Assembly (NCBI RefSeq): GCF_004402235.1
Contig: NZ_SOFS01000019.1
Location: 372,001-436,000, forward strand
Direction: 5' to 3'
Length of the DNA: 64,000 bases
From: Cryobacterium glucosi
GTDB lineage: Bacteria > Actinomycetota > Actinomycetes > Actinomycetales > Microbacteriaceae
The notes under the pieces are model-generated. The model was not told the origin of the DNA. It ran no database searches and worked only from the letters and a program-made list of their open reading frames with translations. The position numbers and the translations under genes are program-made. Each line of letters begins with the position of its first letter. Within the stretch, counting starts at the first letter, position 1. Positions 1 to 64,000 of the stretch are shown here, in pieces.

Positions 1-23
1 CGTAGCCGGGACCGCTGACAGTC

Positions 24-50
24 CCGCCCGGGGGCCGGGGTCCCGGGCGG
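24..50 (-). terminator. Stem-loop downstream of the GH35 gene
   Basis: A 9-bp GC-only inverted repeat (CCGCCCGGG / CCCGGGCGG) with a 9-nt loop starts 7 nt past the GH35 stop codon. It has no T-run on the minus strand, so it could be a weak terminator or an mRNA 3'-end stabiliser closing the GH51-GH42-GH35 unit. Confidence 0.4.
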
Positions 51-56
51 AGACCG

Positions 57-1940
57 CTAGAAATCGGTGTGGCCGAGGTCGGGGCGGGAGACGAAGCGGG
101 CCCGGGTGCTTCCGGTTCCGTGCAGGAACAGCACGAGGAGCTCATTGCGCTCCCGCAGCACCGGGCCCGGAACGTACAGGGTGGTCTGCGGTCCGCGGTC
201 CCAGAACCGCCCGAGGTTGAACCCGTTGATCCAGGCCTGGCCCTTGCCCCAGCCTGCCGTGCTGAGGAAGAGGTCGCGTCCCTGCTCTGTGTCGAACGAG
301 CCGCGCGCGAACGCGGGTCCGCTCAGCGAGCCGACCGGGGCCTCCACGGCGACCGTGTCCGCGGCGGGCTCGGCGGCCCGGAGCGAGTCGAAGGCGAATG
401 TCAGATCGACGTCCAGGTCGGGATCGAGATCGCGCTCGCCGCCCCCGTCGGAGCATCGCGGATGCTGGGCGAAGAGCCGGCTACCGGCTGCGGCGAATCC
501 GTCCAGGTCGAGGGGCAGCACCTGCCAGTTCCCGAGAGGCGCCCCGTCGAGGGTCGCCGGGCCGATCAGGCCCTTGTCCTCCCCGATTCTCGGGCCGTAG
601 TTGACCCGGCCCTGGTCCTCGACGAGGAGGTCGAGCGTGGACCCCTTCGGCAGGCTGATCGACCGGTCGTGGTGGTCGCGCTGCAGAACGCCGACGGGAT
701 TGCCGTCGACGAACACCTGGGCGCGATCGCGGATCGCGCCGAAGGAGAGCAGATGTGCGCCGGGGGCCAGCCTGCTGCGGTACAGCGCGAATCCGGTGTA
801 CTGGCCGAGGGCATCCATGCTCGGCAGCCCCGGCACGGGTTCGGCGGCCGGGTCCGCCAGCTCGCGCAGAGCGTCCCAGAGCGTCACCGACTCATCGAGC
901 TCGACCTCGAAGGCGGGCGCCGCCGGAACGGCTTCGGGCAGTTCGGCCGGCACCGGCCCGTACCGGGCGAGCACCTCGCGGAAGGCGAGGTATTTCTCCG
1001 TCACCTCCCCGCTCTCGGAGAGCGGAGCGTCGTAGTCGTAGGACGTGACCGTCGGCTGGAACACGCCCTTGTCGTTGGCGCCGTTGGTGAAGCCGAAATT
1101 GGTGCCGCCGGTGAACATGTAGAGCGACACGGAAGCGCCGGTGGCGAGCAGGGCGTCGAGCTCACGGGCCGAGTCCTCCGCGGAGGTGGTGTGGTGGTGG
1201 GCTCCCCAGTGGTCGAACCAGCCGTTCCAGAATTCGGCGCACATGAGCGGCCCCGTCGGCTGGTGGCGGCGCAGGGTCGCCAGTCGTTCGGTGGCCCGCG
1301 ACCCGAACGAGCCGGTCTTGTGCAGGCCGGGAAGGCTGCCGTCGGTCAGCATCTGGTCGGTGGGCTGGTCGATCGTGGTGAGCGGCACCGTGATGCCGCC
1401 GGCCCGGTTGAGGTCGACGAGCGCACGCAGGTAGTCCTTGTCGGCGCCGTATGCGCCGTATTCGTTCTCGATCTGCACGAGGATGACGGGCCCGCCCCTG
1501 TCGATCTGACGGGAGGCCACGATCGGCAGCAGCTGCCCGAAGTATTCGGCGACCGCCGCGAGGTAGAGCGGTTCGTTGCGCCGCACGCCGACGGCCGGGT
1601 CGCGGAAAAGCCAGCCGGGCAGGCCGCCGTTGTCCCACTCGGCGCAGATGAAGGGGCCCGGCCGCACGATGGCGTACATCCCCTCCGCCGCGATGAGGTC
1701 GAGAAACCTGGCCAGGTCGAGCCCGGCATCGGTGCGGAACTGCCCGCGAACCGGCGAATGCGCGTTCCACGCCACGTAGGTCTCGATCGTGTTGAGCCCC
1801 ATCAGCCAAGCCTTGTGGATCCGGTCCGCCCAGTGGTCCGGATGAACCCGGAAATAGTGGATGGCGCCGGCGAGCACCCGGAACGGCGTGCCGTCCAGGA
1901 GGAAGTCGGTCTCGCCGATCGCGAAGTCGGCCACGGTCAC
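57..1940 (-). CDS. Beta-galactosidase, glycoside hydrolase family 35
   Basis: A retaining beta-galactosidase of 627 residues that removes terminal beta-linked galactose from oligosaccharides. The (beta/alpha)8 domain opens with GAIHYFRVHPDHW near residue 25. The acid/base Glu lies in QIENEYG (about E160) and the nucleophile in CAEFWNGWFDHWG (about E236), both typical of GH35. C-terminal beta-sandwich domains follow. No signal peptide is seen, so it is cytoplasmic and acts on imported sugars. The GTG start was chosen because it overlaps the stop of the upstream GH42 gene (GTGA), indicating translational coupling; the open frame runs further upstream but only as a shadow of GH42. It is the last gene of the minus-strand arabinogalactan operon. 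Confidence 0.9.
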   Translation of the reverse strand: MTVADFAIGETDFLLDGTPFRVLAGAIHYFRVHPDHWADRIHKAWLMGLNTIETYVAWNAHSPVRGQFRTDAGLDLARFLDLIAAEGMYAIVRPGPFICAEWDNGGLPGWLFRDPAVGVRRNEPLYLAAVAEYFGQLLPIVASRQIDRGGPVILVQIENEYGAYGADKDYLRALVDLNRAGGITVPLTTIDQPTDQMLTDGSLPGLHKTGSFGSRATERLATLRRHQPTGPLMCAEFWNGWFDHWGAHHHTTSAEDSARELDALLATGASVSLYMFTGGTNFGFTNGANDKGVFQPTVTSYDYDAPLSESGEVTEKYLAFREVLARYGPVPAELPEAVPAAPAFEVELDESVTLWDALRELADPAAEPVPGLPSMDALGQYTGFALYRSRLAPGAHLLSFGAIRDRAQVFVDGNPVGVLQRDHHDRSISLPKGSTLDLLVEDQGRVNYGPRIGEDKGLIGPATLDGAPLGNWQVLPLDLDGFAAAGSRLFAQHPRCSDGGGERDLDPDLDVDLTFAFDSLRAAEPAADTVAVEAPVGSLSGPAFARGSFDTEQGRDLFLSTAGWGKGQAWINGFNLGRFWDRGPQTTLYVPGPVLRERNELLVLFLHGTGSTRARFVSRPDLGHTDF

Positions 1941-4090
1941 TCCCCCGCCCGCGGCCGGCTCAGCACGGCGACCCCGGTCGCCGGGAGGGTGAGCGAGCCG
2001 GCGGCCAGGGTGCTTCCTCCGAGATCGACGGCCGTGAGGCATCCATCGAACGGGGTGAGTGCCACCGTGACCGCATGCGCGGAATGGTTGATGTAGAAGA
2101 GGTACTCGAGGATGTCCGTCTCACGCACGGCGAGCTGGACAGTGCCGCGCACGTCGGAGGGCAGCGGTGAGGCGATGCCGGCATCCGCGGCGAAGCGACC
2201 GACGAGGGCGACGAGGGCTTCCCTGTCGAGTACCGTCCCGACGAAGCTGGCCCGTCCGGCACCGACGGCACGGCCGGTGATGGCCGGCACGCCGGGGAAC
2301 GGGCCGTCGTCGAAGCGCGCGAGCACGTCGACGTCGTTCCGCACGGTGACGTCGTGGGTGAGCAGCGTCCCTGTCGAGCCCGCGGGCAGGTCGCCGGACA
2401 GTCCGACGGCCTGGCCGGCGAGCAGGCCGCCGAATTCCTCTGCGCGCACGCCGAGCAGCTCACGGAAGGCACCGGGGTAGCCGCCGGGGTGGATGTGGTC
2501 GTCGGCGTCGGCGATGCCGGAGAAGACGCCGACCGTGAGGTGGCCACCACCGGTCACATAGCCGGTGAGCGCTTCCGCGAGGTCTGCCGTGACCACGTAG
2601 AGCATCGGGGCGATCACGAGGTCATAGCCGTCGAGGCCGGGTCCGTGCAGCACCGATCGGGCGGGAATGATGTCGGCCTGGAGCCCGTTCGCGAGCGCCG
2701 CGGTGTACCAGGTCATCGCCTCGGCCTTGTAGCGCAGCAGCTCGGTGGGGTGCGAGTCGAGCTCGGAGGCCCACCACGAGTCCCAGTCGAAAAGGATGCC
2801 GATGCGGGCCTGCCGGGTCCGGCTTCCCGCGACCTCGGCGAGGCCGGCGAGGTCGCCGCCGAAGCGGGCGACCCTGCGGAAGACGGTGCTGTCTTCACCC
2901 GCGTGCGGGAGCATCGCGGAATGGAACTTCTCGGCGCCGGCCAGCGACTGTCGCCACTGGAAGAAGCAGACCGCGTCCGCGCCATGCGCGACGTGCGTGA
3001 GGCTGTCGCGGCGCAGCTGGCCGGGCGACTTCGCCTGGTTGACCGGCTGCCAGTTCACGGCGCTGGTGGAATGCTCCATCAGGAACCAGGGCGCACGATG
3101 CGCGATCTGGCCGGTCAGGTTGGCCGAGAACGACAGTTCCTCGAAGGCCTCCGGGTCTGCGACGAGCAGGTAGTGATCGTTGGAGACGATGTCGACCTCG
3201 TCGGCCCAGTCCGCGTAGTCCATGCCGCGGGTCTCCCCCATCACCATGAAGTTGGTGGTGATCGGAACCTCGGGAGTCGCCTGCCGCAGGATCTCGCGCT
3301 CGGCGACCAGGTAGTCCTTGAGTGCGTCGCTGGAGAACCGGGCGAAGTCGAGTTGCTGGGTGGGGTTCGGGTGGGTGGCGGCGAGGCGCGGCGGCAGGAT
3401 CTGGCTCCAGCTCGAGTAGTTCTGGGACCAGAACGCGGTGCCCCAGGCCCGGTTGAGTTCGACGAGCGAGCCGTACCGGCCTGCGAGCCAGCCGCGGAAG
3501 GCCGCAGCAGCGTCGTCAGAGTAGTCGTAGACGTTGTGGCAGCCGAGTTCATTGCTGATGTGCCACATGGCGAGTGCGGGATGGTCGGCGTAGCGCATGG
3601 CCATCTTCTCGACGAGGGCCAGGGCGTACCGGCGGAAGACCGGTGAGGTCGGACGCCACTGCTGGCGGCCGCCGGGCCAGATGGTCTCGCCGAACCGGTT
3701 CACGGGCAGCACCTCAGGGTGCGCCTCGGTCAGCCAGGGTGGCGGGCTCGCGGTTGCGGTGGCGAGGTCGACGGCGATGCCGTTGGAGTGCAGCAGGTCG
3801 AGGGCGCGGTCGAGCCAGCCGAAATCCCAGCTGTCGATGGTGGGCTGCAGCAGCGCCCAGGAGAAGATGCCGACGCTGACGATGTTCACGCCGGCCTCGC
3901 GCATCAGCCGCATGTCGTCGGCCCAGACCGCCTCCGGCCACTGCTCGGGGTTGTAGTCGGCGCCGTATGCGATACGGGCGGTTCCGGACGCCAGGCTCTC
4001 CGTGCCGTCGGCGAGGGTGTGCGCATCCGGCCAGCGCACCCAGCGGGTCGCTGTCGATGTTGCCGCGATGGTCGCGCTCACGGTGCTCAT
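1937..4090 (-). CDS. Beta-galactosidase, glycoside hydrolase family 42
   Basis: A GH42 enzyme of 717 residues that hydrolyses beta-galactosides, likely galacto-oligosaccharides from arabinogalactan. The N-terminal TIM barrel carries YGADYNPEQW (about residue 42), the acid/base Glu in HISNELGCHN (about E181) and the nucleophile in FLMEHSTSAVNW (about E339). The trimerisation and C-terminal beta domains follow. No signal peptide is seen. The ATG overlaps the stop of the upstream GH51 gene (ATGA), and its own stop overlaps the GH35 start, so the three hydrolases are translationally coupled. The longer in-frame open reading frame upstream is antisense-like low-complexity sequence in the GH51 region and is not part of this protein. 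Confidence 0.93.
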   Translation of the reverse strand: MSTVSATIAATSTATRWVRWPDAHTLADGTESLASGTARIAYGADYNPEQWPEAVWADDMRLMREAGVNIVSVGIFSWALLQPTIDSWDFGWLDRALDLLHSNGIAVDLATATASPPPWLTEAHPEVLPVNRFGETIWPGGRQQWRPTSPVFRRYALALVEKMAMRYADHPALAMWHISNELGCHNVYDYSDDAAAAFRGWLAGRYGSLVELNRAWGTAFWSQNYSSWSQILPPRLAATHPNPTQQLDFARFSSDALKDYLVAEREILRQATPEVPITTNFMVMGETRGMDYADWADEVDIVSNDHYLLVADPEAFEELSFSANLTGQIAHRAPWFLMEHSTSAVNWQPVNQAKSPGQLRRDSLTHVAHGADAVCFFQWRQSLAGAEKFHSAMLPHAGEDSTVFRRVARFGGDLAGLAEVAGSRTRQARIGILFDWDSWWASELDSHPTELLRYKAEAMTWYTAALANGLQADIIPARSVLHGPGLDGYDLVIAPMLYVVTADLAEALTGYVTGGGHLTVGVFSGIADADDHIHPGGYPGAFRELLGVRAEEFGGLLAGQAVGLSGDLPAGSTGTLLTHDVTVRNDVDVLARFDDGPFPGVPAITGRAVGAGRASFVGTVLDREALVALVGRFAADAGIASPLPSDVRGTVQLAVRETDILEYLFYINHSAHAVTVALTPFDGCLTAVDLGGSTLAAGSLTLPATGVAVLSRPRAGE

Positions 4091-5625
4091 GACGCGCTCC
4101 GGGCGGCCAGGCGGACGATGGACCAGGACAGTGCCGGCAGCACCGCGGTGAGGCGGGCGCCGTCTTCCGACAGCGTCAGGCCCGTGAGTTCGACGGGTGC
4201 CACCGTCTCCTGATGATCGAGGGCATTCGTGCTGAACCGGTCGCCGCCGTCCGGGGCGTGCACGCTCCGCGCGGACCGGATCGCTCCGGCGGGTGCCCCG
4301 GCCAGGTCCACGTCCAGGGTGAGCGGGGTGGCGCTCGACCGGTTCACGAGATACAGCACGACCTCGTCGTCGGTGGCCGTCGCGGCGGCATCCGCTACGT
4401 CGACGGTGCCGTGGGCGACGGTTTCGTAGGTGTCGGAGTGGATCGCGGTGGCCAGCACGTCGCCGCGGGCGGCGCCCGCGGTCAACGCGAAGGGGAAGAA
4501 CGTGGTCTGTCGCCAGGCCGGTCCGCCGGGTTCGGACCTGATCGGGGCGATCACATTCACGAGTTGGGCGAGGTTGGCCATCGAGACCCGGTCGCTGTTG
4601 CGCAGCAGGGAGATCAGCAGGGAACCGACGACGACGGCGTCGCTGACGTTGTACTCGTCTTCGATCAGCCGGGGGTGGGCGTTCCAGTCGCCGGTGAGCA
4701 GGTCCTCCTTGTCCACCTCGTTGAAGCGGGTCTGGTACCAGACGTTCCACTCGTCGACGCTGATGCCGATGAAGCGGTCGACGCCCCGTTCCGCCGCCAC
4801 CTCGTCGACGATCGCGGCGACGTCTCCGATGAAGCGGTCCAGGCCGACGCCGGAGGCCAGGAAGCTGCCGAGGTCGCCGGGCTTCTCCTCGTAGTAGGCG
4901 TGCAGGGAGATGTGGTCGACGAGGTCGATGGTGTGCCCGAGCACCGTGCGTTCCCAGCTGCCGAAGGTGGGCATTTCGGCGTTGGAGCTGCCGGCGACGA
5001 CGAGTTCGATGGTGGGGTCGACCCATTTCATCACCCGGGCGGTCTCGGCGGCGAGGCGCCCGTATTCCTCGGCGGTCTTGTGGCCGATCTGCCAGGGGCC
5101 GTCCATTTCGTTGCCGAGGCACCAGACGCGGATGCCGAACGGTTCCGTGCGGCCGTTGGCCCTGCGCTCCTCGGAGCGGGTGGTGCCTCCCGGGTGATTG
5201 GCGTATTCGAGCAGGGCCGCGGCTTCCGCGACGCCCCGGGTGCCCAGGTTCACGGCCTGCATCACCTCGACGCCCGCGGTCTCCGCCCAGGCCGCGAATT
5301 CGTGCAGGCCGACCTCGTTGGTCTCGATGCTGTGCCACGCCACGTCGAGGCGCACGGGGCGCGTGTCGCGGGGGCCGACGCTGTCTTCCCAGCGGAAGCC
5401 GGAGACGAAGTTGCCGCCGGGATAGCGGACGAGGCTCGGGTTCAGTTCCCGCACCAGGTCGAGCACGTCCTGGCGGAATCCCTCCGCATTCGCGGCGGGA
5501 TGACCGGGCTCGTAGATGCCCGTGTACACGGCGCGGCCCATGTGCTCGACGAAGGAGCCGAAGATCCGGGGCGAAACGGGTGCCACAACGTTGTCGCGGG
5601 TGATGCTGAGCCGGGCGTGCAACAC
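4087..5625 (-). CDS. Alpha-L-arabinofuranosidase, glycoside hydrolase family 51
   Basis: A cytoplasmic GH51 enzyme of 512 residues that releases L-arabinose from arabino-oligosaccharides. It starts with the family block RIFGSFVEHMGRAVYTGIYEP, has RYPGGNFVSGF near residue 68, the acid/base Glu in WCLGNEMDGPWQ (E173) and the nucleophile in SVDEWNVWYQ (E292). A C-terminal beta-sandwich follows. The GTG at 5625 was chosen because AGAGGA lies 9 nt upstream; the frame upstream of it is non-homologous. It is paralogous to the GH51 gene at the right edge of the window, with catalytic residues at identical positions. It lies downstream of a binding-protein gene with a stem-loop between, and overlaps the GH42 start. 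Confidence 0.95.
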   Translation of the reverse strand: MLHARLSITRDNVVAPVSPRIFGSFVEHMGRAVYTGIYEPGHPAANAEGFRQDVLDLVRELNPSLVRYPGGNFVSGFRWEDSVGPRDTRPVRLDVAWHSIETNEVGLHEFAAWAETAGVEVMQAVNLGTRGVAEAAALLEYANHPGGTTRSEERRANGRTEPFGIRVWCLGNEMDGPWQIGHKTAEEYGRLAAETARVMKWVDPTIELVVAGSSNAEMPTFGSWERTVLGHTIDLVDHISLHAYYEEKPGDLGSFLASGVGLDRFIGDVAAIVDEVAAERGVDRFIGISVDEWNVWYQTRFNEVDKEDLLTGDWNAHPRLIEDEYNVSDAVVVGSLLISLLRNSDRVSMANLAQLVNVIAPIRSEPGGPAWRQTTFFPFALTAGAARGDVLATAIHSDTYETVAHGTVDVADAAATATDDEVVLYLVNRSSATPLTLDVDLAGAPAGAIRSARSVHAPDGGDRFSTNALDHQETVAPVELTGLTLSEDGARLTAVLPALSWSIVRLAARSAS

Positions 5626-5673
5626 GGGAGAAGATCCTCTTTGTTCGGTACGACGGTGGTGAAGGCGACGGAA

Positions 5674-5702
5674 AAGGGTGGGCCTGGTCCAGGCCCACCC
5701 TT
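5674..5702 (-). terminator. Intergenic stem-loop after the binding-protein gene
   Basis: A perfect 14-bp inverted repeat (AAGGGTGGGCCTGG, one base, then its complement) sits between the binding-protein stop and the GH51 start. In the minus direction the 3' arm ends in TTTTC, giving a short U-tract. It may act as a partial terminator or 3' stabiliser, lowering hydrolase expression relative to the binding protein. Confidence 0.6.
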
Positions 5703-5723
5703 CTCCGACGGTGGCGCAGGATG

Positions 5724-7088
5724 CTACTTGCTGGTGACGGTGAAGCCCTGCTGGTTGCCGTAGTCCGCGGTGGCCTTCTGCCACGCGGTCAACCCGGCAT
5801 TGAGGTCGGACTTGGCGGCATACGCCTGGCCGACCGTGTCCTTGAAGATGCTGTTCGAGTAGACCTGGAACGGGAGGTAGCTCCAGCCGGGAACGACGTC
5901 CTTCGCGGACTGCACGAGGACCTGGTTGATCTTCTGGCCGCCGAAGTAGTCGCTCGTGGCGTTCAGGAACGCGTCGGAGTTCAGGTCGGCGACGGTCGAC
6001 GGGAATCCGCCGGCGTCGATCGAGATCTGGGTACCCGCGCCCTCGTTCATGTACTGGAGGAAACCGGCTGCGACGAGCTTGTTCTTGCTCTGCTCGAGGA
6101 TGGCATCTCCACCGCCGCCGTTCTCGGCGCTTGCCTTGTCGCCTGCCGTGTACGTCGGCAGCGGCGCGACCCGCCAGTCACCGGCGGCTTCCTTCACACC
6201 GGACTCGAGGTTGCCGGGCATCCAGGCACCGATGTTGAGGGTGGCGATGGTACCGTCGCCGAGGCCCTTGTACCATTCGTCGCTCCAGCTGGGCGTTGCG
6301 GCGAGGAGGTCGTTGCTGAGCAGCGTGTTCCAGGTGTCTGCGAACTTCTTCGAGCCCGCGTCCTGGAGGTTGATGCTGACCTTGGTGGAGTCCGTCGTGG
6401 TGTACGGCTGGCCGCCGGCCTGCCAGATCATGCTCGTGGTGAAGCCGGCGTCGCCGGTGTCGTTGGTGATGTAGGCGTTCGGGTTGGCCTCGTGCAGCTT
6501 CTTGGCCGTTGCGACGTACTCGTCCCAGGTGGTGGGAACGGTGAGGCCGTACTTGTCGAAGACGGCCTTGTTGTAGAACATGGCCATGGGGCCGGAGTCC
6601 TGCGGGAGGGCGTAGATGCCGTCGCCGAGCTTGACCGATCCCCAGGTGCTGTCGGTGTATTCGGACGCGTACGAGTCGAAGCCGTATGCGCTGAGGTCGG
6701 CGAGCGACTTGGACAACGCAAACTGCGGAAGCGCGTAATACTCGATCTGGGCGATGTCCGGCGCGCCGGACCCTGCCTTGATCGCGTTCTGGAGCTTGAT
6801 GTACTGATCGTTGCCGGTTCCCGCGTTGACGACCTTGACGGTCACATTCGGGTGTTCCTTCTCGAACGCCGCGGCGATCTTCTCCACGGCCGGGGCCCAC
6901 GCCCAGACGGTGATGGTCGACTTCTCGTTCAGGGCCGCGGTGATGTCCGCGGCGCTGGCGGTCGACGATGCTGTCGATCCGGTTCCGGATCCGGAACACG
7001 CGGCGAGGGACATGCTGAGCGCGAGTCCGGTGGCGACGACGACCGCGGTGCGACGCAGTGCCTTCCTGGTGCTGTGTGGTGCTTTCAT
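5724..7088 (-). CDS. Sugar ABC transporter substrate-binding lipoprotein (CUT1)
   Basis: An extracellular solute-binding protein family 1 lipoprotein of 454 residues that captures an oligosaccharide for import by the two permeases encoded upstream. The N terminus has basic residues, a hydrophobic segment and a lipobox ending LAAC at about residue 31, followed by a Ser/Thr-rich linker. The mature domain contains VWAWAPAVEKI and the family blocks NAIKAGSGAPD and VPTTWDEY. AAAGG lies about 6 nt before the ATG. Clustering with GH51, GH42 and GH35 suggests arabinogalactan or galactosyl-arabino-oligosaccharides as ligand, by inference. It resembles the binding protein at 59619-60932. Confidence 0.9.
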   Translation of the reverse strand: MKAPHSTRKALRRTAVVVATGLALSMSLAACSGSGTGSTASSTASAADITAALNEKSTITVWAWAPAVEKIAAAFEKEHPNVTVKVVNAGTGNDQYIKLQNAIKAGSGAPDIAQIEYYALPQFALSKSLADLSAYGFDSYASEYTDSTWGSVKLGDGIYALPQDSGPMAMFYNKAVFDKYGLTVPTTWDEYVATAKKLHEANPNAYITNDTGDAGFTTSMIWQAGGQPYTTTDSTKVSINLQDAGSKKFADTWNTLLSNDLLAATPSWSDEWYKGLGDGTIATLNIGAWMPGNLESGVKEAAGDWRVAPLPTYTAGDKASAENGGGGDAILEQSKNKLVAAGFLQYMNEGAGTQISIDAGGFPSTVADLNSDAFLNATSDYFGGQKINQVLVQSAKDVVPGWSYLPFQVYSNSIFKDTVGQAYAAKSDLNAGLTAWQKATADYGNQQGFTVTSK

Positions 7089-7163
7089 GAAATGCCTTTC
7101 ACTTCCTTGTAAATGGATGGACTGCGATGCGGGACAGGTGGTGCGGTCGAATGGGTCGGGGGG

Positions 7164-8108
7164 TCACGCCTTGACGCTGCCGGCGGCGAGACCGGACTGC
7201 CAGTAGCGCTGCAGGAACAGGAACGCGACGACGATCGGGATGATTGTGAGCATCGAACCGGTGATCACGAGGTTGTAGATCACGTCGCCGCCGACGGTCT
7301 GGGCCTGATTGCTCCACTGCTTGAGTCCGACGGTGAGCGGGTACCAGGTCGGTTCGCTCAGCATGATCAGGGGCAGGAAGTAGTTGTTCCAGGTGGCCAC
7401 GAGGGTGAACAAGAGCACGGTCACGAGGCCGGGGGCGAGGAGCTTGAGGGAGATGGTGAAGAAGGTGCGGAATTCGCCTGCCCCGTCCATGCGTGCGGCC
7501 TCGAGCACCTCGGTCGGCACGGCATCGAGGGCGTAGGTCCAGATCAGGTACAGGCCGAACGGGCTGATCAACGAGGGCAGGATGACCGCCCAGGGCGTGT
7601 TCGTGAGGCCCATCTGGCTGAACATGAGGAAGGTCGGGACCGCGAGGGCCGTGCCGGGGATCGCCACGGCACCGAGCACGACGGCGAAGACGGCCTTCTT
7701 GCCCGGGAAGTTGAATTTGGCCAGTCCATAACCGCCGAGTGCCGCGAGGAAGGTGGCCCCTCCCGCCCCGACGACGACGTACATCAGGGTGTTCCCGAAC
7801 CAACGGACGAAGACTCCGTCGTTGTAGGTCACGGTCGCGACGATGTTGTCCCAGAGGGCGTTCGGACCGCTGAACCAGAGGCCGAAGGAGTTGAGCAGCT
7901 CGGCCTGGGTCTTCGTCGAGTTCACGAAGAGCCAGAACAGGGGAAGCAGGCTATAGAGGACCAGCGCGCCCATGATGATCGTGAGCAGGATCGACTTCTT
8001 TGTGTGCAGGCCCTGGTTGGACTTGTTCGTCCGGGTGTAGCGGGACATCCGTGGGGCCCTGGCCTGGCTTGCGGGCACGTTCACTCTGGCCTGGTCAGTG
8101 GTGGACAT
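7164..8108 (-). CDS. Sugar ABC transporter permease, MalG type
   Basis: An inner-membrane permease of 314 residues forming half of a CUT1 oligosaccharide importer. About six membrane segments are visible. The cytoplasmic EAA loop, which docks the ATPase, reads EAARMDGAGEFRTFFTISLKLLAPG in the C-terminal half. The ATG is preceded by a strong AAGGAGG with 6-nt spacing, placed inside the end of the upstream permease gene, and the two genes are separated by 1 nt. No ATPase gene is linked, so a shared ATPase elsewhere in the genome is expected. Confidence 0.92.
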   Translation of the reverse strand: MSTTDQARVNVPASQARAPRMSRYTRTNKSNQGLHTKKSILLTIIMGALVLYSLLPLFWLFVNSTKTQAELLNSFGLWFSGPNALWDNIVATVTYNDGVFVRWFGNTLMYVVVGAGGATFLAALGGYGLAKFNFPGKKAVFAVVLGAVAIPGTALAVPTFLMFSQMGLTNTPWAVILPSLISPFGLYLIWTYALDAVPTEVLEAARMDGAGEFRTFFTISLKLLAPGLVTVLLFTLVATWNNYFLPLIMLSEPTWYPLTVGLKQWSNQAQTVGGDVIYNLVITGSMLTIIPIVVAFLFLQRYWQSGLAAGSVKA

Positions 8109-8109
8109 C

Positions 8110-9039
8110 TCAGACCTCCTTCCGCGAACCGGAGTTCTGCACGATGTAGGCGATGACGGCAGTGAAGAGGCCGACGATGATCGCGATGGTGGCCGAATAG
8201 TTGTACTGCTGGCCCGCGAACGACAGGTTGTACGCGTACATGTTCGGGGAGAAATAGGTCGAGATGGTGTTGGGCGCCAGGGACTGCAGGATGCTCGGCT
8301 CGTTGAAGAGCTGGAAGCTGCCGATGACCGAGAAGATGCCGCCGATCACGATGGCGGGACGCAGCGCCGGCATCTTGATGCTGCGGATGATGCGGAAGGC
8401 GCCGGCGCCGTCGAGGGAGGCCGCCTCATAGAGGTCGGTCGGGATCACCCGGAGCGCCGCATAGAACAGGATCATGTTGTAGCCGATGAATTCCCAGGTG
8501 ACGATGTTGCCGATGCTCGCGAGCACCCAGCTGCTCCCGAGCGGGTCAGGAATGGCGAGGTGGAAGAAGTCGTTGAGGTTGCCGACCAGGCCGAACTTCG
8601 TGCCGTACATGAAGCCCCACATCAGGGTGGCGACCACCGCGGGAACGGCGTACGGCAGGAAGATCGCGATGCGGAAGAAGCTGGACAGGTGCAGGCGCGC
8701 ACTGTCGATCGCGAGGGCGGCGAAGAGTGCGATGCCGAGCATGATCGGAACCTGCACGACGAAGAACAGGGTCACCCGCCCCATCGACTCCCAGAACTGG
8801 GGATCCGTGAGCGCCTGGCCGTAGTTCGCGAAGCCGACGAAGGAGTTGCCCCCGACGAGCTGTTCCTTGAAGAAGCTCAGGTAGATCGAATACAGTACCG
8901 GAGCGATCAGGACGAGGGTGAAGACGACCATGAACGGGGCGATGAACTTCCAGCCGGTCCAGTCGCGCTTCTGCACGTGCGGCTTCCGTGGGCCGGAAAG
9001 CGCCTGGCCACTGGGGGTGAGCGTTGACAGCGTCGTCAT
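8110..9039 (-). CDS. Sugar ABC transporter permease, MalF type
   Basis: An inner-membrane permease of 309 residues, the partner of the MalG-type protein encoded next. The first membrane segment (FIAPFMVVFTLVLIAPVLYS) begins near residue 32. The EAA loop is EAASLDGAGAFRIIRSIKMPAL. It is the first gene of the minus-strand operon, facing a LacI gene across a short control region with two palindromic operators. Only AGGA directly abutting the ATG is seen as ribosome-binding site, so the exact start is less certain. It is similar to the permease at 60998-61957 (shared PYAVPAV...LMWGF blocks). Confidence 0.92.
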   Translation of the reverse strand: MTTLSTLTPSGQALSGPRKPHVQKRDWTGWKFIAPFMVVFTLVLIAPVLYSIYLSFFKEQLVGGNSFVGFANYGQALTDPQFWESMGRVTLFFVVQVPIMLGIALFAALAIDSARLHLSSFFRIAIFLPYAVPAVVATLMWGFMYGTKFGLVGNLNDFFHLAIPDPLGSSWVLASIGNIVTWEFIGYNMILFYAALRVIPTDLYEAASLDGAGAFRIIRSIKMPALRPAIVIGGIFSVIGSFQLFNEPSILQSLAPNTISTYFSPNMYAYNLSFAGQQYNYSATIAIIVGLFTAVIAYIVQNSGSRKEV

Positions 9040-9098
9040 TCCTGTTTCTCTGACTCGATAGTGTGGTGCGGCGGATGATGGAGTTCGAGGTTCCTGGT

Positions 9099-9116
9099 CA
9101 TGTTTGCGTAAACATG
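9099..9116. promoter_or_regulatory. LacI-type operator, site 1
   Basis: An 18-bp near-palindrome (CATGTTTGC / GTAAACATG, one mismatch) lies between the divergent transporter operon and the LacI gene. It shares its core with a second palindrome whose centre is 35 bp away, as expected for cooperative binding by the adjacent regulator. Confidence 0.75.
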
Positions 9117-9134
9117 ACGTGTAAGCACGCTAGC

Positions 9135-9150
9135 ATGTTTACGTAAACAT
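9135..9150. promoter_or_regulatory. LacI-type operator, site 2
   Basis: A perfect 16-bp palindrome, ATGTTTACGTAAACAT, 32 bp upstream of the LacI start codon. It has the central CG typical of LacI-family operators. Together with site 1 it probably controls both the permease operon and the regulator itself. Confidence 0.8.
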
Positions 9151-9182
9151 ACGGAAGCATTTTCCGGGACCCGGGAGGGAAC

Positions 9183-10292
9183 GTGGCAAAGATCAGCCCC
9201 GCTGAAGGCGCCGGCACCTCCGCGCCCTCGACTCCCCCGAGTCACCCGACTCACCCGACTCCCCAGAGTCCCCTGACCCGCGGTGTGCAGCGCCTGCCGT
9301 CGATGGCGGATGTCGCGGCCCTGGCCGGCGTCTCGTCCCAGACCGTTTCCCGAGTGGTGAACGCCCGCAGCAATGTCGACTCCGACACCCGGGACCGCGT
9401 GCTCGCGGCCATGGATGAGATCGGCTACCGCCCGAACAGCGCCGCCCGCGCCCTCAAGTCGGGCCGGTTCAGCACCATCGGCGTGATCATGTTCACCCTG
9501 TCGAGCTTCGGCAACATGCGCACGCTCGACGCGGTGGCGATGGCGGCCGCGGAGGCCGGGTACTCGATCACCCTCATCCCGGTGACGAGACCCACCCAGG
9601 GTGCGGTCACCGGCGCCGTGACCCGGCTGGCCGAGCAGGCCGTCGACGGCATCGTGATCATCATGGAAGCCCACATGCTCGACCGGATCGACGTGACCGT
9701 GCCGACCGGGCTTCCCGTCGTCATCGTCGACTCCGACGCCGGTTCCCGGTACACGGTCGTCGACACCGACCAGACCGAGGGCGCCCGCCTGGCCACCCAG
9801 CACCTGCTCGACCTCGGTCACCGCACGGTCTGGCACATCGCCGGCCCGGAGTCCTCCTTCTCGGCCGGTCGCCGCACGGCGTCGTGGCGCAACACCCTGA
9901 AGGCGGCCGGTGCCCCGGTGCCCCCCGTGCTCGAAGGGGACTGGAGTGCGCAGAGCGGCTACGTGCACGGGGTGACCCTCGCCGCCGACCCGCTCGTCAC
10001 GGCCATCTTCGCGTCCAACGACCAGATGGCCCTCGGTGTGATGCGCGCGATGCATGAGGCCGGCCGGGCCCTGCCCGCCGACGTGAGCGTCGTCGGCTTC
10101 GACGACATGCGCGAGTCCGGTGAATTCTGGCCCCCACTGACGACGGTGCACCAGGACTTCGCCCAGGTCGGCCGGCTCTGCATCGAGAAGCTCCTGCGGC
10201 AGATCGATTCCCCCGGTGCGTCCGTTCCTGGCACCACGATCGTGCCCACGCACCTCGTGGTGCGCGGAAGCACAGCCCCCAGAACCGCCTGA
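9183..10292 (+). CDS. LacI-family transcriptional regulator of the arabinogalactan operon
   Basis: A sugar-responsive DNA-binding repressor of 369 residues. After a Pro/Thr-rich N-terminal extension of about 40 residues the helix-turn-helix reads MADVAALAGVSSQTVSRVVN, followed by the hinge helix near SAARALKSG and a periplasmic-binding-protein-like effector domain. The GTG start has GGGAGGGA just upstream. A second possible start is the ATG before ADVAALAG, which would remove the extension; the good ribosome-binding site favours the GTG. It is divergent from the permease-GH operon and next to two palindromic operators, so local regulation is the natural reading. Confidence 0.92.
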   Translation: MAKISPAEGAGTSAPSTPPSHPTHPTPQSPLTRGVQRLPSMADVAALAGVSSQTVSRVVNARSNVDSDTRDRVLAAMDEIGYRPNSAARALKSGRFSTIGVIMFTLSSFGNMRTLDAVAMAAAEAGYSITLIPVTRPTQGAVTGAVTRLAEQAVDGIVIIMEAHMLDRIDVTVPTGLPVVIVDSDAGSRYTVVDTDQTEGARLATQHLLDLGHRTVWHIAGPESSFSAGRRTASWRNTLKAAGAPVPPVLEGDWSAQSGYVHGVTLAADPLVTAIFASNDQMALGVMRAMHEAGRALPADVSVVGFDDMRESGEFWPPLTTVHQDFAQVGRLCIEKLLRQIDSPGASVPGTTIVPTHLVVRGSTAPRTA

Positions 10293-10311
10293 GGTATCCG
10301 CCACGCCCCGT

Positions 10312-10374
10312 TCGCGAGAGCGCACTTTTGGCCCTTAAACCGCCGTTTTAAGGGCCAAAAGTGCACTCTCGCGA
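10312..10374. repeat. Palindromic repeat family A, copy 1
   Basis: An imperfect inverted repeat with arms of about 29 bp (beginning TCGCGAGAGCGCACTTTTGG) in the convergent gap between the LacI and ackA genes. A second copy at 22788-22850 has the same sequence with a compensated base-pair change, so the hairpin, not only the sequence, seems to be kept. It may also serve as a bidirectional terminator. Confidence 0.85.
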
Positions 10375-10400
10375 GCAGTAGCGGGGTGCGTTAACGCACG

Positions 10401-10431
10401 CGACGGCCGCCCCCGAAGGGAGCGGCCGTCG
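10401..10431 (-). terminator. Stem-loop downstream of ackA
   Basis: A 10-bp inverted repeat (CGACGGCCGC / GCGGCCGTCG) with an 11-nt loop begins 13 nt past the ackA stop. There is no T-run. A 14-bp palindrome, GTGCGTTAACGCAC, lies at 10386-10399 between it and the family A repeat. Together they probably end the xfp-pta-ackA transcript. Confidence 0.5.
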
Positions 10432-10443
10432 ACTTCGGTGCTG

Positions 10444-11631
10444 CTAGATGACGGCGAGGGTCTGGCGAGCGATCTCCAGCTCCTCGTTCGTCGGGATGAC
10501 GAGCACGGTGACCTTCGAGTCATCGGTCGAGATGACGCGGGCGGCCCGGGAGAACGGGTCGTTCTTCGCCGGGTCGATCTCGATGCCGAGGAATTCGAGT
10601 CCGGCGAGGGCGCCGGCCCGGATGATTCCCGAATTCTCGCCGATACCGGCGGTGAAGACGATCACGTCGAGTCCACCGAGCTGGGCGATGTAGTTGCCCA
10701 CGTAACCGCGGATGCGGTGGTAGTAGACGTCGAGGGCAGCCTGGGCGACCGCGTCCCCGGCTATCGCGGCGTCCTCGACGTCGCGCATGTCACCGTTGCC
10801 GGTCAGTCCGAGCATGCCGCTCTTCTTGTTCAGCAGGGTGTCGAGCTCTTCGATCGACATGCCGGCCTTGCGGTGCAGGTGGAACAGCACGGCGGGGTCG
10901 ATGTCGCCGGAGCGGGTACCCATGACGAGTCCCTGCAGCGGGGTGAGGCCCATCGAGGTGTCGATGGACTTTCCACCGTCGACCGCGCACGCCGACGCCC
11001 CGTTTCCGAGGTGCAGCACGATGGTCTTGAGCTCGGCGAGCGGGCGGCCGAGGAACTCCGCAGCGGCTTCGGACACGAACTTGTGCGAGCTGCCGTGTGC
11101 TCCATAACGACGGATGCCGTACTCGGCGGCCAGCGCGGTGTCGATCGCGTAGGTGTACGCCGGTGCCGGCATCGTCTGGTGGAACGACGTGTCGAAGACG
11201 GCAACGTGGGGCACGTCCGGGAACTGTGCCCTGGCCGCGTTGATGCCCTGAACGTGTGCCGGGTTGTGGAGCGGCGCGAGGTCGGAGAGCGCGCTGATCT
11301 GGGCGAGCACCTCGTCATCGATCACGGTCGGACCCTGGAAGATACTGCCACCCTGCACGACCCGGTGGCCGACGGCCACAAGGTTCGCCGTGCTGAGCTG
11401 CGGGCCGCTGGCGGCGAACGCGGCGAGCATCACGGCGAATCCGGCGGTGTGGTCCGGGATCGGCAGCGTCTGCTCGACGCGGTCGGAACCGGCGGCGGTG
11501 TGACGGGCGTGCCCGCTCGCCTCACCGATGCGCTCGACGAGACCGCTCGCGAGCTCGGTCTCCGTCTGCATGTCGATCAGCTGGTACTTGAACGACGAGG
11601 AACCGGAGTTGATTACCAGGACGGCGCTCAT
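10444..11631 (-). CDS. ackA: Acetate kinase
   Basis: Converts acetyl-phosphate and ADP to acetate and ATP in the cytoplasm. The 395-residue protein shows the family signature VLVINSGSSSFKYQLI at the N terminus, HRVVQGG, FDTSFHQTMP, GAHGSSHKFVS, the phosphate-binding block around SIDTSMGLTPLQGL and FTAGIGENSG near the C terminus. Length matches the family. The ATG overlaps the stop of pta (ATGA), so Pta and AckA are translationally coupled. It is the last gene of the phosphoketolase operon and provides the ATP-yielding step. Confidence 0.97.
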   Translation of the reverse strand: MSAVLVINSGSSSFKYQLIDMQTETELASGLVERIGEASGHARHTAAGSDRVEQTLPIPDHTAGFAVMLAAFAASGPQLSTANLVAVGHRVVQGGSIFQGPTVIDDEVLAQISALSDLAPLHNPAHVQGINAARAQFPDVPHVAVFDTSFHQTMPAPAYTYAIDTALAAEYGIRRYGAHGSSHKFVSEAAAEFLGRPLAELKTIVLHLGNGASACAVDGGKSIDTSMGLTPLQGLVMGTRSGDIDPAVLFHLHRKAGMSIEELDTLLNKKSGMLGLTGNGDMRDVEDAAIAGDAVAQAALDVYYHRIRGYVGNYIAQLGGLDVIVFTAGIGENSGIIRAGALAGLEFLGIEIDPAKNDPFSRAARVISTDDSKVTVLVIPTNEELEIARQTLAVI

Positions 11632-13853
11632 GCTGAGACCGTCGCAGTCGCGGCAGCAGCGGCGGCAGCGGAGTCGAGTGACGCCGCCTGGATTGCGGTG
11701 ATCGCAACGGTGTTGACGATGTCCTGCACAAGTGCTCCTCGGGAAAGGTCGTTGATCGGTTTGCGCAAGCCCTGCAGGACAGGGCCGAGCGCGAGGGCGC
11801 CAGCACTGCGCTGGACGGCCTTGTAGGTGTTGTTGCCGGTGTTGAGGTCCGGGAAGATGAAGACGGTGGCCCGGCCGGCCACGGCCGAAGCCGGCATCTT
11901 CACAGCGGCGACAGCAGCATCCGCTGCCGCGTCGTACTGGATCGGGCCCTCGATGAGAAGGTCGGGGCGACGCTCGCGGACGAGCGCGGTCGCGGCGCGG
12001 ACCTTGTCGACGTCCGCCCCCTTGCCCGACTCGCCTGTCGAGTACGACAGCATCGCGATGCGCGGCTCGATGCCGAACTCGACGGCCGTCTCCGAAGCGG
12101 AGATGGCGATGTCGGCGAGCTGCTCTGCGGTCGGGTCGGGGTTCACGGCGCAGTCACCGTAGACGAGGACCTTGTCCGCGAGGGCCATCAGGAACACGCT
12201 CGACACGACGGACGTGTTCGGGCGGGTCTTGATGATCTCGAAGCTCGGGCGGATCGTGTGCGCCGTGGTGTGCGTCGCACCGGAGACCATGCCGTCGGCC
12301 AGTCCCATCTGCACCATCATCGTGCCGAAGTAGGACACGTCGGTGACGACGTCCCTGGCCTGGTCGATGGTGACGCCCTTGTGAGCGCGCAGGCGGGCGT
12401 ACTCTGTGGCGAACTTGGTGCGGAGCTCCTCGTTGAAGGGGCTGATCACCTGGGCCTTCCCGATGTCGATGCCGAGCCCGATCGCGCGGGAGCGGACCTC
12501 GACCTCTTCCCCGAGAATGATGATGTCTGCGACATCGCGGGCCAGCAGGGTCGCGGCGGCGCGCAGCACGCGGTCGTCCTCCCCCTCGGGCATCACGATG
12601 CGCTTGCGGTTCTTCCGGGCACGTTCGAGCAGCGTGTACTCGAACATGAGCGGCGTCACGACGTCGGCGCGGCTCACCTTGAGGCGATCGAGCAGAACGG
12701 ATGCCTCGACGTGGCCTTCGAAGAGGGCGAGCGCGGTGTCGAGCTTGCGCTGCGAATCCGCGGCCATCCGGCCGGGGGTGTGCGTGATGCGCACCGCGGC
12801 CTCGTAGGACGCGAGTTCGGTACGGATGATCGGCACCGAAGAAGCGAGCCCCTCGACTAGCTGTTCGATCTCCGTCGGGAGGTCGAAGCCGCCGACGAGG
12901 ATGATGCCCGCGATCGAGGGGAACGTCGCAGAGGAGTTCGCCATCAGCACGGCGAGGAGCACATCGGGACGGTCGCTCGGGATGAGCACGACGGCCCCGT
13001 CGAACAGGCGGGGCAACACGTTCACCATCGACATCGCCGCGACGACGACTCCGAGGGCCTCACGGGACAGGAGCGCGGGGTCCCCCTTGACGAGGGTTCC
13101 CTTCACGGCCTTGAGGATGCTCTTCATGCTCGGTGCGACGATGTACGGGTCCTCGGGAAGCGCCCAGACCGGCACGTTCGCGAGTTCGCTTCCGGGGGCG
13201 TCGACGACGTCGCGGACGGCGCCGATCACGTCGTCCAGGCGCGTCGGATCTGCCCGGTTGACGATGACGCCGAGCAGCGAGACGTGCTCGTTGCGCAGTT
13301 CGGCGATGGTGACATCCGTCAACTGGCGGATGTCGTCCGGCGTGCGCGGGTCGCTCTGGCCGAGCCTGTCATCCTGGTTGAGCGTCTCGCCCTGGCCGGA
13401 GCCCACGCGTCCACCGAGAACCAGCAGCACAGGGACGCCCAGGTTGGCGGCGATGCGGAGGTTGAAGGCGAGCTCGGTGGGGCTGCCGACGTCGGTGTAA
13501 TCGCTTCCGATGACGACGACCGCGTCACACTGGGCCTCGACGGCCTTGTAACGCTGCACGATACGGCCGAGTGCCGCATCGGGGTCGAGGTGGACTTCGT
13601 CATAATGTACGCCTACGCATTCGTCGTAGGTGAGCGGGGTGCTCGTTGCAGCGGTCGCACTTGCGGCCTTGCCTGCGGAGAGGTGCTCGAGCAGGAGCTC
13701 GAGCACGTAGTCGGGATGGTTGGAAGAACGGGCGACGGGACGGAAAACGCCGACCCGTTCGACCGAACGAAGCAGGGTGTCCAGAACACCCAGCGCGATC
13801 GTAGATTTGCCTGTATAACCCTCGGCGGAGGTGATGTAGATACTGTCAGCCAC
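11628..13853 (-). CDS. pta: Phosphate acetyltransferase, long two-domain form
   Basis: Interconverts acetyl-CoA and acetyl-phosphate. The 741-residue protein has an N-terminal BioD-like P-loop domain (SAEGYTGKSTIALG near residue 10), a central DRTGG-type region, and the C-terminal catalytic PTA_PTB domain beginning around LMFEYTLLERARKNRKRIV (near residue 400) with VYGDCAVNPDP and SYSTGESGKG. The long form is common in Actinobacteria and enterics. The GTG start lies 2 nt after the phosphoketolase stop, and the gene's own stop overlaps the ackA start, so the three genes form one operon. Confidence 0.96.
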   Translation of the reverse strand: MADSIYITSAEGYTGKSTIALGVLDTLLRSVERVGVFRPVARSSNHPDYVLELLLEHLSAGKAASATAATSTPLTYDECVGVHYDEVHLDPDAALGRIVQRYKAVEAQCDAVVVIGSDYTDVGSPTELAFNLRIAANLGVPVLLVLGGRVGSGQGETLNQDDRLGQSDPRTPDDIRQLTDVTIAELRNEHVSLLGVIVNRADPTRLDDVIGAVRDVVDAPGSELANVPVWALPEDPYIVAPSMKSILKAVKGTLVKGDPALLSREALGVVVAAMSMVNVLPRLFDGAVVLIPSDRPDVLLAVLMANSSATFPSIAGIILVGGFDLPTEIEQLVEGLASSVPIIRTELASYEAAVRITHTPGRMAADSQRKLDTALALFEGHVEASVLLDRLKVSRADVVTPLMFEYTLLERARKNRKRIVMPEGEDDRVLRAAATLLARDVADIIILGEEVEVRSRAIGLGIDIGKAQVISPFNEELRTKFATEYARLRAHKGVTIDQARDVVTDVSYFGTMMVQMGLADGMVSGATHTTAHTIRPSFEIIKTRPNTSVVSSVFLMALADKVLVYGDCAVNPDPTAEQLADIAISASETAVEFGIEPRIAMLSYSTGESGKGADVDKVRAATALVRERRPDLLIEGPIQYDAAADAAVAAVKMPASAVAGRATVFIFPDLNTGNNTYKAVQRSAGALALGPVLQGLRKPINDLSRGALVQDIVNTVAITAIQAASLDSAAAAAAATATVSA

Positions 13854-13855
13854 GA

Positions 13856-16324
13856 TTAGACGTTATCCCCACCTGTGGAAAGTCCCACATCGACCGGGGT
13901 GGCGCCGATGCCGTTCGCATCCCACACCCACTCGGTGACCGCGGGAATGTCCTCACCGAATGCACGCGTGTAGTCGCGGGCGCGGAGGCGGGCATCCTGC
14001 ATTTCCTGGCGGAGAACACCGGCGCGCGCGCCGAGTCCGGGGACGCGGTCGATAACGTCCATCACCAGGTGATACCGGTCGAGGTCGTTGAGCATGACCA
14101 TGTCGAACGGTGTCGTCGTGGTGCCGTTTTCCTTGTACCCGCGGGCGTGCAGGTTCGCGTGTCCGTGGCGCTTGTAGGTCAGGCGGTGGATCAGCCACGG
14201 GTACCCGTGGTATGCGAACACGATCGGCTTGTTCGCGGTGAAGTAGGCGTCGAACTCGGCGTCGCTGAGTCCGTGCGGGTGGTCCGCCTCGGACTGCAGG
14301 CGCATCAGGTCGACGACGTTGACGACGCGGACCTTGAGGTCGGGCATCGCTTCGCGCAGGATCGCGGCGGCGGCGAGGATCTCGAGGGTCGGGACCTCTC
14401 CGGCTGCGGCGAGGACGACATCCGGTTCGGTGCCGGCGATTTCGGTGCCTGCCCAGTCGAAGATGCCGAGGCCGCGGTCGCAGTGTGCGACGGCCTGGTC
14501 CATGGTGAGCCAGTTCGGCGCGGGCTGCTTGCCTGCGACGACGACGTTCACGTAGTCGACGCTGCGCAGGCAGTGGTCGTAGATCGAGAGCAGCGTGTTC
14601 GCGTCGAAGGGCAGGTAGACGCGCACGACATCCGCGCTCTTGTTCACGACGTGGTCGATGAAGCCCGGGTCCTGGTGGGAGAAGCCGTTGTGGTCCTGGC
14701 GCCAGACGTGCGAGGAGAGCAGGTAGTTGAGGCTCGAGATCGAGCGGCGCCACGGGATCTCGCGGGTGACCTTGAGCCACTTCGCGTGCTGATTGAACAT
14801 CGAGTCGACGATGTGAATGAAGGCCTCGTAGCAGTTGAAGAGGCCATGGCGACCGGTGAGCAGGTAGCCCTCGAGCCAGCCCTGGCACTGGTGCTCGCTG
14901 AGCATCTCCATGATGCGGCCGGCGCGTTCGAGGTTGGTGTCGCCCTCGTGGTATTCGGCGTTCCAGGTCTTCTCCGTCGCAGCGAACACGGCGGGGGCGA
15001 GACGGTTGGATGCTGTCTCATCCGGCCCGAAGATCCGGAAGTTGTCTGGGTTGTCCCTGATGACATCCGCGAGCCAGGTTCCGAGGACCTTCGTGGCCTC
15101 ATCCGTCGTGGCTCCAGGGGAGGGAACATCGACGGCATAGTCGTGGAAGTCGGGAAGGCGCAGCTCCTTGCGGAGCAGGCCGCCGTTGGAGACGGGGTTC
15201 GCGCTCATCCGCAGCTCACCGTCCGGGGCGAGCCCGGTGATCTTCGCGACCGGCGCACCGGACTCGTCGAACAGTTCTTCGGGGCGGTAGGAGGCGAGCC
15301 AGCCCTCGAGGAGGCGGGTGTGCGCCTCGGTGTCGCGGGCGTTGCTGAGCGGCACCTGGTGCGAACGCCAGGAGTCGACGACCTTGAGGCCGTCGATCGT
15401 GGTCGGGCAGGTCCAGCCCTTGGGGGTGCGCAGGATGATCATGGGCCAGCGCGGACGCTCGGTGTCGCCGGCGAGGGCGCGGGCCTTGATGTCGGCGATC
15501 TCGTTGAGCACCTCGTCGAGGGTCTCGGCCATGCGCTGGTGGACGAGGAGCGGGTCTTCCTCGTTGAATCCGCCGGAAACGATGTACGGCTTGTGGCCGT
15601 AACCGCGCATCAGGTCGAGGAGTTCCTCCTCGGGGATGCGGGCGAGGATGGTCGGGTTGGCAATCTTGTACCCGTTGAGGTGCAGGATCGGCAGCACGAC
15701 GCCGTCGACGAGCGGGTCGACGAACTTGTTGGAGTGCCAGCTGGTGGCGAGCGGTCCGGTCTCGGCCTCGCCGTCGCCGACGACGGCCGCGACGAGCAGG
15801 TCGGGGTTGTCGAACGCGGCGCCGTAAGCGTGGCTGAGCGCGTAGCCGAGCTCGCCGCCCTCGTGGATCGAACCGGGGGTCTCCGGTGAAGCGTGGCTCG
15901 GGATTCCGCCCGGGAAGGAGAACTGGCGGAACAGGGCCTTGACGCCGCGTTCGCTCTGCTCGACACCGGGGTAGATCTCGGTGTACGTGCCGTCGAGGTA
16001 GGCGTTGGCGACCATGCCGGGCCCACCGTGGCCGGGGCCGGTGACGTAAAGGGTGCTGATCTTGCGTTCCTGGATCGCGCGGTTCAGGTGGGCATAAATG
16101 AAGTTGAGTCCGGGGGTCGTTCCCCAGTGCCCGAGCAGGCGGGGCTTAATGTGGTCGCGGGTCAACGGTTCCCGCAATAACGGATTGTCGAGCAGGTAGA
16201 TCTGCCCCACCGAAAGATAATTCGCGGCTCGCCACCAGGCGTCTACGCTCGCGAGCGCTTCATCGCTCAGCGGACGTGGCTGCTGGGTGGGCCACAAGAA
16301 GGTTTTATCGGACGTGTTGACCAT
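13856..16324 (-). CDS. xfp: Xylulose-5-phosphate/fructose-6-phosphate phosphoketolase
   Basis: A thiamine-diphosphate enzyme of 822 residues that splits xylulose-5-phosphate (and often fructose-6-phosphate) with phosphate into acetyl-phosphate plus glyceraldehyde-3-phosphate (or erythrose-4-phosphate). Family blocks include [31 protein letters not shown], the cofactor motif [19 protein letters not shown] and [12 protein letters not shown]. The ATG at 16324 was chosen because GGAGG lies 5 nt upstream; a start 15 bp further upstream lacks this. It heads the operon with pta and ackA. Xylose broken down by the XylA/XylB genes in this window would feed it directly. Confidence 0.96.
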
Positions 16325-16731
16325 GGGTGCCTCCGGCACTGTCGGGGCGCGATCCGCGCATAGCCCAGTCTATGAGTAGATATGGAATCGTTATCACGGA
16401 ATTGTGCGCAGTATGCGACGCGCGCGTAGTGACTAGTGCGCGGCATGCCCAGACCTCGGCCCGGGTGGGCGTCAGAGTGCCCTGCGGAATCCGCTTTTCG
16501 AGGCCGCGGGGGCATGAAAAAACTCCTCGCGCACCCACCAGAGCCCAGTTACCCTTGCTACGTTTCCGTCCTGGGGGAGTTGGCTGAGATAGCGCCACGC
16601 GAGGAGCCGCTCCCAGTTTATGCGCAAAGCCGCACCGAGCCAAAAGCAGGTCCCTGCGCAGCGCGTTCTCAAGTGCCTTCAGAAACAGGTAAGATTCTTC
16701 GAGGTTGTTACCTTCGGGAAATGACCGGCCA
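16325..16731. other. Intergenic region between xfp and tRNA-Ser
   Basis: About 400 bases with no supported protein gene. It must hold the xfp promoter (minus strand) and the tRNA promoter; TAAGAT at 16690-16695 is a possible -10 for the tRNA but no convincing -35 was seen. A hairpin-like stretch around 16570-16618 (CTGGGGGAG ... CTCCCAG) has no recognised function. It lacks the conserved GGAAGCAGC core of the signal-recognition-particle RNA. Confidence 0.5.
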
Positions 16732-16819
16732 GGAGAATTCGCCTAGTGGCCTATGGCGCACGCTTGGAAAGCGTGTTGGGTGAGAGCCCTCGGGGGTTCG
16801 AATCCCCCATTCTCCGCCA
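16732..16819 (+). tRNA. tRNA-Ser (anticodon GGA)
   Basis: An 88-nt type II tRNA. The acceptor stem pairs GGAGAAT with ATTCTCC, followed by G and an encoded CCA. The anticodon stem CACGC/GCGTG encloses the loop TTGGAAA with GGA at 16766-16768, reading UCC and UCU codons. A long variable arm and a GGGTTCGAATCC T-arm are present. The last 27 nt are repeated twice more immediately downstream. Confidence 0.97.
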
Positions 16820-16962
16820 GTAAAGATTCATCAACGGGTGAGCGCACAGCGCCCACAGCCGGGGTTCGAATCCCCCATTCTCCGCCAGTAAAGATTCATC
16901 AACGGGTGAGCGCACAGCGCCCACAGCCGGGGTTCGAATCCCCCATTCTCCGCCAGTAAAGA
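16793..16962 (+). repeat. Tandem 68-bp repeat containing the tRNA-Ser 3' end
   Basis: Copy 1 is 16793-16860 (its first 27 nt are the tRNA T-arm, acceptor strand and CCA). Copy 2 is 16861-16928 and identical to copy 1. A third, partial copy runs 16929-16962, after which similarity fades into the end of the next gene. The arrangement looks like repeated tRNA att-type cores left by integration/excision, or like simple tandem duplication. No integrase gene is nearby. Confidence 0.9.
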
Positions 16963-16966
16963 CTCG

Positions 16967-17218
16967 TCAGTCGGCGAACGGATGCCGGGGCGCACGCGGC
17001 GCCGGCGGCGGCGGCACTTCCTTCGCGGCCACGATCTCGGCAAGCACGATCGTGACGAGACCGCGTTTCGTCTCGACCACGCAGTCGGCCGGACCGCACG
17101 CGCGGAGGTAGCCGACGGCATCCGTCACGCCGCCCTCGATGGTGCGGCGCACGACGACGCGGGTCCCGATCGCGGCCTCTGTCACGAAGCGGGCGGCGGC
17201 CACTGCTGCACTACTCAT
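16967..17218 (-). CDS. Small SH3-like domain protein (resembles the N-terminal domain of Rv0428c-type acetyltransferases)
   Basis: An 83-residue protein of uncertain function. The central part (TRVVVRRTIEGGVTDAVGYL ... ETKRGLVTIVLAEIVAAKEVPP) looks like the SH3-like beta-barrel that precedes the GNAT domain in mycobacterial Rv0428c-type acetyltransferases, but here no catalytic domain follows. The tail is Pro/Arg-rich. Identification is by recall of the family pattern and should be read as tentative. It lies 36 nt downstream of ktrA on the same strand, and its last codons reach into the decayed third copy of the tRNA-derived repeat. Confidence 0.6.
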   Translation of the reverse strand: MSSAAVAAARFVTEAAIGTRVVVRRTIEGGVTDAVGYLRACGPADCVVETKRGLVTIVLAEIVAAKEVPPPPAPRAPRHPFAD

Positions 17219-17254
17219 AGGGCGAGCCTACGCGGCGCCAACCTCTGCGCCGGC

Positions 17255-17953
17255 CTAGCGCAGCCTGCTGAACGCCTCGACCCGCTCGGTCTCCCCCGCG
17301 ACGAGGATCACATCGCCCGCCTCGAGAACCGTCTCGAGGGTCGTGTAGCTCCAGCCGGCCCCCTCGTGGAAGAACGCGGTCACGGTCACGCCGTGCACCG
17401 GACGCACCCGGGACTCGCCGAGTGAGACCCCCACGATCACGCGAGGGGGCGCCATCTTGACGAGGGCGAAGTTCTCGCCGATCTCGAGATAGTCCTGCAT
17501 CACCCCGCGCACGAGGTGCGCGACCCGCTTGCCCATGTCCTTCTCCGGATAGATCACGTGGGTCACGCCGAGCTGGTCGAGGATCGCGCCGTGCGGTTCG
17601 CTCACCGCCTTGGCCCATATGTTGCCGATCCCGAGCTTGAGCAGCAGCGACGCCGTGAGGATGTTCGCCTGGATGTCGCCGCCGATCGCGACGACCGCTG
17701 TGCTGAAGTCGGCGACCGCGAGCTGGCGGAGGGTCTCCTCTTTCGTCGAGTCTGCGCGCACGACGTGGGTGAGCAGGCCGTTGTGCGCCTGGACGATATC
17801 GGCATCGCCGTCGATCCCGAGCACCTCGGTGCCGCTTTTCATCAGCTCGAGGGCGAGGGAGCTGCCGAACCGGCCGAGGCCGATCACGACAACGGCGTCC
17901 TCCTGGGTGAGACGGGAGGACGAGCGACGCCCGAAGAGGGAGAACTTAGCCAA
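17255..17953 (-). CDS. ktrA: Potassium uptake regulatory subunit, RCK domain (KtrA/TrkA family)
   Basis: A cytoplasmic nucleotide-binding gating protein of 232 residues for the potassium channel encoded just upstream. The RCK_N Rossmann fold begins VVVIGLGRFGSSLALELM near residue 21 with the GxGxxG motif, followed by the acidic residue after the second strand (GIDGD). The RCK_C domain occupies about residues 150-232. The single RCK unit and length match KtrA, not the double-domain TrkA. Its start overlaps the end of the channel gene by 8 nt. Confidence 0.9.
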   Translation of the reverse strand: MAKFSLFGRRSSSRLTQEDAVVVIGLGRFGSSLALELMKSGTEVLGIDGDADIVQAHNGLLTHVVRADSTKEETLRQLAVADFSTAVVAIGGDIQANILTASLLLKLGIGNIWAKAVSEPHGAILDQLGVTHVIYPEKDMGKRVAHLVRGVMQDYLEIGENFALVKMAPPRVIVGVSLGESRVRPVHGVTVTAFFHEGAGWSYTTLETVLEAGDVILVAGETERVEAFSRLR

Positions 17954-19313
17954 TGATCGGCCTTTCTATGGGGAGTTCGAAGGCGCTGGGCCGCTGCCGG
18001 AGTGCGAGGGCGGACGCGAAGGCGATCGGGCCGAGCCTGCCGATGAACATGAGCAGCATCAGCACGACCTGCCCGCCGGGAGGAATGGCCGCGGTGATGC
18101 CGGTCGAGAGCCCCACGGTAGCAAAGGCAGAGATCACCTCGAAGAGCAGCGCGTCGAGGCTGAAATCGGTCAGGAGCATCAGGATGACGGTGGAGAAGGC
18201 GATCACGGCCACGGCGATCAGCACGATCGTGATGGCCTGGCGTTGCACCGAGCGGGCGAGTTGCTTGCCGAACACGGTGACCGTCCCTTCGCCGCGAATC
18301 TCCGCGACGAGGACGAAGAACAGGACGGCGAAGGTCGTGATCTTGATGCCGCCCGCGGTTCCGGCGGGGCCGCCGCCGATCAGCATGAGCACGTCGGTGC
18401 CGAGCAGGCTCGCCGAGTCCATCTGGCCCCAGTCGATGCTGTTGAAGCCCGCCGTGCGCGCCTGGACCGACTGGAAGAATCCGACCAGGATCTTGTCCGA
18501 CCAGCCCAACGGCCCGAGGGTCGACGGGTTCGACCACTCGACTGCTGTGAGGTACACGGCGCCTGCAACGAGGAGCACAACGGTGCCCGCGAGCACGAGC
18601 CGGGTGTTCATCACCCATTTCCGGGGCAGGCGCGGGTACCGGCGCAGCTGCACGAGCACGGGGAAGCCGAGACCGCCGAGGATGACCGCCGCGGCGAGCG
18701 GGAGGCAGACCCACGGGTCGGTCGCGTAGGAGATCATGTTGTCGCTGAACAGGGCGAACCCCGCGTTGTTGAACGAGGACACCGCGTGGAACAGCCCGAG
18801 CCAGAGCGCCCTCCCGAGCGGCTCGCCGTAGCCGAAGAGGAACCGCAGGCTCAGCACCACGGCGACGCAGAGCTCGATCAGCACGGATGTCCCCACGACG
18901 CCGAGCACCAGACCGCGCACGTCCTCGAGTCCGACGCTCTTGACCTCGGCAGCGGCAGTGATCCGGGAGCGGAGGCTCATCTTCCGCAGCACCGAGAGCC
19001 CGACGACGGACACGAACGTCATGATGCCGAGGCCGCCCACCTGGATCAGGAGCATGATCACGACCTGCCCGAAGGGCGTCCAGTGCGTCGCGGTGTCGAC
19101 GACGACGAGCCCGGTGACGCAGACCGCGCTCGTCGCGGTGAAGATCGCCTCGAGCAGGCTCGACCCACCGGGACCCACCCGCGCGATCGGCAGCATCAAC
19201 AGCGCTGTGCCGACGAGGACCGCCAGCGCGAAGGCCGCGACGCCGGCCTGGGCCGGGTGCGCCCGGAATCTCGGTGGCTGCGCGCGGCGGTGCGCGCTGG
19301 GAGAGTCTGGCAC
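17946..19313 (-). CDS. ktrB: Potassium transporter, KtrB/TrkH family
   Basis: An integral membrane K+ translocation subunit of 455 residues with four pore-loop repeats. The filter glycines are visible in TSAVCVTGLVV, SSFNNAGFALF, QARTAGFNSID and FATVGLSTGIT. Length fits KtrB. The start is a GTG with only a weak upstream GTGGG, so a slightly different start is possible. The gene overlaps ktrA, forming a two-gene operon divergent from the secreted protein gene. Confidence 0.9.
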   Translation of the reverse strand: MPDSPSAHRRAQPPRFRAHPAQAGVAAFALAVLVGTALLMLPIARVGPGGSSLLEAIFTATSAVCVTGLVVVDTATHWTPFGQVVIMLLIQVGGLGIMTFVSVVGLSVLRKMSLRSRITAAAEVKSVGLEDVRGLVLGVVGTSVLIELCVAVVLSLRFLFGYGEPLGRALWLGLFHAVSSFNNAGFALFSDNMISYATDPWVCLPLAAAVILGGLGFPVLVQLRRYPRLPRKWVMNTRLVLAGTVVLLVAGAVYLTAVEWSNPSTLGPLGWSDKILVGFFQSVQARTAGFNSIDWGQMDSASLLGTDVLMLIGGGPAGTAGGIKITTFAVLFFVLVAEIRGEGTVTVFGKQLARSVQRQAITIVLIAVAVIAFSTVILMLLTDFSLDALLFEVISAFATVGLSTGITAAIPPGGQVVLMLLMFIGRLGPIAFASALALRQRPSAFELPIERPIIG

Positions 19314-19417
19314 GAGCCCACTCTACGGATTCCAATCCGCCTCGACGAGGGCTCCGGACTACTTGTGCGGCCCGGGGAATACCCGAGGCCGGACCAGAAC
19401 TACGAAATGGAGCTCTC

Positions 19418-20059
19418 ATGAACACCATCACGAAGCGTCTCACCGCATTCGGAATCACCGGAGTCGCGGCATCCGCACTCATCGTCTGCGGCTTCGTCGC
19501 CCCGGCGCAGGCAGCGGAAACCGGTACGGTCTCCCCCTCGGGCAGTGACGGCAGCAGCCTGGCCAACACGGTCGACTTCGGCCTGCTGAACGACGCGCTG
19601 CGCGGCATCGACGCGAACGGGTCCGGCCTGAACGGGTCCGGCGCGAACGGAACCAGCACGGATGCCCTCGGCGGCGGAGTGCTGAACGCCCCGCTGGTTT
19701 CCGGCCCGGTCGTCTCGGGCAACTCCGTCGGCAACGGCGCCTCGATCGGCAACGGCACCTCCGTCCCGGTCGCGTCCGGCAACGACGTCCCGGTCGCCTC
19801 CGGCAACGACACGGCCGTCACTGCTCCGGTGACCGCCCCGGTCACGGCTCCCTTGACCGCTCCGCTCACCACCGACACGACCGCGCCCGTCACCGCTCCT
19901 GTCACCGCTCCGGCCGGCAACGGCACCTCGGCGTCGGTCGATGACATCGGTGCGAGCGTCAGCGACATCGTCGACGGTGCCCTCAGCGGCTCCGGCAGCA
20001 CCGGCGCCACGAACGGCACCGGCACCGGAATCGACCTCGGCGGCATCCTCGGCCGCTGA
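19418..20059 (+). CDS. Secreted Gly/Ser/Thr-rich protein with VTAP repeats
   Basis: A 213-residue protein without recognised domain. The N terminus has a clear Sec signal peptide (MNTITKRL, hydrophobic core, cleavage after AQA near residue 31). The mature part is low complexity: repeated NGSG/NGTS units, paired VPVASGND units and a run of VTAPVTAPVTAPLTAPLT-type repeats, ending LGGILGR. GGAG lies 5 nt before the ATG, which was preferred over an upstream in-frame start. It has no sorting signal or membrane anchor. It could be a small wall-associated or matrix protein. Confidence 0.75.
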   Translation: MNTITKRLTAFGITGVAASALIVCGFVAPAQAAETGTVSPSGSDGSSLANTVDFGLLNDALRGIDANGSGLNGSGANGTSTDALGGGVLNAPLVSGPVVSGNSVGNGASIGNGTSVPVASGNDVPVASGNDTAVTAPVTAPVTAPLTAPLTTDTTAPVTAPVTAPAGNGTSASVDDIGASVSDIVDGALSGSGSTGATNGTGTGIDLGGILGR

Positions 20060-20257
20060 CCCGGCCCGCACGACCGGCTGCACCGCAGCCTCCACCCGGA
20101 ACCGGGCGGCACGATCCCCTCGTGCCGCCCGGTTCCGGCGTCTGCCCGCACGCACCCGGGCACCGGGGTGCGGCGTGCTGTCCCCTTTAAGGTGGCTATC
20201 CGGCACGCTCTCTCATTCGCGATAATCTGGGTACACCGGCTAGGGGGAACGCTTAAG

Positions 20258-20815
20258 GTGAAAGTCACTGGGGGACCGCTCATTCGGGCGCACGCTCTGA
20301 GACCGCACGGCCGGTTGCTCCGGCAGTCCGGTCTGTCCGTGCTCGCCCTCGTCGCCCCGGTTTCCGCCGTGCTCTACTGGCTCACGATCCCGACAGATTC
20401 CTGGCGACCGGTTTTCGTCGGCCAGATCATCCTCGTCGCCATCTGCGTTCTCGCCGCGATCGCGTTCTTCCGCACCGTGATCTGGGTCGACAGGGACGGC
20501 GTCTCCGAACGCGGCTTCCTGGGCAGGGTCACGAGCTACGACAAGTCCGTGATCGGCACCATCGTGCTGCTCGACCTCTACGAAAGCGGCGCGCTCGACA
20601 CGCACCCGCAGCTGTTCATCACGGGACTCGACGGCCGGCTGCTGCTGCGGATGCGCGGCCAGTTCTATTCGCGCGGGGCGATGGAGCTGATCGTCGAACA
20701 GCTCGACGCGCCGATCGTGCGGGTCGCCGAACCGATGACGCTGCAGGACCTCAACCGGTCCCGGCCCGAGCTGCTCTACTGGTTCGAGCGCCGCTACACC
20801 TCCCACACAAGCTGA
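20258..20815 (+). CDS. Hypothetical membrane protein with PH-like cytoplasmic domain
   Basis: A protein of about 185 residues not assigned to a named family. Two hydrophobic segments (GLSVLALVAPVSAVLYWL and PVFVGQIILVAICVLAAIAF) precede a soluble part beginning FRTVIWVDRDGVSERGF, which resembles the beta-rich PH-like domains of small bacterial membrane proteins. The start is uncertain: the GTG at 20258 has AGGGGG about 10 nt upstream and was preferred; the open frame extends to 20168. It points toward, and ends 20 bp from, the 3' end of the HerA-like gene. Confidence 0.55.
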   Translation: MKVTGGPLIRAHALRPHGRLLRQSGLSVLALVAPVSAVLYWLTIPTDSWRPVFVGQIILVAICVLAAIAFFRTVIWVDRDGVSERGFLGRVTSYDKSVIGTIVLLDLYESGALDTHPQLFITGLDGRLLLRMRGQFYSRGAMELIVEQLDAPIVRVAEPMTLQDLNRSRPELLYWFERRYTSHTS

Positions 20816-20834
20816 GCGGATGCCGGGCGGCGGC

Positions 20835-22742
20835 TCAGCGCCGGCGGCGGGTTCCGAAGATGCCGGCAACGACCCCGGTCAGGATCGACTTCGTCACGGA
20901 CGACCCGAGCACCTCCTCGAGCACGCTCTTCTGCGGCTTCGCGCTCGTGCGGGTGCGCGCCGGGCCCGCGGTCTGCCGCATCAGCCGGTCGTATTCGGCC
21001 TGCGCCTTCCGGTCGGCCTGCTCCCCGGCCCGCGCATCCTTCGCCTCCTGCGCGGCGGCGACCTTGTCCGCCTTCTCGCGCTCCGCGGCCGCCTTCGCCG
21101 CATCGAGCGCCGCCTGCTCTGCCGCCTGCTGCTCGGCCGCGGCCCGGTTCGCCGCCTCGAGCTTGGTCGCGAGGATCTCCCGCGCCGATTCCCGGTCGAT
21201 CGCGGCGCCGTATGTCGCCAGGAGCGGCGAGGCCGCGACGGCCGACTCGATCGCGGCATCCGCAGTCGGAGACATCGACCCCTGCGGCGCGCGCAGTCGC
21301 GTCCAGGCCACGGGACTCGGGGCGCCCTTCTCGTTCATCACCGTCACGATCGCCTCGCCGGTTCCGAGCCCGGTGAGCACCTCTTCGAGGTCGTAACCGG
21401 AGTTCGGGAACGTCGAGACGGTCGCCCGCAACGCCTTGGCGTCGTCCGGGGTGAAGGCCCGCAGCTGGTGCTGCACACGGGAGCCGAGCTGGGCGAGCAC
21501 ATCGCCGGGCACGTCCTTGGGGGTCTGGGTGACGAAGAAGATGCCGACTCCCTTCGAGCGGATGAGCCGAACGGTCTGGGTGATCGACGCGAGGAAGTCC
21601 TTGGAGGCGTTCGCGAAGAGCAGGTGCGCCTCGTCGAAGAAGAACACGAGCTTGGGCTTGTCGAGGTCGCCGACCTCTGGCAGGTCGTTGTAGAGGTCGG
21701 CGAGGAGCCACATCAGGAACGTCGAGAAGAGCGCTGGCTGGTTCTGCACGCCGGGCACCTCGAGCAGGCTGATCACGCCGCGGCCGTCCGGCGCGGTGCG
21801 GAGGAACTCCCGGGTGTCGATCTCGGGCTCGCCGAAGAACACGTCGGCGCCCTGGTCGGCGAAGGTGATCAGCTCGCGGAGGATCACGCCGACGGTCGCC
21901 GGGGACAGTCCGCCGAGCCCGGCGAGCTCGGCTTTGCCTGCCGGGCTCGTCAGGAAGCTCAGGACCGCGCGCAGGTCGGTGAGGTCGAGCAGCGGCAGGC
22001 CGGCCTGGTCGGCGTAGTGGAAGACGAGGCCGAGGCTGGACTCCTGGGTGTCGTTGAGGCCGAGGACCTTGCTGAGGAGCAGCGGGCCGAACCCGGCGAC
22101 GGTCGCGCGCACCGGTACACCGCGGCCGGTGCCGCCGAGGGAGAAGTACTCGGTCGGGGCGGCCTGGCCGGCCCAGCCCTGCCCGATGCCGCGGGTGCGG
22201 GCGAGCAGCTTGTCGTTCGGCACGCCCGCGGTCGCGACCCCGGACAGGTCGCCCTTGATGTCGGCGGCGAACACGGGCACGCCGTGCGCGGAGAGCTGCT
22301 CGGCGAGCACCTGCAGGGTGCGGGTCTTGCCGGTTCCGGTGGCGCCGGCGACGAGGCCGTGCCGGTTGGTCATCGCGAGCGGGATCCGGATCGGCACGTC
22401 GGCGAGGGCGTCGCCGTTGACGAGGGCCCCCATCTCGAGCGCCGGCCCGCTGAAGGCGTAGCCGGCCCGGATCACGTCGACCTGGGCGGCCGTGAGCGGT
22501 GTTGCGTGTGCCGCGGGCGCCGCAGGTGCCGCGGGTGCCGCGGGTGCCGGCACCGGTGCCGCCGGGCCGGACCCGGTCTGGGCGGTCGCCGTCGCGGCAT
22601 CCGCCTGCTCCTGAACGGCCGCAGCCTGCACTCTCGCGAGGGCGGCTTCGGCGTCGGCCTGCGCCTGGCGGGCCGCGGCGACCGCGGCCTCGGCTGCGGC
22701 CTGGAGTTCGGACAGGTGATCGGCGGCGTCGCTCGGATTCAT
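20835..22742 (-). CDS. HerA-like ATPase, DUF853 family
   Basis: A 635-residue P-loop ATPase of the DUF853 (HerA/VirB4-like) group. The N-terminal 80 residues are an Ala-rich coiled coil plus a Pro/Ala linker. The core shows Walker A GATGTGKTRTLQ (near residue 134), FAADIKGDLSG, a Walker B KLVFFFDEAHLLF (near residue 370) and VTQTPKDVPGDVLAQLGSRV. A second Ala/Glu/Lys-rich coiled coil and a basic tail (GTRRRR) end the protein. The family is common in Actinobacteria but its cellular role is not established. A perfect palindromic repeat lies just upstream of the start. Confidence 0.85.
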   Translation of the reverse strand: MNPSDAADHLSELQAAAEAAVAAARQAQADAEAALARVQAAAVQEQADAATATAQTGSGPAAPVPAPAAPAAPAAPAAHATPLTAAQVDVIRAGYAFSGPALEMGALVNGDALADVPIRIPLAMTNRHGLVAGATGTGKTRTLQVLAEQLSAHGVPVFAADIKGDLSGVATAGVPNDKLLARTRGIGQGWAGQAAPTEYFSLGGTGRGVPVRATVAGFGPLLLSKVLGLNDTQESSLGLVFHYADQAGLPLLDLTDLRAVLSFLTSPAGKAELAGLGGLSPATVGVILRELITFADQGADVFFGEPEIDTREFLRTAPDGRGVISLLEVPGVQNQPALFSTFLMWLLADLYNDLPEVGDLDKPKLVFFFDEAHLLFANASKDFLASITQTVRLIRSKGVGIFFVTQTPKDVPGDVLAQLGSRVQHQLRAFTPDDAKALRATVSTFPNSGYDLEEVLTGLGTGEAIVTVMNEKGAPSPVAWTRLRAPQGSMSPTADAAIESAVAASPLLATYGAAIDRESAREILATKLEAANRAAAEQQAAEQAALDAAKAAAEREKADKVAAAQEAKDARAGEQADRKAQAEYDRLMRQTAGPARTRTSAKPQKSVLEEVLGSSVTKSILTGVVAGIFGTRRRR

Positions 22743-22787
22743 GGCGCGATCCTAGTCCCACACGCGATCCGTGCGCCAAAATCCCGG

Positions 22788-22850
22788 CCGCGAGAGCGCA
22801 CTTGTGGCCCTTAAACCTCGGGTTTAAGGGCCACAAGTGCGCTCTCGCGG
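22788..22850. repeat. Palindromic repeat family A, copy 2
   Basis: A perfect 30-bp inverted repeat (arm beginning CCGCGAGAGCGCACTTGTGG) with a 3-nt loop TCG, 45 bp upstream of the HerA-like gene. It matches copy 1 at 10312-10374 except for a T:A to G:C pair change made on both arms and two positions where copy 1 has decayed. Confidence 0.9.
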
Positions 22851-22906
22851 AACACACGCGCACGAAGGGCGGCGTGTCGGGGGGAGATAGGGCGGGGCGA
22901 GGCGGG

Positions 22907-23764
22907 TCAGGCGGGGTCTGCGGGGCGGGAGGTGAACACCCAGGAGTCGCCGGCGAGTTCGGGCCGGAGGCCGCGGGAGAAGGCCTCGGCGAACACGACG
23001 CGGGAGTCGGTGCGTTGCCGGGCCGCGGCATCCGGTGCGTCGTCGCGGAGTCGCTCGAAGTCAGGGTCGAGCCGCAGGGGTTCTGGGGCGGGCAGCCCGT
23101 CGCGGGTCGGTTCGGCGCTGCTCCACTGCGGCCGCGGGGAACCGGCGAGCGCCGCACGCACCCGACGCGAGTCGAGGCGCCAGCGCACCTCGAACCGGTC
23201 GCTGCGGTCGCTGCCGCTGATCGCGTCGTCGAGTCGCCCGTAGAAGTCGGGGTGGAAGTCGGTCACCTCTGCCCCGAGTTTCACGAGGTTGAAGTGCGCG
23301 TTGCGGCGGATCAGCGGGTCGAAGGTCCAGCGCATCTCGTCGACGCCGTGCTCGAGGCAGACCGCGCGCTGGAAGAGCTTGAGCGCGTAGCCGACCCCGC
23401 CGCCGCGCAGCCCGGGGGCGACGGCCGTCATGTGCGAGTGCAGGTGGATGCCGCCCGTCCAGCCGAGGAAGCCGAGTGCGGCCCCGACGAACGCGGGTGC
23501 AGCATCGGCGTCACTCGTGGCGACGAGCACCGTGTTACCGGCGTGGTCGAGGGCGCGCAGGAGAGAGGCGTCCGGGCTGCGTCCGGCACCCCAGGTGCGC
23601 TCGAAGAGCGCGACGACCGCGGGCAGGTCTTCGGGGCGCGCCGCACGCACGCTCACCGCGGCCGCGTCGGCCGCGGCCAGCGCGACCCGGTATGCGGCCA
23701 CGAGGGTCTCGGCGGAAGTTTCGGCGGAAGCATCGGGCGCACGGGGCGCCGGCGGAACGTTCAT
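22907..23764 (-). CDS. GNAT-family N-acetyltransferase (COG3375-like)
   Basis: A predicted acetyltransferase of 285 residues. The GNAT core starts SVRAARPEDLPAVVALFE; acetyl-CoA binding is indicated by GIHLHSHMTAVAPGLRGGGVGYALKLFQR, with the R-x-x-G-x-G/A motif as RGGGVG. The C-terminal half (MRWTFDPLIRRNAHFNLVKLGA) matches the COG3375 group, whose substrate is unknown. The ATG before NVPPAP was chosen; the frame upstream is Arg/Gly-rich and looks non-coding. Neighbours give no clear substrate. Confidence 0.8.
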   Translation of the reverse strand: MNVPPAPRAPDASAETSAETLVAAYRVALAAADAAAVSVRAARPEDLPAVVALFERTWGAGRSPDASLLRALDHAGNTVLVATSDADAAPAFVGAALGFLGWTGGIHLHSHMTAVAPGLRGGGVGYALKLFQRAVCLEHGVDEMRWTFDPLIRRNAHFNLVKLGAEVTDFHPDFYGRLDDAISGSDRSDRFEVRWRLDSRRVRAALAGSPRPQWSSAEPTRDGLPAPEPLRLDPDFERLRDDAPDAAARQRTDSRVVFAEAFSRGLRPELAGDSWVFTSRPADPA

Positions 23765-23836
23765 GCCTCGAGTAGACCACATCCGCGGCCGGCCCGACCC
23801 AGGGCGTCCGCCGCGACCGCGCTCCCACGCGTTCGA

Positions 23837-23862
23837 CACCCAAGAACTCCGTCGAATCGGTT
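23837..23862. repeat. Partial palindromic repeat family B (right arm only)
   Basis: The arm CCGTCGAATCGGTT at 23849-23862, together with the 12 bases before it, matches the right end of the family B element at 47639-47723 (20 of 26 positions). No matching left arm was found, so this is a truncated copy. It overlaps the stop codon of the FAD oxidoreductase gene. Confidence 0.55.
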
Positions 23863-25286
23863 CAGTGGCCTCGGCCCGAGACGCGATCGGCGATCGTCGC
23901 GAGCGGCGAGGTCGTCGTGCGGCGGCCGCCGTGCTCGGCGCGGTCCGCGATCCCGTACGCGCGATACAGCCCGGTCACCGCAAGCCAGCGCAGCGGCTCG
24001 GGCTCCCAGTTCCGCACCCGATGGTTGACCCAGGGCAGCTCACTCAGCGCGGCCGCAGCACCGGCCGCACCACCGGCCGCACCGCCCGGTGCGTTCCCGG
24101 CGGCCCGCGCGAGGATCAGCTCGGTCAGCGTGCGCCCGGCCAGGTTCGTGGTCGCGACCCCGGTTCCGACGTACCCGCCCGCCCAGGCGAGCCCGGTCGC
24201 CGGGTCGAGGCCGACCGTCGCGGCCCAGTCCCGAGGAACCCCGAGCACGCCGGACCAGGCGTGGTCGATCGTCACCCCTGTCGTCGCGGGGAAGAACCGG
24301 TTGAGGATGCCGCGCAGCGCGTCGACCGTGCCCGCAGGGGTGCGCCCGTCGGAGTCCGTCCGCGACCCGAACCGGTACGGCACCCCGCGGCCGCCGATCG
24401 CGATGCGGTCGTCGGCGGTGCGCTGGGCGTACATGTAGGCGTGCGCCATATCGCCGAGGGTCTCGCAAGCGTCCCAGCCGATGCTCTCCCAGACCGCCGG
24501 CGCGAGCGGCGACGTCGCGATCAGCGACGAGTTCATCGGCAGCCAGGCCCGGTGCAGGCCGCGCAGTCCCGCGGTGAAGCCTTCGGTCGCCCGCACGACG
24601 ACGTCGGCGGCGACGACCCCGCGCGCCGTGACCGCGCGGTGCGGCGTGATCTCGGTCACGGTGGTGTCCTCGTAGATCTCGACGCCGAGTGCCTCGACGA
24701 CCCCGGCGAGTCCGGCGGCGAGTTTCGCCGGGTGGATGCGAGCGCAGTGCGGGTGCCACATCGCTCCCGTGGCTCCGACGACGTTCACGCGAGCGGATGC
24801 CTCCGCAGCCGTCAGGAGCTCGACATCCGTTTCCGCCCACTCCTGTTCGGCCCGGGCGCTCGCCTCGAGCCGCCGCTGCTGGGGCACTTCGCACGCAACG
24901 GTGAACTCGCCGCCCTTGACGATGTCGGCGTCGATGCCCTCGGCGGCGGCGACCCGGATCACCTCGTCGACGGTGTCGTTCATCGCGGTCTGGAACCGGG
25001 CCGCGGAGTCCCGCCCGTGGGTGGCGACATACTGCTCGCGTCCTCCCGTGATCGAGTTCGTCAGCCAGCCGCCGTTCCGCCCGGAGGCCCCGTAACCGGC
25101 GAAACGCTGCTCGAGGATCACGATGCGCAGGCCGGGCGCCGCCTTCTTCAGGTAGTAGGCGGTCCAGAGTCCGGTGTAGCCGGCGCCGACGATGCAGACG
25201 TCGGCGCGGAGAGCACCGGGTAGCGGCGGACGCTGCGTCGGCCGGCCGAGCTGGTTCCACCAGAACGAGACCTCGCCGTTGATCAT
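23862..25286 (-). CDS. FAD-dependent oxidoreductase (DAO family)
   Basis: A 474-residue flavoprotein of the D-amino-acid oxidase/glycine oxidase superfamily, likely oxidising an amine or amino acid. The FAD-binding Rossmann motif is VCIVGAGYTGLWTAYYLKKA near residue 30, followed by EQRFAGYGASGRNGGWL, the arrangement seen in gamma-glutamylputrescine oxidase-like enzymes. The C-terminal block includes WAGGYVGTGVATTNLAGRTL. The ATG overlaps the stop of the upstream saccharopine-dehydrogenase-like gene (ATGA), so the two are coupled. An Ala/Gly-rich stretch near the C terminus is unusual. Substrate unknown. Confidence 0.85.
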   Translation of the reverse strand: MINGEVSFWWNQLGRPTQRPPLPGALRADVCIVGAGYTGLWTAYYLKKAAPGLRIVILEQRFAGYGASGRNGGWLTNSITGGREQYVATHGRDSAARFQTAMNDTVDEVIRVAAAEGIDADIVKGGEFTVACEVPQQRRLEASARAEQEWAETDVELLTAAEASARVNVVGATGAMWHPHCARIHPAKLAAGLAGVVEALGVEIYEDTTVTEITPHRAVTARGVVAADVVVRATEGFTAGLRGLHRAWLPMNSSLIATSPLAPAVWESIGWDACETLGDMAHAYMYAQRTADDRIAIGGRGVPYRFGSRTDSDGRTPAGTVDALRGILNRFFPATTGVTIDHAWSGVLGVPRDWAATVGLDPATGLAWAGGYVGTGVATTNLAGRTLTELILARAAGNAPGGAAGGAAGAAAALSELPWVNHRVRNWEPEPLRWLAVTGLYRAYGIADRAEHGGRRTTTSPLATIADRVSGRGH

Positions 25287-26584
25287 GCCGGGCCGGCCGC
25301 GGAAGCGGGCCGCACCAGCCGGTCTTCCATCCCCCAGGGCTCGCCATATCCACCGGATTCCTCGCTCGCGCTCATCAGGTCGAGGAACGGTTTCGCGTCG
25401 AACGCCTCGGGACCGAGCACACCGAGTCCGCTCCAGGCGCCGGTCGCGAGCAGTTCGAGGGCGATCACCGGGTTGAGGGCGGTCTGCCAGACCACGCACT
25501 GGGCGTCGTACTCGCGCATCGTCCACTCGTTGTCGCTCACGTGGTACAGGTACACCTCGCGCGGCTCCCCGTCGACCCCTGTGCCCGTGACCCAGACCCC
25601 GGCGCAGGTCTTCCCGGTCATCCGGGGTCCGATCGTGGCCGGGTCGGGCAGGCTCGCCGCGACGACGTCGCGGGGCGCGACCCACACGGGCCCGGACTCA
25701 CTGCGCACCCGCACCGGGGTCACGCTGTCGAGGCCGAGGCGGTGCAGGGTCTGCAACACGCCGATGAACTCCTCACCAAGCCCGTACTTGAAGGTGACCC
25801 GCTTCGCGTCGAGCCAGCGCGGCATCAGCAACACCTCTTCGTGCTCGACGTTCACGCACTCGACCGGGCCGATCCCCTCCGGGAAGTCGAAGATCTCCGG
25901 TTCGCTGAACGGCTGCGTCGTGAACCAGCCGCGGTCCTTCTCGAAGATCACCGGCGGGTTCAGGCACTCCTCGATCGTGGTCCAGATGCTGAACGAGGGC
26001 GCGAAGATCTCGGCACCGGACTCGTCGCGCACGACGAGATTGGCGCCGTCGCGGGTGCCGAGCTCGTCGATCTCGCTGAACAGGTGGTCTGCGGCGTACC
26101 GGGCGAACACGTCGGACAGCCCCGGCTCGACGCCCATCCCGACGAGGGCGAGCCGCCCGGCGGTCTCCCAGTCTGCGGCGAGCGCGAACTGGTCATCGCC
26201 GAGCTTGACGCCGGTCTCGTGGTACGGGTCGGTCGGGTGCGGTTCGGAAAGGCTCGCCGCCATGTCGAGGTAGTCGCAGCCTGCGGCGAGCGCCCCGGCG
26301 AACACGCTCGGCACGAACTTCGGCTCGACCGCGTTCATCACGTGCGTCGCGCCGTGTTCCCGAGCGACCGATGCGACGCGGTCCGGATCCCCCGCATCGA
26401 TCTGGGCCGCTGTGAACCGGGCCGCGCTCTCGTCACCGTACTTCGCTGCGACGGCGGCGATCGTCCGTTCCGCCCGGCCGATGTCGTAGTCACTCACGAT
26501 CACCCGCTCGAAGAACGACCGGCGGGCGATGATCTTCGCGAACGCGTCTCCGACGCCGCCCGCCCCGACAAGGAGGATTCTCAT
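25283..26584 (-). CDS. Saccharopine dehydrogenase-like NAD(P)-dependent oxidoreductase
   Basis: A 433-residue enzyme of the saccharopine/carboxynorspermidine dehydrogenase family. The N-terminal Rossmann fold begins MRILLVGAGGVGDAFAKIIA; HVMNAVEPKFVPSVFAGALAAGCDYLDMA and GMGVEPGLSDVFARYAADH are family blocks. The C terminus contains YDAQCVVWQTALNPVIALELL. It is translationally coupled to an FAD amine-oxidase-like gene. Together they suggest catabolism or interconversion of a lysine-, polyamine- or opine-type compound, which is inference. Confidence 0.85.
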   Translation of the reverse strand: MRILLVGAGGVGDAFAKIIARRSFFERVIVSDYDIGRAERTIAAVAAKYGDESAARFTAAQIDAGDPDRVASVAREHGATHVMNAVEPKFVPSVFAGALAAGCDYLDMAASLSEPHPTDPYHETGVKLGDDQFALAADWETAGRLALVGMGVEPGLSDVFARYAADHLFSEIDELGTRDGANLVVRDESGAEIFAPSFSIWTTIEECLNPPVIFEKDRGWFTTQPFSEPEIFDFPEGIGPVECVNVEHEEVLLMPRWLDAKRVTFKYGLGEEFIGVLQTLHRLGLDSVTPVRVRSESGPVWVAPRDVVAASLPDPATIGPRMTGKTCAGVWVTGTGVDGEPREVYLYHVSDNEWTMREYDAQCVVWQTALNPVIALELLATGAWSGLGVLGPEAFDAKPFLDLMSASEESGGYGEPWGMEDRLVRPASAAGPA

Positions 26585-26632
26585 TCGATGACGCTACCGC
26601 GCTCATCCGCCGTTGTCTGCCCCGCATCCCGA

Positions 26633-26714
26633 CCAATTCGACGGAATTTTCACCTCAAACGGCCCGAAACACCCGTCCCGGGTACACAAGCCTCACAAGG
26701 GGTGCCGAACCGGT
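26633..26714. repeat. Probable palindromic repeat family B, degraded copy
   Basis: The left arm CCAATTCGACGGAA is clear. The expected right arm is degraded (GTGCCGAACCGG, 8 of 12 matches) and lies within the last codons of the PAP2 gene. The 82-bp length and an internal CACCCGTCCC match the copy at 47639-47723. Confidence 0.45.
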
Positions 26715-27439
26715 TCTGGGGCGGGCGGATGCCGGCGGGCCAGCCGGCGCTCGCCGTCCAGTTTCGCGGCGAGGGGCGCCCAGAGCAGCACGGCGACGCC
26801 GATGCCGAGCAGCAGGCCGCCGATGGTGTCGGTGAGCCAGTGCGCGCCGAGGTAGGTGCGGCTGACCATCATCGCGACGGCCCAGACCGCGCCGGCCACC
26901 CAGACCCACACTTTCGGGAAGATCAGGGCGAGGCAGACGACCATCGTCGCCGCATTCGCTACATGCCCGGAGGGGAATGAACCGAAATCGCTGGTGACCA
27001 GCATGTCCTGAGGGCGGGCGCGGCCGAACAGGTTCTTGAGAAGTTGCACGAGCCCGGAACTGACGATCGTTGCCACCAGGAAGTAGCCCGCCGCCCAGGG
27101 ACGTTTCAGCAGGAGCAGTCCCACCAGGATCAGGACCGGGATGATCACGACCCCGGCGATTCCCGCGCCGAGGAAGTTCATCACGAGCGAGGCGTACTCC
27201 CAGATCGGCGCCCGGTGCTCGATGATCTCGGCCATCCACTCGGTGTCGATAACGAGCGGATTCCCGTTGTCGCGAAAGACGATCAGGGCGCCGAGGCCCG
27301 CGGCAAGGAGTACCGCCACGAGACCGCTGAGGAGAGGCCAGCGCCGGGCGACGCGTCGGGCCGCCGGGGCCGCCGCGGTTTCCGGGGCGACGGCGGGTGC
27401 AGGGTCTGGCTCGGGTGCGCGGGCGCTGTCATCGTCCAT
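26693..27439 (-). CDS. PAP2-family membrane phosphatase
   Basis: An integral membrane phosphatase of 248 residues, likely acting on a lipid phosphate or polyprenyl pyrophosphate. The three catalytic motifs are present: KNLFGRARP, SFPSGHVANA and SRTYLGAHWLTD. The cytoplasmic N terminus is Pro/Ala/Glu-rich, and about six membrane segments follow. The last codons overlap a degraded repeat arm, which may have altered the tail (APEPVRHPL). No functional link to neighbours is evident. Confidence 0.88.
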   Translation of the reverse strand: MDDDSARAPEPDPAPAVAPETAAAPAARRVARRWPLLSGLVAVLLAAGLGALIVFRDNGNPLVIDTEWMAEIIEHRAPIWEYASLVMNFLGAGIAGVVIIPVLILVGLLLLKRPWAAGYFLVATIVSSGLVQLLKNLFGRARPQDMLVTSDFGSFPSGHVANAATMVVCLALIFPKVWVWVAGAVWAVAMMVSRTYLGAHWLTDTIGGLLLGIGVAVLLWAPLAAKLDGERRLARRHPPAPEPVRHPL

Positions 27440-27576
27440 CAGGCCATGTTAGGCCGACCTCGGGGCGGACCCCCGCACCCGTTCCCGCCACGGACACCTG
27501 TTGCCCGTGCGCGAGCCACAGTCGTCCGCACCGGCCGCAGTTGTCCGCACCGGCCGCAGCTGCCCGGCGGGCGCGC

Positions 27577-28833
27577 TCAGTGGGCGAGGCGCGGGACCGT
27601 CCGCGGGCGCAACACGAACCACAGGGAGCACACCGAGGCGAGCGCGGTCCCGAGCATGACCGCGGCCATCGGCACCGCGGTCGAGACCCCGAGCATCCCG
27701 ACGACCGGCGAGACGAGACCCGCGAGCCCGTAGTTGCCCGCCCCGAGGAGGGACGCCGCCGTGCCCGCTTCGTGCGGATGCGCGTTGAGCGCGATCACCT
27801 GCACGGAGGGGAAGGTGAATCCGCACGCCGCGATGAAGAACCAGAGCGGCACGATCACGCCCCAGAGCCCGGCGTCGACGAGGCCGAGCACGAGCATCAG
27901 GGTCGCGAACACGGCGAGCGCGGCGGTCGAGCAGGCCAGGATCCACTGCGGGGCGACGTTGTGGCGGTGCATCAGCCGGGAGCTCGTCTGCACCCCGACG
28001 ACGATGCCGAGGGAGTTCGCCGCGAACAGCACCCCGTATTGCTGCGGCGTGAACGCATAGACCTGCTGGAACAGGAACGACGATGCCGACAGGTAGGAGA
28101 ACAGCCCGGTGAAGGTCATCGCGCCGACGATCGCGACGCCGACGAAGGTGCGGTCGCCGAGCACCGCCCGGTAACGCTGGCCGAGGGTGCTGTGCCCGGC
28201 GTGGTGGCGCTCGTTCACCGGCCGGGTCTCGACGATCCAGATGGCGACCGCGGCGATCACGACAGCGCCGTACCCGGCGAGAACGATGAAGATGCCGCGC
28301 CAGTTCATCACGAGCAGCAGCTGCGAGCCGAGAACAGGAGCGACCACGGGCGCGAGTCCGCTGATCAGGGCCAGTCGGGACAGCATCCGCACGAGCGGCT
28401 TGCCGCCGAACAGGTCGCGCACCATGGCGAGGGCGACGACGACGCCCGCCGCGGCGCCGAAGCCCATCAGCACGCGGAAGACACCGAGCCAGACGATGTC
28501 GGGCGAGAGCGCGGCGCCGACGCTGCTCGCAATGTGGAAGCCGGCCGCGAGCATGAGCGGCAGTCGGCGGCCGACCTTGTCGCTCCACGGCCCGACGATG
28601 AGCTGGCCGAGCCCGAACCCGACCATGGTGCCGGTCAGGGTGAGCTGGATGGCGGCCGCCGAGACGCCGAGCTCGCTCTGCAGTGTCGGGAACGCGGGAA
28701 GATACAGGTCGATCGTGAACGGGCCGAGCGCCGTGAGCGCGCCGAGAATGAGTACGTAGACGAGCCGCTGCCCGCGGGACAGCGCATCACCCGGGTGCCT
28801 CCCGGTCGCCCGCAGGTCTGCGGCGGTGATCAC
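27577..28833 (-). CDS. MFS multidrug exporter, Bcr/CflA subfamily (copy 1)
   Basis: A 12-segment proton-coupled drug exporter of 418 residues. The N terminus has the Bcr/CflA block PFTIDLYLPAFPTLQSELGV, with MFS motif A as GPWSDKVGRRLPLM. It is highly similar throughout to the next gene upstream, so the pair is a tandem duplication. The GTG at 28833 has no good ribosome-binding site. A CTG at 28854, in frame with AAAGGA 7 nt upstream, may be the real start and would give an N terminus more like that of the paralogue. Confidence 0.88.
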   Translation of the reverse strand: MITAADLRATGRHPGDALSRGQRLVYVLILGALTALGPFTIDLYLPAFPTLQSELGVSAAAIQLTLTGTMVGFGLGQLIVGPWSDKVGRRLPLMLAAGFHIASSVGAALSPDIVWLGVFRVLMGFGAAAGVVVALAMVRDLFGGKPLVRMLSRLALISGLAPVVAPVLGSQLLLVMNWRGIFIVLAGYGAVVIAAVAIWIVETRPVNERHHAGHSTLGQRYRAVLGDRTFVGVAIVGAMTFTGLFSYLSASSFLFQQVYAFTPQQYGVLFAANSLGIVVGVQTSSRLMHRHNVAPQWILACSTAALAVFATLMLVLGLVDAGLWGVIVPLWFFIAACGFTFPSVQVIALNAHPHEAGTAASLLGAGNYGLAGLVSPVVGMLGVSTAVPMAAVMLGTALASVCSLWFVLRPRTVPRLAH

Positions 28834-28984
28834 GGTCAGTGATTCGGTGGTCAGGGCGGGGTCCTTTGCTCGGTTTCCCGCGAGTCAGGATGCCGCGGGC
28901 CGGGTCCGGCTGCATCGAGAGTCCCCAGGGTGCCAGGTCGCACCTGCGTCCAGCCTACGTCGCGCCCGGCGCGGGCCGCGCGGT

Positions 28985-30244
28985 TCAGGCCGCGTCGAGC
29001 GTCCCGAGCGACCGCGGCCGCACGAGGGTCCACAGCACGACGATCGAGACAACGGCCGTCACGCCCATGACCGCGGACATCGGCACGGCGGTGCCCACCC
29101 CGAGCAGTCCGACGATCGGGGAGATCAGCCCCGCGACCCCGAAGTTGGCCGCGCCGAGCAGCGACGCGGCGGTCCCGGCCTCGTGACCGTGCGCATCCAG
29201 CGCGATCACCTGCGCCGACGGGAAGGTGAAGCCGCACGCGGCGATGAACACCCAGAGCGGAACGAGGGTGCCCCAGAGGCCGGCGCCGGCGCGGTCGAGC
29301 ACGAGGATCGCCATCGCCGCCGTGAGCAGCACGATCGTCGATACGGCGATGATCCACTGCGGGGCGACGTTGAAACGGTGCATCAGCACAGAGGAGAGCT
29401 GCACGCCCGCGACGATGCCGAGCGAGTTCACCGCGAACAGCACCCCGTACTGCTGCGGGCTGAACGCGTACACCTGCTGGAACAGGAAGGGCGAGGCGGA
29501 GAGGTAGGAGAACAGCCCGGTGAAGGTCATCGCTCCGATGATCGCGACCCCGACGAAGGTGCGGTCGCCGAGCACGGCCCGGTAGCGCTGGGCGAGTGTG
29601 TTGTGCCCGGAGGCGTGGCGTTCCAGCGTCGGGAGGGTTTCGACGATCAGGAACGCGACAGCCACCACGACGACGACGCCGTAGCCGGCGAGCACCCAGA
29701 AGATGCCGCGCCAGCTCATCACGAGGAGGAGCTGCGACCCGATCACCGGGGCGAGCACGGGGGCGAGCCCGCTGACCAGGGCGAGCCGGGACAGCATCCG
29801 CACGAGCGGCTTGCCGCCGAACAGGTCACGCACCATCGCGAGGGCGACGACCGCGCCCGCCGCCGCGCCGAAGCCCATCAGCACCCGGAAGACGCCGAGC
29901 CAGACGATGTCCTGGGACAGTGCGGCGCCGACGCTGGCAAGGATATGGAACCCGGTCGCGAGGAGCAGAGGCAGGCGCCGACCGACCCGGTCGCTCCACG
30001 GCCCGACGACGAGCTGGCCGAAGCCGAAGCCGATCATGGTCCCGGTCAGGGTGAGCTGGATGGCCGCAGCGGAGACGCCGAGTTCGCTCTCGAGCGTGGG
30101 GAACGCGGGCAGGTAGAGGTCGATCGTGAACGGGCCGAGCGCGGTGAGGGCTCCGAGCACGAGCACGTAGACCAGGCGCTGCGGCCGGGTCAGGGCATCT
30201 CCGGGATGCCGGACGACGGAAATGGGGGCGGTGGCGGTGCTCAC
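28985..30244 (-). CDS. MFS multidrug exporter, Bcr/CflA subfamily (copy 2)
   Basis: A 419-residue MFS exporter that is a tandem paralogue of the gene immediately downstream. It shares FTIDLYLPAFPTLESELGV, motif A GPWSDRVGRRLPLL and long identical stretches such as YAFSPQQYGVLFAVNSLGI. The GTG start has GAGGA about 10 nt upstream. The gap of about 150 bp before copy 1 holds no evident gene. Neither has a dedicated regulator nearby; the ROK gene upstream is more likely tied to the sugar genes. Confidence 0.9.
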   Translation of the reverse strand: MSTATAPISVVRHPGDALTRPQRLVYVLVLGALTALGPFTIDLYLPAFPTLESELGVSAAAIQLTLTGTMIGFGFGQLVVGPWSDRVGRRLPLLLATGFHILASVGAALSQDIVWLGVFRVLMGFGAAAGAVVALAMVRDLFGGKPLVRMLSRLALVSGLAPVLAPVIGSQLLLVMSWRGIFWVLAGYGVVVVVAVAFLIVETLPTLERHASGHNTLAQRYRAVLGDRTFVGVAIIGAMTFTGLFSYLSASPFLFQQVYAFSPQQYGVLFAVNSLGIVAGVQLSSVLMHRFNVAPQWIIAVSTIVLLTAAMAILVLDRAGAGLWGTLVPLWVFIAACGFTFPSAQVIALDAHGHEAGTAASLLGAANFGVAGLISPIVGLLGVGTAVPMSAVMGVTAVVSIVVLWTLVRPRSLGTLDAA

Positions 30245-30426
30245 GGCGGACGTGTCCTCACTGTGGGTGCTGGGGGCTGGCGCTGGGACGCATGCTGGGT
30301 GCAGGCCGGACGGTCACCGCGCCTGTCGTGCGCCCGGGTGCACACGACGAAAGACACTCTCGCCCACTGGTGCCAAGGCGGGCGCCCCTCCGGCTATTCC
30401 CGCCGGACCGCGACACGCCGGACGGA

Positions 30427-31605
30427 TCAGTCGGAGACGCCGAACCCGTTCGGGTCGGCGAGGATGCCCTCGAAGGCGAGCTCCGCTGCACCGATCATCA
30501 ACAGGTTCGATCCCAGTTCCGCCGCGGTGATCCGCACGCTCCCGAAGGAGGACGGCAGCGACCAGGTACCGACGGCCGCGCGGAGGCGTTCGGGATCCGC
30601 GTTGAAGAGCGCGCCGAGGAAGCCGCCGAGTACGACGAGCTGCGGGTTGAGGATGTTGATCGCCCCGCCGAGCGCGACCGCGAGGAAGTCGAGCTGGCGG
30701 TGCACCTCGGCCTGGACCTCGGCGGATTCCGTCGAGAGCAGGGCGCGTTCGAGTTCGTCGGCGTCCGCGCCGGAGCCGGAGAGTCCGAGCACCGCGAGCA
30801 GTTCCTCCCGGCTCACTTCGGCCTCGAGCGTTCCCGTGATCCCCGCGGAGTCGACGCGGGAGCTTCCACTCACGCGGGTGTGGCCGAACTCGCCCGCATA
30901 GCCGGCGACGCCGCCGACGGGCAGGCCGCCGACGATCATGCCGCCGCCGATGCCGCTTGCCCCGCCGTTCAGGTAGATCAGGTCGGTGATGCCCTTGCCC
31001 GCGCCGAAGTAGCGTTCGGCGAGCGCCCCGAGGCTCGCGTCGTTCGCGGCCACGACGGGAAACCCGGTGGCCTGCTCGAGCATGTCCGTGAGCGGTTCGT
31101 CGACCCAGCCGAGGTGCGGGGCGAGCCGGACGAGCCCGTCGTGGGCGCGCACGAGGCCCGGAACGGCGACACCGATGCCGACGACCCGAAACCGGGCCTC
31201 GAGCTCGCCGCGCATCCCGTCGATGACGGCTGCGGCGATGTTGACGGCCTCCGTCGGGCTCGGGGTGTGCTCGGTCGGGTAGCGGATGCGGCGGTGCACG
31301 GTGCCGTCGAGGCCCACGATCCCGATCGTGACCGCGTCGATCTCGGGGTTCACGGCGAGGGCGACGACCGCGGCGGCCACGTGCACGATGGGGCTCGGCC
31401 GGCCGACCTGGTTCGTCGAGTCCGGGTCCCGCTCCCCCGCGAGGCCGAGCTGGGCGAGCTCGCCGACGAGGGCGGCGATGGTCGACCGGTTCAGCCCGGT
31501 GAGGCGGGTCAGCTGGGCGCGGGAGGTGGGCCCGTTGCGGTGGACGAGGCGCAGAATGACCGACAGGTTGTGCCGACGGATGTCGTCGTGGTTGTTGCCC
31601 TGCAC
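30427..31605 (-). CDS. ROK-family transcriptional repressor (XylR-like)
   Basis: A repressor of 392 residues with an N-terminal winged helix (NLSVILRLVHRNGPTSRAQLTRLTGL, HTH near residues 15-50) and a sugar-kinase-like ROK domain (GIGVAVPGLVR, NGGASGIGGGMIVGG, GYAGEFGH). The GTG at 31605 was chosen because GGAGGAG lies 6 nt upstream. The usual ROK zinc-binding CxCGxxGC motif is replaced by a Ser-rich stretch (SGSSRVDSAG). It lies 54 nt downstream of the mmsB permease gene on the same strand. A shared motif upstream of chvE, xylA and two oligosaccharide operons makes a XylR role likely, by inference. Confidence 0.88.
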   Translation of the reverse strand: MQGNNHDDIRRHNLSVILRLVHRNGPTSRAQLTRLTGLNRSTIAALVGELAQLGLAGERDPDSTNQVGRPSPIVHVAAAVVALAVNPEIDAVTIGIVGLDGTVHRRIRYPTEHTPSPTEAVNIAAAVIDGMRGELEARFRVVGIGVAVPGLVRAHDGLVRLAPHLGWVDEPLTDMLEQATGFPVVAANDASLGALAERYFGAGKGITDLIYLNGGASGIGGGMIVGGLPVGGVAGYAGEFGHTRVSGSSRVDSAGITGTLEAEVSREELLAVLGLSGSGADADELERALLSTESAEVQAEVHRQLDFLAVALGGAINILNPQLVVLGGFLGALFNADPERLRAAVGTWSLPSSFGSVRITAAELGSNLLMIGAAELAFEGILADPNGFGVSD

Positions 31606-31659
31606 CTGGTACTCCTCCGTCCGCGCGTGTTGCACAAGGCTACCGCCCGCGCCCCGGAG

Positions 31660-32847
31660 TCAGCGTCCGCCGCTGCGCCGCTTGTTGAAGATGTCGAACG
31701 CGACCGCGAGCAGGAGGACGAGACCCTTGATGGCCATCTGCCACGCGGCATCCACCGAGAGGATCGACAGTCCCATGTTCAGGACACCCATCACGAGGCC
31801 ACCGACGATGGCTCCGACGACCGTTCCCACGCCGCCCTGAACGGCTGCGCCGCCGATGAAGACCGCGGCGATGGCGTCCAGTTCGTAGTTCTGCCCTGCC
31901 GAAGCCACGGCGCCGCCTGCGCGGGCCGTGCTGTCCACGCCGGCGAGTCCGGCGAGCACGCCCATGTTGACGAAGACGTAGAAGTTGACCCATTTGGTCT
32001 TCACGCCGCTCATCATGGCGGCGAAGAGGTTGCCGCCGATCGCGTAGACGTGACGGCCGAAGACGGTCTGGTTCAGCATGAACGTGTAGCCGAGAATCAG
32101 GACGGCGAGGACGATCAGGATGATCGGGGTGCCGCGGTAACCGGAGAGAAGCCAGGCCAGCCACATGATCGCGATGACCGCAATGCCGGACTTGACGGCC
32201 ATCTGCACGACGGACTCCATGGGCAGCTCGAGGCGCCGCAGGGTCGCACGGGTGCGCAGCTGCTGCGCGACGAGGGCGATGCAGGTGATGGCGCCGAGGG
32301 CGAGAGTCAGGGTGTCCCGTCCGCCGAGCTCACCCAGCACTCCGGGCAACCAACCGGCGCCGATCGCCGTGAAGGAGTCCGGCAGCCCGCTGATCGTGCC
32401 ACCGGTCAGCAGGACGAGCGTGAGGCCGCGAAAGATCAGCATGCCGGCGAGGGTCACGATGAAGGCGGGGATTCCGACGAAGGCGATCCAGAAGCCCTGC
32501 CAGGCGCCCACGACCGCACCCACGACGAGGGCGAGCAACACGGCCGCCCACCACGGGAAGCCCCATTGGTTCGTCGCGATGGCCGAGACCGCACCGACCA
32601 TGGCGACGACGGAGCCGACCGAGAGGTCGATGTGGCCGGCGATGATCACGACGACCATGCCGATCGCGAGGATCAACACGTAGGCGTTCTGCTGGATGAG
32701 GTTGTTCACGTTGCCGGGCAGCAGCAGCCGGCCCTTCGTGAGCACTTCGAACAGAACGATGATGACGACGAGCGCGGCGAGAATGCCGTACTGGCGGAAG
32801 TTGATGGCCAGCCGGGGCTTGCGCGTGGCTGGGGTGGTGGTGGTCAT
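31660..32847 (-). CDS. mmsB: Multiple-monosaccharide ABC transporter permease (MmsB/GguB/XylH type)
   Basis: A CUT2-type membrane permease of 395 residues for monosaccharides such as xylose, arabinose or galactose. It has about ten membrane segments. The family block AGHIDLSVGSVVAMVGAVSA lies near residue 70, and GVDSTARAGGAVASAGQNYELDAIAAVFIGG near residue 300. The gene begins 6 nt after the ATPase stop, so it is co-transcribed with mmsA and chvE. It is followed by the ROK repressor. Confidence 0.93.
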   Translation of the reverse strand: MTTTTPATRKPRLAINFRQYGILAALVVIIVLFEVLTKGRLLLPGNVNNLIQQNAYVLILAIGMVVVIIAGHIDLSVGSVVAMVGAVSAIATNQWGFPWWAAVLLALVVGAVVGAWQGFWIAFVGIPAFIVTLAGMLIFRGLTLVLLTGGTISGLPDSFTAIGAGWLPGVLGELGGRDTLTLALGAITCIALVAQQLRTRATLRRLELPMESVVQMAVKSGIAVIAIMWLAWLLSGYRGTPIILIVLAVLILGYTFMLNQTVFGRHVYAIGGNLFAAMMSGVKTKWVNFYVFVNMGVLAGLAGVDSTARAGGAVASAGQNYELDAIAAVFIGGAAVQGGVGTVVGAIVGGLVMGVLNMGLSILSVDAAWQMAIKGLVLLLAVAFDIFNKRRSGGR

Positions 32848-32853
32848 TGCGGT

Positions 32854-34383
32854 CTAGTCCTTTCCCGCAGTCATGAGGTGCATGAGGCTTTCCTGGGTGG
32901 CATCCTTCGCGGCGACTTCGCCTGTGATGCGACCCTCGGAGATCGCGTAGATGCGATCGGAGATGCCGAGAAGCTCCGGTAGTTCGGAGGAGATGACGAC
33001 GACGGCCTTTCCTGCCGCGGCGAGCTCGTTGATGATGCCGTAGATCTCGTACTTGGCGCCGACGTCGATGCCTCTGGTCGGTTCGTCGAGGAAGAGCACG
33101 TCGGGGCCGGTGAAGACCCACTTCGACAGCACGACCTTCTGCTGGTTGCCGCCGGAGAGCTGGCCGGTGATCGACGAGACGCTCGGCGCCTTGATGTTCA
33201 TCCGCCTGCGGTAGTCGTCCGCGACCTTGTACTCGCGGTGGCGGTCGATCACGCCGAACCGGGCGAGGGTCGCCAGCGCCGCCGCCGAGACGTTCACGGT
33301 GATGTCGCCGATCAGGTTGAGCCCGTATTTCTTGCGGTCCTCCGTCGCGTACGCGATTCCGTTGCGGATGGCTTCGTCGACCGTGCGCACCGAGATCTCG
33401 GTGCCGTTCTTGAAGACCCGGCCGGTGATGTTGGTGCCGTACGAGCGTCCGAAGATGCTCATGGCCAGTTCGGTGCGGCCCGCGCCCATCAGCCCGGCGA
33501 AGCCGACGACCTCGCCCGCGTGCACGGTGAACGAGGCGTTGTCGACGATCTTCCTGCCGGTGTCCACCGGGTGGTACGCGTTCCAGTCCTCGACCCGGAG
33601 GATCTCTGCGCCGATCTTCGGGTCCCTGGGCGGGAACATGCTGTTGAGGTCGCGGCCGACCATCGAGCGGATGATGCGGGCCTGGGTCGCGTCGGGACCG
33701 TGCATGTCGATCGTCTCGATCGTCTTGCCGTCCCGGATCACGGTCACCGTGTCCGCGATCCGGCGGATCTCCTTGAGCTTGTGGGAGATGATGATGCTCG
33801 TGATGCCCTGGCCCCGCAGGTGCTCGATCAGGTCGAGCAGGTGGTCGGAGTCTTCGTCGTTGAGAGCCGCGGTCGGCTCGTCGAGGATCAGGAGCTTGAC
33901 CCGCTTCGACAACGCCTTGGCGATCTCCACGAGCTGCTGCTTGCCGACGCCCAGCTCGAGCACCTTCGTGGCCGGGTTCTCGTCGAGACCGACCCGGGCG
34001 AGCAGGCTCGCGGCCTCGAGGTTGGTCTTGTTCCAGTCGATGACGCCGCGGGTGGCGTTCTCGTTGCCGAGGAAGATGTTCTCCGCGATCGAGAGGTACG
34101 GGCTGAGCGCGAGTTCCTGGTGGATGATGACGATCCCGACCGCTTCGCTGTCGTTGATCGATCTGAACTGGGCCTCTTCCCCCTCGAATTCGATCGTGCC
34201 GTCGTAGCTGCCGTGCGGGTAGACGCCGCTCAGCACCTTCATCAGCGTCGACTTGCCTGCGCCGTTCTCACCGCAGATGCCGTGCACCTTGCCGCGCTCG
34301 ACTTCGAGGGTGACTGAGTCGAGGGCTTTGACCCCGCTGAAGTCTTTCCCGATGTCGATCATCCGAAGAATCGGACCGTTCAT
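32854..34383 (-). CDS. mmsA: Multiple-monosaccharide ABC transporter ATPase (MmsA/GguA/XylG type)
   Basis: A tandem-domain CUT2 ATPase of 509 residues. The first nucleotide-binding domain has Walker [15 protein letters not shown] and [16 protein letters not shown] with Walker [12 protein letters not shown]. The second has the degenerate Walker A region [16 protein letters not shown] and [14 protein letters not shown]. The ATG at 34383 (GGAG 8 nt upstream) was chosen over an upstream start. It is the only ABC ATPase gene in this window and serves the CUT2 system, not the four CUT1 importers. Confidence 0.95.
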
Positions 34384-34420
34384 GTGTGTCGCTCCTGTCA
34401 GCGAATACGTCGTTCGGGTG

Positions 34421-34477
34421 CGTACCGACCACGGTGGTGGCGAAGCCCAGGGCCCCGCCACCACCGCAGTCGGTACG
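34421..34477 (-). terminator. Stem-loop between chvE and mmsA
   Basis: Arms CGTACCGAC-CA-CGGTGGTGGC and their complements, interrupted only by a CA/CA internal mismatch, form a stem of about 19 paired bases just after the chvE stop. It has no T-run and probably stabilises chvE mRNA or attenuates mmsA-mmsB. Confidence 0.6.
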
Positions 34478-34500
34478 GAATTCGGTTTCTTCGGTACGGC

Positions 34501-35622
34501 TTAGAGGCCGACGTCCGATGCCTTGATGAACCCGGAATCGATGAGCTTCGTCTGCACGAGGTCCTTCGTGACGACCTCAGGGGCCAGCAGGTAGGACGGG
34601 ACGACCTTCTTGCCGTTGTCGTACGTCTTGGTGTCGTTCACCTCGACCGTTGTGCCGGCCGCGATCGACTGGATCATCGTGAAGACCTGGGCGCCCAGGG
34701 TACGGGTGTCCTTCCAGACGGTCATCGACTGGGTGCCCGCGAGGATGGCCTTGACGTTCGCCTTGTCCGCGTCCTGGCCCGTGATGATCGGGTAGTCGGT
34801 GCCTGCGGTGTAGCCGGCCGACTTCAGGGAGGCTTCGATGCCGACCGCGAGGCTGTCGTTCGGGGAGAGCACGACGTTGACCTTGGCGCCGTTGCCGTAG
34901 AACGAGGAGAGCCGGTTGTCCATCTCGGCCTGTGCCTTGTCGGACGCCCAGCCCTGGATTCCGATCGTGGTCCACGCGTCGTTCGTCTTCGGAGCCTTGC
35001 CGCTCGGGACGACCAGCTGGCCGCTCGTCACGTAGGGCAGGAGCACGTCCCATGCGCCGGAGAAGAAGAACTTGGCGTTGTTGTCGTCGGGGCTGCCGGC
35101 GAAGGGCTCGAGGTTGAACGGACCCTTGCCGTCCTTGAGGCCGAGTTCCTTCTCGATGAACTGCCCCTGGAGCTGGCCGACCTTGTAGTTGTCGAACGTC
35201 GCGTAGTAGTCGACGTCGGCGGTCCCGTTGATCAGGCGGTCGTAGGCGATGACCGTGGCGTCCTGCTTCTTCGCGTCGGCGAGTGCCGGTGCGAGTACCT
35301 TGCCGTCGATCGCTGCGACGACGAGGATCTTGGCCCCGCCGGCGACCTGGTTCTGGATCTGGCTGATCTGCTGGTCGGTCTTGTTGTCGGCGTACTGAAG
35401 GTCGACGGTGCAGCCGGCCCCTTCGAGCTTGGTCTTGAGGCCTTCGCCGTCGTTGATCCAGCGCTCGAGGCTTCTCGTGGGCATCGAGATGCCGACGTTG
35501 CAGTCCGCGATTGCTGCCGTGGTGCTTCCGGTCCCTGATGTGGTGGCCGTTGAACACGCCGCGAGCGAGAGCGCAACGGCCCCCGTAGCGACAATCGTGA
35601 ACAGCCTCTTGGTTTTCGTCAT
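34501..35622 (-). CDS. chvE: Monosaccharide-binding lipoprotein, ChvE/XylF type
   Basis: A substrate-binding lipoprotein of 373 residues for the MmsA-MmsB importer. It has a lipoprotein signal peptide with lipobox LAAC near residue 23. The mature part carries ChvE blocks: VGISMPTRSLERWINDG, LQYADNKTDQQISQIQNQV and VIAYDRLINGTADVDYYATF. Length and blocks fit ChvE-type multiple-sugar binding proteins, which take xylose, arabinose, glucose and galactose. A candidate XylR operator lies about 100 bp upstream of the start. It is followed by a strong stem-loop before mmsA. Confidence 0.92.
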   Translation of the reverse strand: MTKTKRLFTIVATGAVALSLAACSTATTSGTGSTTAAIADCNVGISMPTRSLERWINDGEGLKTKLEGAGCTVDLQYADNKTDQQISQIQNQVAGGAKILVVAAIDGKVLAPALADAKKQDATVIAYDRLINGTADVDYYATFDNYKVGQLQGQFIEKELGLKDGKGPFNLEPFAGSPDDNNAKFFFSGAWDVLLPYVTSGQLVVPSGKAPKTNDAWTTIGIQGWASDKAQAEMDNRLSSFYGNGAKVNVVLSPNDSLAVGIEASLKSAGYTAGTDYPIITGQDADKANVKAILAGTQSMTVWKDTRTLGAQVFTMIQSIAAGTTVEVNDTKTYDNGKKVVPSYLLAPEVVTKDLVQTKLIDSGFIKASDVGL

Positions 35623-35722
35623 GATCTGCTTTCTGCTCTGAATGCTGTGATCGCACGAGGAGGCGGCAGGAAAACCACCATTACCCCCTTGTAACGCTGT
35701 CATCAACATGGCGACACGCGCT

Positions 35723-35743
35723 TATGTTGACGCATCCAACATA
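35723..35743. promoter_or_regulatory. Candidate XylR (ROK) operator upstream of chvE
   Basis: TATGTT, 8 bp, CAACATA: a palindromic 21-bp site with flanking dyad bases. The same half-sites with the same spacing occur upstream of xylA and two oligosaccharide-binding-protein genes. The half-sites resemble those of Bacillus XylR operators, though the spacer is longer. Confidence 0.7.
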
Positions 35744-35894
35744 TAACAGGATTCGGCCCCGAGTCACCCCCTCTTTTGGGCCAGGGACGCAGATCTGGCA
35801 ATTACAACGTGAGAATTCAGGGCCGGAACCGAATTTGTTGCACCAAACCGCAAAACCGTGCGCGTGCACGGTTTTCCCGGCGCGCCAGAGTGAC

Positions 35895-35943
35895 CCTTCC
35901 GGTCGAGAGCGACCGCGGAAACGGGCACTCTCGACCGGAAAGG
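35895..35943. terminator. Stem-loop downstream of the GH1 gene
   Basis: CCTTCCGGTCGAGAG pairs with CTCTCGACCGGAAAGG (one bulged A) around a loop of about 18 nt, 36 nt after the GH1 stop. It probably marks the end of the xyloglucan operon transcript. It may be a separate palindromic repeat type, since no other copy was seen in the window. Confidence 0.55.
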
Positions 35944-35978
35944 TAGCGGGATCAGGCGGCGGGATCAGCCTCCGGGGA

Positions 35979-37424
35979 TCAGGCGGCGGGGATGATTCCC
36001 GTGGCGACGAGCTTCGCGTACCAGAGGGCACTGTCCTTGGGGGTGCGCACCTCGGTGTCGTAGTCCACGTAGACGATGCCGAACCGCATCGAGTAGCCAT
36101 AGGCCCACTCGAAGTTGTCCATGAACGACCAGACCTGGTACCCGCGCAGGTCGACGCCGCGCGCGAGGGCCCGGTGTGCGGCGGTGAAGTGCCGCTGCAG
36201 GTAGTCGGTGCGCAGCGGGTCGTGCACGGCGGGGCCGTCCGCTTCCTGCACGAGGGTGTCCGGGAAGGCTGCGCCGTTCTCGGTGATCATGAGCGGCTGG
36301 TCCGGGAATTCCTCGCTGAGCGACACGAGCAGTTCCTCGAGGCCCGCGGGCTCGATGTTCCAGCCCATATCGGTGTACGGGCCGGCCTGCTGCACGAATT
36401 CTACCCGGTCGGCGCCGGGCCAGGGAGAGCCGGCGGCGTCCTTGTGGCCGTCGGCGCTCTGGCGCGGGGCCTCGCCGTCCCAGAGCCGCACTCGCGTGGT
36501 CGAGTAGTAGTTGACGCCGAGCACGTCGATCGGCTGGTGGATGATCTCGGTGTCGCCGGGCCGCACGAAGGACCAGTCGGTGATCGCTGCGGTGTCGGCG
36601 AGGACATCCGCCGGGTACTCGCCCTTCAGCAACGGGCCGAGGAAGACCCGGTTGCCGAGGCCGTCGATCTGCCGAACGGCCTCTGGCCCACCGGGGCCCT
36701 CGCCTCGCACGACGTGCAGGTTGAGCGTGATCGAGAAGTCCGGTTCGTTCGTGACGACCTTCCGGAGTTCCGTGATCGCGAGCCCGTGCGCGAGGTTGAG
36801 GTGGTGGACCGCGGTCAACGCCTCCGCACCGTCGGTTCGACCGGGCGCGTGCGCCCCGGAGCCGTAGCCCAGGTACGCGGAGCACCACGGCTCGTTGAGC
36901 GTCGTCCAGGTGTCGATCCGGTCGCCGAGAGCCGCGCCCATGATCCGCGCGTACTCGGCGAACGCGTACGCGGTCTCGCGGTTGGTCCAGCCGCCCTCGT
37001 CCTCCAGGGCCTGCGGGAGGTCCCAGTGGTAGAGCGTCGCGATCGGACGAATGCCGCGCTCGAGCAGCCCGTCGACGAGCCGCTCGTAGAACGCGAGGCC
37101 CTTCTCGTTGACCGGGCCGCGGCCGGTGGGCTGGATCCGGGACCACGAGATCGAGAACCGGTACGCGTGCAGGCCCAGCCGCTGCATCAGGTCGAGGTCT
37201 TCCTCGAGGTGGTGATAGTGGTCGCTCGCCTTGTCGCCGGTGTCACCGTTCAGGATCGCGCCGGGCGTGTGGCTGAAGGTGTCCCAGATCGACGGGCCGC
37301 GGCCATCCTCATCGAAGGCACCCTCGATCTGGTACGCGGCCGTCGCCGAACCGAACACGAATCCGGCGGGGAACTCCAGCCCCGAGTCGCGGTAGTCCGG
37401 GTTGCCCTGGCGGGAATCGGTCAT
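35979..37424 (-). CDS. Beta-glucosidase, glycoside hydrolase family 1
   Basis: A cytoplasmic GH1 enzyme of 481 residues cleaving terminal beta-glucosyl units. The N-terminal signature is [20 protein letters not shown], the acid/base Glu is in [10 protein letters not shown] (E178) and the nucleophile in MITENGAAF (E382). Length fits bacterial beta-glucosidases. The ATG overlaps the stop of the alpha-xylosidase gene (ATGA). After xylose removal from xyloglucan oligosaccharides by that enzyme, this one would trim the exposed glucose, giving stepwise degradation. Confidence 0.94.
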
Positions 37425-39775
37425 GAGAGGGTGGCCTTTCGATTCGCGGATGCTGAGGTGTCGCCTCCCGCGCGCCTGGCGCGGAACGCGGCGTCCGAGT
37501 CACTCTGCACCGTGACCCCGTCGCCGTCTTCCACAATCGTAAAGGTCACGACGGAATCGCCGAGCGGATCCGACACGAGCACGGTCCTGGTGGCGTCGCC
37601 GCCGGGATAGACCGTGATCAGGACGTCATCGGTGTAGTCGTAGTCCGGCCGGTCGTCCCTGGCGCCCGTCGCGAGCACAGCACCCTCCCGCACCCACAAC
37701 GGAATACTGTCGAACGTGTGGGTCTCGCGGCGCCAGGCCGGTCCGGCCGCGGTCTCGCCGGTCAGGTAGTTCGTCCACGTCCCGGCGGGGAGGTAGTACG
37801 ACACGTCGCCGGCCTCGCTGAAGACGGGAGCGACGAGCAGGTCGTGGCCGAGCAGGTACTGGCGGTCGAGATAGTCGACCGCGGGGTCGCCGGCGAATTC
37901 GATCTGCATCGGTCGCATGAAGGGGATGCCGGTGCGGTGCGCCTCGAGGCCGACCTGGTACAGGTAGGGCATCAGCGAGAGCTTGAGCTTCGTGAAGCGA
38001 CGGGTGACGTCGACGGCGCTCTGGCCCGGTTCCTCCGTGCCGTCGTCGAAGAGCCACGGCACCCGGTAGCTCGTGGAGCCGTGCAGGCGGGAGTGGCTCG
38101 ACATCAGGCCGAAGGCGAGCCAGCGCTTGAGCACGGCCGCATTGGGCATGCCCTCGAAGCCGCCGATGTCGTGGCTCCAGAACCCGAAGCCCGAGAGGGC
38201 GAGCGAGAGCCCGCCGCGCAGCGTCTCCGCCATCGACTCGTAGCTCGAGGAGTTGTCCCCGCCCCAGTGCACCGGCTGCTTCTGGCCGCCGACGGTCGCG
38301 GATCGCGCGAACAGAACGGCGTCGCCGACGCCGTGGTGCTCCTGGAGCACCTCGAACACGGCGGCGTTGTAGAGCTGGGTGTACCAGTTGTGCATCCGCT
38401 CCGGGCTTGAACCGTCGTGCCAGACCACGTCGAGCGGGATCCGCTCGCCGAAGTCGGTCTTGATGGCGTCGACGCCCTGGTCGAGCAGGTGCCGCAGCTT
38501 GCCCTGGAACCAGGTGACGGCATCCGGGTTGGTGAAGTCGACGAGGCCCATGCCTGCCTGCCAGAAGTCCCACTGCCAGACGGAGCCGTCAACCCTCTTC
38601 ACGAGGTAGCCGGCCGCCTGGGCCTCGGCGAAGATCGGGGCGCGCTGGGCGATGTACGGGTTGATCCAGGCGCTCACGTGCAGGTTCTTGCCGTGCAGGC
38701 GGGCGAGCATCCCCTCGGGGTCCGGGAACACCCGCGGGTCCCACTCGAAGTCGGTCCAGTTGAATTCGCGCATCCAGAAGCAGTCGAAGTGGAAGACCGA
38801 GAGCGGCAGGTCGCGTTCGGCCATGCCGTCGATGAAGGAGTTGACCGTCGCCTCGTCGTACTGGGTCGTGAACGAGGTCGACAACCAGAGGCCGTACGAC
38901 CAGGCCGGCACCTGGGCCGGGCGCCCGGTCAGCTCCGTGTAGCGGCCGAGCACGTCCTTGGGCGTCGGCCCGTAGATCACGAAGTATTCGAGGTACTCTC
39001 CGGCGACGGAGAACTGCACCTGTTCGACCGACTCGGTGCCGACCTCGAAGGAGACGTGCTCTGCGTGGTTGACGAGCACGCCGTAGCCCCGGTTGGTGAG
39101 GTAGAACGGGATGTTCTTGTAGGACTGCTCGCTCGAGGTGCCGCCGTCGGCGTTCCAGATGTCGATGGTCTGGCCGTTCTTCACGAGAGGGCCGAAGCGT
39201 TCGCCGAGACCGTAGACGAGTTCGCCGACGCCGAGCCCGAGCCGCGCGTGCACGTAAGCGGATGCGGCGGCGAGCCCGGTCTCCGTGACGCCGGAGACCC
39301 CGGTGGGTTCCGCCGCGATCGGCGCGCCGTCGGCGAGCTGCAGGTAGCCGATCGATTTCGGCCCGCTCTCGGTCAGGGTGCGCCCGTCGGCCTCGAAGCG
39401 GAGGCTCCAGGGGCTCCCCCTGTCGATGCGCGCGGTCAGGGGGCCGCTCGTGACCGTCCCACCGTCCGCGTCGACGGACACGATGCCGCTGCCGGTGACG
39501 GCGCCGTCGAGCTCGAACCCGGGCTCCGTGGCTCCGCCGGTGTTCTTGGCCACCCGCACCCGGATCACGCCGGGCAGCGGGGAGGACAGCGTCACCGAGA
39601 GCAGGGCACGGTTGAGCACGTCGCCGCGGTGGGCGATGACCTTGGTGGGGGCGTCGATCCGCAGTGCGTTGCCGTCACCCGTCGCGCAGGGCACGACCTC
39701 GAGGTCGTACGCCTCCTGCGCATAGAGCGGCGTGACGCCGGGTCGCACGTGCCAGAATCCATCGGTGAACTTCAT
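37421..39775 (-). CDS. yicI: Alpha-xylosidase, glycoside hydrolase family 31 (YicI type)
   Basis: A 784-residue GH31 enzyme that removes alpha-linked xylose from xyloglucan oligosaccharides or isoprimeverose. The nucleophile Asp is in [11 protein letters not shown] (D441) and the acid/base Asp in [13 protein letters not shown] (D507). The specificity block DCFWM near residue 331 and the Lys before the nucleophile (K439) match YicI-type alpha-xylosidases and not alpha-glucosidases. No signal peptide is seen. The ATG shares one base with the TAA of the upstream permease gene (TAATG), and its stop overlaps the GH1 start. Confidence 0.94.
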
Positions 39776-40683
39776 TACTTGACTGCTCCTGCGGTAATGC
39801 CACGCGTCAGCGTGCGCTGGAAGATGAGGAAGAAGACGAGCGTCGGCAGCAGGCCGAGCAATGCGGATGCGCTCGTGGTGGTGACGTCCATCAGGCGATC
39901 GCCCTGCAGCACGCTGATCGCGACCGGGACCGTCTGGTTCGCGTTGCTGACCAGGAACGTCAACGGGATCAGGAATTCGTTCCAGGTCCAGATGAAGAAG
40001 AAGATCAGGAGCACCGCGAGGGTCGACCGGCTGATCGGGTAGACGACGCGCCAGAGGATCTGCCAGCGGCTCGCGCCGTCGAGGGAGGCCGCCTCGAGGA
40101 GTTCCTTCGGGAAGGTTCCGTAGACGCTCGACAGCAGGTAGGTGCCGAAGGCGCTCTGGATGACCGTGAAGATGATGATGACGGCCCAGATGTTGTCGTA
40201 GAGGCCGACCTGCTTGAACATGAAGTAGAGCGGGTAGAGCAGGGCCTCCTGCGGCACCATGTTGGCGAGCAGGATGAGGACGACGATCCAGGTCCGACCG
40301 CGGATGCGGCCGATCCCGATCGCGTAGGCGTTGAACATCGACAGCAGCACGGCGGCCACGGCGACGACACTCGAGATGACGACGCTGTTCCAGAGCTTCT
40401 CCGGGAAGTTGACCCTGGTCCAGAAGTTGATGATGCCGTCGAAGTAGAGGTTGCTCGGCAGGGCAAGGGGGCCGGAGCTGTTGTAGTCGGCCGGAGACTT
40501 GAAGGAGTTGATCACGATCATCACGAACGGGATCGCGATGAACAGGCCGATGATGATGGCGATGAACAGGATGACCCAGTCGCCGGTGGTCTTGCGGGTG
40601 TGCACCTTGGGCAGCTTGAGCGGCTTGGGTTCCGGGGCGCCGGAATCGCGGCGGGGACGGATCTTGTCGGTCAGGGTAGTCAT
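39775..40683 (-). CDS. Sugar ABC transporter permease, MalG type (xyloglucan operon)
   Basis: A 302-residue membrane permease of a CUT1 importer. The N-terminal 30 residues are basic and cytoplasmic; the first membrane segment follows (WVILFIAIIIGLFIAIPFVM). The EAA loop reads EAASLDGASRWQILWRVVYPIS. The gene lies 2 nt after the MalF-type gene and overlaps the alpha-xylosidase gene by one base. The likely substrate is a xyloglucan-derived oligosaccharide, from the linked GH31 and GH1 enzymes. Confidence 0.92.
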   Translation of the reverse strand: MTTLTDKIRPRRDSGAPEPKPLKLPKVHTRKTTGDWVILFIAIIIGLFIAIPFVMIVINSFKSPADYNSSGPLALPSNLYFDGIINFWTRVNFPEKLWNSVVISSVVAVAAVLLSMFNAYAIGIGRIRGRTWIVVLILLANMVPQEALLYPLYFMFKQVGLYDNIWAVIIIFTVIQSAFGTYLLSSVYGTFPKELLEAASLDGASRWQILWRVVYPISRSTLAVLLIFFFIWTWNEFLIPLTFLVSNANQTVPVAISVLQGDRLMDVTTTSASALLGLLPTLVFFLIFQRTLTRGITAGAVK

Positions 40684-40685
40684 GG

Positions 40686-41693
40686 CTAGCGCTCCTCGTC
40701 CTGGCGCTCGAGCCGGGTCTGGAAAGTGATGAAGATGATCGCGACGATGGCGACCACGACGGTCAGGGCGGTTGCGATCGTTGCGCCGTAGCCGACCTGC
40801 TGGTTCTGGAAGAACTCGCTGTAGGAGTAGTAGCTCGGCACCATGGTCGATGTGCCCGGCCCGCCGCGGGTCAGTGCGTAGATCGGGCCGAACACCTTGA
40901 GGGCTGCGATCGTGCAGGTCAGGGTCACGACGAAGATCTCCGGGCGGATGATGCCGACGGTGATGGCGCGGAACCGCTGGAACCAGTTGGCGCCGTCGAG
41001 CTCCGCAGCCTCGTAGAGTTCCGGGTCGACGCGCTGGAGGGCGGCCATGAAGATCACGATCGGGTAGCCGAGCTGGACCCAGATCATGATGACCATGATG
41101 CAGGCCATCGCGGTGTCCGGGCTGCCGAGCCAGTTGTGTTCGAGGCCGCTGAGTCCGATGGCGCCGAGCACCTGGTTGAGGGCACCTTTCTCCGGGCGGA
41201 GGATCCAGCCGATCACGATCGCCGCGATCACGGTCGGCAGGATCTGCGGGAGGTAGTAGGTGGCGCGGAGGAAGCTTGCGATCTTGCCGCCGAACTTCTT
41301 GCCGACGAGGTCGAAGAGCATGGCCGCGAGCACGAGGCCGAGCAGGGTCGGGACGACGACCATGGCCACGATCATGGCGATCGAGTTCCCGAACGAGGTC
41401 CAGAACACGTCGTCGCCGAAGAGCTTGGTCCAGTTGTCCAGGCCGATCCAGACCGGAGGCTTGATACCGCGGTACTTGGTGAAGGTCAGGAAGAAGTTCC
41501 AGCCCAGCGGAACCAGGACGATGATGGTGAGCAGGAGCAGGCCCGGCACCAGGTAGAGCCAGAAACCCTTGCCGCCCGCACCGGGGATGAGGCTCTGCAC
41601 GGGTGCGCGGCGAACGCGCTTGCCCGCAGGCTTGCCCGGCCGGGGCGGGTGCGATTCGGTTGTCTCAGTGGCCAGCGGGGCTGTCATAACCAT
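40686..41693 (-). CDS. Sugar ABC transporter permease, MalF type (xyloglucan operon)
   Basis: A 335-residue permease pairing with the next gene's product. The hydrophobic core starts WLYLVPGLLLLTIIVLVPLG, and the EAA loop is EAAELDGANWFQRFRAITVG. The ATG at 41693 has GAAAGG 7 nt upstream; a second ATG at 41687 is also possible. The open frame extends far upstream but only as a shadow of the binding-protein gene. It is preceded by two stem-loops that separate it from that gene. Confidence 0.92.
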   Translation of the reverse strand: MVMTAPLATETTESHPPRPGKPAGKRVRRAPVQSLIPGAGGKGFWLYLVPGLLLLTIIVLVPLGWNFFLTFTKYRGIKPPVWIGLDNWTKLFGDDVFWTSFGNSIAMIVAMVVVPTLLGLVLAAMLFDLVGKKFGGKIASFLRATYYLPQILPTVIAAIVIGWILRPEKGALNQVLGAIGLSGLEHNWLGSPDTAMACIMVIMIWVQLGYPIVIFMAALQRVDPELYEAAELDGANWFQRFRAITVGIIRPEIFVVTLTCTIAALKVFGPIYALTRGGPGTSTMVPSYYSYSEFFQNQQVGYGATIATALTVVVAIVAIIFITFQTRLERQDEER

Positions 41694-41720
41694 CGCCTTG
41701 CCTTTCTTCAGTTCAGGGGT

Positions 41721-41756
41721 CTGCCGCGCAGCCACGACGCCGGGCCTGCGCGGCAG
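41721..41756 (-). terminator. Second stem-loop after the binding-protein gene
   Basis: An 11-bp inverted repeat (CTGCCGCGCAG / CTGCGCGGCAG) with a 14-nt loop, located between a stronger hairpin and the MalF-type start. The two hairpins in series suggest transcript attenuation or protection of the upstream mRNA. Confidence 0.5.
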
Positions 41757-41768
41757 GAAGAGGGGGGT

Positions 41769-41797
41769 GCGGGTCGCGCCGGGGAGGCGCGACCCGC
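41769..41797 (-). terminator. First stem-loop after the binding-protein gene
   Basis: A perfect 12-bp inverted repeat (GCGGGTCGCGCC / GGCGCGACCCGC) with the loop GGGGA, only 7 nt past the stop codon of the binding protein. It is very GC-rich and followed by a C-run, not a T-run. Confidence 0.6.
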
Positions 41798-41803
41798 GGC
41801 GGA

Positions 41804-43132
41804 CTACTTCTTGATGTCCTTGATGCCGTCGTTGTATTCGGTGCCGAGTTCGGTCAGGACGTCCTTGGACGACTTGGTGCCGTTCATGAGCTCCTGCAGG
41901 CCGGCGTTCAGCTGGTCGTAGAAGGTCGGGGTGGGCCAGTCGGGGTAGAAGCCGATGCCGTCGCGCGCGGTGAGCGTGTTGAAGTTGGCAATCAGTTCCT
42001 GGCTCTTCGGGTCCGTGATGTCCGAGGCGTTCGCGGCGACGGGGACGCCACCGTTGTTGCCGATCAGGGCCTGGATCTCCGGGCGCATCGTGATGTCGAT
42101 GAATGCGGCGGCGAGGTCCTTGTTCTTGGCCTTCTCGGGGACGACCCACATGTTTCCGCTGGATCCGGGAGACATCGTGGCGCCGGGGTAGAGGAAGGTG
42201 CCGAAATCGAAGCCCTTGATCTCTGTCGTGAAGCGGTTGTACCACCAGCTGCCGGAGAAGAAGATCGGGTTCGTCCCAGCGATGAACGCGGTGCCGGCAT
42301 CCTCTGCCTTGGTCCCGGTGGCGTCCTTGGAGATGTAGCCCTTGTCGGTCCAGTCCTTGATGGTGTTGGTCGCGTAGGTCAGTTCCTTGCCCTGCCAGTC
42401 GACGTCACCGGTGTAGAGCTGGTAGTCGTTGACGAAGCTGCGGTCTGCCTTGGTCAGCGCAAGCTGGTACCAGAGCTGGCCGAGCGGGTACTCGGCTGCC
42501 GACTCCGCCAGCGGGGTGATCCCGGCGTCCTTGAAGGTTTTCAGTGCGGCTTCGAACTCGGCCTGCGTGGTCGGGATCGCGACGTTGTACTTCGCGAACA
42601 TGTCCTTGTTGTAATAGGCCTCGACGAATTCGCCGTAGTTCGGAACGCCGTACCAGGAGCCGGAGCCCATGATGCCGTTTTCGTCATACTTGGCGGTGGT
42701 CTGCAGGGAGGGGGCGAGCTTCGCGTCCCAGCCGTACTGGCTGACGTAGTCGTCGAGGTTGCTGAGCAGCCCCTGGCTTGCGAGCAGGCCGGCGGTGGCG
42801 TTGCCCTTGTTGTACTCGAGGATGTCGGGGGCCTGGTCGGAGTTGAGGACCTGGCTCGCGGTCGAACGGATCTGCTCGAAGCTCTTCGCTTCGAACTTCA
42901 CCTTCGCGCCGGTCTCCTTCTCGAAGACCTTGATCGCCTCGTTCCAGGCGATTCCCATCGCACTGGTATCGGACTCGAAGTCCCAGAGCGTCAGGGTCTT
43001 CCCCGTGCCGTCGACGGGGCCAGCCGAGCTGGCGCTCGTGGATCCGCCGGTTGAACCGCTTGCGCAGCCGGTCAAGAGTGCCGCTGCTGCCGTCATTGCG
43101 ACGACAGCGAGGGCGCGCTTTCCTAATCTCAC
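41804..43132 (-). CDS. Sugar ABC transporter substrate-binding lipoprotein (xyloglucan operon)
   Basis: A family 1 solute-binding lipoprotein of 442 residues. The lipobox is LLTGC near residue 23, with a Gly/Ser linker after it. The mature part begins KTLTLWDFESDTSAMGIAWN and includes VPNYGEFVEAYYNKDMFAKY and PIFFSGSWWYN. AAGGAGG lies 6 nt before the GTG start, an almost ideal site that points to high expression. It heads the operon with two permeases, GH31 and GH1. Upstream lie two LacI-type sites and one XylR-type site. Confidence 0.93.
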   Translation of the reverse strand: MRLGKRALAVVAMTAAAALLTGCASGSTGGSTSASSAGPVDGTGKTLTLWDFESDTSAMGIAWNEAIKVFEKETGAKVKFEAKSFEQIRSTASQVLNSDQAPDILEYNKGNATAGLLASQGLLSNLDDYVSQYGWDAKLAPSLQTTAKYDENGIMGSGSWYGVPNYGEFVEAYYNKDMFAKYNVAIPTTQAEFEAALKTFKDAGITPLAESAAEYPLGQLWYQLALTKADRSFVNDYQLYTGDVDWQGKELTYATNTIKDWTDKGYISKDATGTKAEDAGTAFIAGTNPIFFSGSWWYNRFTTEIKGFDFGTFLYPGATMSPGSSGNMWVVPEKAKNKDLAAAFIDITMRPEIQALIGNNGGVPVAANASDITDPKSQELIANFNTLTARDGIGFYPDWPTPTFYDQLNAGLQELMNGTKSSKDVLTELGTEYNDGIKDIKK

Positions 43133-43197
43133 TTTCTACCTCCTTGTAGTGGCGACACCGATTCCTGTCGCCGATGACGACCCGAGCGCGAGCGAAT

Positions 43198-43210
43198 CGA
43201 AACGCTTCGA
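43198..43210. promoter_or_regulatory. LacI-type operator, copy 1
   Basis: CGAAACGCTTCGA, part of the 14-bp near-palindrome TCGAAACGCTTCGA, about 65 bp upstream of the xyloglucan binding-protein start. An identical 13-mer lies 36 bp away. The central CG fits a LacI-family operator; the cognate regulator is not known. Confidence 0.7.
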
Positions 43211-43233
43211 TAATTGCTGTGCTTATCGCCCGC

Positions 43234-43246
43234 CGAAACGCTTCGA
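43234..43246. promoter_or_regulatory. LacI-type operator, copy 2
   Basis: An exact repeat of CGAAACGCTTCGA, 36 bp from copy 1. The spacing is close to the 35 bp between the two operators upstream of the arabinogalactan operon and suits binding on a similar face of the helix. Confidence 0.7.
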
Positions 43247-43295
43247 CAGTGGGTCGCTTTGAAGCATAGGGGCCTGCGGATGCGGGCACAAGTTG

Positions 43296-43316
43296 TTTGT
43301 TGATATTCGCAACATA
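43296..43316. promoter_or_regulatory. Candidate XylR (ROK) operator upstream of the xyloglucan operon
   Basis: TTTGTT, 8 bp, CAACATA. Read on the other strand it is TATGTT, 8 bp, CAACAAA, identical in half-sites and spacing to the xylA site. It lies beyond the two LacI-type sites, about 165 bp from the start codon. Confidence 0.65.
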
Positions 43317-43365
43317 TCCGCGTCGCGCGAGCATCCGGCCCGGCCGCGATCCCCCGGATCCTCCA

Positions 43366-43426
43366 CCTGAGGTGTCGCATATCGAGGTTCACACGCGGGT
43401 TGAACATCGATATGCGACACCTCAGG
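43366..43426. repeat. Perfect 20-bp inverted repeat
   Basis: Arms at 43366-43385 and 43407-43426 (CCTGAGGTGTCGCATATCGA and its complement) with a 21-nt loop, starting 4 nt after the diguanylate cyclase stop. A shorter related string, CGACACCTGAG, occurs inside the element in xylB. It may be a terminator or another palindromic repeat type. Confidence 0.8.
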
Positions 43427-43430
43427 GACG

Positions 43431-44714
43431 TCATCGACGACCGACGGCGGCGCGGCGCACCCGCGCACGGAGAGCGCGCCGCGGGGTACCCGGCTTCATC
43501 CGGTACATGTCGGCGTCCGCCCGCGCGAACAGATCCTCCGCGCTCGCGCCGGGGGCCCCGATGGCCACGCCGATGCTGGCCCGGACGGCGAGCGTGAGGT
43601 CTCCGATCGGGAACACGGGGCGCATCCGCTCGGTGATGCGCTCGACGAGGGCGGACGCCTCGGGAATCCCGCCGGTGATCAGGATGACGAATTCATCTCC
43701 GCCGAGGCGCGCGACGAGGTCGCTGGGCCGGACTACGGCACTCAGTCGCTCGGCGACCAGGCAGAGCACGGTGTCGCCGACGGCGTGACCATGCCGGTCG
43801 TTGATGGACTTGAAGTCGTCGAGGTCGCAGTAGACCAGCGCCACCTCACCGGACTCCCGGCCGACGGCCTCCTCGAGGGCCGAAATGAACTGCCGGCGAT
43901 TGGCCAGGCCGGTCAGGTCGTCGTGGTTCGCGGCCCTGTCGAGCTGGCGCTCTGCGTGGACGAGTCCCGTGATGTCGCGCGACACACTCAGGTATTGCGT
44001 GACGCGGCCCTCGACGTTGCGCTTGAACGGGGTGAGTCCGCGCTCGACCCACAGGCTGCGCCCGTCGGCGGTCACCATCCGGTGCCGGCAGTGCACGACC
44101 TCGTGATCGAGGGCCAGCCGCACTCGCTCCTGGGCAGCGCGGTAGATGCCCCGGTCTTCGCTTGGAACGGCGCGGTCCCGCTCCGCGGGATCCGACAGGC
44201 CCTCGACGCTGTAGCCGTAGGTCTCGCTCAGGGACTTCGACGCCCAGAGAAGCTTCTCCTCGTCAAGGTCGAACACCGTGATCAGGTCGGGGGTGGTCTC
44301 GAGGACGGCGTTCTGGAATTCGAGCACTTCCCCGAGACGTTGCTGCGCCGCCATCCGCTCGGAGACGTCGGCAACCTGCACGAAGAAGCCTCCGGCGATG
44401 TCGGGCTGGTAGTCGACCTGCAGGTGGCGCGTCACGCCACCGGCGTCGACGAGGGTCCGGTCGAAATGCTGCGGGATTCCGTCGAGTGCACCACGCACCA
44501 TGGGAAAGTTGCTCGCGTAGAGCTCGGCGCCGAGCACCTCGCTGATATGCCGGCCGCGCATTGCCGCGGCGTCGCCGCCGAGCAGCATGCCGTACGCGGT
44601 GTTGGCGAGGTCGCAACGGAGGTCGTTGTTCCAGTGCCCGATCAGGGCGGGGATCCGGTCGATTGCGGTTCGCAGGAGGTCCCGTTCTGCCACGAGTGCC
44701 TCGTAGTCGTCCAT
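43431..44714 (-). CDS. Diguanylate cyclase with two PAS domains
   Basis: A soluble signalling enzyme of 427 residues that makes cyclic di-GMP. Two PAS-type sensor domains occupy about residues 12-125 and 133-250, the second with its PAC motif ending YLSVSRDITG. The GGDEF domain starts DDLTGLANRRQF and has the active-site motif GGDEF at about 338-342. RPSD at 329-332, five residues before it, is the product-inhibition I-site. No EAL domain or membrane segment is present. The ATG at 44714 was preferred over a GTG six bases upstream because AAAGG is then correctly spaced. Its link with the sugar genes is unclear. Confidence 0.9.
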   Translation of the reverse strand: MDDYEALVAERDLLRTAIDRIPALIGHWNNDLRCDLANTAYGMLLGGDAAAMRGRHISEVLGAELYASNFPMVRGALDGIPQHFDRTLVDAGGVTRHLQVDYQPDIAGGFFVQVADVSERMAAQQRLGEVLEFQNAVLETTPDLITVFDLDEEKLLWASKSLSETYGYSVEGLSDPAERDRAVPSEDRGIYRAAQERVRLALDHEVVHCRHRMVTADGRSLWVERGLTPFKRNVEGRVTQYLSVSRDITGLVHAERQLDRAANHDDLTGLANRRQFISALEEAVGRESGEVALVYCDLDDFKSINDRHGHAVGDTVLCLVAERLSAVVRPSDLVARLGGDEFVILITGGIPEASALVERITERMRPVFPIGDLTLAVRASIGVAIGAPGASAEDLFARADADMYRMKPGTPRRALRARVRRAAVGRR

Positions 44715-44852
44715 CGTCACCTTTGCCCGAGGAATGCGACCACGGGAACCCGTCGAAGCTCCCCCACTTGGAGGGTACAGGTCCCGGAGCGTTCCCCACC
44801 GTTCCCGGAGAAGATCCGGTGGTGGGACCCGGCTTCCCGGGTCGGGAGCGGG

Positions 44853-45887
44853 TCAGGATCGCGGGGAGGCCCCTGGCCGATCCGGCGGCGGTGCGATCGA
44901 GCCGCGCTCGTAGAAACGCGGAGGGACGAGCTCGATACGGGGTTCGATCGGACCGCTCACCTGCTCGATCGCGAGCGTGACCGCGCGCCAGCAGGAGTCG
45001 GCGGCGACGAGCGGAATCGTGTCGAGCGGAGGCTCGAAGTGATCGGTCTCGAAGCTCGCGCAGGCCGCAAGCACGGAGAGATCCCGCGGCACCCGCAGGC
45101 CGCGTTCCCGCAGCACGTCCAGAACCGCGGTGTGTATGCTCTCCTCGGCATGGAGGACGAGCGCCGTCATGTCCGGGCGCTCCGCGAAGAGCGCATCGAG
45201 GGCGATCCGGACGCTCGGGCCGTCCCGTTCGGGCATCACGAACGCCGTCTCGACCCCGTGGGCCGCAGCGGCCGCGAAGAAACCGTCGCGGAACCGGGGC
45301 GGGAAATTCGAGCCGCGGGCATAGACGCCGGGAGAGTGCCCGATCAGGCCGATCGACCGGTGCCCGGCTGCCACCAGCTTCTCGACCGCGAGCGCCGCAG
45401 CGGCCTCGAAGTCGAGGTCGACGCAGACGAGACCGGCAGCATCCCGGGGAATCCCGATGAAGGTCGCCGGCACGCCGAGCTCGCGGATGACCGCGACCCT
45501 GTCGTCATCGCCCGCGACGTCGAGCACGATGATGCCGTCGACGAGGCTGCTCGACGCCACCCGGCGCAGTCCGCTCGTCGCCTCGTCCTGGGTGAGCAGC
45601 AGCACGTCGTAGTCGTGTTCGCGGGCGGCTTGCGCGACCGCGAGCACGAAGGCCATGTGGGCCGGCGCATAGGTGTCCGCGTGAAAAGGCGCCGTGAGGG
45701 CGAAGATGTTGGTGCGGGTGCCCGCGAGCATCCTGGCCCCCGCGTTCGGACGATAGCCGAGACTCTCCACGGCATCGAGGACGCGCACGCGCGTGGATGC
45801 CGCGATCGACCGCTTGCCGGACAGCGCGTAGGACACCGTGCTGATCGAGACACCGGCAACCCGCGCAACATCGTGGATGCTCGCCAT
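44853..45887 (-). CDS. LacI-family transcriptional regulator (next to GH43)
   Basis: A 344-residue LacI repressor. HTH: MASIHDVARVAGVSISTVSY; hinge near RPNAGARMLAGTRTN; effector domain to the C terminus with GHRSIGLIGHSPG. GAGG lies 8 nt before the chosen ATG; the longer upstream frame runs into the divergent control region and is not homologous. It is divergent from the GH43 gene and may control that gene or the xyloglucan operon, whose CGAAACGCTTCGA sites have no other obvious partner nearby. Confidence 0.9.
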   Translation of the reverse strand: MASIHDVARVAGVSISTVSYALSGKRSIAASTRVRVLDAVESLGYRPNAGARMLAGTRTNIFALTAPFHADTYAPAHMAFVLAVAQAAREHDYDVLLLTQDEATSGLRRVASSSLVDGIIVLDVAGDDDRVAVIRELGVPATFIGIPRDAAGLVCVDLDFEAAAALAVEKLVAAGHRSIGLIGHSPGVYARGSNFPPRFRDGFFAAAAAHGVETAFVMPERDGPSVRIALDALFAERPDMTALVLHAEESIHTAVLDVLRERGLRVPRDLSVLAACASFETDHFEPPLDTIPLVAADSCWRAVTLAIEQVSGPIEPRIELVPPRFYERGSIAPPPDRPGASPRS

Positions 45888-45972
45888 GGCGCCGACCTCG
45901 CTTCCCGATAATAAATGTCTTGTCGCACAGTCTGACCCATGAACCAACGGACCAGAACCACCCCGTCCCGGA

Positions 45973-45993
45973 TTTGTTGTGAGAATCGACTTA
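45973..45993. promoter_or_regulatory. Weak candidate XylR operator upstream of GH43
   Basis: TTTGTT, 8 bp, CGACTTA. The left half is exact and the right half matches 5 of 7 consensus bases. It lies about 50 bp before the GH43 start, between the GH43 and LacI genes. On its own it would not be convincing. Confidence 0.35.
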
Positions 45994-46045
45994 AACGGGT
46001 CAGGGGTCACGGATGCCGACGGTCCGGTCACTAGGGTGGTCAAGC

Positions 46046-47635
46046 ATGACGGTCTTCGCGAATCCGGTCCTGCCCGGAATGTACCCCGATCCCTCGGTCT
46101 GCCGGGTCGGCGACACCTTCTACCTCGCCAATTCGTCGTTCGAGTACTTCCCCGGTCTCCCACTGCACTCGAGCACCGACCTCGTCACCTGGACACCCCT
46201 CGGCCACGCGATCGACCGCACCGGGCAGGCCGGCCTGCTCGACCTCGCCGGGGTGCCGGACTCCGGCGGCCTCTACGCGCCGACCCTGCGCCATCACGAC
46301 GGTCTTTTCTTCCTCGCCTGCACCGTCGTCGGCGGCGCGGCGGACGCGTCGTTCTTCCTCACCACGACCGACCCGGCCGGGCCCTGGTCCGATCCGGTGT
46401 TCCTCGAGGGCGCGCGCGGCATCGATCCGACGGTCTTCTTCCACGAGGGCAGGGTCTGGTGGGCCGGCTGCCGCCTCGTCGAACCCGGCGCATACCCCGG
46501 CCAGACCGAGATCTGGCTCCGCGAGCTCGACCCGGTCGCCGGGCGACTCTTCGGCCAGGAGCACATCCTCTGGAATGGCGCGGTTGCCGGGGCGGTGTGG
46601 GCGGAGGGCCCGCACCTCTTCGCGCACGACGGGTGGATCTACCTCCTCGCCGCCGAGGGCGGCACCGAACGGAACCACGCCGTCTCGGTCGCCCGCTCCC
46701 GGTCCGTCACGGGCCCATACGTCGGGAACCCCGGCAACCCGATCCTCAGCCACCGCCAGCTGGGAGCCACCGCGAGCGTGCAGAACGTCGGGCACGCCGA
46801 CCTCGTCGAGGCAGGGGACGGCTCCTGGTGGGCCCTCGCCCTCGGCGTGCGCAGCCGCGCGGGCGGGCACGTGCTCGGACGGGAGACCTTCCTCGCGCCC
46901 GTCGCCTGGGAGTCCGGCTGGCCCGTGGTCAACCCGGGTGCAGGCCGGCTCGGCGAGCGCGGAAGCACACCGTTCACGAGCGCGGATGCGCCGACCCCGG
47001 CCGAACTGCATGACACATTCCCGGTCGGGCCGCTCGCGGCGCACTGGCTCGGCGTGCGCGGGCCGGTGCCGGGAGCGCACACCTCTGCGGCAGAGTTGCA
47101 CCTCGAGCCTCCTGCGCCGCCGGCCCCGGACCCGGCCGGGTCGACATCGGCGCCACGACCCGCGACGAGGACGCCGGCCGCGTTCCTGGGGTACCGGTTG
47201 CGGCATCCCGACGTGCGGGCCGGTCTCCGCCTGGTGCTGCCGTACCCCGGGGTCACGGCCGGGCTCGCCCTGCGGCAGAGCGAGAACTTCGGCCTGCGCA
47301 TCGAGCTCGCGCACGCGCCGGCCGGCTGGACTGCGACCGCGATCGCGCGCGCGGACGGGGCTGACACGGTCCTCGGCAGCGTGCCGCTCGACCCCGTCGC
47401 ACCGGGCTCCCTGCTCGACCTCACCGCGGAGCTGTCTGCGGCGGGGGTCGCTTTCACGGTCACGGTCGCCGGCGAGACGCGCGTCGTCGCCGTGACGGAT
47501 GCCGCCCTCCTGACGACCGAGCGCGCCGGCGGCTTCGTGGGCACCGTCGTCGGGCCCTTCGTGAGCGGCGAGCCCGGCCACCCGGTCACGGTCACCGGCT
47601 TCGACTACGTGCCGACGGCATCCGCCACGCCCTGA
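46046..47635 (+). CDS. Glycoside hydrolase family 43 (beta-xylosidase/alpha-L-arabinofuranosidase type)
   Basis: A 529-residue inverting GH43 enzyme acting on xylo- or arabinoxylo-oligosaccharides. The five-bladed propeller begins NPVLPGMYPDPSVCRVGDTFY with the base Asp at D15. The pKa-modulating Asp is in GARGIDPTVFF (D127) and the general acid Glu in VWAEGPHLFAHDG (E187). A C-terminal beta-sandwich (about residues 330-529), the second domain of xylan beta-1,4-xylosidases, includes DTFPVGPLAAHWLGVRGPV. There is no signal peptide. AGGGTGG lies 6 nt upstream of the ATG. It is divergent from a LacI gene. Confidence 0.92.
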   Translation: MTVFANPVLPGMYPDPSVCRVGDTFYLANSSFEYFPGLPLHSSTDLVTWTPLGHAIDRTGQAGLLDLAGVPDSGGLYAPTLRHHDGLFFLACTVVGGAADASFFLTTTDPAGPWSDPVFLEGARGIDPTVFFHEGRVWWAGCRLVEPGAYPGQTEIWLRELDPVAGRLFGQEHILWNGAVAGAVWAEGPHLFAHDGWIYLLAAEGGTERNHAVSVARSRSVTGPYVGNPGNPILSHRQLGATASVQNVGHADLVEAGDGSWWALALGVRSRAGGHVLGRETFLAPVAWESGWPVVNPGAGRLGERGSTPFTSADAPTPAELHDTFPVGPLAAHWLGVRGPVPGAHTSAAELHLEPPAPPAPDPAGSTSAPRPATRTPAAFLGYRLRHPDVRAGLRLVLPYPGVTAGLALRQSENFGLRIELAHAPAGWTATAIARADGADTVLGSVPLDPVAPGSLLDLTAELSAAGVAFTVTVAGETRVVAVTDAALLTTERAGGFVGTVVGPFVSGEPGHPVTVTGFDYVPTASATP

Positions 47636-47638
47636 CCG

Positions 47639-47723
47639 AACCGATTCGACGGGGATTCTGCCCGGAAAGCCCTTCACACCCGCTCCCCCGCGAAATGGAC
47701 CAGAAGAGTCCGTCGAATCGGTT
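47639..47723. repeat. Palindromic repeat family B, intact copy
   Basis: An 85-bp element with perfect 14-bp ends (AACCGATTCGACGG and its complement) in the convergent gap between GH43 and a LacI gene. Related elements or parts occur at 23837-23862, 26633-26714 and, within xylB, 56501-56578. Confidence 0.75.
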
Positions 47724-47728
47724 GGGAG

Positions 47729-48757
47729 TCAGGCGAGAGGGGCCGTGCTGTGCCGCGTGACGAGGCTCGTCGCAAGATCCATCCGCTGCACGGTGCCGCC
47801 AGGGGAATGCCGCATGCTGACCGCGAGATTCGCCGCGGCCTCCGCCATCTCGGTGAGCGGCTGCCGGATCGTCGTGAGCGGCGGCCCGACCCACCGGGCG
47901 AGGGGGAGGTCGTCGTAGCCGACGACCGAGAGATCGGCAGGGATGAGCAGCCCCAGCGCCCTGGCCGCCTCGTACACGCCCATGGCCTGGAGGTCGCTCC
48001 CCGCGAAAATGGCGGTCGGCCGGTCCGGCCGGTCGAGCAGCTCGACCGCGCGCACCCGGGCCCCCTCCGGGTGGAAGTCACCGTCGAGCACGAGGGAGGA
48101 GTCGTAGGCGATTCCGGCCGCTTCGAGCGCGGCACGGTACCCGCCGATCCGCGCGACCGAACACAGCATGTCGACCGGACCCCCGATCATGCCGATCCGG
48201 GTGTGCCCGAGGTCGATGAGGTGCCGGGTCGCCGCGAGGCCGCCCGACCAGTTCGCCGAGCCGATCGAGGGAACGTCCGGGGTCGGCTCCCCCGCCGGGT
48301 CGACGACCACGAAGGGGATACCGCGGGTCGCGAGCTTCTGCTTCTGCTCCCCTGAGAGGTCCGAGAAGACCAGGATCACGCCGACCGGATTGCGGGCGAT
48401 CACGCCGTCGATCCATTCCACGGACGGCGCGTGCCTGTCGCCGCTCTCGGTGAGGACGATGCTGAGCCCGTTCGCCCGCGCGACGCGCTCGACCCCGCGG
48501 ATGATCTCGATCGCCCAGACGCTCTCGAGCTCGTGGAAGACGAGCTCGAGCAACGGCGCGGAAGCTGCGGCGTCGCCGCGGCGGCTGTACCCGTTGCGGG
48601 AGAGCAGCTCTTCGACCCGGGTGCGCGTCGCCGGGGCGACGTCGCCGCGGCCGTTGAGCACCTTGGACACGGTGGAGAGCGACACGGCCGCGAGCGCGGC
48701 GATCGCCGACAGGGTCACGCGGTCCGGACTCTCCCGGCTTTCTTCGACGATCGACAT
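47729..48757 (-). CDS. LacI-family transcriptional regulator (GH3 operon)
   Basis: A 342-residue LacI repressor. HTH: TLSAIAALAAVSLSTVSKVLN near residue 14, hinge SRRGDAAASAP, then a ligand-binding domain with GHTRIGMIGGPV and SVVGYDDLPLARW. The ATG at 48757 was preferred to an upstream in-frame ATG. It is divergent from the binding-protein gene of the GH3 operon, 135 bp away, and therefore the likely local regulator of that operon. Confidence 0.9.
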   Translation of the reverse strand: MSIVEESRESPDRVTLSAIAALAAVSLSTVSKVLNGRGDVAPATRTRVEELLSRNGYSRRGDAAASAPLLELVFHELESVWAIEIIRGVERVARANGLSIVLTESGDRHAPSVEWIDGVIARNPVGVILVFSDLSGEQKQKLATRGIPFVVVDPAGEPTPDVPSIGSANWSGGLAATRHLIDLGHTRIGMIGGPVDMLCSVARIGGYRAALEAAGIAYDSSLVLDGDFHPEGARVRAVELLDRPDRPTAIFAGSDLQAMGVYEAARALGLLIPADLSVVGYDDLPLARWVGPPLTTIRQPLTEMAEAAANLAVSMRHSPGGTVQRMDLATSLVTRHSTAPLA

Positions 48758-48801
48758 GGCCTCATTCTTCCCCGAAGCCTCGGCTCCGTGCATCCGTTTG
48801 G

Positions 48802-48822
48802 TTTGTCGCTTGACGCAACAAA
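48802..48822. promoter_or_regulatory. Candidate XylR operator overlapping the GH3-operon promoter
   Basis: TTTGTC, 8 bp, CAACAAA, embedded in a wider dyad (GGTTTGT ... ACAAACC, 48800-48824). It covers the -35 element of the promoter at 48810-48838, which suggests direct repression. It could alternatively belong to the divergent LacI regulator. Confidence 0.6.
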
Positions 48823-48838
48823 CCCTGCGCCATAGACT
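48810..48838 (+). promoter_or_regulatory. Sigma-70-type promoter of the GH3 operon
   Basis: TTGACG at 48810-48815, a 17-bp spacer and TAGACT at 48833-48838, 55 bp before the binding-protein start codon. Confidence 0.65.
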
Positions 48839-48892
48839 CCAGTCATCCTAATCACTTTCGGCAACTTCGCCGAAACTTTCGAGAGGCGTTCA

Positions 48893-50200
48893 ATGTCGAA
48901 CACGAGCAGGTGGCTCAAACGAGCCGTCGCCGCATCCGCAGTAATCGCGTTGGGAGTCACGCTCTCCGCGTGCTCCGGCGCATCAGGCAGCACAGCCAAC
49001 AGCAACCGTCCGGAGAATGTCATCCACGTCGCCGTCTACGGAGACGCGGGCAACACCGTCGAGCAGGCCATGGTCGACAAATTCAACGCCACCTCCAAGG
49101 TCCAGGTCATCCTCGACAGGATCCCCGGCGCCAATTACCAGCAGAAGCTCCAGACGATCATCAGCACCGACGCGGCGCCCGACGTCTTCTTCAACTGGGG
49201 CGGCGGCAGCATCCAGCCGTTCGTGAAGGCCAACCTCCTCCTCCCCCTCACCGACATGATCAAGTCGGACCCGGCCCTCGAGTCGAGCTTCCTGCCCTCG
49301 GTCTTCAACGCCGCCGCGATCGACGGCGTGCCGTACGGCATCCCGATGCGCGGCACCCAGCCGGTCATCCTGTTCAACAACAAGCAGGTCCTGACGGATG
49401 CGGGAATCACCGCCCCGAAGACGTGGGACGACCTGCTCGCCGACGTCAAGGTCCTCACGGCGAAGGGCATCACCCCGATCGCCCTCGGCGGCGCCGACCA
49501 GTGGCCGACCCTGATGTGGTTCGAGTACCTCTTCGACCGTGTCGCCGGCCCCGACCTCCTCACGAAGGCCATCGGCGGCGACACCACCGTCTGGGACTCC
49601 GCCGACGGCAAGGCAGCACTCACCAAGCTCAAGTCCCTCATCGACGCGGGCGCCTTCGGCACCAACTTCGACTCCGTGAGCTTCGTCGACGGCGGCTCGC
49701 CCGCTCTGCTCCGCACCGGCAAGGCCGCCTTCGAGCTCATGGGCTCGTGGGAGTACTCCACCCAGCAGACCGCGGACAAGGCGTGGACCGAAGCCAACCT
49801 CGGCTACACCGGCTTCCCGTCGATCGCCGATGGCAAGGGTGACGGCGCCGACCTCGTCGGCAACACGAACAACTACTACTCGGTCATCAAGGCCACCCGC
49901 TACCCGGACACCGCCCGCGACTTCCTGAAGCTGATGTACTCCGACGAGTTCGTCCAGGCCCAGCTCGGCATCGGCAACCTCCCCACGACGACCACGACCG
50001 AGAAGTTCCTCGACCAGGCCGCCGACCCGGCATACGCGACCTTCCAGTTCAACCTGGTCAAGGACGCACCCGCGTTCCAGCTCTCCTGGGACCAGGCTTA
50101 CCCCCAGTCGGCATCCGCCGACATGAAGACCGCGGTCTCGCAGTTCTTCACCGGCAAGCTCGACGTCGCCGGCTTCATCTCCGCGATGCAGGCACTCTAG
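48893..50200 (+). CDS. Sugar ABC transporter substrate-binding lipoprotein (GH3 operon)
   Basis: A family 1 solute-binding lipoprotein of 435 residues. The lipobox is TLSAC near residue 27. The mature domain has NVIHVAVYGDAGNTVEQAMVD, DAAPDVFFNWGGGSIQPF, VPYGIPMRGTQPVILFNN and ELMGSWEYS. GAGAGG lies 6 nt before the ATG. It is followed after 10 nt by the MalF gene, without the stem-loop found after the other binding-protein genes. The linked GH3 and xylose genes suggest xylo- or gluco-oligosaccharides as ligand. Confidence 0.92.
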   Translation: MSNTSRWLKRAVAASAVIALGVTLSACSGASGSTANSNRPENVIHVAVYGDAGNTVEQAMVDKFNATSKVQVILDRIPGANYQQKLQTIISTDAAPDVFFNWGGGSIQPFVKANLLLPLTDMIKSDPALESSFLPSVFNAAAIDGVPYGIPMRGTQPVILFNNKQVLTDAGITAPKTWDDLLADVKVLTAKGITPIALGGADQWPTLMWFEYLFDRVAGPDLLTKAIGGDTTVWDSADGKAALTKLKSLIDAGAFGTNFDSVSFVDGGSPALLRTGKAAFELMGSWEYSTQQTADKAWTEANLGYTGFPSIADGKGDGADLVGNTNNYYSVIKATRYPDTARDFLKLMYSDEFVQAQLGIGNLPTTTTTEKFLDQAADPAYATFQFNLVKDAPAFQLSWDQAYPQSASADMKTAVSQFFTGKLDVAGFISAMQAL

Positions 50201-50210
50201 GTAACTGACC

Positions 50211-51128
50211 ATGAAGCGTCCAACCACCGGGCGCTCACGGCACTCGGGCGGCCCCAACGTGGGCCGCCCGGGCTTCGCCTGGGCCCTCCCCGCCACAATC
50301 TTCTTCGCCCTCTTCGCGATCGTCCCCCTCATCGGCGTCGCGGTGATGTCCTTCACGAGCTGGAGCGGCCTCGGCTCTCCCGAGTTCAACGGGCTCGACA
50401 ACTGGAACAAGCTCCTCGGCGACAAGGTCATGATGCAGAGCCTCTGGCTGAGCGCCCTGCTCACCCTGCTCGGCGTCGTCATCCAGACCCCGCTCAGCAT
50501 CCTGCTCGGCGTCTGGGCTGCGGGACAGCAGAAGAACCGCGCCGTCCTCTCCGCGATCTACTTCATCCCGCTGCTGCTCTCCTCCGCGGCCGTCTCGGTG
50601 CTCTGGCGGGCCCTGCTCGACCCGAACTTCGGCATCCCCGGCCAGCTGGCCGGGATCTTCGGCGGCGACGGCAACCTGCTCGGCAGCCAGGCCGGCGCGA
50701 TCGCCGTGCTGACCTTCGTCGGCGCGTGGCAGTTCACCCCGCTGCACACCCTGCTCTACCAGGGCGCTGCCCGGTCGGTCCCGCCCGTGCTCTACCAGGC
50801 CGCCGAGATCGACGGCGCAGGCACGATGCGCAAGTTCTTCAGCATCACCCTGCCGCAGCTGCGCAACACCATCGTGACCTCCGGCATCCTGATGGTCGTC
50901 GGCGGCCTCACCACCTTCGACACCGTGCTCATCCTGACCAAGGGCGGGCCGGGCACCGACACCACCATCACGCCGTACTACATGTACCGGAAGGCGTTCC
51001 AGTCCTTCGACTTCGGCGTCGGCAGCGCGATCGCGCTCGTCCTCGTGGTCATCGCGACGGCCATCTCGCTCATCATGGTCAGGGCGACCGGCTACGACAA
51101 GATGAACAGCGCCCAGGAAGGCATCTGA
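50211..51128 (+). CDS. Sugar ABC transporter permease, MalF type (GH3 operon)
   Basis: A 305-residue CUT1 permease. The first membrane segment is FAWALPATIFFALFAIVPLI near residue 22. The EAA-like loop reads QAAEIDGAGTMRKFFSITLPQL, and KGGPGTDTTITPYYMYRKAF follows near the C terminus. Its TGA stop overlaps the ATG of the MalG gene by one base (TGATG). AGGTAA lies 6 nt before the start. Confidence 0.92.
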   Translation: MKRPTTGRSRHSGGPNVGRPGFAWALPATIFFALFAIVPLIGVAVMSFTSWSGLGSPEFNGLDNWNKLLGDKVMMQSLWLSALLTLLGVVIQTPLSILLGVWAAGQQKNRAVLSAIYFIPLLLSSAAVSVLWRALLDPNFGIPGQLAGIFGGDGNLLGSQAGAIAVLTFVGAWQFTPLHTLLYQGAARSVPPVLYQAAEIDGAGTMRKFFSITLPQLRNTIVTSGILMVVGGLTTFDTVLILTKGGPGTDTTITPYYMYRKAFQSFDFGVGSAIALVLVVIATAISLIMVRATGYDKMNSAQEGI

Positions 51129-51946
51129 TGAAGCCCAGACCGAATTACTTCGCCGGGGCCGGCAGCATCATCTGGCTCCTGATCGTCCTCGTCCCGATCT
51201 ACGTCATGGTCACGGCGACGATCCAGACGCAGCAGGGCTACGCATCCGCCGGCCCGTTGTCTCTGCCGAGCTCGTTCACCCTCGACAATTTCGGCGCCCT
51301 CGTCACGGGCGGGTTCCTCACCTACGTGTGGAACACCGTCATCGTCACGGTGAGCGTCGTCGCGATCGTCGTGCTCGTCGTCCCACCGCTCTCCTACGCG
51401 GTCGTCCGCAGCCGCAGCCGGGGCATCTCGCTGATCTTCCGCACCTTCCTGCTCGGACTCGCGATCCCGGCCCAGGCCGTCATCGTGCCGATCTTCTACC
51501 TGATCTCGGTCGCCGGGCTCTACGACAGCCTGATCGGCATCATCCTGCCGACGGCGGCGTTCTGCCTGCCGATCTGCACCCTGATCCTGACCGGCAGCAT
51601 GCGCGACATCACCCCGGAGCTCTACGAGGCCATGGCCATGGACGGTGCGACGCCGATGCGCAGCTTCTTCCAGCTCGTGCTTCCCCTCTCCAAGAGCGGC
51701 ATCTCGACGATCATCGTCTTCTCCGCGCTGCAGGCCTGGAACGGCTTCCTTTTCCCCCTGATCCTGACCCAGTCGGCCTCGACCAAGGTGATCACCCTCG
51801 GACTGTTCGACTTCCAGTCGCAGTACGGTGTCAACATTCCGGGGCTGATGGCGGCCGTGCTGCTCTCGATACTCCCGGTTCTCTTCGTGTACCTATTCGC
51901 CCGGCGCGCCCTTGTTCAGGGCCTCATGGGCGTCGGAGGCAAGTAA
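51128..51946 (+). CDS. Sugar ABC transporter permease, MalG type (GH3 operon)
   Basis: A 272-residue CUT1 permease. It begins with a short cytoplasmic tail and a membrane segment (SIIWLLIVLVPIYVMVTATI). The EAA loop is EAMAMDGATPMRSFFQLVLPLS, and ALQAWNGFLFPLILTQSAS is a family block. The ATG overlapping the MalF stop was chosen; the longer upstream frame is a shadow. It ends 2 nt before the GH3 start, with GGAGG for GH3 inside its last codons. Confidence 0.92.
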   Translation: MKPRPNYFAGAGSIIWLLIVLVPIYVMVTATIQTQQGYASAGPLSLPSSFTLDNFGALVTGGFLTYVWNTVIVTVSVVAIVVLVVPPLSYAVVRSRSRGISLIFRTFLLGLAIPAQAVIVPIFYLISVAGLYDSLIGIILPTAAFCLPICTLILTGSMRDITPELYEAMAMDGATPMRSFFQLVLPLSKSGISTIIVFSALQAWNGFLFPLILTQSASTKVITLGLFDFQSQYGVNIPGLMAAVLLSILPVLFVYLFARRALVQGLMGVGGK

Positions 51947-51948
51947 TC

Positions 51949-54345
51949 ATGACCGACACACTCTCCCCAGCCCCTTCCTCGGTGGATGCAGCGCCGCACG
52001 CCTGGCAGGACACCGCGCGCTCCCCCGCCGAGCGCGTCGACACCCTCCTCGCCGCGATGACCCTGCGCGAGAAGGTCGCCCAGCTCTACGGAGTCTGGGT
52101 CGGCGCCTCCAACGACGGCGGCGGCGTCGCCCCGTACCAGCACGACATGGAGGACGTCCTCGACCTCGACGCCCTCCTGCCGCACGGCCTCGGCCAGCTG
52201 ACCCGGCCGTTCGGCTCCGGGCCCGTCGACGCCGCCGTCGGCGTCGTCTCCCTCGCGCGCAGCCAGCGTCGCATCGTCGCGGCCGGCCGCTTCGGCATCC
52301 CCGCCCTCGCCCACGAGGAGTGCCTCGCCGGCTTCACCGCGTGGGGCGCGACCGCATACCCGGTGCCGCTGGCCTGGGGCGCGACCTTCAACCCCGGCCT
52401 CGTGCAGGAGATGTCGGGCCGGATCGGCGCGAGCATGCGCTCCGTCGGGGTGCACCAGGGCCTCGCCCCCGTTCTCGACGTCGTACGCGACGCCCGCTGG
52501 GGCCGCGTCGAGGAGACCATCGGAGAGGACCCGATCCTCGTCGGCACCATCGCGACCGCCTATGTGCGCGGTCTCGAGTCCGCCGGCATCGTCGCGACCC
52601 TCAAACACTTCATCGGTTACTCCGCATCGAAGGCCGGCCGCAACCTCGCCCCCGTCTCGATCGGCCGCCGCGAATTCAACGACGTGCTCGTCCCGCCGTT
52701 CGAAATGGCGGTGCGCGAGAGCGGGGTCCGCTCCGTGATGCACGCGTACACCGACATCGACGGCGTGCCGACCGCCGCAGACCCGACCCTGCTCACCGGG
52801 CTCCTCCGCGACACCTGGGGCTTCACCGGAACGGTCGTCGCCGACTACTTCGGCATCGCCTTCCTGAAGACCCTGCACGCGATCGCCGAGACCTGGGGGG
52901 ATGCCGCGGTGCAGGCCCTCCGCGCCGGCGTCGACGTTGAGCTGCCGACCGTCAAGACCTTCGCGGAACCGCTCCTCGCCGAGATCGAGGCCGGCCGGCT
53001 CCCGACCGGCTACATCGACCGCGCAGCCCGGCGCGTGCTGCTGCAGAAGCTCGACCTCGGCCTGCTCGACGCCGACTGGTCGCCGCTCCCGGCCGGCTGG
53101 ACCGAGACCGACCTCGCCGACGTCGAGGCCGTGCGCGGGCGGGTCGATCTTGATCCCGCCGCGAGCCGGAGCGTCGCGCGCCGGATCGCCGAACAATCGG
53201 TTGTGCTGCTGACGAACGACGGCCTGCTGCCGCTCGCGCCGGCATCCACCGGCTCACCGCTGCGGATCGCGGTCGTCGGCCCCAATGCCGACGACGCGCT
53301 CAACCTGCTCGGCTGCTATTCGTTCCCCGGCCACGTCGGCACCCTGCACCCCGAGGTGCCGATCGGAATCGAAATCCGCACCGTGCTCGAAGCAGTTCGC
53401 ACTGAGTACCCCCTGGCGACCGTGACATACTCGCCCGGCGTCACCGTCGATGGGACCGACGAGGCCGGCATCGCGCCAGCGGCACGTGCCGCAGCCGACG
53501 CCGACCTCGTGATCATCGTGCTCGGCGACCGGCCCGGACTGTTCGGGCGCGGGACCAGCGGGGAGGGCTGCGACGCCGAGTCGCTCGAACTGCCCGGTCG
53601 GCAGTGGCGGCTGCTCGACGCGGTCCTCACGAGCGGAACCCCCGTCGTGACCGTGCTCGTCGCCGGACGCCCTTACTTCCTGCACGATGCACCCGAACGG
53701 TCAGCGGCCGTGTTGCAGTCGTTCTTCCCCGGCGAGGAGGGCGCCGGGGCACTCGCGGGCGTGATCAGCGGCCGGGTCAACCCGTCCGGCCGGCTGCCCG
53801 TGAGCGTACCGAACCACGCGGGCGGCCAGCCAGGCGGGTACCTCGCCGCGCCGCTCGGGAGCCGGAACGAGGTCTCCAACCTCGACCCGACCGCACGCTT
53901 CCCCTTCGGCCACGGTCTCGGCTACAGCCGATTCGAGTGGACCGATGCCGCGATCGGCGCGGCCTCGATGACCACGGATGCCGCAACGACGGTCACGCTC
54001 ACGGTCACGAACGCGGGTGCCCTCGCAGGGGCCGACGTGGTGCAGCTCTACCTGCACGACCCGGTCGCCTCGGTCGTGCGCCCGGTGAACCGGCTGATCG
54101 GCTACGCGCGGGTCGAGCTGGATGCGGGTGCGAGCGCACGCGTCGAGTTCACGGTGCACGCCGACCTGTCCGCGTTCACGGGCAGGGACGGCGACCGCAT
54201 CGTCGAACCCGGTGCTCTCGAGCTGCGGCTCGGGCACTCGAGCGCGCTCGTCGCCGCACCCCTCAACCTGCGGCTCACCGGGCCCGTGCGCACCGTCGAC
54301 CACACCCGCGCCCTCGTGGCCGCGGCGACCGTCGCCCCGCGCTGA
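51949..54345 (+). CDS. Glycoside hydrolase family 3 (beta-xylosidase/beta-glucosidase)
   Basis: A 798-residue GH3 enzyme acting on imported beta-linked oligosaccharides. The N-terminal barrel has DVVRDARWGRVEETIGEDP, LKHFIGYSASKAGRN and the nucleophile Asp in GTVVADYFGIAFL (about D299). The alpha/beta sandwich domain starts near IAVVGPNADDALNLLGCYSFPG. An Fn3-like domain (VVRPVNRLIGYARVEL) ends the protein. The sequence style is like bacterial beta-xylosidases/beta-glucosidases that process xylo-oligosaccharides; exact specificity is uncertain. No signal peptide is seen. GGAGG lies 9 nt upstream of the ATG. Confidence 0.92.
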   Translation: MTDTLSPAPSSVDAAPHAWQDTARSPAERVDTLLAAMTLREKVAQLYGVWVGASNDGGGVAPYQHDMEDVLDLDALLPHGLGQLTRPFGSGPVDAAVGVVSLARSQRRIVAAGRFGIPALAHEECLAGFTAWGATAYPVPLAWGATFNPGLVQEMSGRIGASMRSVGVHQGLAPVLDVVRDARWGRVEETIGEDPILVGTIATAYVRGLESAGIVATLKHFIGYSASKAGRNLAPVSIGRREFNDVLVPPFEMAVRESGVRSVMHAYTDIDGVPTAADPTLLTGLLRDTWGFTGTVVADYFGIAFLKTLHAIAETWGDAAVQALRAGVDVELPTVKTFAEPLLAEIEAGRLPTGYIDRAARRVLLQKLDLGLLDADWSPLPAGWTETDLADVEAVRGRVDLDPAASRSVARRIAEQSVVLLTNDGLLPLAPASTGSPLRIAVVGPNADDALNLLGCYSFPGHVGTLHPEVPIGIEIRTVLEAVRTEYPLATVTYSPGVTVDGTDEAGIAPAARAAADADLVIIVLGDRPGLFGRGTSGEGCDAESLELPGRQWRLLDAVLTSGTPVVTVLVAGRPYFLHDAPERSAAVLQSFFPGEEGAGALAGVISGRVNPSGRLPVSVPNHAGGQPGGYLAAPLGSRNEVSNLDPTARFPFGHGLGYSRFEWTDAAIGAASMTTDAATTVTLTVTNAGALAGADVVQLYLHDPVASVVRPVNRLIGYARVELDAGASARVEFTVHADLSAFTGRDGDRIVEPGALELRLGHSSALVAAPLNLRLTGPVRTVDHTRALVAAATVAPR

Positions 54346-54420
54346 AGCCCCGCCCGACCGGCCCGTTCCGGTCGCACCGATTGCCGGATGACGGTAGCGC
54401 GGCATCCGCTTTTCCCCTAA

Positions 54421-54441
54421 TATGTTTATAGATACAACAAA
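54421..54441. promoter_or_regulatory. Candidate XylR (ROK) operator upstream of xylA
   Basis: TATGTT, 8 bp, CAACAAA in a short AT-rich stretch 31 bp before the xylA start. It is shared in form with sites before chvE and two oligosaccharide operons, and is the strongest reason to call the ROK protein XylR-like. Confidence 0.72.
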
Positions 54442-54472
54442 TCATCAACGTCGCTGACAGACAAGGAACCTC

Positions 54473-55666
54473 ATGGCCATCACGCCCACCCCCGCAGACA
54501 AATTCTCCTTTGGCCTCTGGACCATCGGCTACAACGGCGCTGACCCCTTCGGTGGGCCGACTCGTCCGCCGCTCGACGTCGTCGACGCCGTGGAGAACCT
54601 GGCGAAAATCGGGGCGTACGGCCTGACCTTCCACGACAACGACCTGTTCCCGTTCGGCTGCACGGAAGAGAAGCGCCAGTCGCAGATCGACCGCGTCAAG
54701 CAGGCGTGTGCAGACACCGGCCTGATCATTCCGATGATCACGACGAACCTGTTCAGCGAGCCCGTCTTCAAGGACGGCGGCTTCACCTCGAACGACCGCA
54801 GCGTCCGCCGCTTCGCCCTCCGCAAGGTGCTGCGCAACCTCGACCTCGCGGCCGAACTCGGCGCGAAGACCTTCGTGATGTGGGGCGGGCGCGAAGGCGC
54901 GGAGTACGACTCGGCCAAGGACATCCGCTCGGCCCTCTCCCGCTACCGCGAAGCCGTCAACCTGCTCGGCGACTACGTCACCGACAAGGGCTACGACATT
55001 CGCTTCGCGATCGAGCCCAAGCCGAACGAACCCCGCGGCGACATCCTGCTGCCGACGATCGGTCACGCGATGGCGTTCATCACGACCCTCGAGCGCCCCG
55101 AATTGGTCGGCGTGAACCCCGAGGTCGGCCACGAGCAGATGGCCGGGCTCAACTTCGCCGCCGGCATCGCCCAGGCGCTGTACCAGGGCAAGCTCTTCCA
55201 CATCGACCTCAACGGCCAGCGCGGCATCAAGTACGACCAGGACCTCGTCTTCGGCCACGGCGACCTGCACAACGCCTTCGCTCTCGTCGACCTGCTCGAA
55301 AACGGCGGCCCGAACGGTGGCCAGACCTACGAGGGCCCTCGCCACTTCGACTACAAGCCGAGCCGCACCGAGGACATCACGGGCGTCTGGGACTCCGCCA
55401 GGGCCAACATCCAGACGTACCTGCTGCTCAAGGAACGCGCCGCGTCCTTCCGCGCCGACCCCGAGGTGCAGCAGATGCTCGCCGCGGCCAAGGTGCCCGA
55501 CCTCGCGCTGCCGACCCTCGGCGAAGGCGAGACCTACGACGACCTGCTCGCCGACCGCGCCTCCTACGAAGACTTCGACACCGACGCGTACTTCGGCGGC
55601 AAGGGCTTCGGCTTCGTTCGCCTGCAGCAGCTGGCCCTCGAGCACCTGCTCGGCGCCCGCAACTAG
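54473..55666 (+). CDS. xylA: Xylose isomerase
   Basis: Converts D-xylose to D-xylulose in the cytoplasm, using two divalent metals. The 397-residue length and sequence fit the actinobacterial class I enzymes. Catalytic His54 and Asp57 are in TFHDNDL. Metal ligands are Glu181 and Lys183 in [11 protein letters not shown], Glu217 and His220 in NPEVGHEQM, Asp245 in HIDLNGQ, and Asp255 and Asp257 in YDQDLVF. AAGGAA lies 4-5 nt before the ATG. It is followed by xylB after a 140-bp gap containing a hairpin, and has a candidate XylR site in its promoter. Confidence 0.98.
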
Positions 55667-55680
55667 CACAGCATCACCTG

Positions 55681-55739
55681 CGCGCCCCGGCCGGCGTGTC
55701 ACGCTCATCTGGGGGGCGGGACAAACCGGCCGGGGCGCG
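55681..55739 (+). terminator. Stem-loop between xylA and xylB
   Basis: A perfect 14-bp inverted repeat (CGCGCCCCGGCCGG and complement) with a 31-nt loop begins 14 nt after the xylA stop. No T-run follows. It probably reduces xylB expression relative to xylA, or stabilises xylA mRNA. Confidence 0.6.
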
Positions 55740-55806
55740 TTCGCGCACGCCGCGCCCGCACGTCCTCACTCGCACCCCACCCCCTCTCGAAGCGGAGAAT
55801 GTAGTC

Positions 55807-57315
55807 ATGTCACTGGTTGCCGGAGTCGATTCCTCGACCCAAAGTTGCAAGGTCGTCGTTCGTGACACGGAAACCGGTGCGCTCGTTCGCAGCGGTCGCG
55901 CCGTGCATCCGGAGGGGACCGAGGTCGACCCACAGAAGTGGTGGGAGGCCCTGCAGGCCGCCGTCGCCGACGCCGGCGGACTGGGCGATGTCGCAGCGAT
56001 CTCGATCGCGGCCCAGCAGCACGGCATGGTCGTCCTCGACATCGACGGCCGCGTTATCCGCCCGGCTCTGCTCTGGAACGACACCCGTAGCGCCCCCGCA
56101 GCCGCAGAGCTGATCGACGAGGTCGGCGCCGCCGAATACGCCCAGCGCACCGGCCTCGTGCCGGTCGCGTCGTTCACAGCGACGAAGCTGCGCTGGCTGC
56201 GCGACGCCGAACCGGGCAACGCCGCGCGCGTCGCCGCGGTCGCGCTCCCCCATGACTGGCTCACCTGGCGGCTGCGCGGCTTCGGCCCGGCCGACGAGAG
56301 CCCTCTCGGCCCCGACCTGACGGCGCTGACCACGGACCGCTCCGATGTGAGCGGCACCGGCTACTGGTCGCCGATCACGGGCGAGTACGACCTCGACCTC
56401 TTCGAGCGCGCCCTCGGGCACGCGGCCGTGCTGCCGCGCGTGCTCGGCCCGGGTGAGATCGCCGGAGAGACGGTCGCACTCAGCCTCGCCTCCCCTGACG
56501 AATTCGACGGAGATCGTGCCGATTCGACACCTGAGACGACCAGTGCATCGTTCACCGACCTGGAATCCCCGTCGAATTGGGTACCCGCCGGCATCGTCGT
56601 CGGCGTCGGCGCCGGCGACAACGCGGGCGCCGCCCTCGGCCTCGGAGCGGGCGACGGCGACGTCATCGTATCGATCGGCACGAGCGGCACCGTCTTCGCG
56701 GTGACCGCGACCCCGGCAACGGATGCCACGGGCACGGTCGCGGGGTTCGCCGACGCGAGCGGGCTCTTCCTTCCGCTCGTCGCGACGCTCAACGCCGCGC
56801 GCGTGCTCGACGCGGTGCGCGGACTCCTCGGCGTGGACCACGACGAGCTCGGCCGACTCGCCCTCGAGGCGGAGGCCGGCGCGAACGGCCTCGTGCTCCA
56901 GCCCTATTTCGAAGGCGAGCGCACCCCGAACCTGCCCAACGCGACCGCGACCCTCTTCGGGCTCACCCTCGCCTCGACCACCCGGCCGAACCTCGCCCGC
57001 GCGGCGATCGAAGGCCTGCTCTGCGGGCTCGCCGACGGCCTCGAGGCCGTGCGCGGCCAGGGTGTCGTCGTCTCCCGGGTGCTCCTGATCGGCGGCGCGG
57101 CGCAGAACCCGGCCGTCCGCGGCATCGCGGCGCAGCTCTTCGACAACCCCGTCGTCGTTCCGGCCCCTGGCGAGTATGTCGCCGACGGCGCAGCCGTGCA
57201 GGCGGCGTGGGCGCTGACGGGAGCGCGACCGGAGTGGCGCATCTCGCTCGCGGCGGAGCCGGCGATCGACTTCCGCCCCGTGATCCGCTCGCAGTACGCC
57301 GCCCACCGCGTCTGA
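55807..57315 (+). CDS. xylB: Xylulokinase with an unusual internal insertion
   Basis: Phosphorylates D-xylulose to xylulose-5-phosphate. The 502-residue FGGY-family kinase shows [17 protein letters not shown] at the N terminus, [20 protein letters not shown], the catalytic base Asp in [13 protein letters not shown] (about D271), SIGTSGTVF and [14 protein letters not shown] lies 9 nt upstream of the ATG. Residues 231-258 (from [10 protein letters not shown] to ESPSNW) are not expected in the family and coincide with a palindrome-ended DNA segment resembling a repeat found elsewhere in the window. The insertion keeps the frame and lies before the catalytic Asp, so the enzyme is probably active. 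Confidence 0.95.
56501..56578. repeat. Palindrome-ended element inside xylB (family B-like)
   Basis: Perfect 10-bp ends, AATTCGACGG and its complement, enclose 58 bp; the 78-bp element adds 26 codons without changing frame. The ends match the family B core (ATTCGACGG). Inner sequence similarity to the copy at 47639-47723 is limited. Confidence 0.6.
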
Positions 57316-57347
57316 CCCACCTGCTCCGACCCACCCCGCCTGCCGGG

Positions 57348-58295
57348 TCAGAGCGCGCTGATCCGCCAGCTCGCCTCGTGGGTGTCTCCTGGCGCCAGAC
57401 GAACGAGGTCGATGCCGGAGTTGAACGCGTCAGGAGGGCACGTCATCGGCTCCACCGCGAGGCCGAGCCGGGTGACCCCTGGGAGCGGCAGGTCCGCGGT
57501 GTGCACCTGCAGCCACGGGCATTCCGGCCCGAAGCTCATGGCCACACCGCGTCCGTCGGCCTCCCGCAGTTCGAGTGTCGCGCGCCCGCCGGAGTCCTGG
57601 ATGATGCCCGTGAACGCGTGATCGATCTCCGTCGCACCCAGCACCCGGGGCTCCCGGAAGTCGAAGGCACCGTCGCCGGCCGCGACGTCGACGACTCCGA
57701 CCGGCAGCAGCCGGTCCGGTGTGACCTCGAGGAACCGGTCGGCCGGAAGCCTGAGCGTCCAGCTGTCCAGCGGGGAATCCCCCGCGCGCAGGTACGGATG
57801 CGGGCACACGCCATACGGCGCGGTGCCCGCTCCGGAGTTGCACACCTCGATCGTGGTCGTCAGTCCATCCGCGGCGAGCGCGTACCGGGCCGTGAAGTCG
57901 AGCTGGAAAGGATAGCCGGGACCGGCGGGCAGCCTGAGTCCGAGCACGACCTCGCCGGGAGCCTGCGCGAGCAGCCGCCAGGCCCGGTCGAACACGAGCC
58001 CGTGCAGCGCGCAGTCCCGCGACGGCTCGTTGACCGGCACGTGCACGGCCACTCCGTCTACCGGGTAGCGACCGTCCGCGATCCGGTTGGGCCAGGGTGC
58101 CGCGAGAGCGCCCCGGAAGCCGACCATGGCCTCGTCCCGGTCAAAGCTCACGACCAGGTCGCGCCCCTCGTACTGCAGCAGGCGCAGGCACGCGCCGATC
58201 TCGGTCACGACCGCGCGGTAGCCGTGTCCCGCGATCTCGTACTGCTCGCCGCTCGGCGCAGGGTTGGGTCCCGCCGTCGTGGTCTCGCTCGTCAT
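57348..58295 (-). CDS. Aldose 1-epimerase family protein
   Basis: A 315-residue galactose mutarotase-like enzyme that interconverts the anomers of aldoses released by the hydrolases. It has APWPNRIADGRYPVDG near residue 67, the catalytic His region CALHGLVFDRAW, CPHPYLRAGD, and the Glu-bearing C-terminal block GLAVEPMTCPPDAFNSG. Its sequence is of the YihR-like group. The ATG overlaps the stop of the LacI gene upstream (ATGA), so they form a two-gene unit. It is convergent with xylB, with stops about 30 bp apart. Confidence 0.9.
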   Translation of the reverse strand: MTSETTTAGPNPAPSGEQYEIAGHGYRAVVTEIGACLRLLQYEGRDLVVSFDRDEAMVGFRGALAAPWPNRIADGRYPVDGVAVHVPVNEPSRDCALHGLVFDRAWRLLAQAPGEVVLGLRLPAGPGYPFQLDFTARYALAADGLTTTIEVCNSGAGTAPYGVCPHPYLRAGDSPLDSWTLRLPADRFLEVTPDRLLPVGVVDVAAGDGAFDFREPRVLGATEIDHAFTGIIQDSGGRATLELREADGRGVAMSFGPECPWLQVHTADLPLPGVTRLGLAVEPMTCPPDAFNSGIDLVRLAPGDTHEASWRISAL

Positions 58296-59350
58296 GATTC
58301 CTGTCCTCGCTCTTCGGATGCCCCGGGCACGGTCACCGGTTCGCGCGATCCCGAGGACTCACGCTCGATCACCCGGAAGTCGGCCAGGAACTCTCTCGGC
58401 GCCTCCGGGGCGGTGGCATTGATCCGTTCGAGCAGCACCCGCACGGCGGTCTCGGCGATCTCTGCCCTCCCGGGATCGACCGTCGAGAGCGTCGGAAGGC
58501 TGTACCGGGTCTCGTCGAGATCGTCGAAGCCCATCAGCGCCACGTCCTCCGGGATGCGCAGCCCAGCCTGCTGGAGCACGCGCATGGCGCCGAGGGCCAG
58601 GGTGTCGTTGAGTCCGAACACGGCGTCGAACTCCACGCCGGAGGCGAGCAGCTCCCGCGTCGCTGTGGCGCCGTTCGAGCGGTGCCACAGGGTCGTGAAC
58701 CCGATCAGGGCGGGGTCGAAGGGAATTCCGGCGGCCTCGAGGGCCTCCCGGTACCCGCGCAGGCGCAGGCCGGCCGAGCCGATCACTTCGCCCTCGTGCG
58801 CACCGACCACCGCGATCCGGCGCCGTCCCCGCCGGATCAGGTGTTCGGTCGCCGCCCTCGCGGCATCGACGTTGCGCATCGTGACGTGGTCGGTCGGCCC
58901 TTTGAAGATCCGCTCCCCGAGCAGCACGAGCGGGTAGCCGACCCGCAGGAAGTCCGCGTCGTCGTTGCCCATGCCGAGAGGGCTGAAGATCAGGCCGTCG
59001 GTGAGCTGGCGCCGGGGGCTCGAGAGCAGGCCGATCTCCCGGTCCCGGTCTCCCCCGGTCTGTTCGATCAGGACGGTGACGCCATGGCGCTCCGCCGAGC
59101 GGATCACGGCATCCGCGAGCTCGGCGAAGTAGCTCAGGGACAACTCGGGGAGGGCGAGGCCGATCATGCCCGTCCGTCCGGAACGCAGGCTGCGTGCCGA
59201 GAGATTGGGGTGGTAGTCGAGCTCGGCGATGGCCTCGAGCACCCGCTGTTTGGTGGCGGGGCGAATGTGGGGGTGATCGTTGATCACGTTGGAGACGGTC
59301 TTGATCGAGACTCCGGCGATTTGTGCCACATCGTGCAGTGTTGCCGCCAT
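58292..59350 (-). CDS. LacI-family transcriptional regulator (arabino-oligosaccharide operon)
   Basis: A 352-residue LacI repressor. HTH: TLHDVAQIAGVSIKTVSNVIN at the N terminus, hinge HPNLSARSLRSGRTG, then the effector domain with GRRRIAVVGAHEGE and ALMGFDDLDETRYSLPTLS. GGAAGGGG lies 4 nt before the chosen ATG; the longer frame upstream covers the operator region. It is divergent from the binding-protein/permease/GH51 operon and coupled to an aldose epimerase gene. Confidence 0.92.
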   Translation of the reverse strand: MAATLHDVAQIAGVSIKTVSNVINDHPHIRPATKQRVLEAIAELDYHPNLSARSLRSGRTGMIGLALPELSLSYFAELADAVIRSAERHGVTVLIEQTGGDRDREIGLLSSPRRQLTDGLIFSPLGMGNDDADFLRVGYPLVLLGERIFKGPTDHVTMRNVDAARAATEHLIRRGRRRIAVVGAHEGEVIGSAGLRLRGYREALEAAGIPFDPALIGFTTLWHRSNGATATRELLASGVEFDAVFGLNDTLALGAMRVLQQAGLRIPEDVALMGFDDLDETRYSLPTLSTVDPGRAEIAETAVRVLLERINATAPEAPREFLADFRVIERESSGSREPVTVPGASEERGQES

Positions 59351-59404
59351 GGAGCCCCTTCCGATTCGGGCGACGTTCGCAGCAGCGTTCGTCTCCTCGC
59401 ATAG

Positions 59405-59416
59405 TACAACGTTGTA
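59405..59416. promoter_or_regulatory. LacI-type operator, site 1
   Basis: TACAACGTTGTA, a perfect 12-bp palindrome with central CG, 55 bp upstream of the LacI start. A one-mismatch copy lies 123 bp away beside the divergent promoter, which suggests autoregulation and possible looping. Confidence 0.7.
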
Positions 59417-59479
59417 TGGCAGGCGGTGGGCGGGATCCGGCCTGATCACGGCAGCCTGTGACGATCTGGGTCAGACCGC

Positions 59480-59509
59480 TTGACAAATCGATGTCCGCCT
59501 CGACAGAAT
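59480..59509 (+). promoter_or_regulatory. Sigma-70-type promoter of the second arabino-oligosaccharide operon
   Basis: TTGACA at 59480-59485, an 18-bp spacer and CAGAAT at 59504-59509. The start point would fall at the edge of the operator region at 59517-59546. Confidence 0.55.
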
Positions 59510-59516
59510 CTAGTTA

Positions 59517-59546
59517 CATCGTTTACTTACAACGATGTAAACGATG
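59517..59546. promoter_or_regulatory. LacI-type operator region, site 2
   Basis: Two nested dyads. An outer pair, CATCGTTTAC and GTAAACGATG, is separated by 10 bp. An inner TACAACGATGTA at 59528-59539 differs by one base from site 1. It lies just downstream of the promoter, as expected for repression. Confidence 0.7.
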
Positions 59547-59618
59547 CGATCGGCTCAGCGGATCCCGTCGCCAATACCGAGACAAGGGTGTCTGCACACC
59601 GGGAATGGACCAACACAA

Positions 59619-60932
59619 GTGAAAAAGATTCTGGCAACGGGGGGCGTCGCCATCATGCTCGCCGCAACGCTCAGCGGCTGCTCAACCGGGGCGGCCGAAG
59701 CAAGCTGCCAAAACAAGATCGTCAACTCTGCCGCAACCGTGGTCAACGTCTGGGCGTGGTATCCCGAATTCGAATCGGTCGTCGACCTGTTCAACAACAC
59801 GCATGACAAGGTGCAGGTCTGCTGGACCAACGTCGGTGCGGGCAATGACGAGTACACCAAGTTCTCGACGGCCATCGAGGCCGGCTCGGGTGCTCCCGAT
59901 GTCATCATGCTCGAGACCGAGGTCGTGCAGAGCTACATCCCGCGGGACGCCCTCGCCGACCTGACGAGTTACACGGCCGACATCAAGCAGAACTACTCCG
60001 AGGGCGCCTGGGCCGACGAGTCCAGCGGGGCAGGCGTCTACGCCATCCCCGTCGACGGCGGACCGGTCGGCATGCTCTATCGCAAGGACATCTTCGACAA
60101 GTACGGCATCGCGGTTCCGACGACCTGGGAAGAATACGCGGCCGCCGCGCAGGCCCTCAAGGATGCCGGATCGACCTCGATGATCACCGACTTCGCCGGC
60201 AATGGCCGGGCATACCAGCAGGCGCTCTTCGCGCAGGCCGGCTCGATTCCCTATACCGTCGACGGAACGAACGTCACGGTCGACCTGAACGACGCCGCGA
60301 GCCTCAAGGTCCTCACCTACTGGCAGGACCTGGTCTCCAAGGGCCTTGTCGGCACAGAGGACGCGTCGACGACCGACTACAACACGCACCTCGTCGACGG
60401 CACATACGCTTCGACGATCGCGGCGGCCTGGCTGCCCGGCTACCTCGCCGGGTTCACCGGCGCCGAGAGCGGTGCCGTCTGGCAGGCTGCCCCGATCCCG
60501 CAGTGGGCAGGCGAAACGCCCAAGCAGGTCAACATCGGCGGATCGGCCTTCTCTGTGACGAGCCAGGCCAAGGACAAGGATGCCGCCGCGACCGTCGCGA
60601 AGGACATCTTCGGAACCGAAGAGGCCTGGAAGCTCGGCATTGAAAAGGCCGCACTCTTCCCGCTCTGGAAGCCGATCCTGACCTCCTCGTACTTCACCGA
60701 TCGCGCCTACGACTTCTTCGGCGGCCAGCAGATCAACAAGGACGTCTTCCTCGCCGCCGCGAACGACTACAGCGGCTTCCAGGTCAGCCCGTTCCAGAAC
60801 CTCGCGTACGACAAGCTCACCGAGGCCGTCAACTCGGTCTCGAGCGGTGCCGCCACGCCGGCGGATGCCCTCGCGACGTACCAGAAGGCCGTCACGGAGT
60901 ACGCGACCTCACAGGGGTACACGGTCAAATAA
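59619..60932 (+). CDS. Sugar ABC transporter substrate-binding lipoprotein (GH51b operon)
   Basis: A family 1 solute-binding lipoprotein of 437 residues. It starts VKKILATGG and has the lipobox LSGC near residue 21. The mature part has VVNVWAWYPEFESVVDLFNN, AIEAGSGAPDVIMLE and VPTTWEEYAAAAQAL, clearly related to the binding protein at 5724-7088. The GTG was chosen because the signal peptide begins there; its ribosome-binding site is weak. With GH51 downstream, arabino-oligosaccharides are the likely ligand. A stem-loop follows before the permease gene. Confidence 0.9.
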   Translation: MKKILATGGVAIMLAATLSGCSTGAAEASCQNKIVNSAATVVNVWAWYPEFESVVDLFNNTHDKVQVCWTNVGAGNDEYTKFSTAIEAGSGAPDVIMLETEVVQSYIPRDALADLTSYTADIKQNYSEGAWADESSGAGVYAIPVDGGPVGMLYRKDIFDKYGIAVPTTWEEYAAAAQALKDAGSTSMITDFAGNGRAYQQALFAQAGSIPYTVDGTNVTVDLNDAASLKVLTYWQDLVSKGLVGTEDASTTDYNTHLVDGTYASTIAAAWLPGYLAGFTGAESGAVWQAAPIPQWAGETPKQVNIGGSAFSVTSQAKDKDAAATVAKDIFGTEEAWKLGIEKAALFPLWKPILTSSYFTDRAYDFFGGQQINKDVFLAAANDYSGFQVSPFQNLAYDKLTEAVNSVSSGAATPADALATYQKAVTEYATSQGYTVK

Positions 60933-60943
60933 CCCGGACCCAC

Positions 60944-60978
60944 GGTGGTCGGCCGGGCTCACGCACCGGCCGACCACC
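60944..60978 (+). terminator. Stem-loop after the binding-protein gene
   Basis: A perfect 13-bp inverted repeat (GGTGGTCGGCCGG and complement) with a 9-nt loop, 11 nt past the stop codon and 20 bp before the next start. There is no T-run. It is the fourth such hairpin after a binding-protein gene in the window. Confidence 0.6.
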
Positions 60979-60997
60979 CGGCCCCTGGAAAGGAACA

Positions 60998-61957
60998 ATG
61001 TTGTCCTCAACCATCGAGAGACGCTCCGTCACCCCGGACCGTGCTTTCCTGAAAAAACCCGGCCGGCTCGGATCGGGCGTCAGCGCCCGGCGTGCACGCT
61101 GGGGGTGGCTCTTCGTGGCCCCCTTCGCCGTCTTCCTGGTGCTCTTCCTCCTCACGCCCCTCGTCTACGCCTTCATCCTCAGTCTGCAGAACAAGACCGT
61201 GGCAACGGGCACGCACTGGGTCGGCCTCGACAACTACGCCAAGGCCTTCACCGATCCTCTCTTCCTCGAGGGTGTCTGGCTCGTCGTGCGGTTTTCGATC
61301 ATCCTGATCCCGATCCAGATGCTCGTCTCGCTCGGCGCTGCCCTGCTGCTCGACTCGATCACGAGCCGGTTCTCCAAGTTCTCACGGCTGATGATCTTCG
61401 TTCCCTACGCGGTTCCCGCCGTGATCGGCGCCCTGATGTGGGGCTTCCTCTACAGCCCGAGCTTCGGCCCCGCCGCAGAGGTCGCCGGCTGGTTCGGCCT
61501 CAACGCGCCGCAGTTGCTGTCGCCGGACAACATCTTCGGCAGCCTCGTGAACGTCGTGACCTGGCAGTGGGCCGGCTACTACATGATCATCATCTACGCG
61601 GCGCTCCAGGGCATCGACACCTCGATCTATGAGGCGGCCAAGATCGACGGCGCCAACGCCTGGCAGACCGCGCTCCGGATCAAGATCCCGATGATCTCGT
61701 CCTCGCTCGTCCTGATCCTGGTCTTCGCCCTGATCGGAACCCTGCAGTTCTTCACGGAGCCCCAGATCCTGCGGAGCATGGCGTCGGGATCGATCACCGC
61801 CTCGTACACGCCGAACATCTACGCATACACGCTCGCGTTCTCCTATTCGCAATTCAACTACGCCTCGGCGATCTCGTTCGCCCTCGGGCTCGTCGTCTTC
61901 GTGGGCTCCTATATCTTCCTGCACTTCACCCGTAAAAAGAGCGGACTGAACTCATGA
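60998..61957 (+). CDS. Sugar ABC transporter permease, MalF type (GH51b operon)
   Basis: A 319-residue CUT1 permease. The first membrane segment is WLFVAPFAVFLVLFLLTPLV near residue 37. The EAA loop is EAAKIDGANAWQTALRIKIPMI. It shares FVPYAVPAVIGALMWGFLY with the permease at 8110-9039, so the two systems are paralogous. GGAAAGG lies just before the ATG. Its stop overlaps the MalG-type start (ATGA). Confidence 0.92.
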   Translation: MLSSTIERRSVTPDRAFLKKPGRLGSGVSARRARWGWLFVAPFAVFLVLFLLTPLVYAFILSLQNKTVATGTHWVGLDNYAKAFTDPLFLEGVWLVVRFSIILIPIQMLVSLGAALLLDSITSRFSKFSRLMIFVPYAVPAVIGALMWGFLYSPSFGPAAEVAGWFGLNAPQLLSPDNIFGSLVNVVTWQWAGYYMIIIYAALQGIDTSIYEAAKIDGANAWQTALRIKIPMISSSLVLILVFALIGTLQFFTEPQILRSMASGSITASYTPNIYAYTLAFSYSQFNYASAISFALGLVVFVGSYIFLHFTRKKSGLNS

Positions 61958-62874
61958 CCGTGCTCGTTTCGACCACCTCACCGCGACCGGAGAAGCGGCG
62001 GTCCCATGCCTCCCGCGAGGCCAGCCGGGCCGGCGGGCGTCGCGTCCTGCCGCACCTCGTCCTCGTCGGCCTCATCCTCTATTTCGCGCTTCCGTTCTGG
62101 TGGCTCATCGTCGCGAGCACCAAGGACCAGGCGACGCTCTTCAGCGGCGACACCAGCCCGCTCTGGTTCGGGAAGTTCAACCTGATCGACAACATCCAGC
62201 TGTTGTTCACGTACTCGAACGGGCTGTACTGGCACTGGCTCGGCAACTCGTTCCTCTACGCCCTCACCGGCGGCATCGGCGCGACCGTCATCTCGGTGCT
62301 CGCCGGCTACGGCTTCGCGCAGTACCGCTTCGCCGGGCGCACCCCGTTCTTCGCCCTGGTGCTCGGTTCGGTCATGGTCCCCGCGACGGCCCTCGTCATC
62401 CCGATGTTCGTGATGTTCAGCGCGACCCACCTGACGAACACGATGTGGGCGGTGATCCTGCCGTCCATGCTCAATCCCTTCGGCGTTTACCTGATGCGGG
62501 TCTACACCCAGGATGCGATCCCGGACGAGATGATCGACGCCGCAAGGATGGACGGGGCCGGCGAGTTGCGGATCTTCTTCCGCGTCGCACTCCCCCTGCT
62601 CCGCCCGGCCCTCGTCACCGTGCTGCTGCTCAGCGTCGTCGGCACCTGGAACAACTATTTCCTGCCGCTCGTGATGTTCTCCAACCCGAACCTGTTCCCC
62701 GTCACCGTCGGGCTCGGCGCCCTGCAGACCCAGGCCGGCGTCAACACCGGCGGGCAGTCGCTCTGGACCATCGTCATCGTCGGAGCACTGGTCTCCGTGA
62801 TCCCGCTCATCATCGCCTTCCTCACGCTGCAGAAGTACTGGCAGGGCGGGCTCTCCCTCGGCAGCGTCAAGTAA
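61954..62874 (+). CDS. Sugar ABC transporter permease, MalG type (GH51b operon)
   Basis: A 306-residue CUT1 permease with a basic cytoplasmic N terminus of about 30 residues. The EAA-type loop is DAARMDGAGELRIFFRVALPLL. GTWNNYFLPLVMFSNPNLFPVTVG and KYWQGGLSLGSVK closely match the permease at 7164-8108. It is translationally coupled to the MalF-type gene and followed after 48 bp by GH51. Confidence 0.92.
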   Translation: MTVLVSTTSPRPEKRRSHASREASRAGGRRVLPHLVLVGLILYFALPFWWLIVASTKDQATLFSGDTSPLWFGKFNLIDNIQLLFTYSNGLYWHWLGNSFLYALTGGIGATVISVLAGYGFAQYRFAGRTPFFALVLGSVMVPATALVIPMFVMFSATHLTNTMWAVILPSMLNPFGVYLMRVYTQDAIPDEMIDAARMDGAGELRIFFRVALPLLRPALVTVLLLSVVGTWNNYFLPLVMFSNPNLFPVTVGLGALQTQAGVNTGGQSLWTIVIVGALVSVIPLIIAFLTLQKYWQGGLSLGSVK

Positions 62875-62922
62875 GCATCCGCACCTCTTCCACTCATCTC
62901 GATTCCAAAGGACTTTCCTCGC

Positions 62923-64000
62923 GTGACACAGGCAACAATCGTCATCGACCGCTCAGCCGTCGTGGCACCCATCAACCGCCGGATCTTCGGTTCCTTCGTC
63001 GAACATCTCGGCCGGTGCGTGTATGACGGCATCTATGAACCCGGCCACCCGACCGCCAACGCCGACGGGTTCCGGCTCGACGTCGTCGACCTCGTCAAGG
63101 AGCTCGGCTCGACGACCATCCGCTACCCCGGCGGCAACTTCGTCTCCGGGTACAAGTGGGAGGACGGCGTCGGACCGCGCGCGGACCGACCGGTGCGCCG
63201 AGACCTCGCCTGGCACTCGCTCGAGAGCAACCAGGTCGGCCTCGAGGAGTTCGCCCGCTGGTGCGCCCTGACGGACTCCGAGCTGATGATGGCCGTCAAC
63301 CTCGGCACCCGCGGCATCGACGCCGCCCTCGACCTTCTCGAATACGCCAACCAGCCCGACGGGACCGCGCTCAGCGAGCAACGAATCCGGAACGGCGCGG
63401 TCGAGCCGTACGACATCCGGATGTGGTGCCTCGGCAACGAGATGGACGGACCCTGGCAGATCGGCCATATGTCTGCCGACGACTACGGGAAGATCGCGGC
63501 TCGCACCGCATCCGCCATGAAGACCGCGGACAAGGGCCTCGAGCTCGTCGTCTGCGGCTCCTCCGGTTCTGCGATGCCGACCTTCGGGGAGTGGGAGCGG
63601 GTCGTGCTCGAGCACAGCTACGAGTACGTCGACTACGTCTCCTGCCACGCCTATTACCAGGAGCGCAAGGGAGACCTCGCTTCGTACCTCGCGTCCTCCC
63701 TCGAGATGACCTATTTCATCGAGACGGTGAAGGCCACGGCGGACCACGTCAAGTACAAGCTCCGCAGCGAGAAGACCATCCAGCTCTCCTTCGACGAGTG
63801 GAACATCTGGTACCTCGACGAGCACCAGGCCTCGGAGGAGGTCAACGAGGAGTGGCGCCACGCGCCGCGGCAGCTCGAGGACGTCTACTCCGTCGCCGAC
63901 GCCGTCGTGCTCGGCAACCTGCTGATCACGCTCCTGCAGAACCACGACAGGGTCGGATCCGCTTCTCTCGCACAGCTCGTCAACGTCATCGCGCCGATCA
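62923..64000 (+). CDS. Alpha-L-arabinofuranosidase, GH51 (partial, cut by window end)
   Basis: The first 359 residues of a GH51 enzyme that releases L-arabinose from imported oligosaccharides. It begins VTQATIVIDRSAVVAPINRR and shows FGSFVEHLGRCVYDGIYEPG, RYPGGNFVSGYKWEDG, the acid/base Glu in WCLGNEMDGPWQ (E173) and the nucleophile in SFDEWNIWYLD (E292). These are the same positions as in the GH51 gene at 4087-5625, so the two are gapless paralogues up to there. AAGGA lies about 10 nt upstream of the GTG start. The C-terminal domain lies beyond the window. Confidence 0.95.
   Translation, partial: MTQATIVIDRSAVVAPINRRIFGSFVEHLGRCVYDGIYEPGHPTANADGFRLDVVDLVKELGSTTIRYPGGNFVSGYKWEDGVGPRADRPVRRDLAWHSLESNQVGLEEFARWCALTDSELMMAVNLGTRGIDAALDLLEYANQPDGTALSEQRIRNGAVEPYDIRMWCLGNEMDGPWQIGHMSADDYGKIAARTASAMKTADKGLELVVCGSSGSAMPTFGEWERVVLEHSYEYVDYVSCHAYYQERKGDLASYLASSLEMTYFIETVKATADHVKYKLRSEKTIQLSFDEWNIWYLDEHQASEEVNEEWRHAPRQLEDVYSVADAVVLGNLLITLLQNHDRVGSASLAQLVNVIAPI

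Follow-up and report, generated by a model that had tools for sequence, protein, structure and literature searches.

The xylB locus of Cryobacterium glucosi

The window analysed was a stretch of 64,000 nucleotides from the genome of the cold-loving species Cryobacterium glucosi (G000:C41:372001-436000). It contains a xylulokinase gene, xylB, with a palindrome-ended insert, and further whole or partial copies of the same element (Table 1). The first-pass annotation had described a 78-bp segment in xylB with perfect palindromic ends, and such ends were found, 10 bp on each side; when the ends were extended inwards, 13 of 14 bp were complementary. It had placed the segment at residues 231-258. 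The insert is in frame as proposed, but its exact span is slightly shorter, from codon 232 through codon 257 plus one base of codon 258. The FGGY_N and FGGY_C matches bracket the insert, and the GAGDN motif, in which the Asp is presumably the catalytic residue of this family, lies about a dozen residues past its end. In an alignment of XylB proteins the insert was absent in all six element-free congeners with a close XylB. An AlphaFold model of XylB was poor (mean pLDDT 55.6, 13 sequences), with residues 211-260 in its least confident parts (blocks 23-37), and was kept out of the evidence. The data give no hint that the inserted hydrophilic loop of 26 residues takes part in catalysis. The intergenic repeat with matching ends that had been claimed elsewhere in the window is real and is the second intact copy in Table 1. 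An Rfam search over the window returned nothing besides an SRP RNA and a tRNA.

Table 1. Elements, genes and RNAs in the window (positions count from its first nucleotide)
Feature	Position	Strand	Remarks
xylB, xylulokinase	55807..57315	+	ATG at 55807, 502 aa; FGGY_N residues 4-223, FGGY_C residues 287-469
xylB element, core of 76 bp	56502-56577		26 residues encoded in frame
xylB element with perfect 10-bp inverted ends	56501..56578		ends 56501-56510 and 56569-56578
approximate full unit at xylB, about 9 outer bp added per side	56492..56587		from the family consensus (outward composition of 348 + 340 flank sides); matched only partly here
second intact copy, intergenic, 75 bp	47644..47718		same ends; orthologous copies in G005 and G429 (C. 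breve ERMR7:08)
degenerate copy with an intact left and a decayed right end	26634..26714 (about)		orthologues with perfect ends in G006 and C. algoritolerans
right half of a copy	23816..23866 (about)		left half gone through a 95-bp deletion relative to G005
SRP RNA	16515-16611	-	Rfam; ordinary
tRNA	16732-16816	+	Rfam; ordinary

A dispersed element family in Cryobacterium

Genomes were searched with the pattern ATTCGACGG-N{35,65}-CCGTCGAAT, which contains both 9-bp ends and spans 53-83 bp. Both perfect ends were found at 11 places in the C. glucosi genome (G000), in comparison with none for the reversed control pattern, so the pairing of the ends is not due to chance. A genome with at least one perfect-ended copy was called a carrier, the genus-wide count being one of perfect and not of degenerate copies. 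By this definition 22 of 57 Cryobacterium genomes were carriers, with 1 to 129 copies each, and the controls gave 0 (gap 50-63). In a search across the bacterial family, 5 of 398 genomes were positive: 4 of the 10 from the same genus and 1 of the 388 from other genera. The sole match in those 388 genomes (L119, genome G271) was a single chance-like hit of 71 bp whose interior was dissimilar, located within an ORF that we take to be ruvB-like; it was counted in the tallies of length and placement and was omitted from the analyses of covariation, periodicity, close copies, flanking proteins and orthologous pairs. A scan of GTDB species genomes matched at least 117 stretches and is therefore no full census; all of the matches listed were titled Cryobacterium. 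The search for a phage origin gave one viral-contig match, which was AT-rich and chance-like. In a single-gene tree of carriers and non-carriers the deep nodes were weak (48-67), and C. sinapicolor and G012, apparently one genome, were counted once.

The xylB insert is almost certainly a copy of this dispersed family, which has been found so far only in Cryobacterium and has inverted ends, a fixed spacing and a largely free spacer with A-tracts about every 10 bp. The other possibility, that a low-complexity XylB linker became palindromic by accident during ordinary divergence, would agree with the variability of this linker in all aligned relatives. However, the same ends occur at the 11 places here and at up to 129 elsewhere with a reversed control of 0, and the insert is missing from the six element-free congeners; the genome-wide counts already refute the accidental origin, and its probability is negligible. 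The first-pass annotation had known of no such description in its group of bacteria, and no account for Cryobacterium was found among the matches listed from open-licence full texts, nor in PMC7381226 and PMC12306157, which were searched by term.

Genomic placement and coding copies

The position of 162 copies with enough flanking sequence was determined with a home-made gene caller based on codon usage. Neighbouring genes ran in the same direction at 68 copies (and at 6 more that overlapped an ORF edge) and were convergent at 62 (and at 3 more), while 12 copies lay between divergent genes, 10 inside an ORF and 1 at a contig end. The median distance from the stop codon was 43 nt. No recurring neighbour gene was seen among 607 proteins flanking 178 copies, which were predicted with the same caller; the largest cluster consisted of 11 alanine-rich low-complexity proteins at 11 loci, and the others had at most 7 members.

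Three of the 10 copies inside ORFs were dropped by hand, namely L119 (another genus), L147 (an ORF across an N) and L232 (an ORF tail in another frame). The 7 remaining copies were in only two genes: xylB in G000, G005, G006 and C. shii, and a DUF7059/MTS/DUF7782 methyltransferase gene in G005, C. breve TMT4-23 and C. sinapicolor. Ready spread into genes without breaking the frame, as suggested earlier, is not what these 7 of 162 placed copies show. All 7 were 76 bp long, were read in one frame, encoded 26 residues of the form xFDGD...SPSN and stood at a linker position; the association of 76 bp with coding sequence rests on two events, because the two loci were inherited by several species. 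The coding interiors were unalike between more distant species. A protein search of 25 relatives located the methyltransferase gene in 5 carriers, and all of them had the insert: G000 (where an end base has changed at one position), G003, G005, G008 and G012. None of 10 element-free congeners had it, and the gene was not found in G006 by this search.

Besides these copies, all of them read in one frame, there was a single doubtful case in another frame: in L232 of C. breve ERMR7:08 (5829-6491), a predicted ORF, which we take to be a kinase-like tail, may read through the element as a C-terminal extension. Expanded low-complexity linkers (poly-Ala or Pro/Ala/Ser/Val repeats) were observed beside the coding copies of L143 (C. 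shii xylB), L075 (G006 xylB) and L152 (C. sinapicolor methyltransferase).

Length and ends of the elements

Among 176 distinct copies, including the one 71-bp copy of L119, 150 were 75 bp and 21 were 76 bp long. The inverted ends comprise about 26 bp each, with the consensus CCGTCGAATTSGTTCGGG and a nearly invariant 9-bp core, ATTCGACGG, whose partner is CCGTCGAAT. Conservation reached inwards to about AGATTTTG and outwards to about 9 bp past these ends (consensus TSGTTCGGG). When one perfect copy per locus was set aside at the 117 named loci, 30 further copies were obtained, of which 22 had no mismatch, 8 had one and none had two in the 18 end bases; 7 of the 8 copies with one mismatch belonged to C. 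melibiosiphilum. The scan of these loci at higher mismatch gave a single site with 3 mismatches, apparently a chance match in coding sequence, and 29 with 4 mismatches as against 5 in the control, which used the ends read backwards and provides a rough estimate of chance.

A subtype with other outer bases was present in C. melibiosiphilum and C. frigoriphilum. Clustered elements, some of them 140-190 bp apart and with subtype ends ...GTACCATTCGACGG, were seen in L218 (C. frigoriphilum), L107/L112 (G003) and L245 (C. melibiosiphilum); the gene beside one of these groups is presumably recR-like.

Helical rhythm and folding of the interior

The interiors had a mean pairwise identity of 0.43-0.49 in the better orientation in four genomes, in comparison with 0.30-0.31 for shuffles. 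A/T was limited to short blocks about every 10 bp, arranged symmetrically about the centre. In the central 57 bp, the best period of the A/T peaks was 10.0 bp, although the peak was broad (0.57 at 10.0, 0.44 at 10.5 and 0.33 at 10.75). In 123 non-redundant copies, AAA or TTT made up 179 of the 227 block triplets that were all A/T, whereas 77 were expected under position independence and the proportion in the 117 loci overall was 35%; a TpA step occurred in 17 of the 227, against 26%. Both polarities of the A-tracts occur, a mixture not expected if the copies had simply descended from a single sequence. The A-tract phase score was 0.70-0.83 in five genomes and 0.53-0.61 after shuffling; this score is partly circular, because the scored positions came from the same copies, and the triplet test is less so. 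The phase was weakest in G000 (0.70, as against 0.77-0.83 elsewhere).

Compensatory change was found in the end stem only up to position 17. In a covariation test of all pairs, no interior pair exceeded z 2.6 and none in the named helices stood out. RNA folding of the interiors was slightly above that of shuffles (mean z -0.83, or -0.52 when the pattern of G/C and A/T was kept), which speaks slightly against an interpretation by the DNA duplex alone. An interior hairpin of RNA or single-stranded DNA was rejected, since no interior pair covaried and the folding signal was weak. The element could still act as an RNA element, a 3'-end hairpin with the end stem and a variable loop that serves as terminator or mRNA stabiliser. 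Its site behind stop codons and the compensatory change in the stem agree with this, and 3 of 4 copies folded better than shuffles (z -3.8 to -7.0). However, the outward consensus contains no U-run of an intrinsic terminator after the stem, the xylB copy of the window folded no better than shuffles (z 0.29), covariation singled out no interior pair, and an RNA loop does not explain the 10-bp rhythm of the A-tracts. We regard the RNA hairpin as unlikely.

The rhythm also invites comparison with the BIMEs of E. coli and the gyrase motif, as far as these are described in excerpts of PMC6379681. The elements might lie at gene ends as strong wrapping sites of DNA gyrase, a role put forward for BIME-2: they lie behind genes and between convergent genes, they share with BIMEs the combination of modules, and the 130-bp gyrase motif of E. 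coli is characterised by phased G/C content (PMC6379681). Unlike that motif, in which the period is 10.75 bp outside a 36-bp centre, the Cryobacterium elements have their broad optimum at 10.0 bp, and they are mostly single units with near-invariant ends, not REP arrays (PMC6379681). Gyrase would also seem to leave the near-invariant ends and the restriction to part of one genus unexplained, and we consider it improbable, slightly more so than the RNA hairpin.

Age, turnover and loss

In a tree of xylA and xylB, G000, G005 and C. shii formed a supported clade; the placement of G006, which also has the xylB copy, was not settled by this tree. Judged from these carriers, the xylB copy is old. 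Element sites in sampled DNA of G429, which had been selected for the surroundings of elements and covers little of that genome, matched 9 of the 29 copies of G005.

There were 71 pairs of copies with both flanks alike, 66 between different loci and 5 between tandem copies in one locus, which are not orthologues; both members had been picked for perfect ends, and gapped interior identities are high even for unrelated sequence. In the 66 between-locus pairs, interior identity was on average lower than flank identity, and several pairs with about 80% flank identity had nearly unalike interiors. Eight of the 66 had interiors that equalled the flanks in conservation, and change of the interior therefore looks episodic. 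One half was kept and the other was unlike in 5 of the 71 pairs. The ends are near-invariant, and the interiors usually diverge faster than the flanks.

Comparison of the 29 copies of G005 with G000 gave 25 that could be placed, of which 11 were alignable, 1 was a half and 13 were lost or replaced, so the element is dispensable in G000. Pairs with more than 6 gaps were omitted from the count of differences, and L308/L328, whose flanks differed at 112 of 573 positions, was retained. In the 11 alignable copies the differences were 8/198 in the ends, 67/455 in the interiors and 349/6361 in the flanks; without L308/L328 they were 4/180, 50/414 and 237/5788, respectively. The divergence between G000 and G005 across the window was 8.3% at 4-fold sites and 5.4% at intergenic sites. 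The interiors change faster than these neutral-like sites; given that perfect G005 copies had been chosen, the ends are not clearly slower than the 4-fold rate. The family seems to be decaying in the G000 strain. At the site of one G005 element, the orthologous place in G000 (L331, about 1384-1442) holds a different inverted repeat with 21-nt arms that are 86% complementary, perhaps of another repeat family.

The chief rival explanation is a miniature mobile element, similar to a MITE or REPIN, in which a transposase acting in trans would read the ends, the bent spacer would aid synapsis over 75 bp, halves would be swapped by recombination between copies, and the copies would otherwise have no function. 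Like MITEs, the elements are short, have terminal inverted repeats and carry no gene of their own, and their copy number ranges from 0 to 129 within one genus. Half-modules of G005 (e.g. ...CACGTGGGAG..., ...CCGGAAAGCGCTT... and ...TTCTGAACCGGTT...) recur in differing combinations, which shows a mosaic build, and near tandem copies exist. Invariant inverted ends, fixed spacing and a less conserved spacer are also the architecture of REPINs (PMC3116915). On the other side, PF01797 (Y1/RAYT), the one transposase family that the search covered, matched 0 of 57 Cryobacterium genomes, while the control was positive in 5 of 14 genomes, and membership in the RAYT/REPIN system was rejected. A clean empty site with target duplication was not seen either in the 13 junctions obtained from 16 G005/G000 comparisons or in 7 further ones, some of which did not concern empty sites; the 13 junctions were ragged or filled with other sequence, L309/L340 being nearest to a clean empty site. 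In the one wide-spaced end pair inspected, 3.84 kb in G429, no autonomous parent transposon was found, and the pair consisted of ends of separate 75-bp copies. Many positions are, moreover, common to several species. We give the mobile element a substantial chance, though well below even.

Comparison with known palindromic repeats

On the tests made, the elements resemble REPINs and Rickettsia palindromic elements (RPEs) in architecture and are members of neither. REPINs of Pseudomonas fluorescens SBW25 are REP doublets that form hairpins with a GI spacing of 71 bp and come with RAYTs and hairpin compensation (PMC3116915). The Cryobacterium elements share with them two invariant inverted ends at a fixed spacing, a less conserved spacer, an extragenic position and many copies per genome (PMC3116915), but their spacer has phased A-tracts and no compensatory pairing past position 17.

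RPEs are about 150 bp long and encode a conserved peptide (PMC10969869). The likeness to them that the first-pass annotation had drawn is correct in part. As in RPEs, a dispersed palindromic insert lies in frame within unrelated genes (PMC10969869), and a second gene with an insert in the same frame was found here. In contrast to RPEs, the Cryobacterium copies are old, rarely genic and mostly intergenic; they measure 76-78 bp, were seen inside two genes only, and their coding interiors have no conserved peptide in common, only the ends xFDGD...SPSN.

The REPs tagged with CGTC, among which are RPE-4 and RPE-6, have a stem of 8-9 bp beside the tag and mostly a CCA tail (PMC3733652). Common to both groups are CGTC at the ends, inverted pairs, a position behind genes or between convergent genes, some intragenic copies that code for 20-30 residues, and the lack of a known dedicated transposase (PMC3733652). 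By inspection only, no 8-9 bp stem with a CCA-type tail was seen in the Cryobacterium consensus CCGTCGAATTSGTTCGGG.

A bent two-site target as the preferred explanation

The explanation that we prefer, with a probability of roughly 0.5, is that the insert is a family copy and that the family is a bent target with two sites for a protein. The second part alone, that the element is the bent two-site target of a putative protein, has in our estimate a little better than an even chance. The two ends would be half-sites of a putative bivalent DNA-binding protein; the phased A-tracts would curve the spacer and turn both ends towards the protein simultaneously, and a small protein-DNA loop would form. 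Such a target would account for the constant length, for the helical rhythm with an otherwise free sequence, for the near-invariant ends at old positions and for the location of copies after stop codons or between convergent genes. The coding copies would add a hydrophilic loop of 26 residues to the protein, and the two of them would be tolerated because they are in frame, lie in variable inter-domain linkers and contain no stop. Several findings count against the bent target: no binding protein for the elements was found; the xylB copies of G000 and G005 were without phase (z 0.3 and 0.7); G000 has lost the element at 13 of the 25 placed sites; the ends do not differ between G000 and G005 at a rate clearly below that of 4-fold sites; the interiors fold slightly better than shuffles; and in the 8 pairs mentioned above the interior was conserved to the same degree as the flanks. 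A role of the elements in place, at the gene ends where they stand, is possible, and we propose it tentatively.

A broader proposal is that the family represents a new kind of chromosomal element, a mini-loop of DNA and a bivalent protein, with selection acting on the shape of the spacer (A-tracts phased at 10 bp and a fixed helical length) and hardly on its sequence. Such elements would be kept at set places at gene ends, species would retain or lose the whole set along with the putative protein, and copies could persist in coding sequence. We regard this as rather unlikely, somewhat less probable than the mobile element. If the proposal is true, a mini-loop in coding sequence constrains a protein through a requirement at the DNA level, and the coding copies illustrate how such a constraint can give an enzyme a loop of fixed length.

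For palindromic repeats of the REPIN type, the explanation is a Y1 transposase together with a hairpin. Here a REPIN-like architecture exists in a genus in which no Y1 enzyme was found by the PF01797 search, with a spacer that follows a rule of DNA shape and not of base pairing. The great freedom of the spacer sequence makes some 200 natural variants available to test which feature a protein reads. With 22 carriers and 35 non-carriers of perfect copies in one genus, gene content offers a way to seek the gene of the partner.
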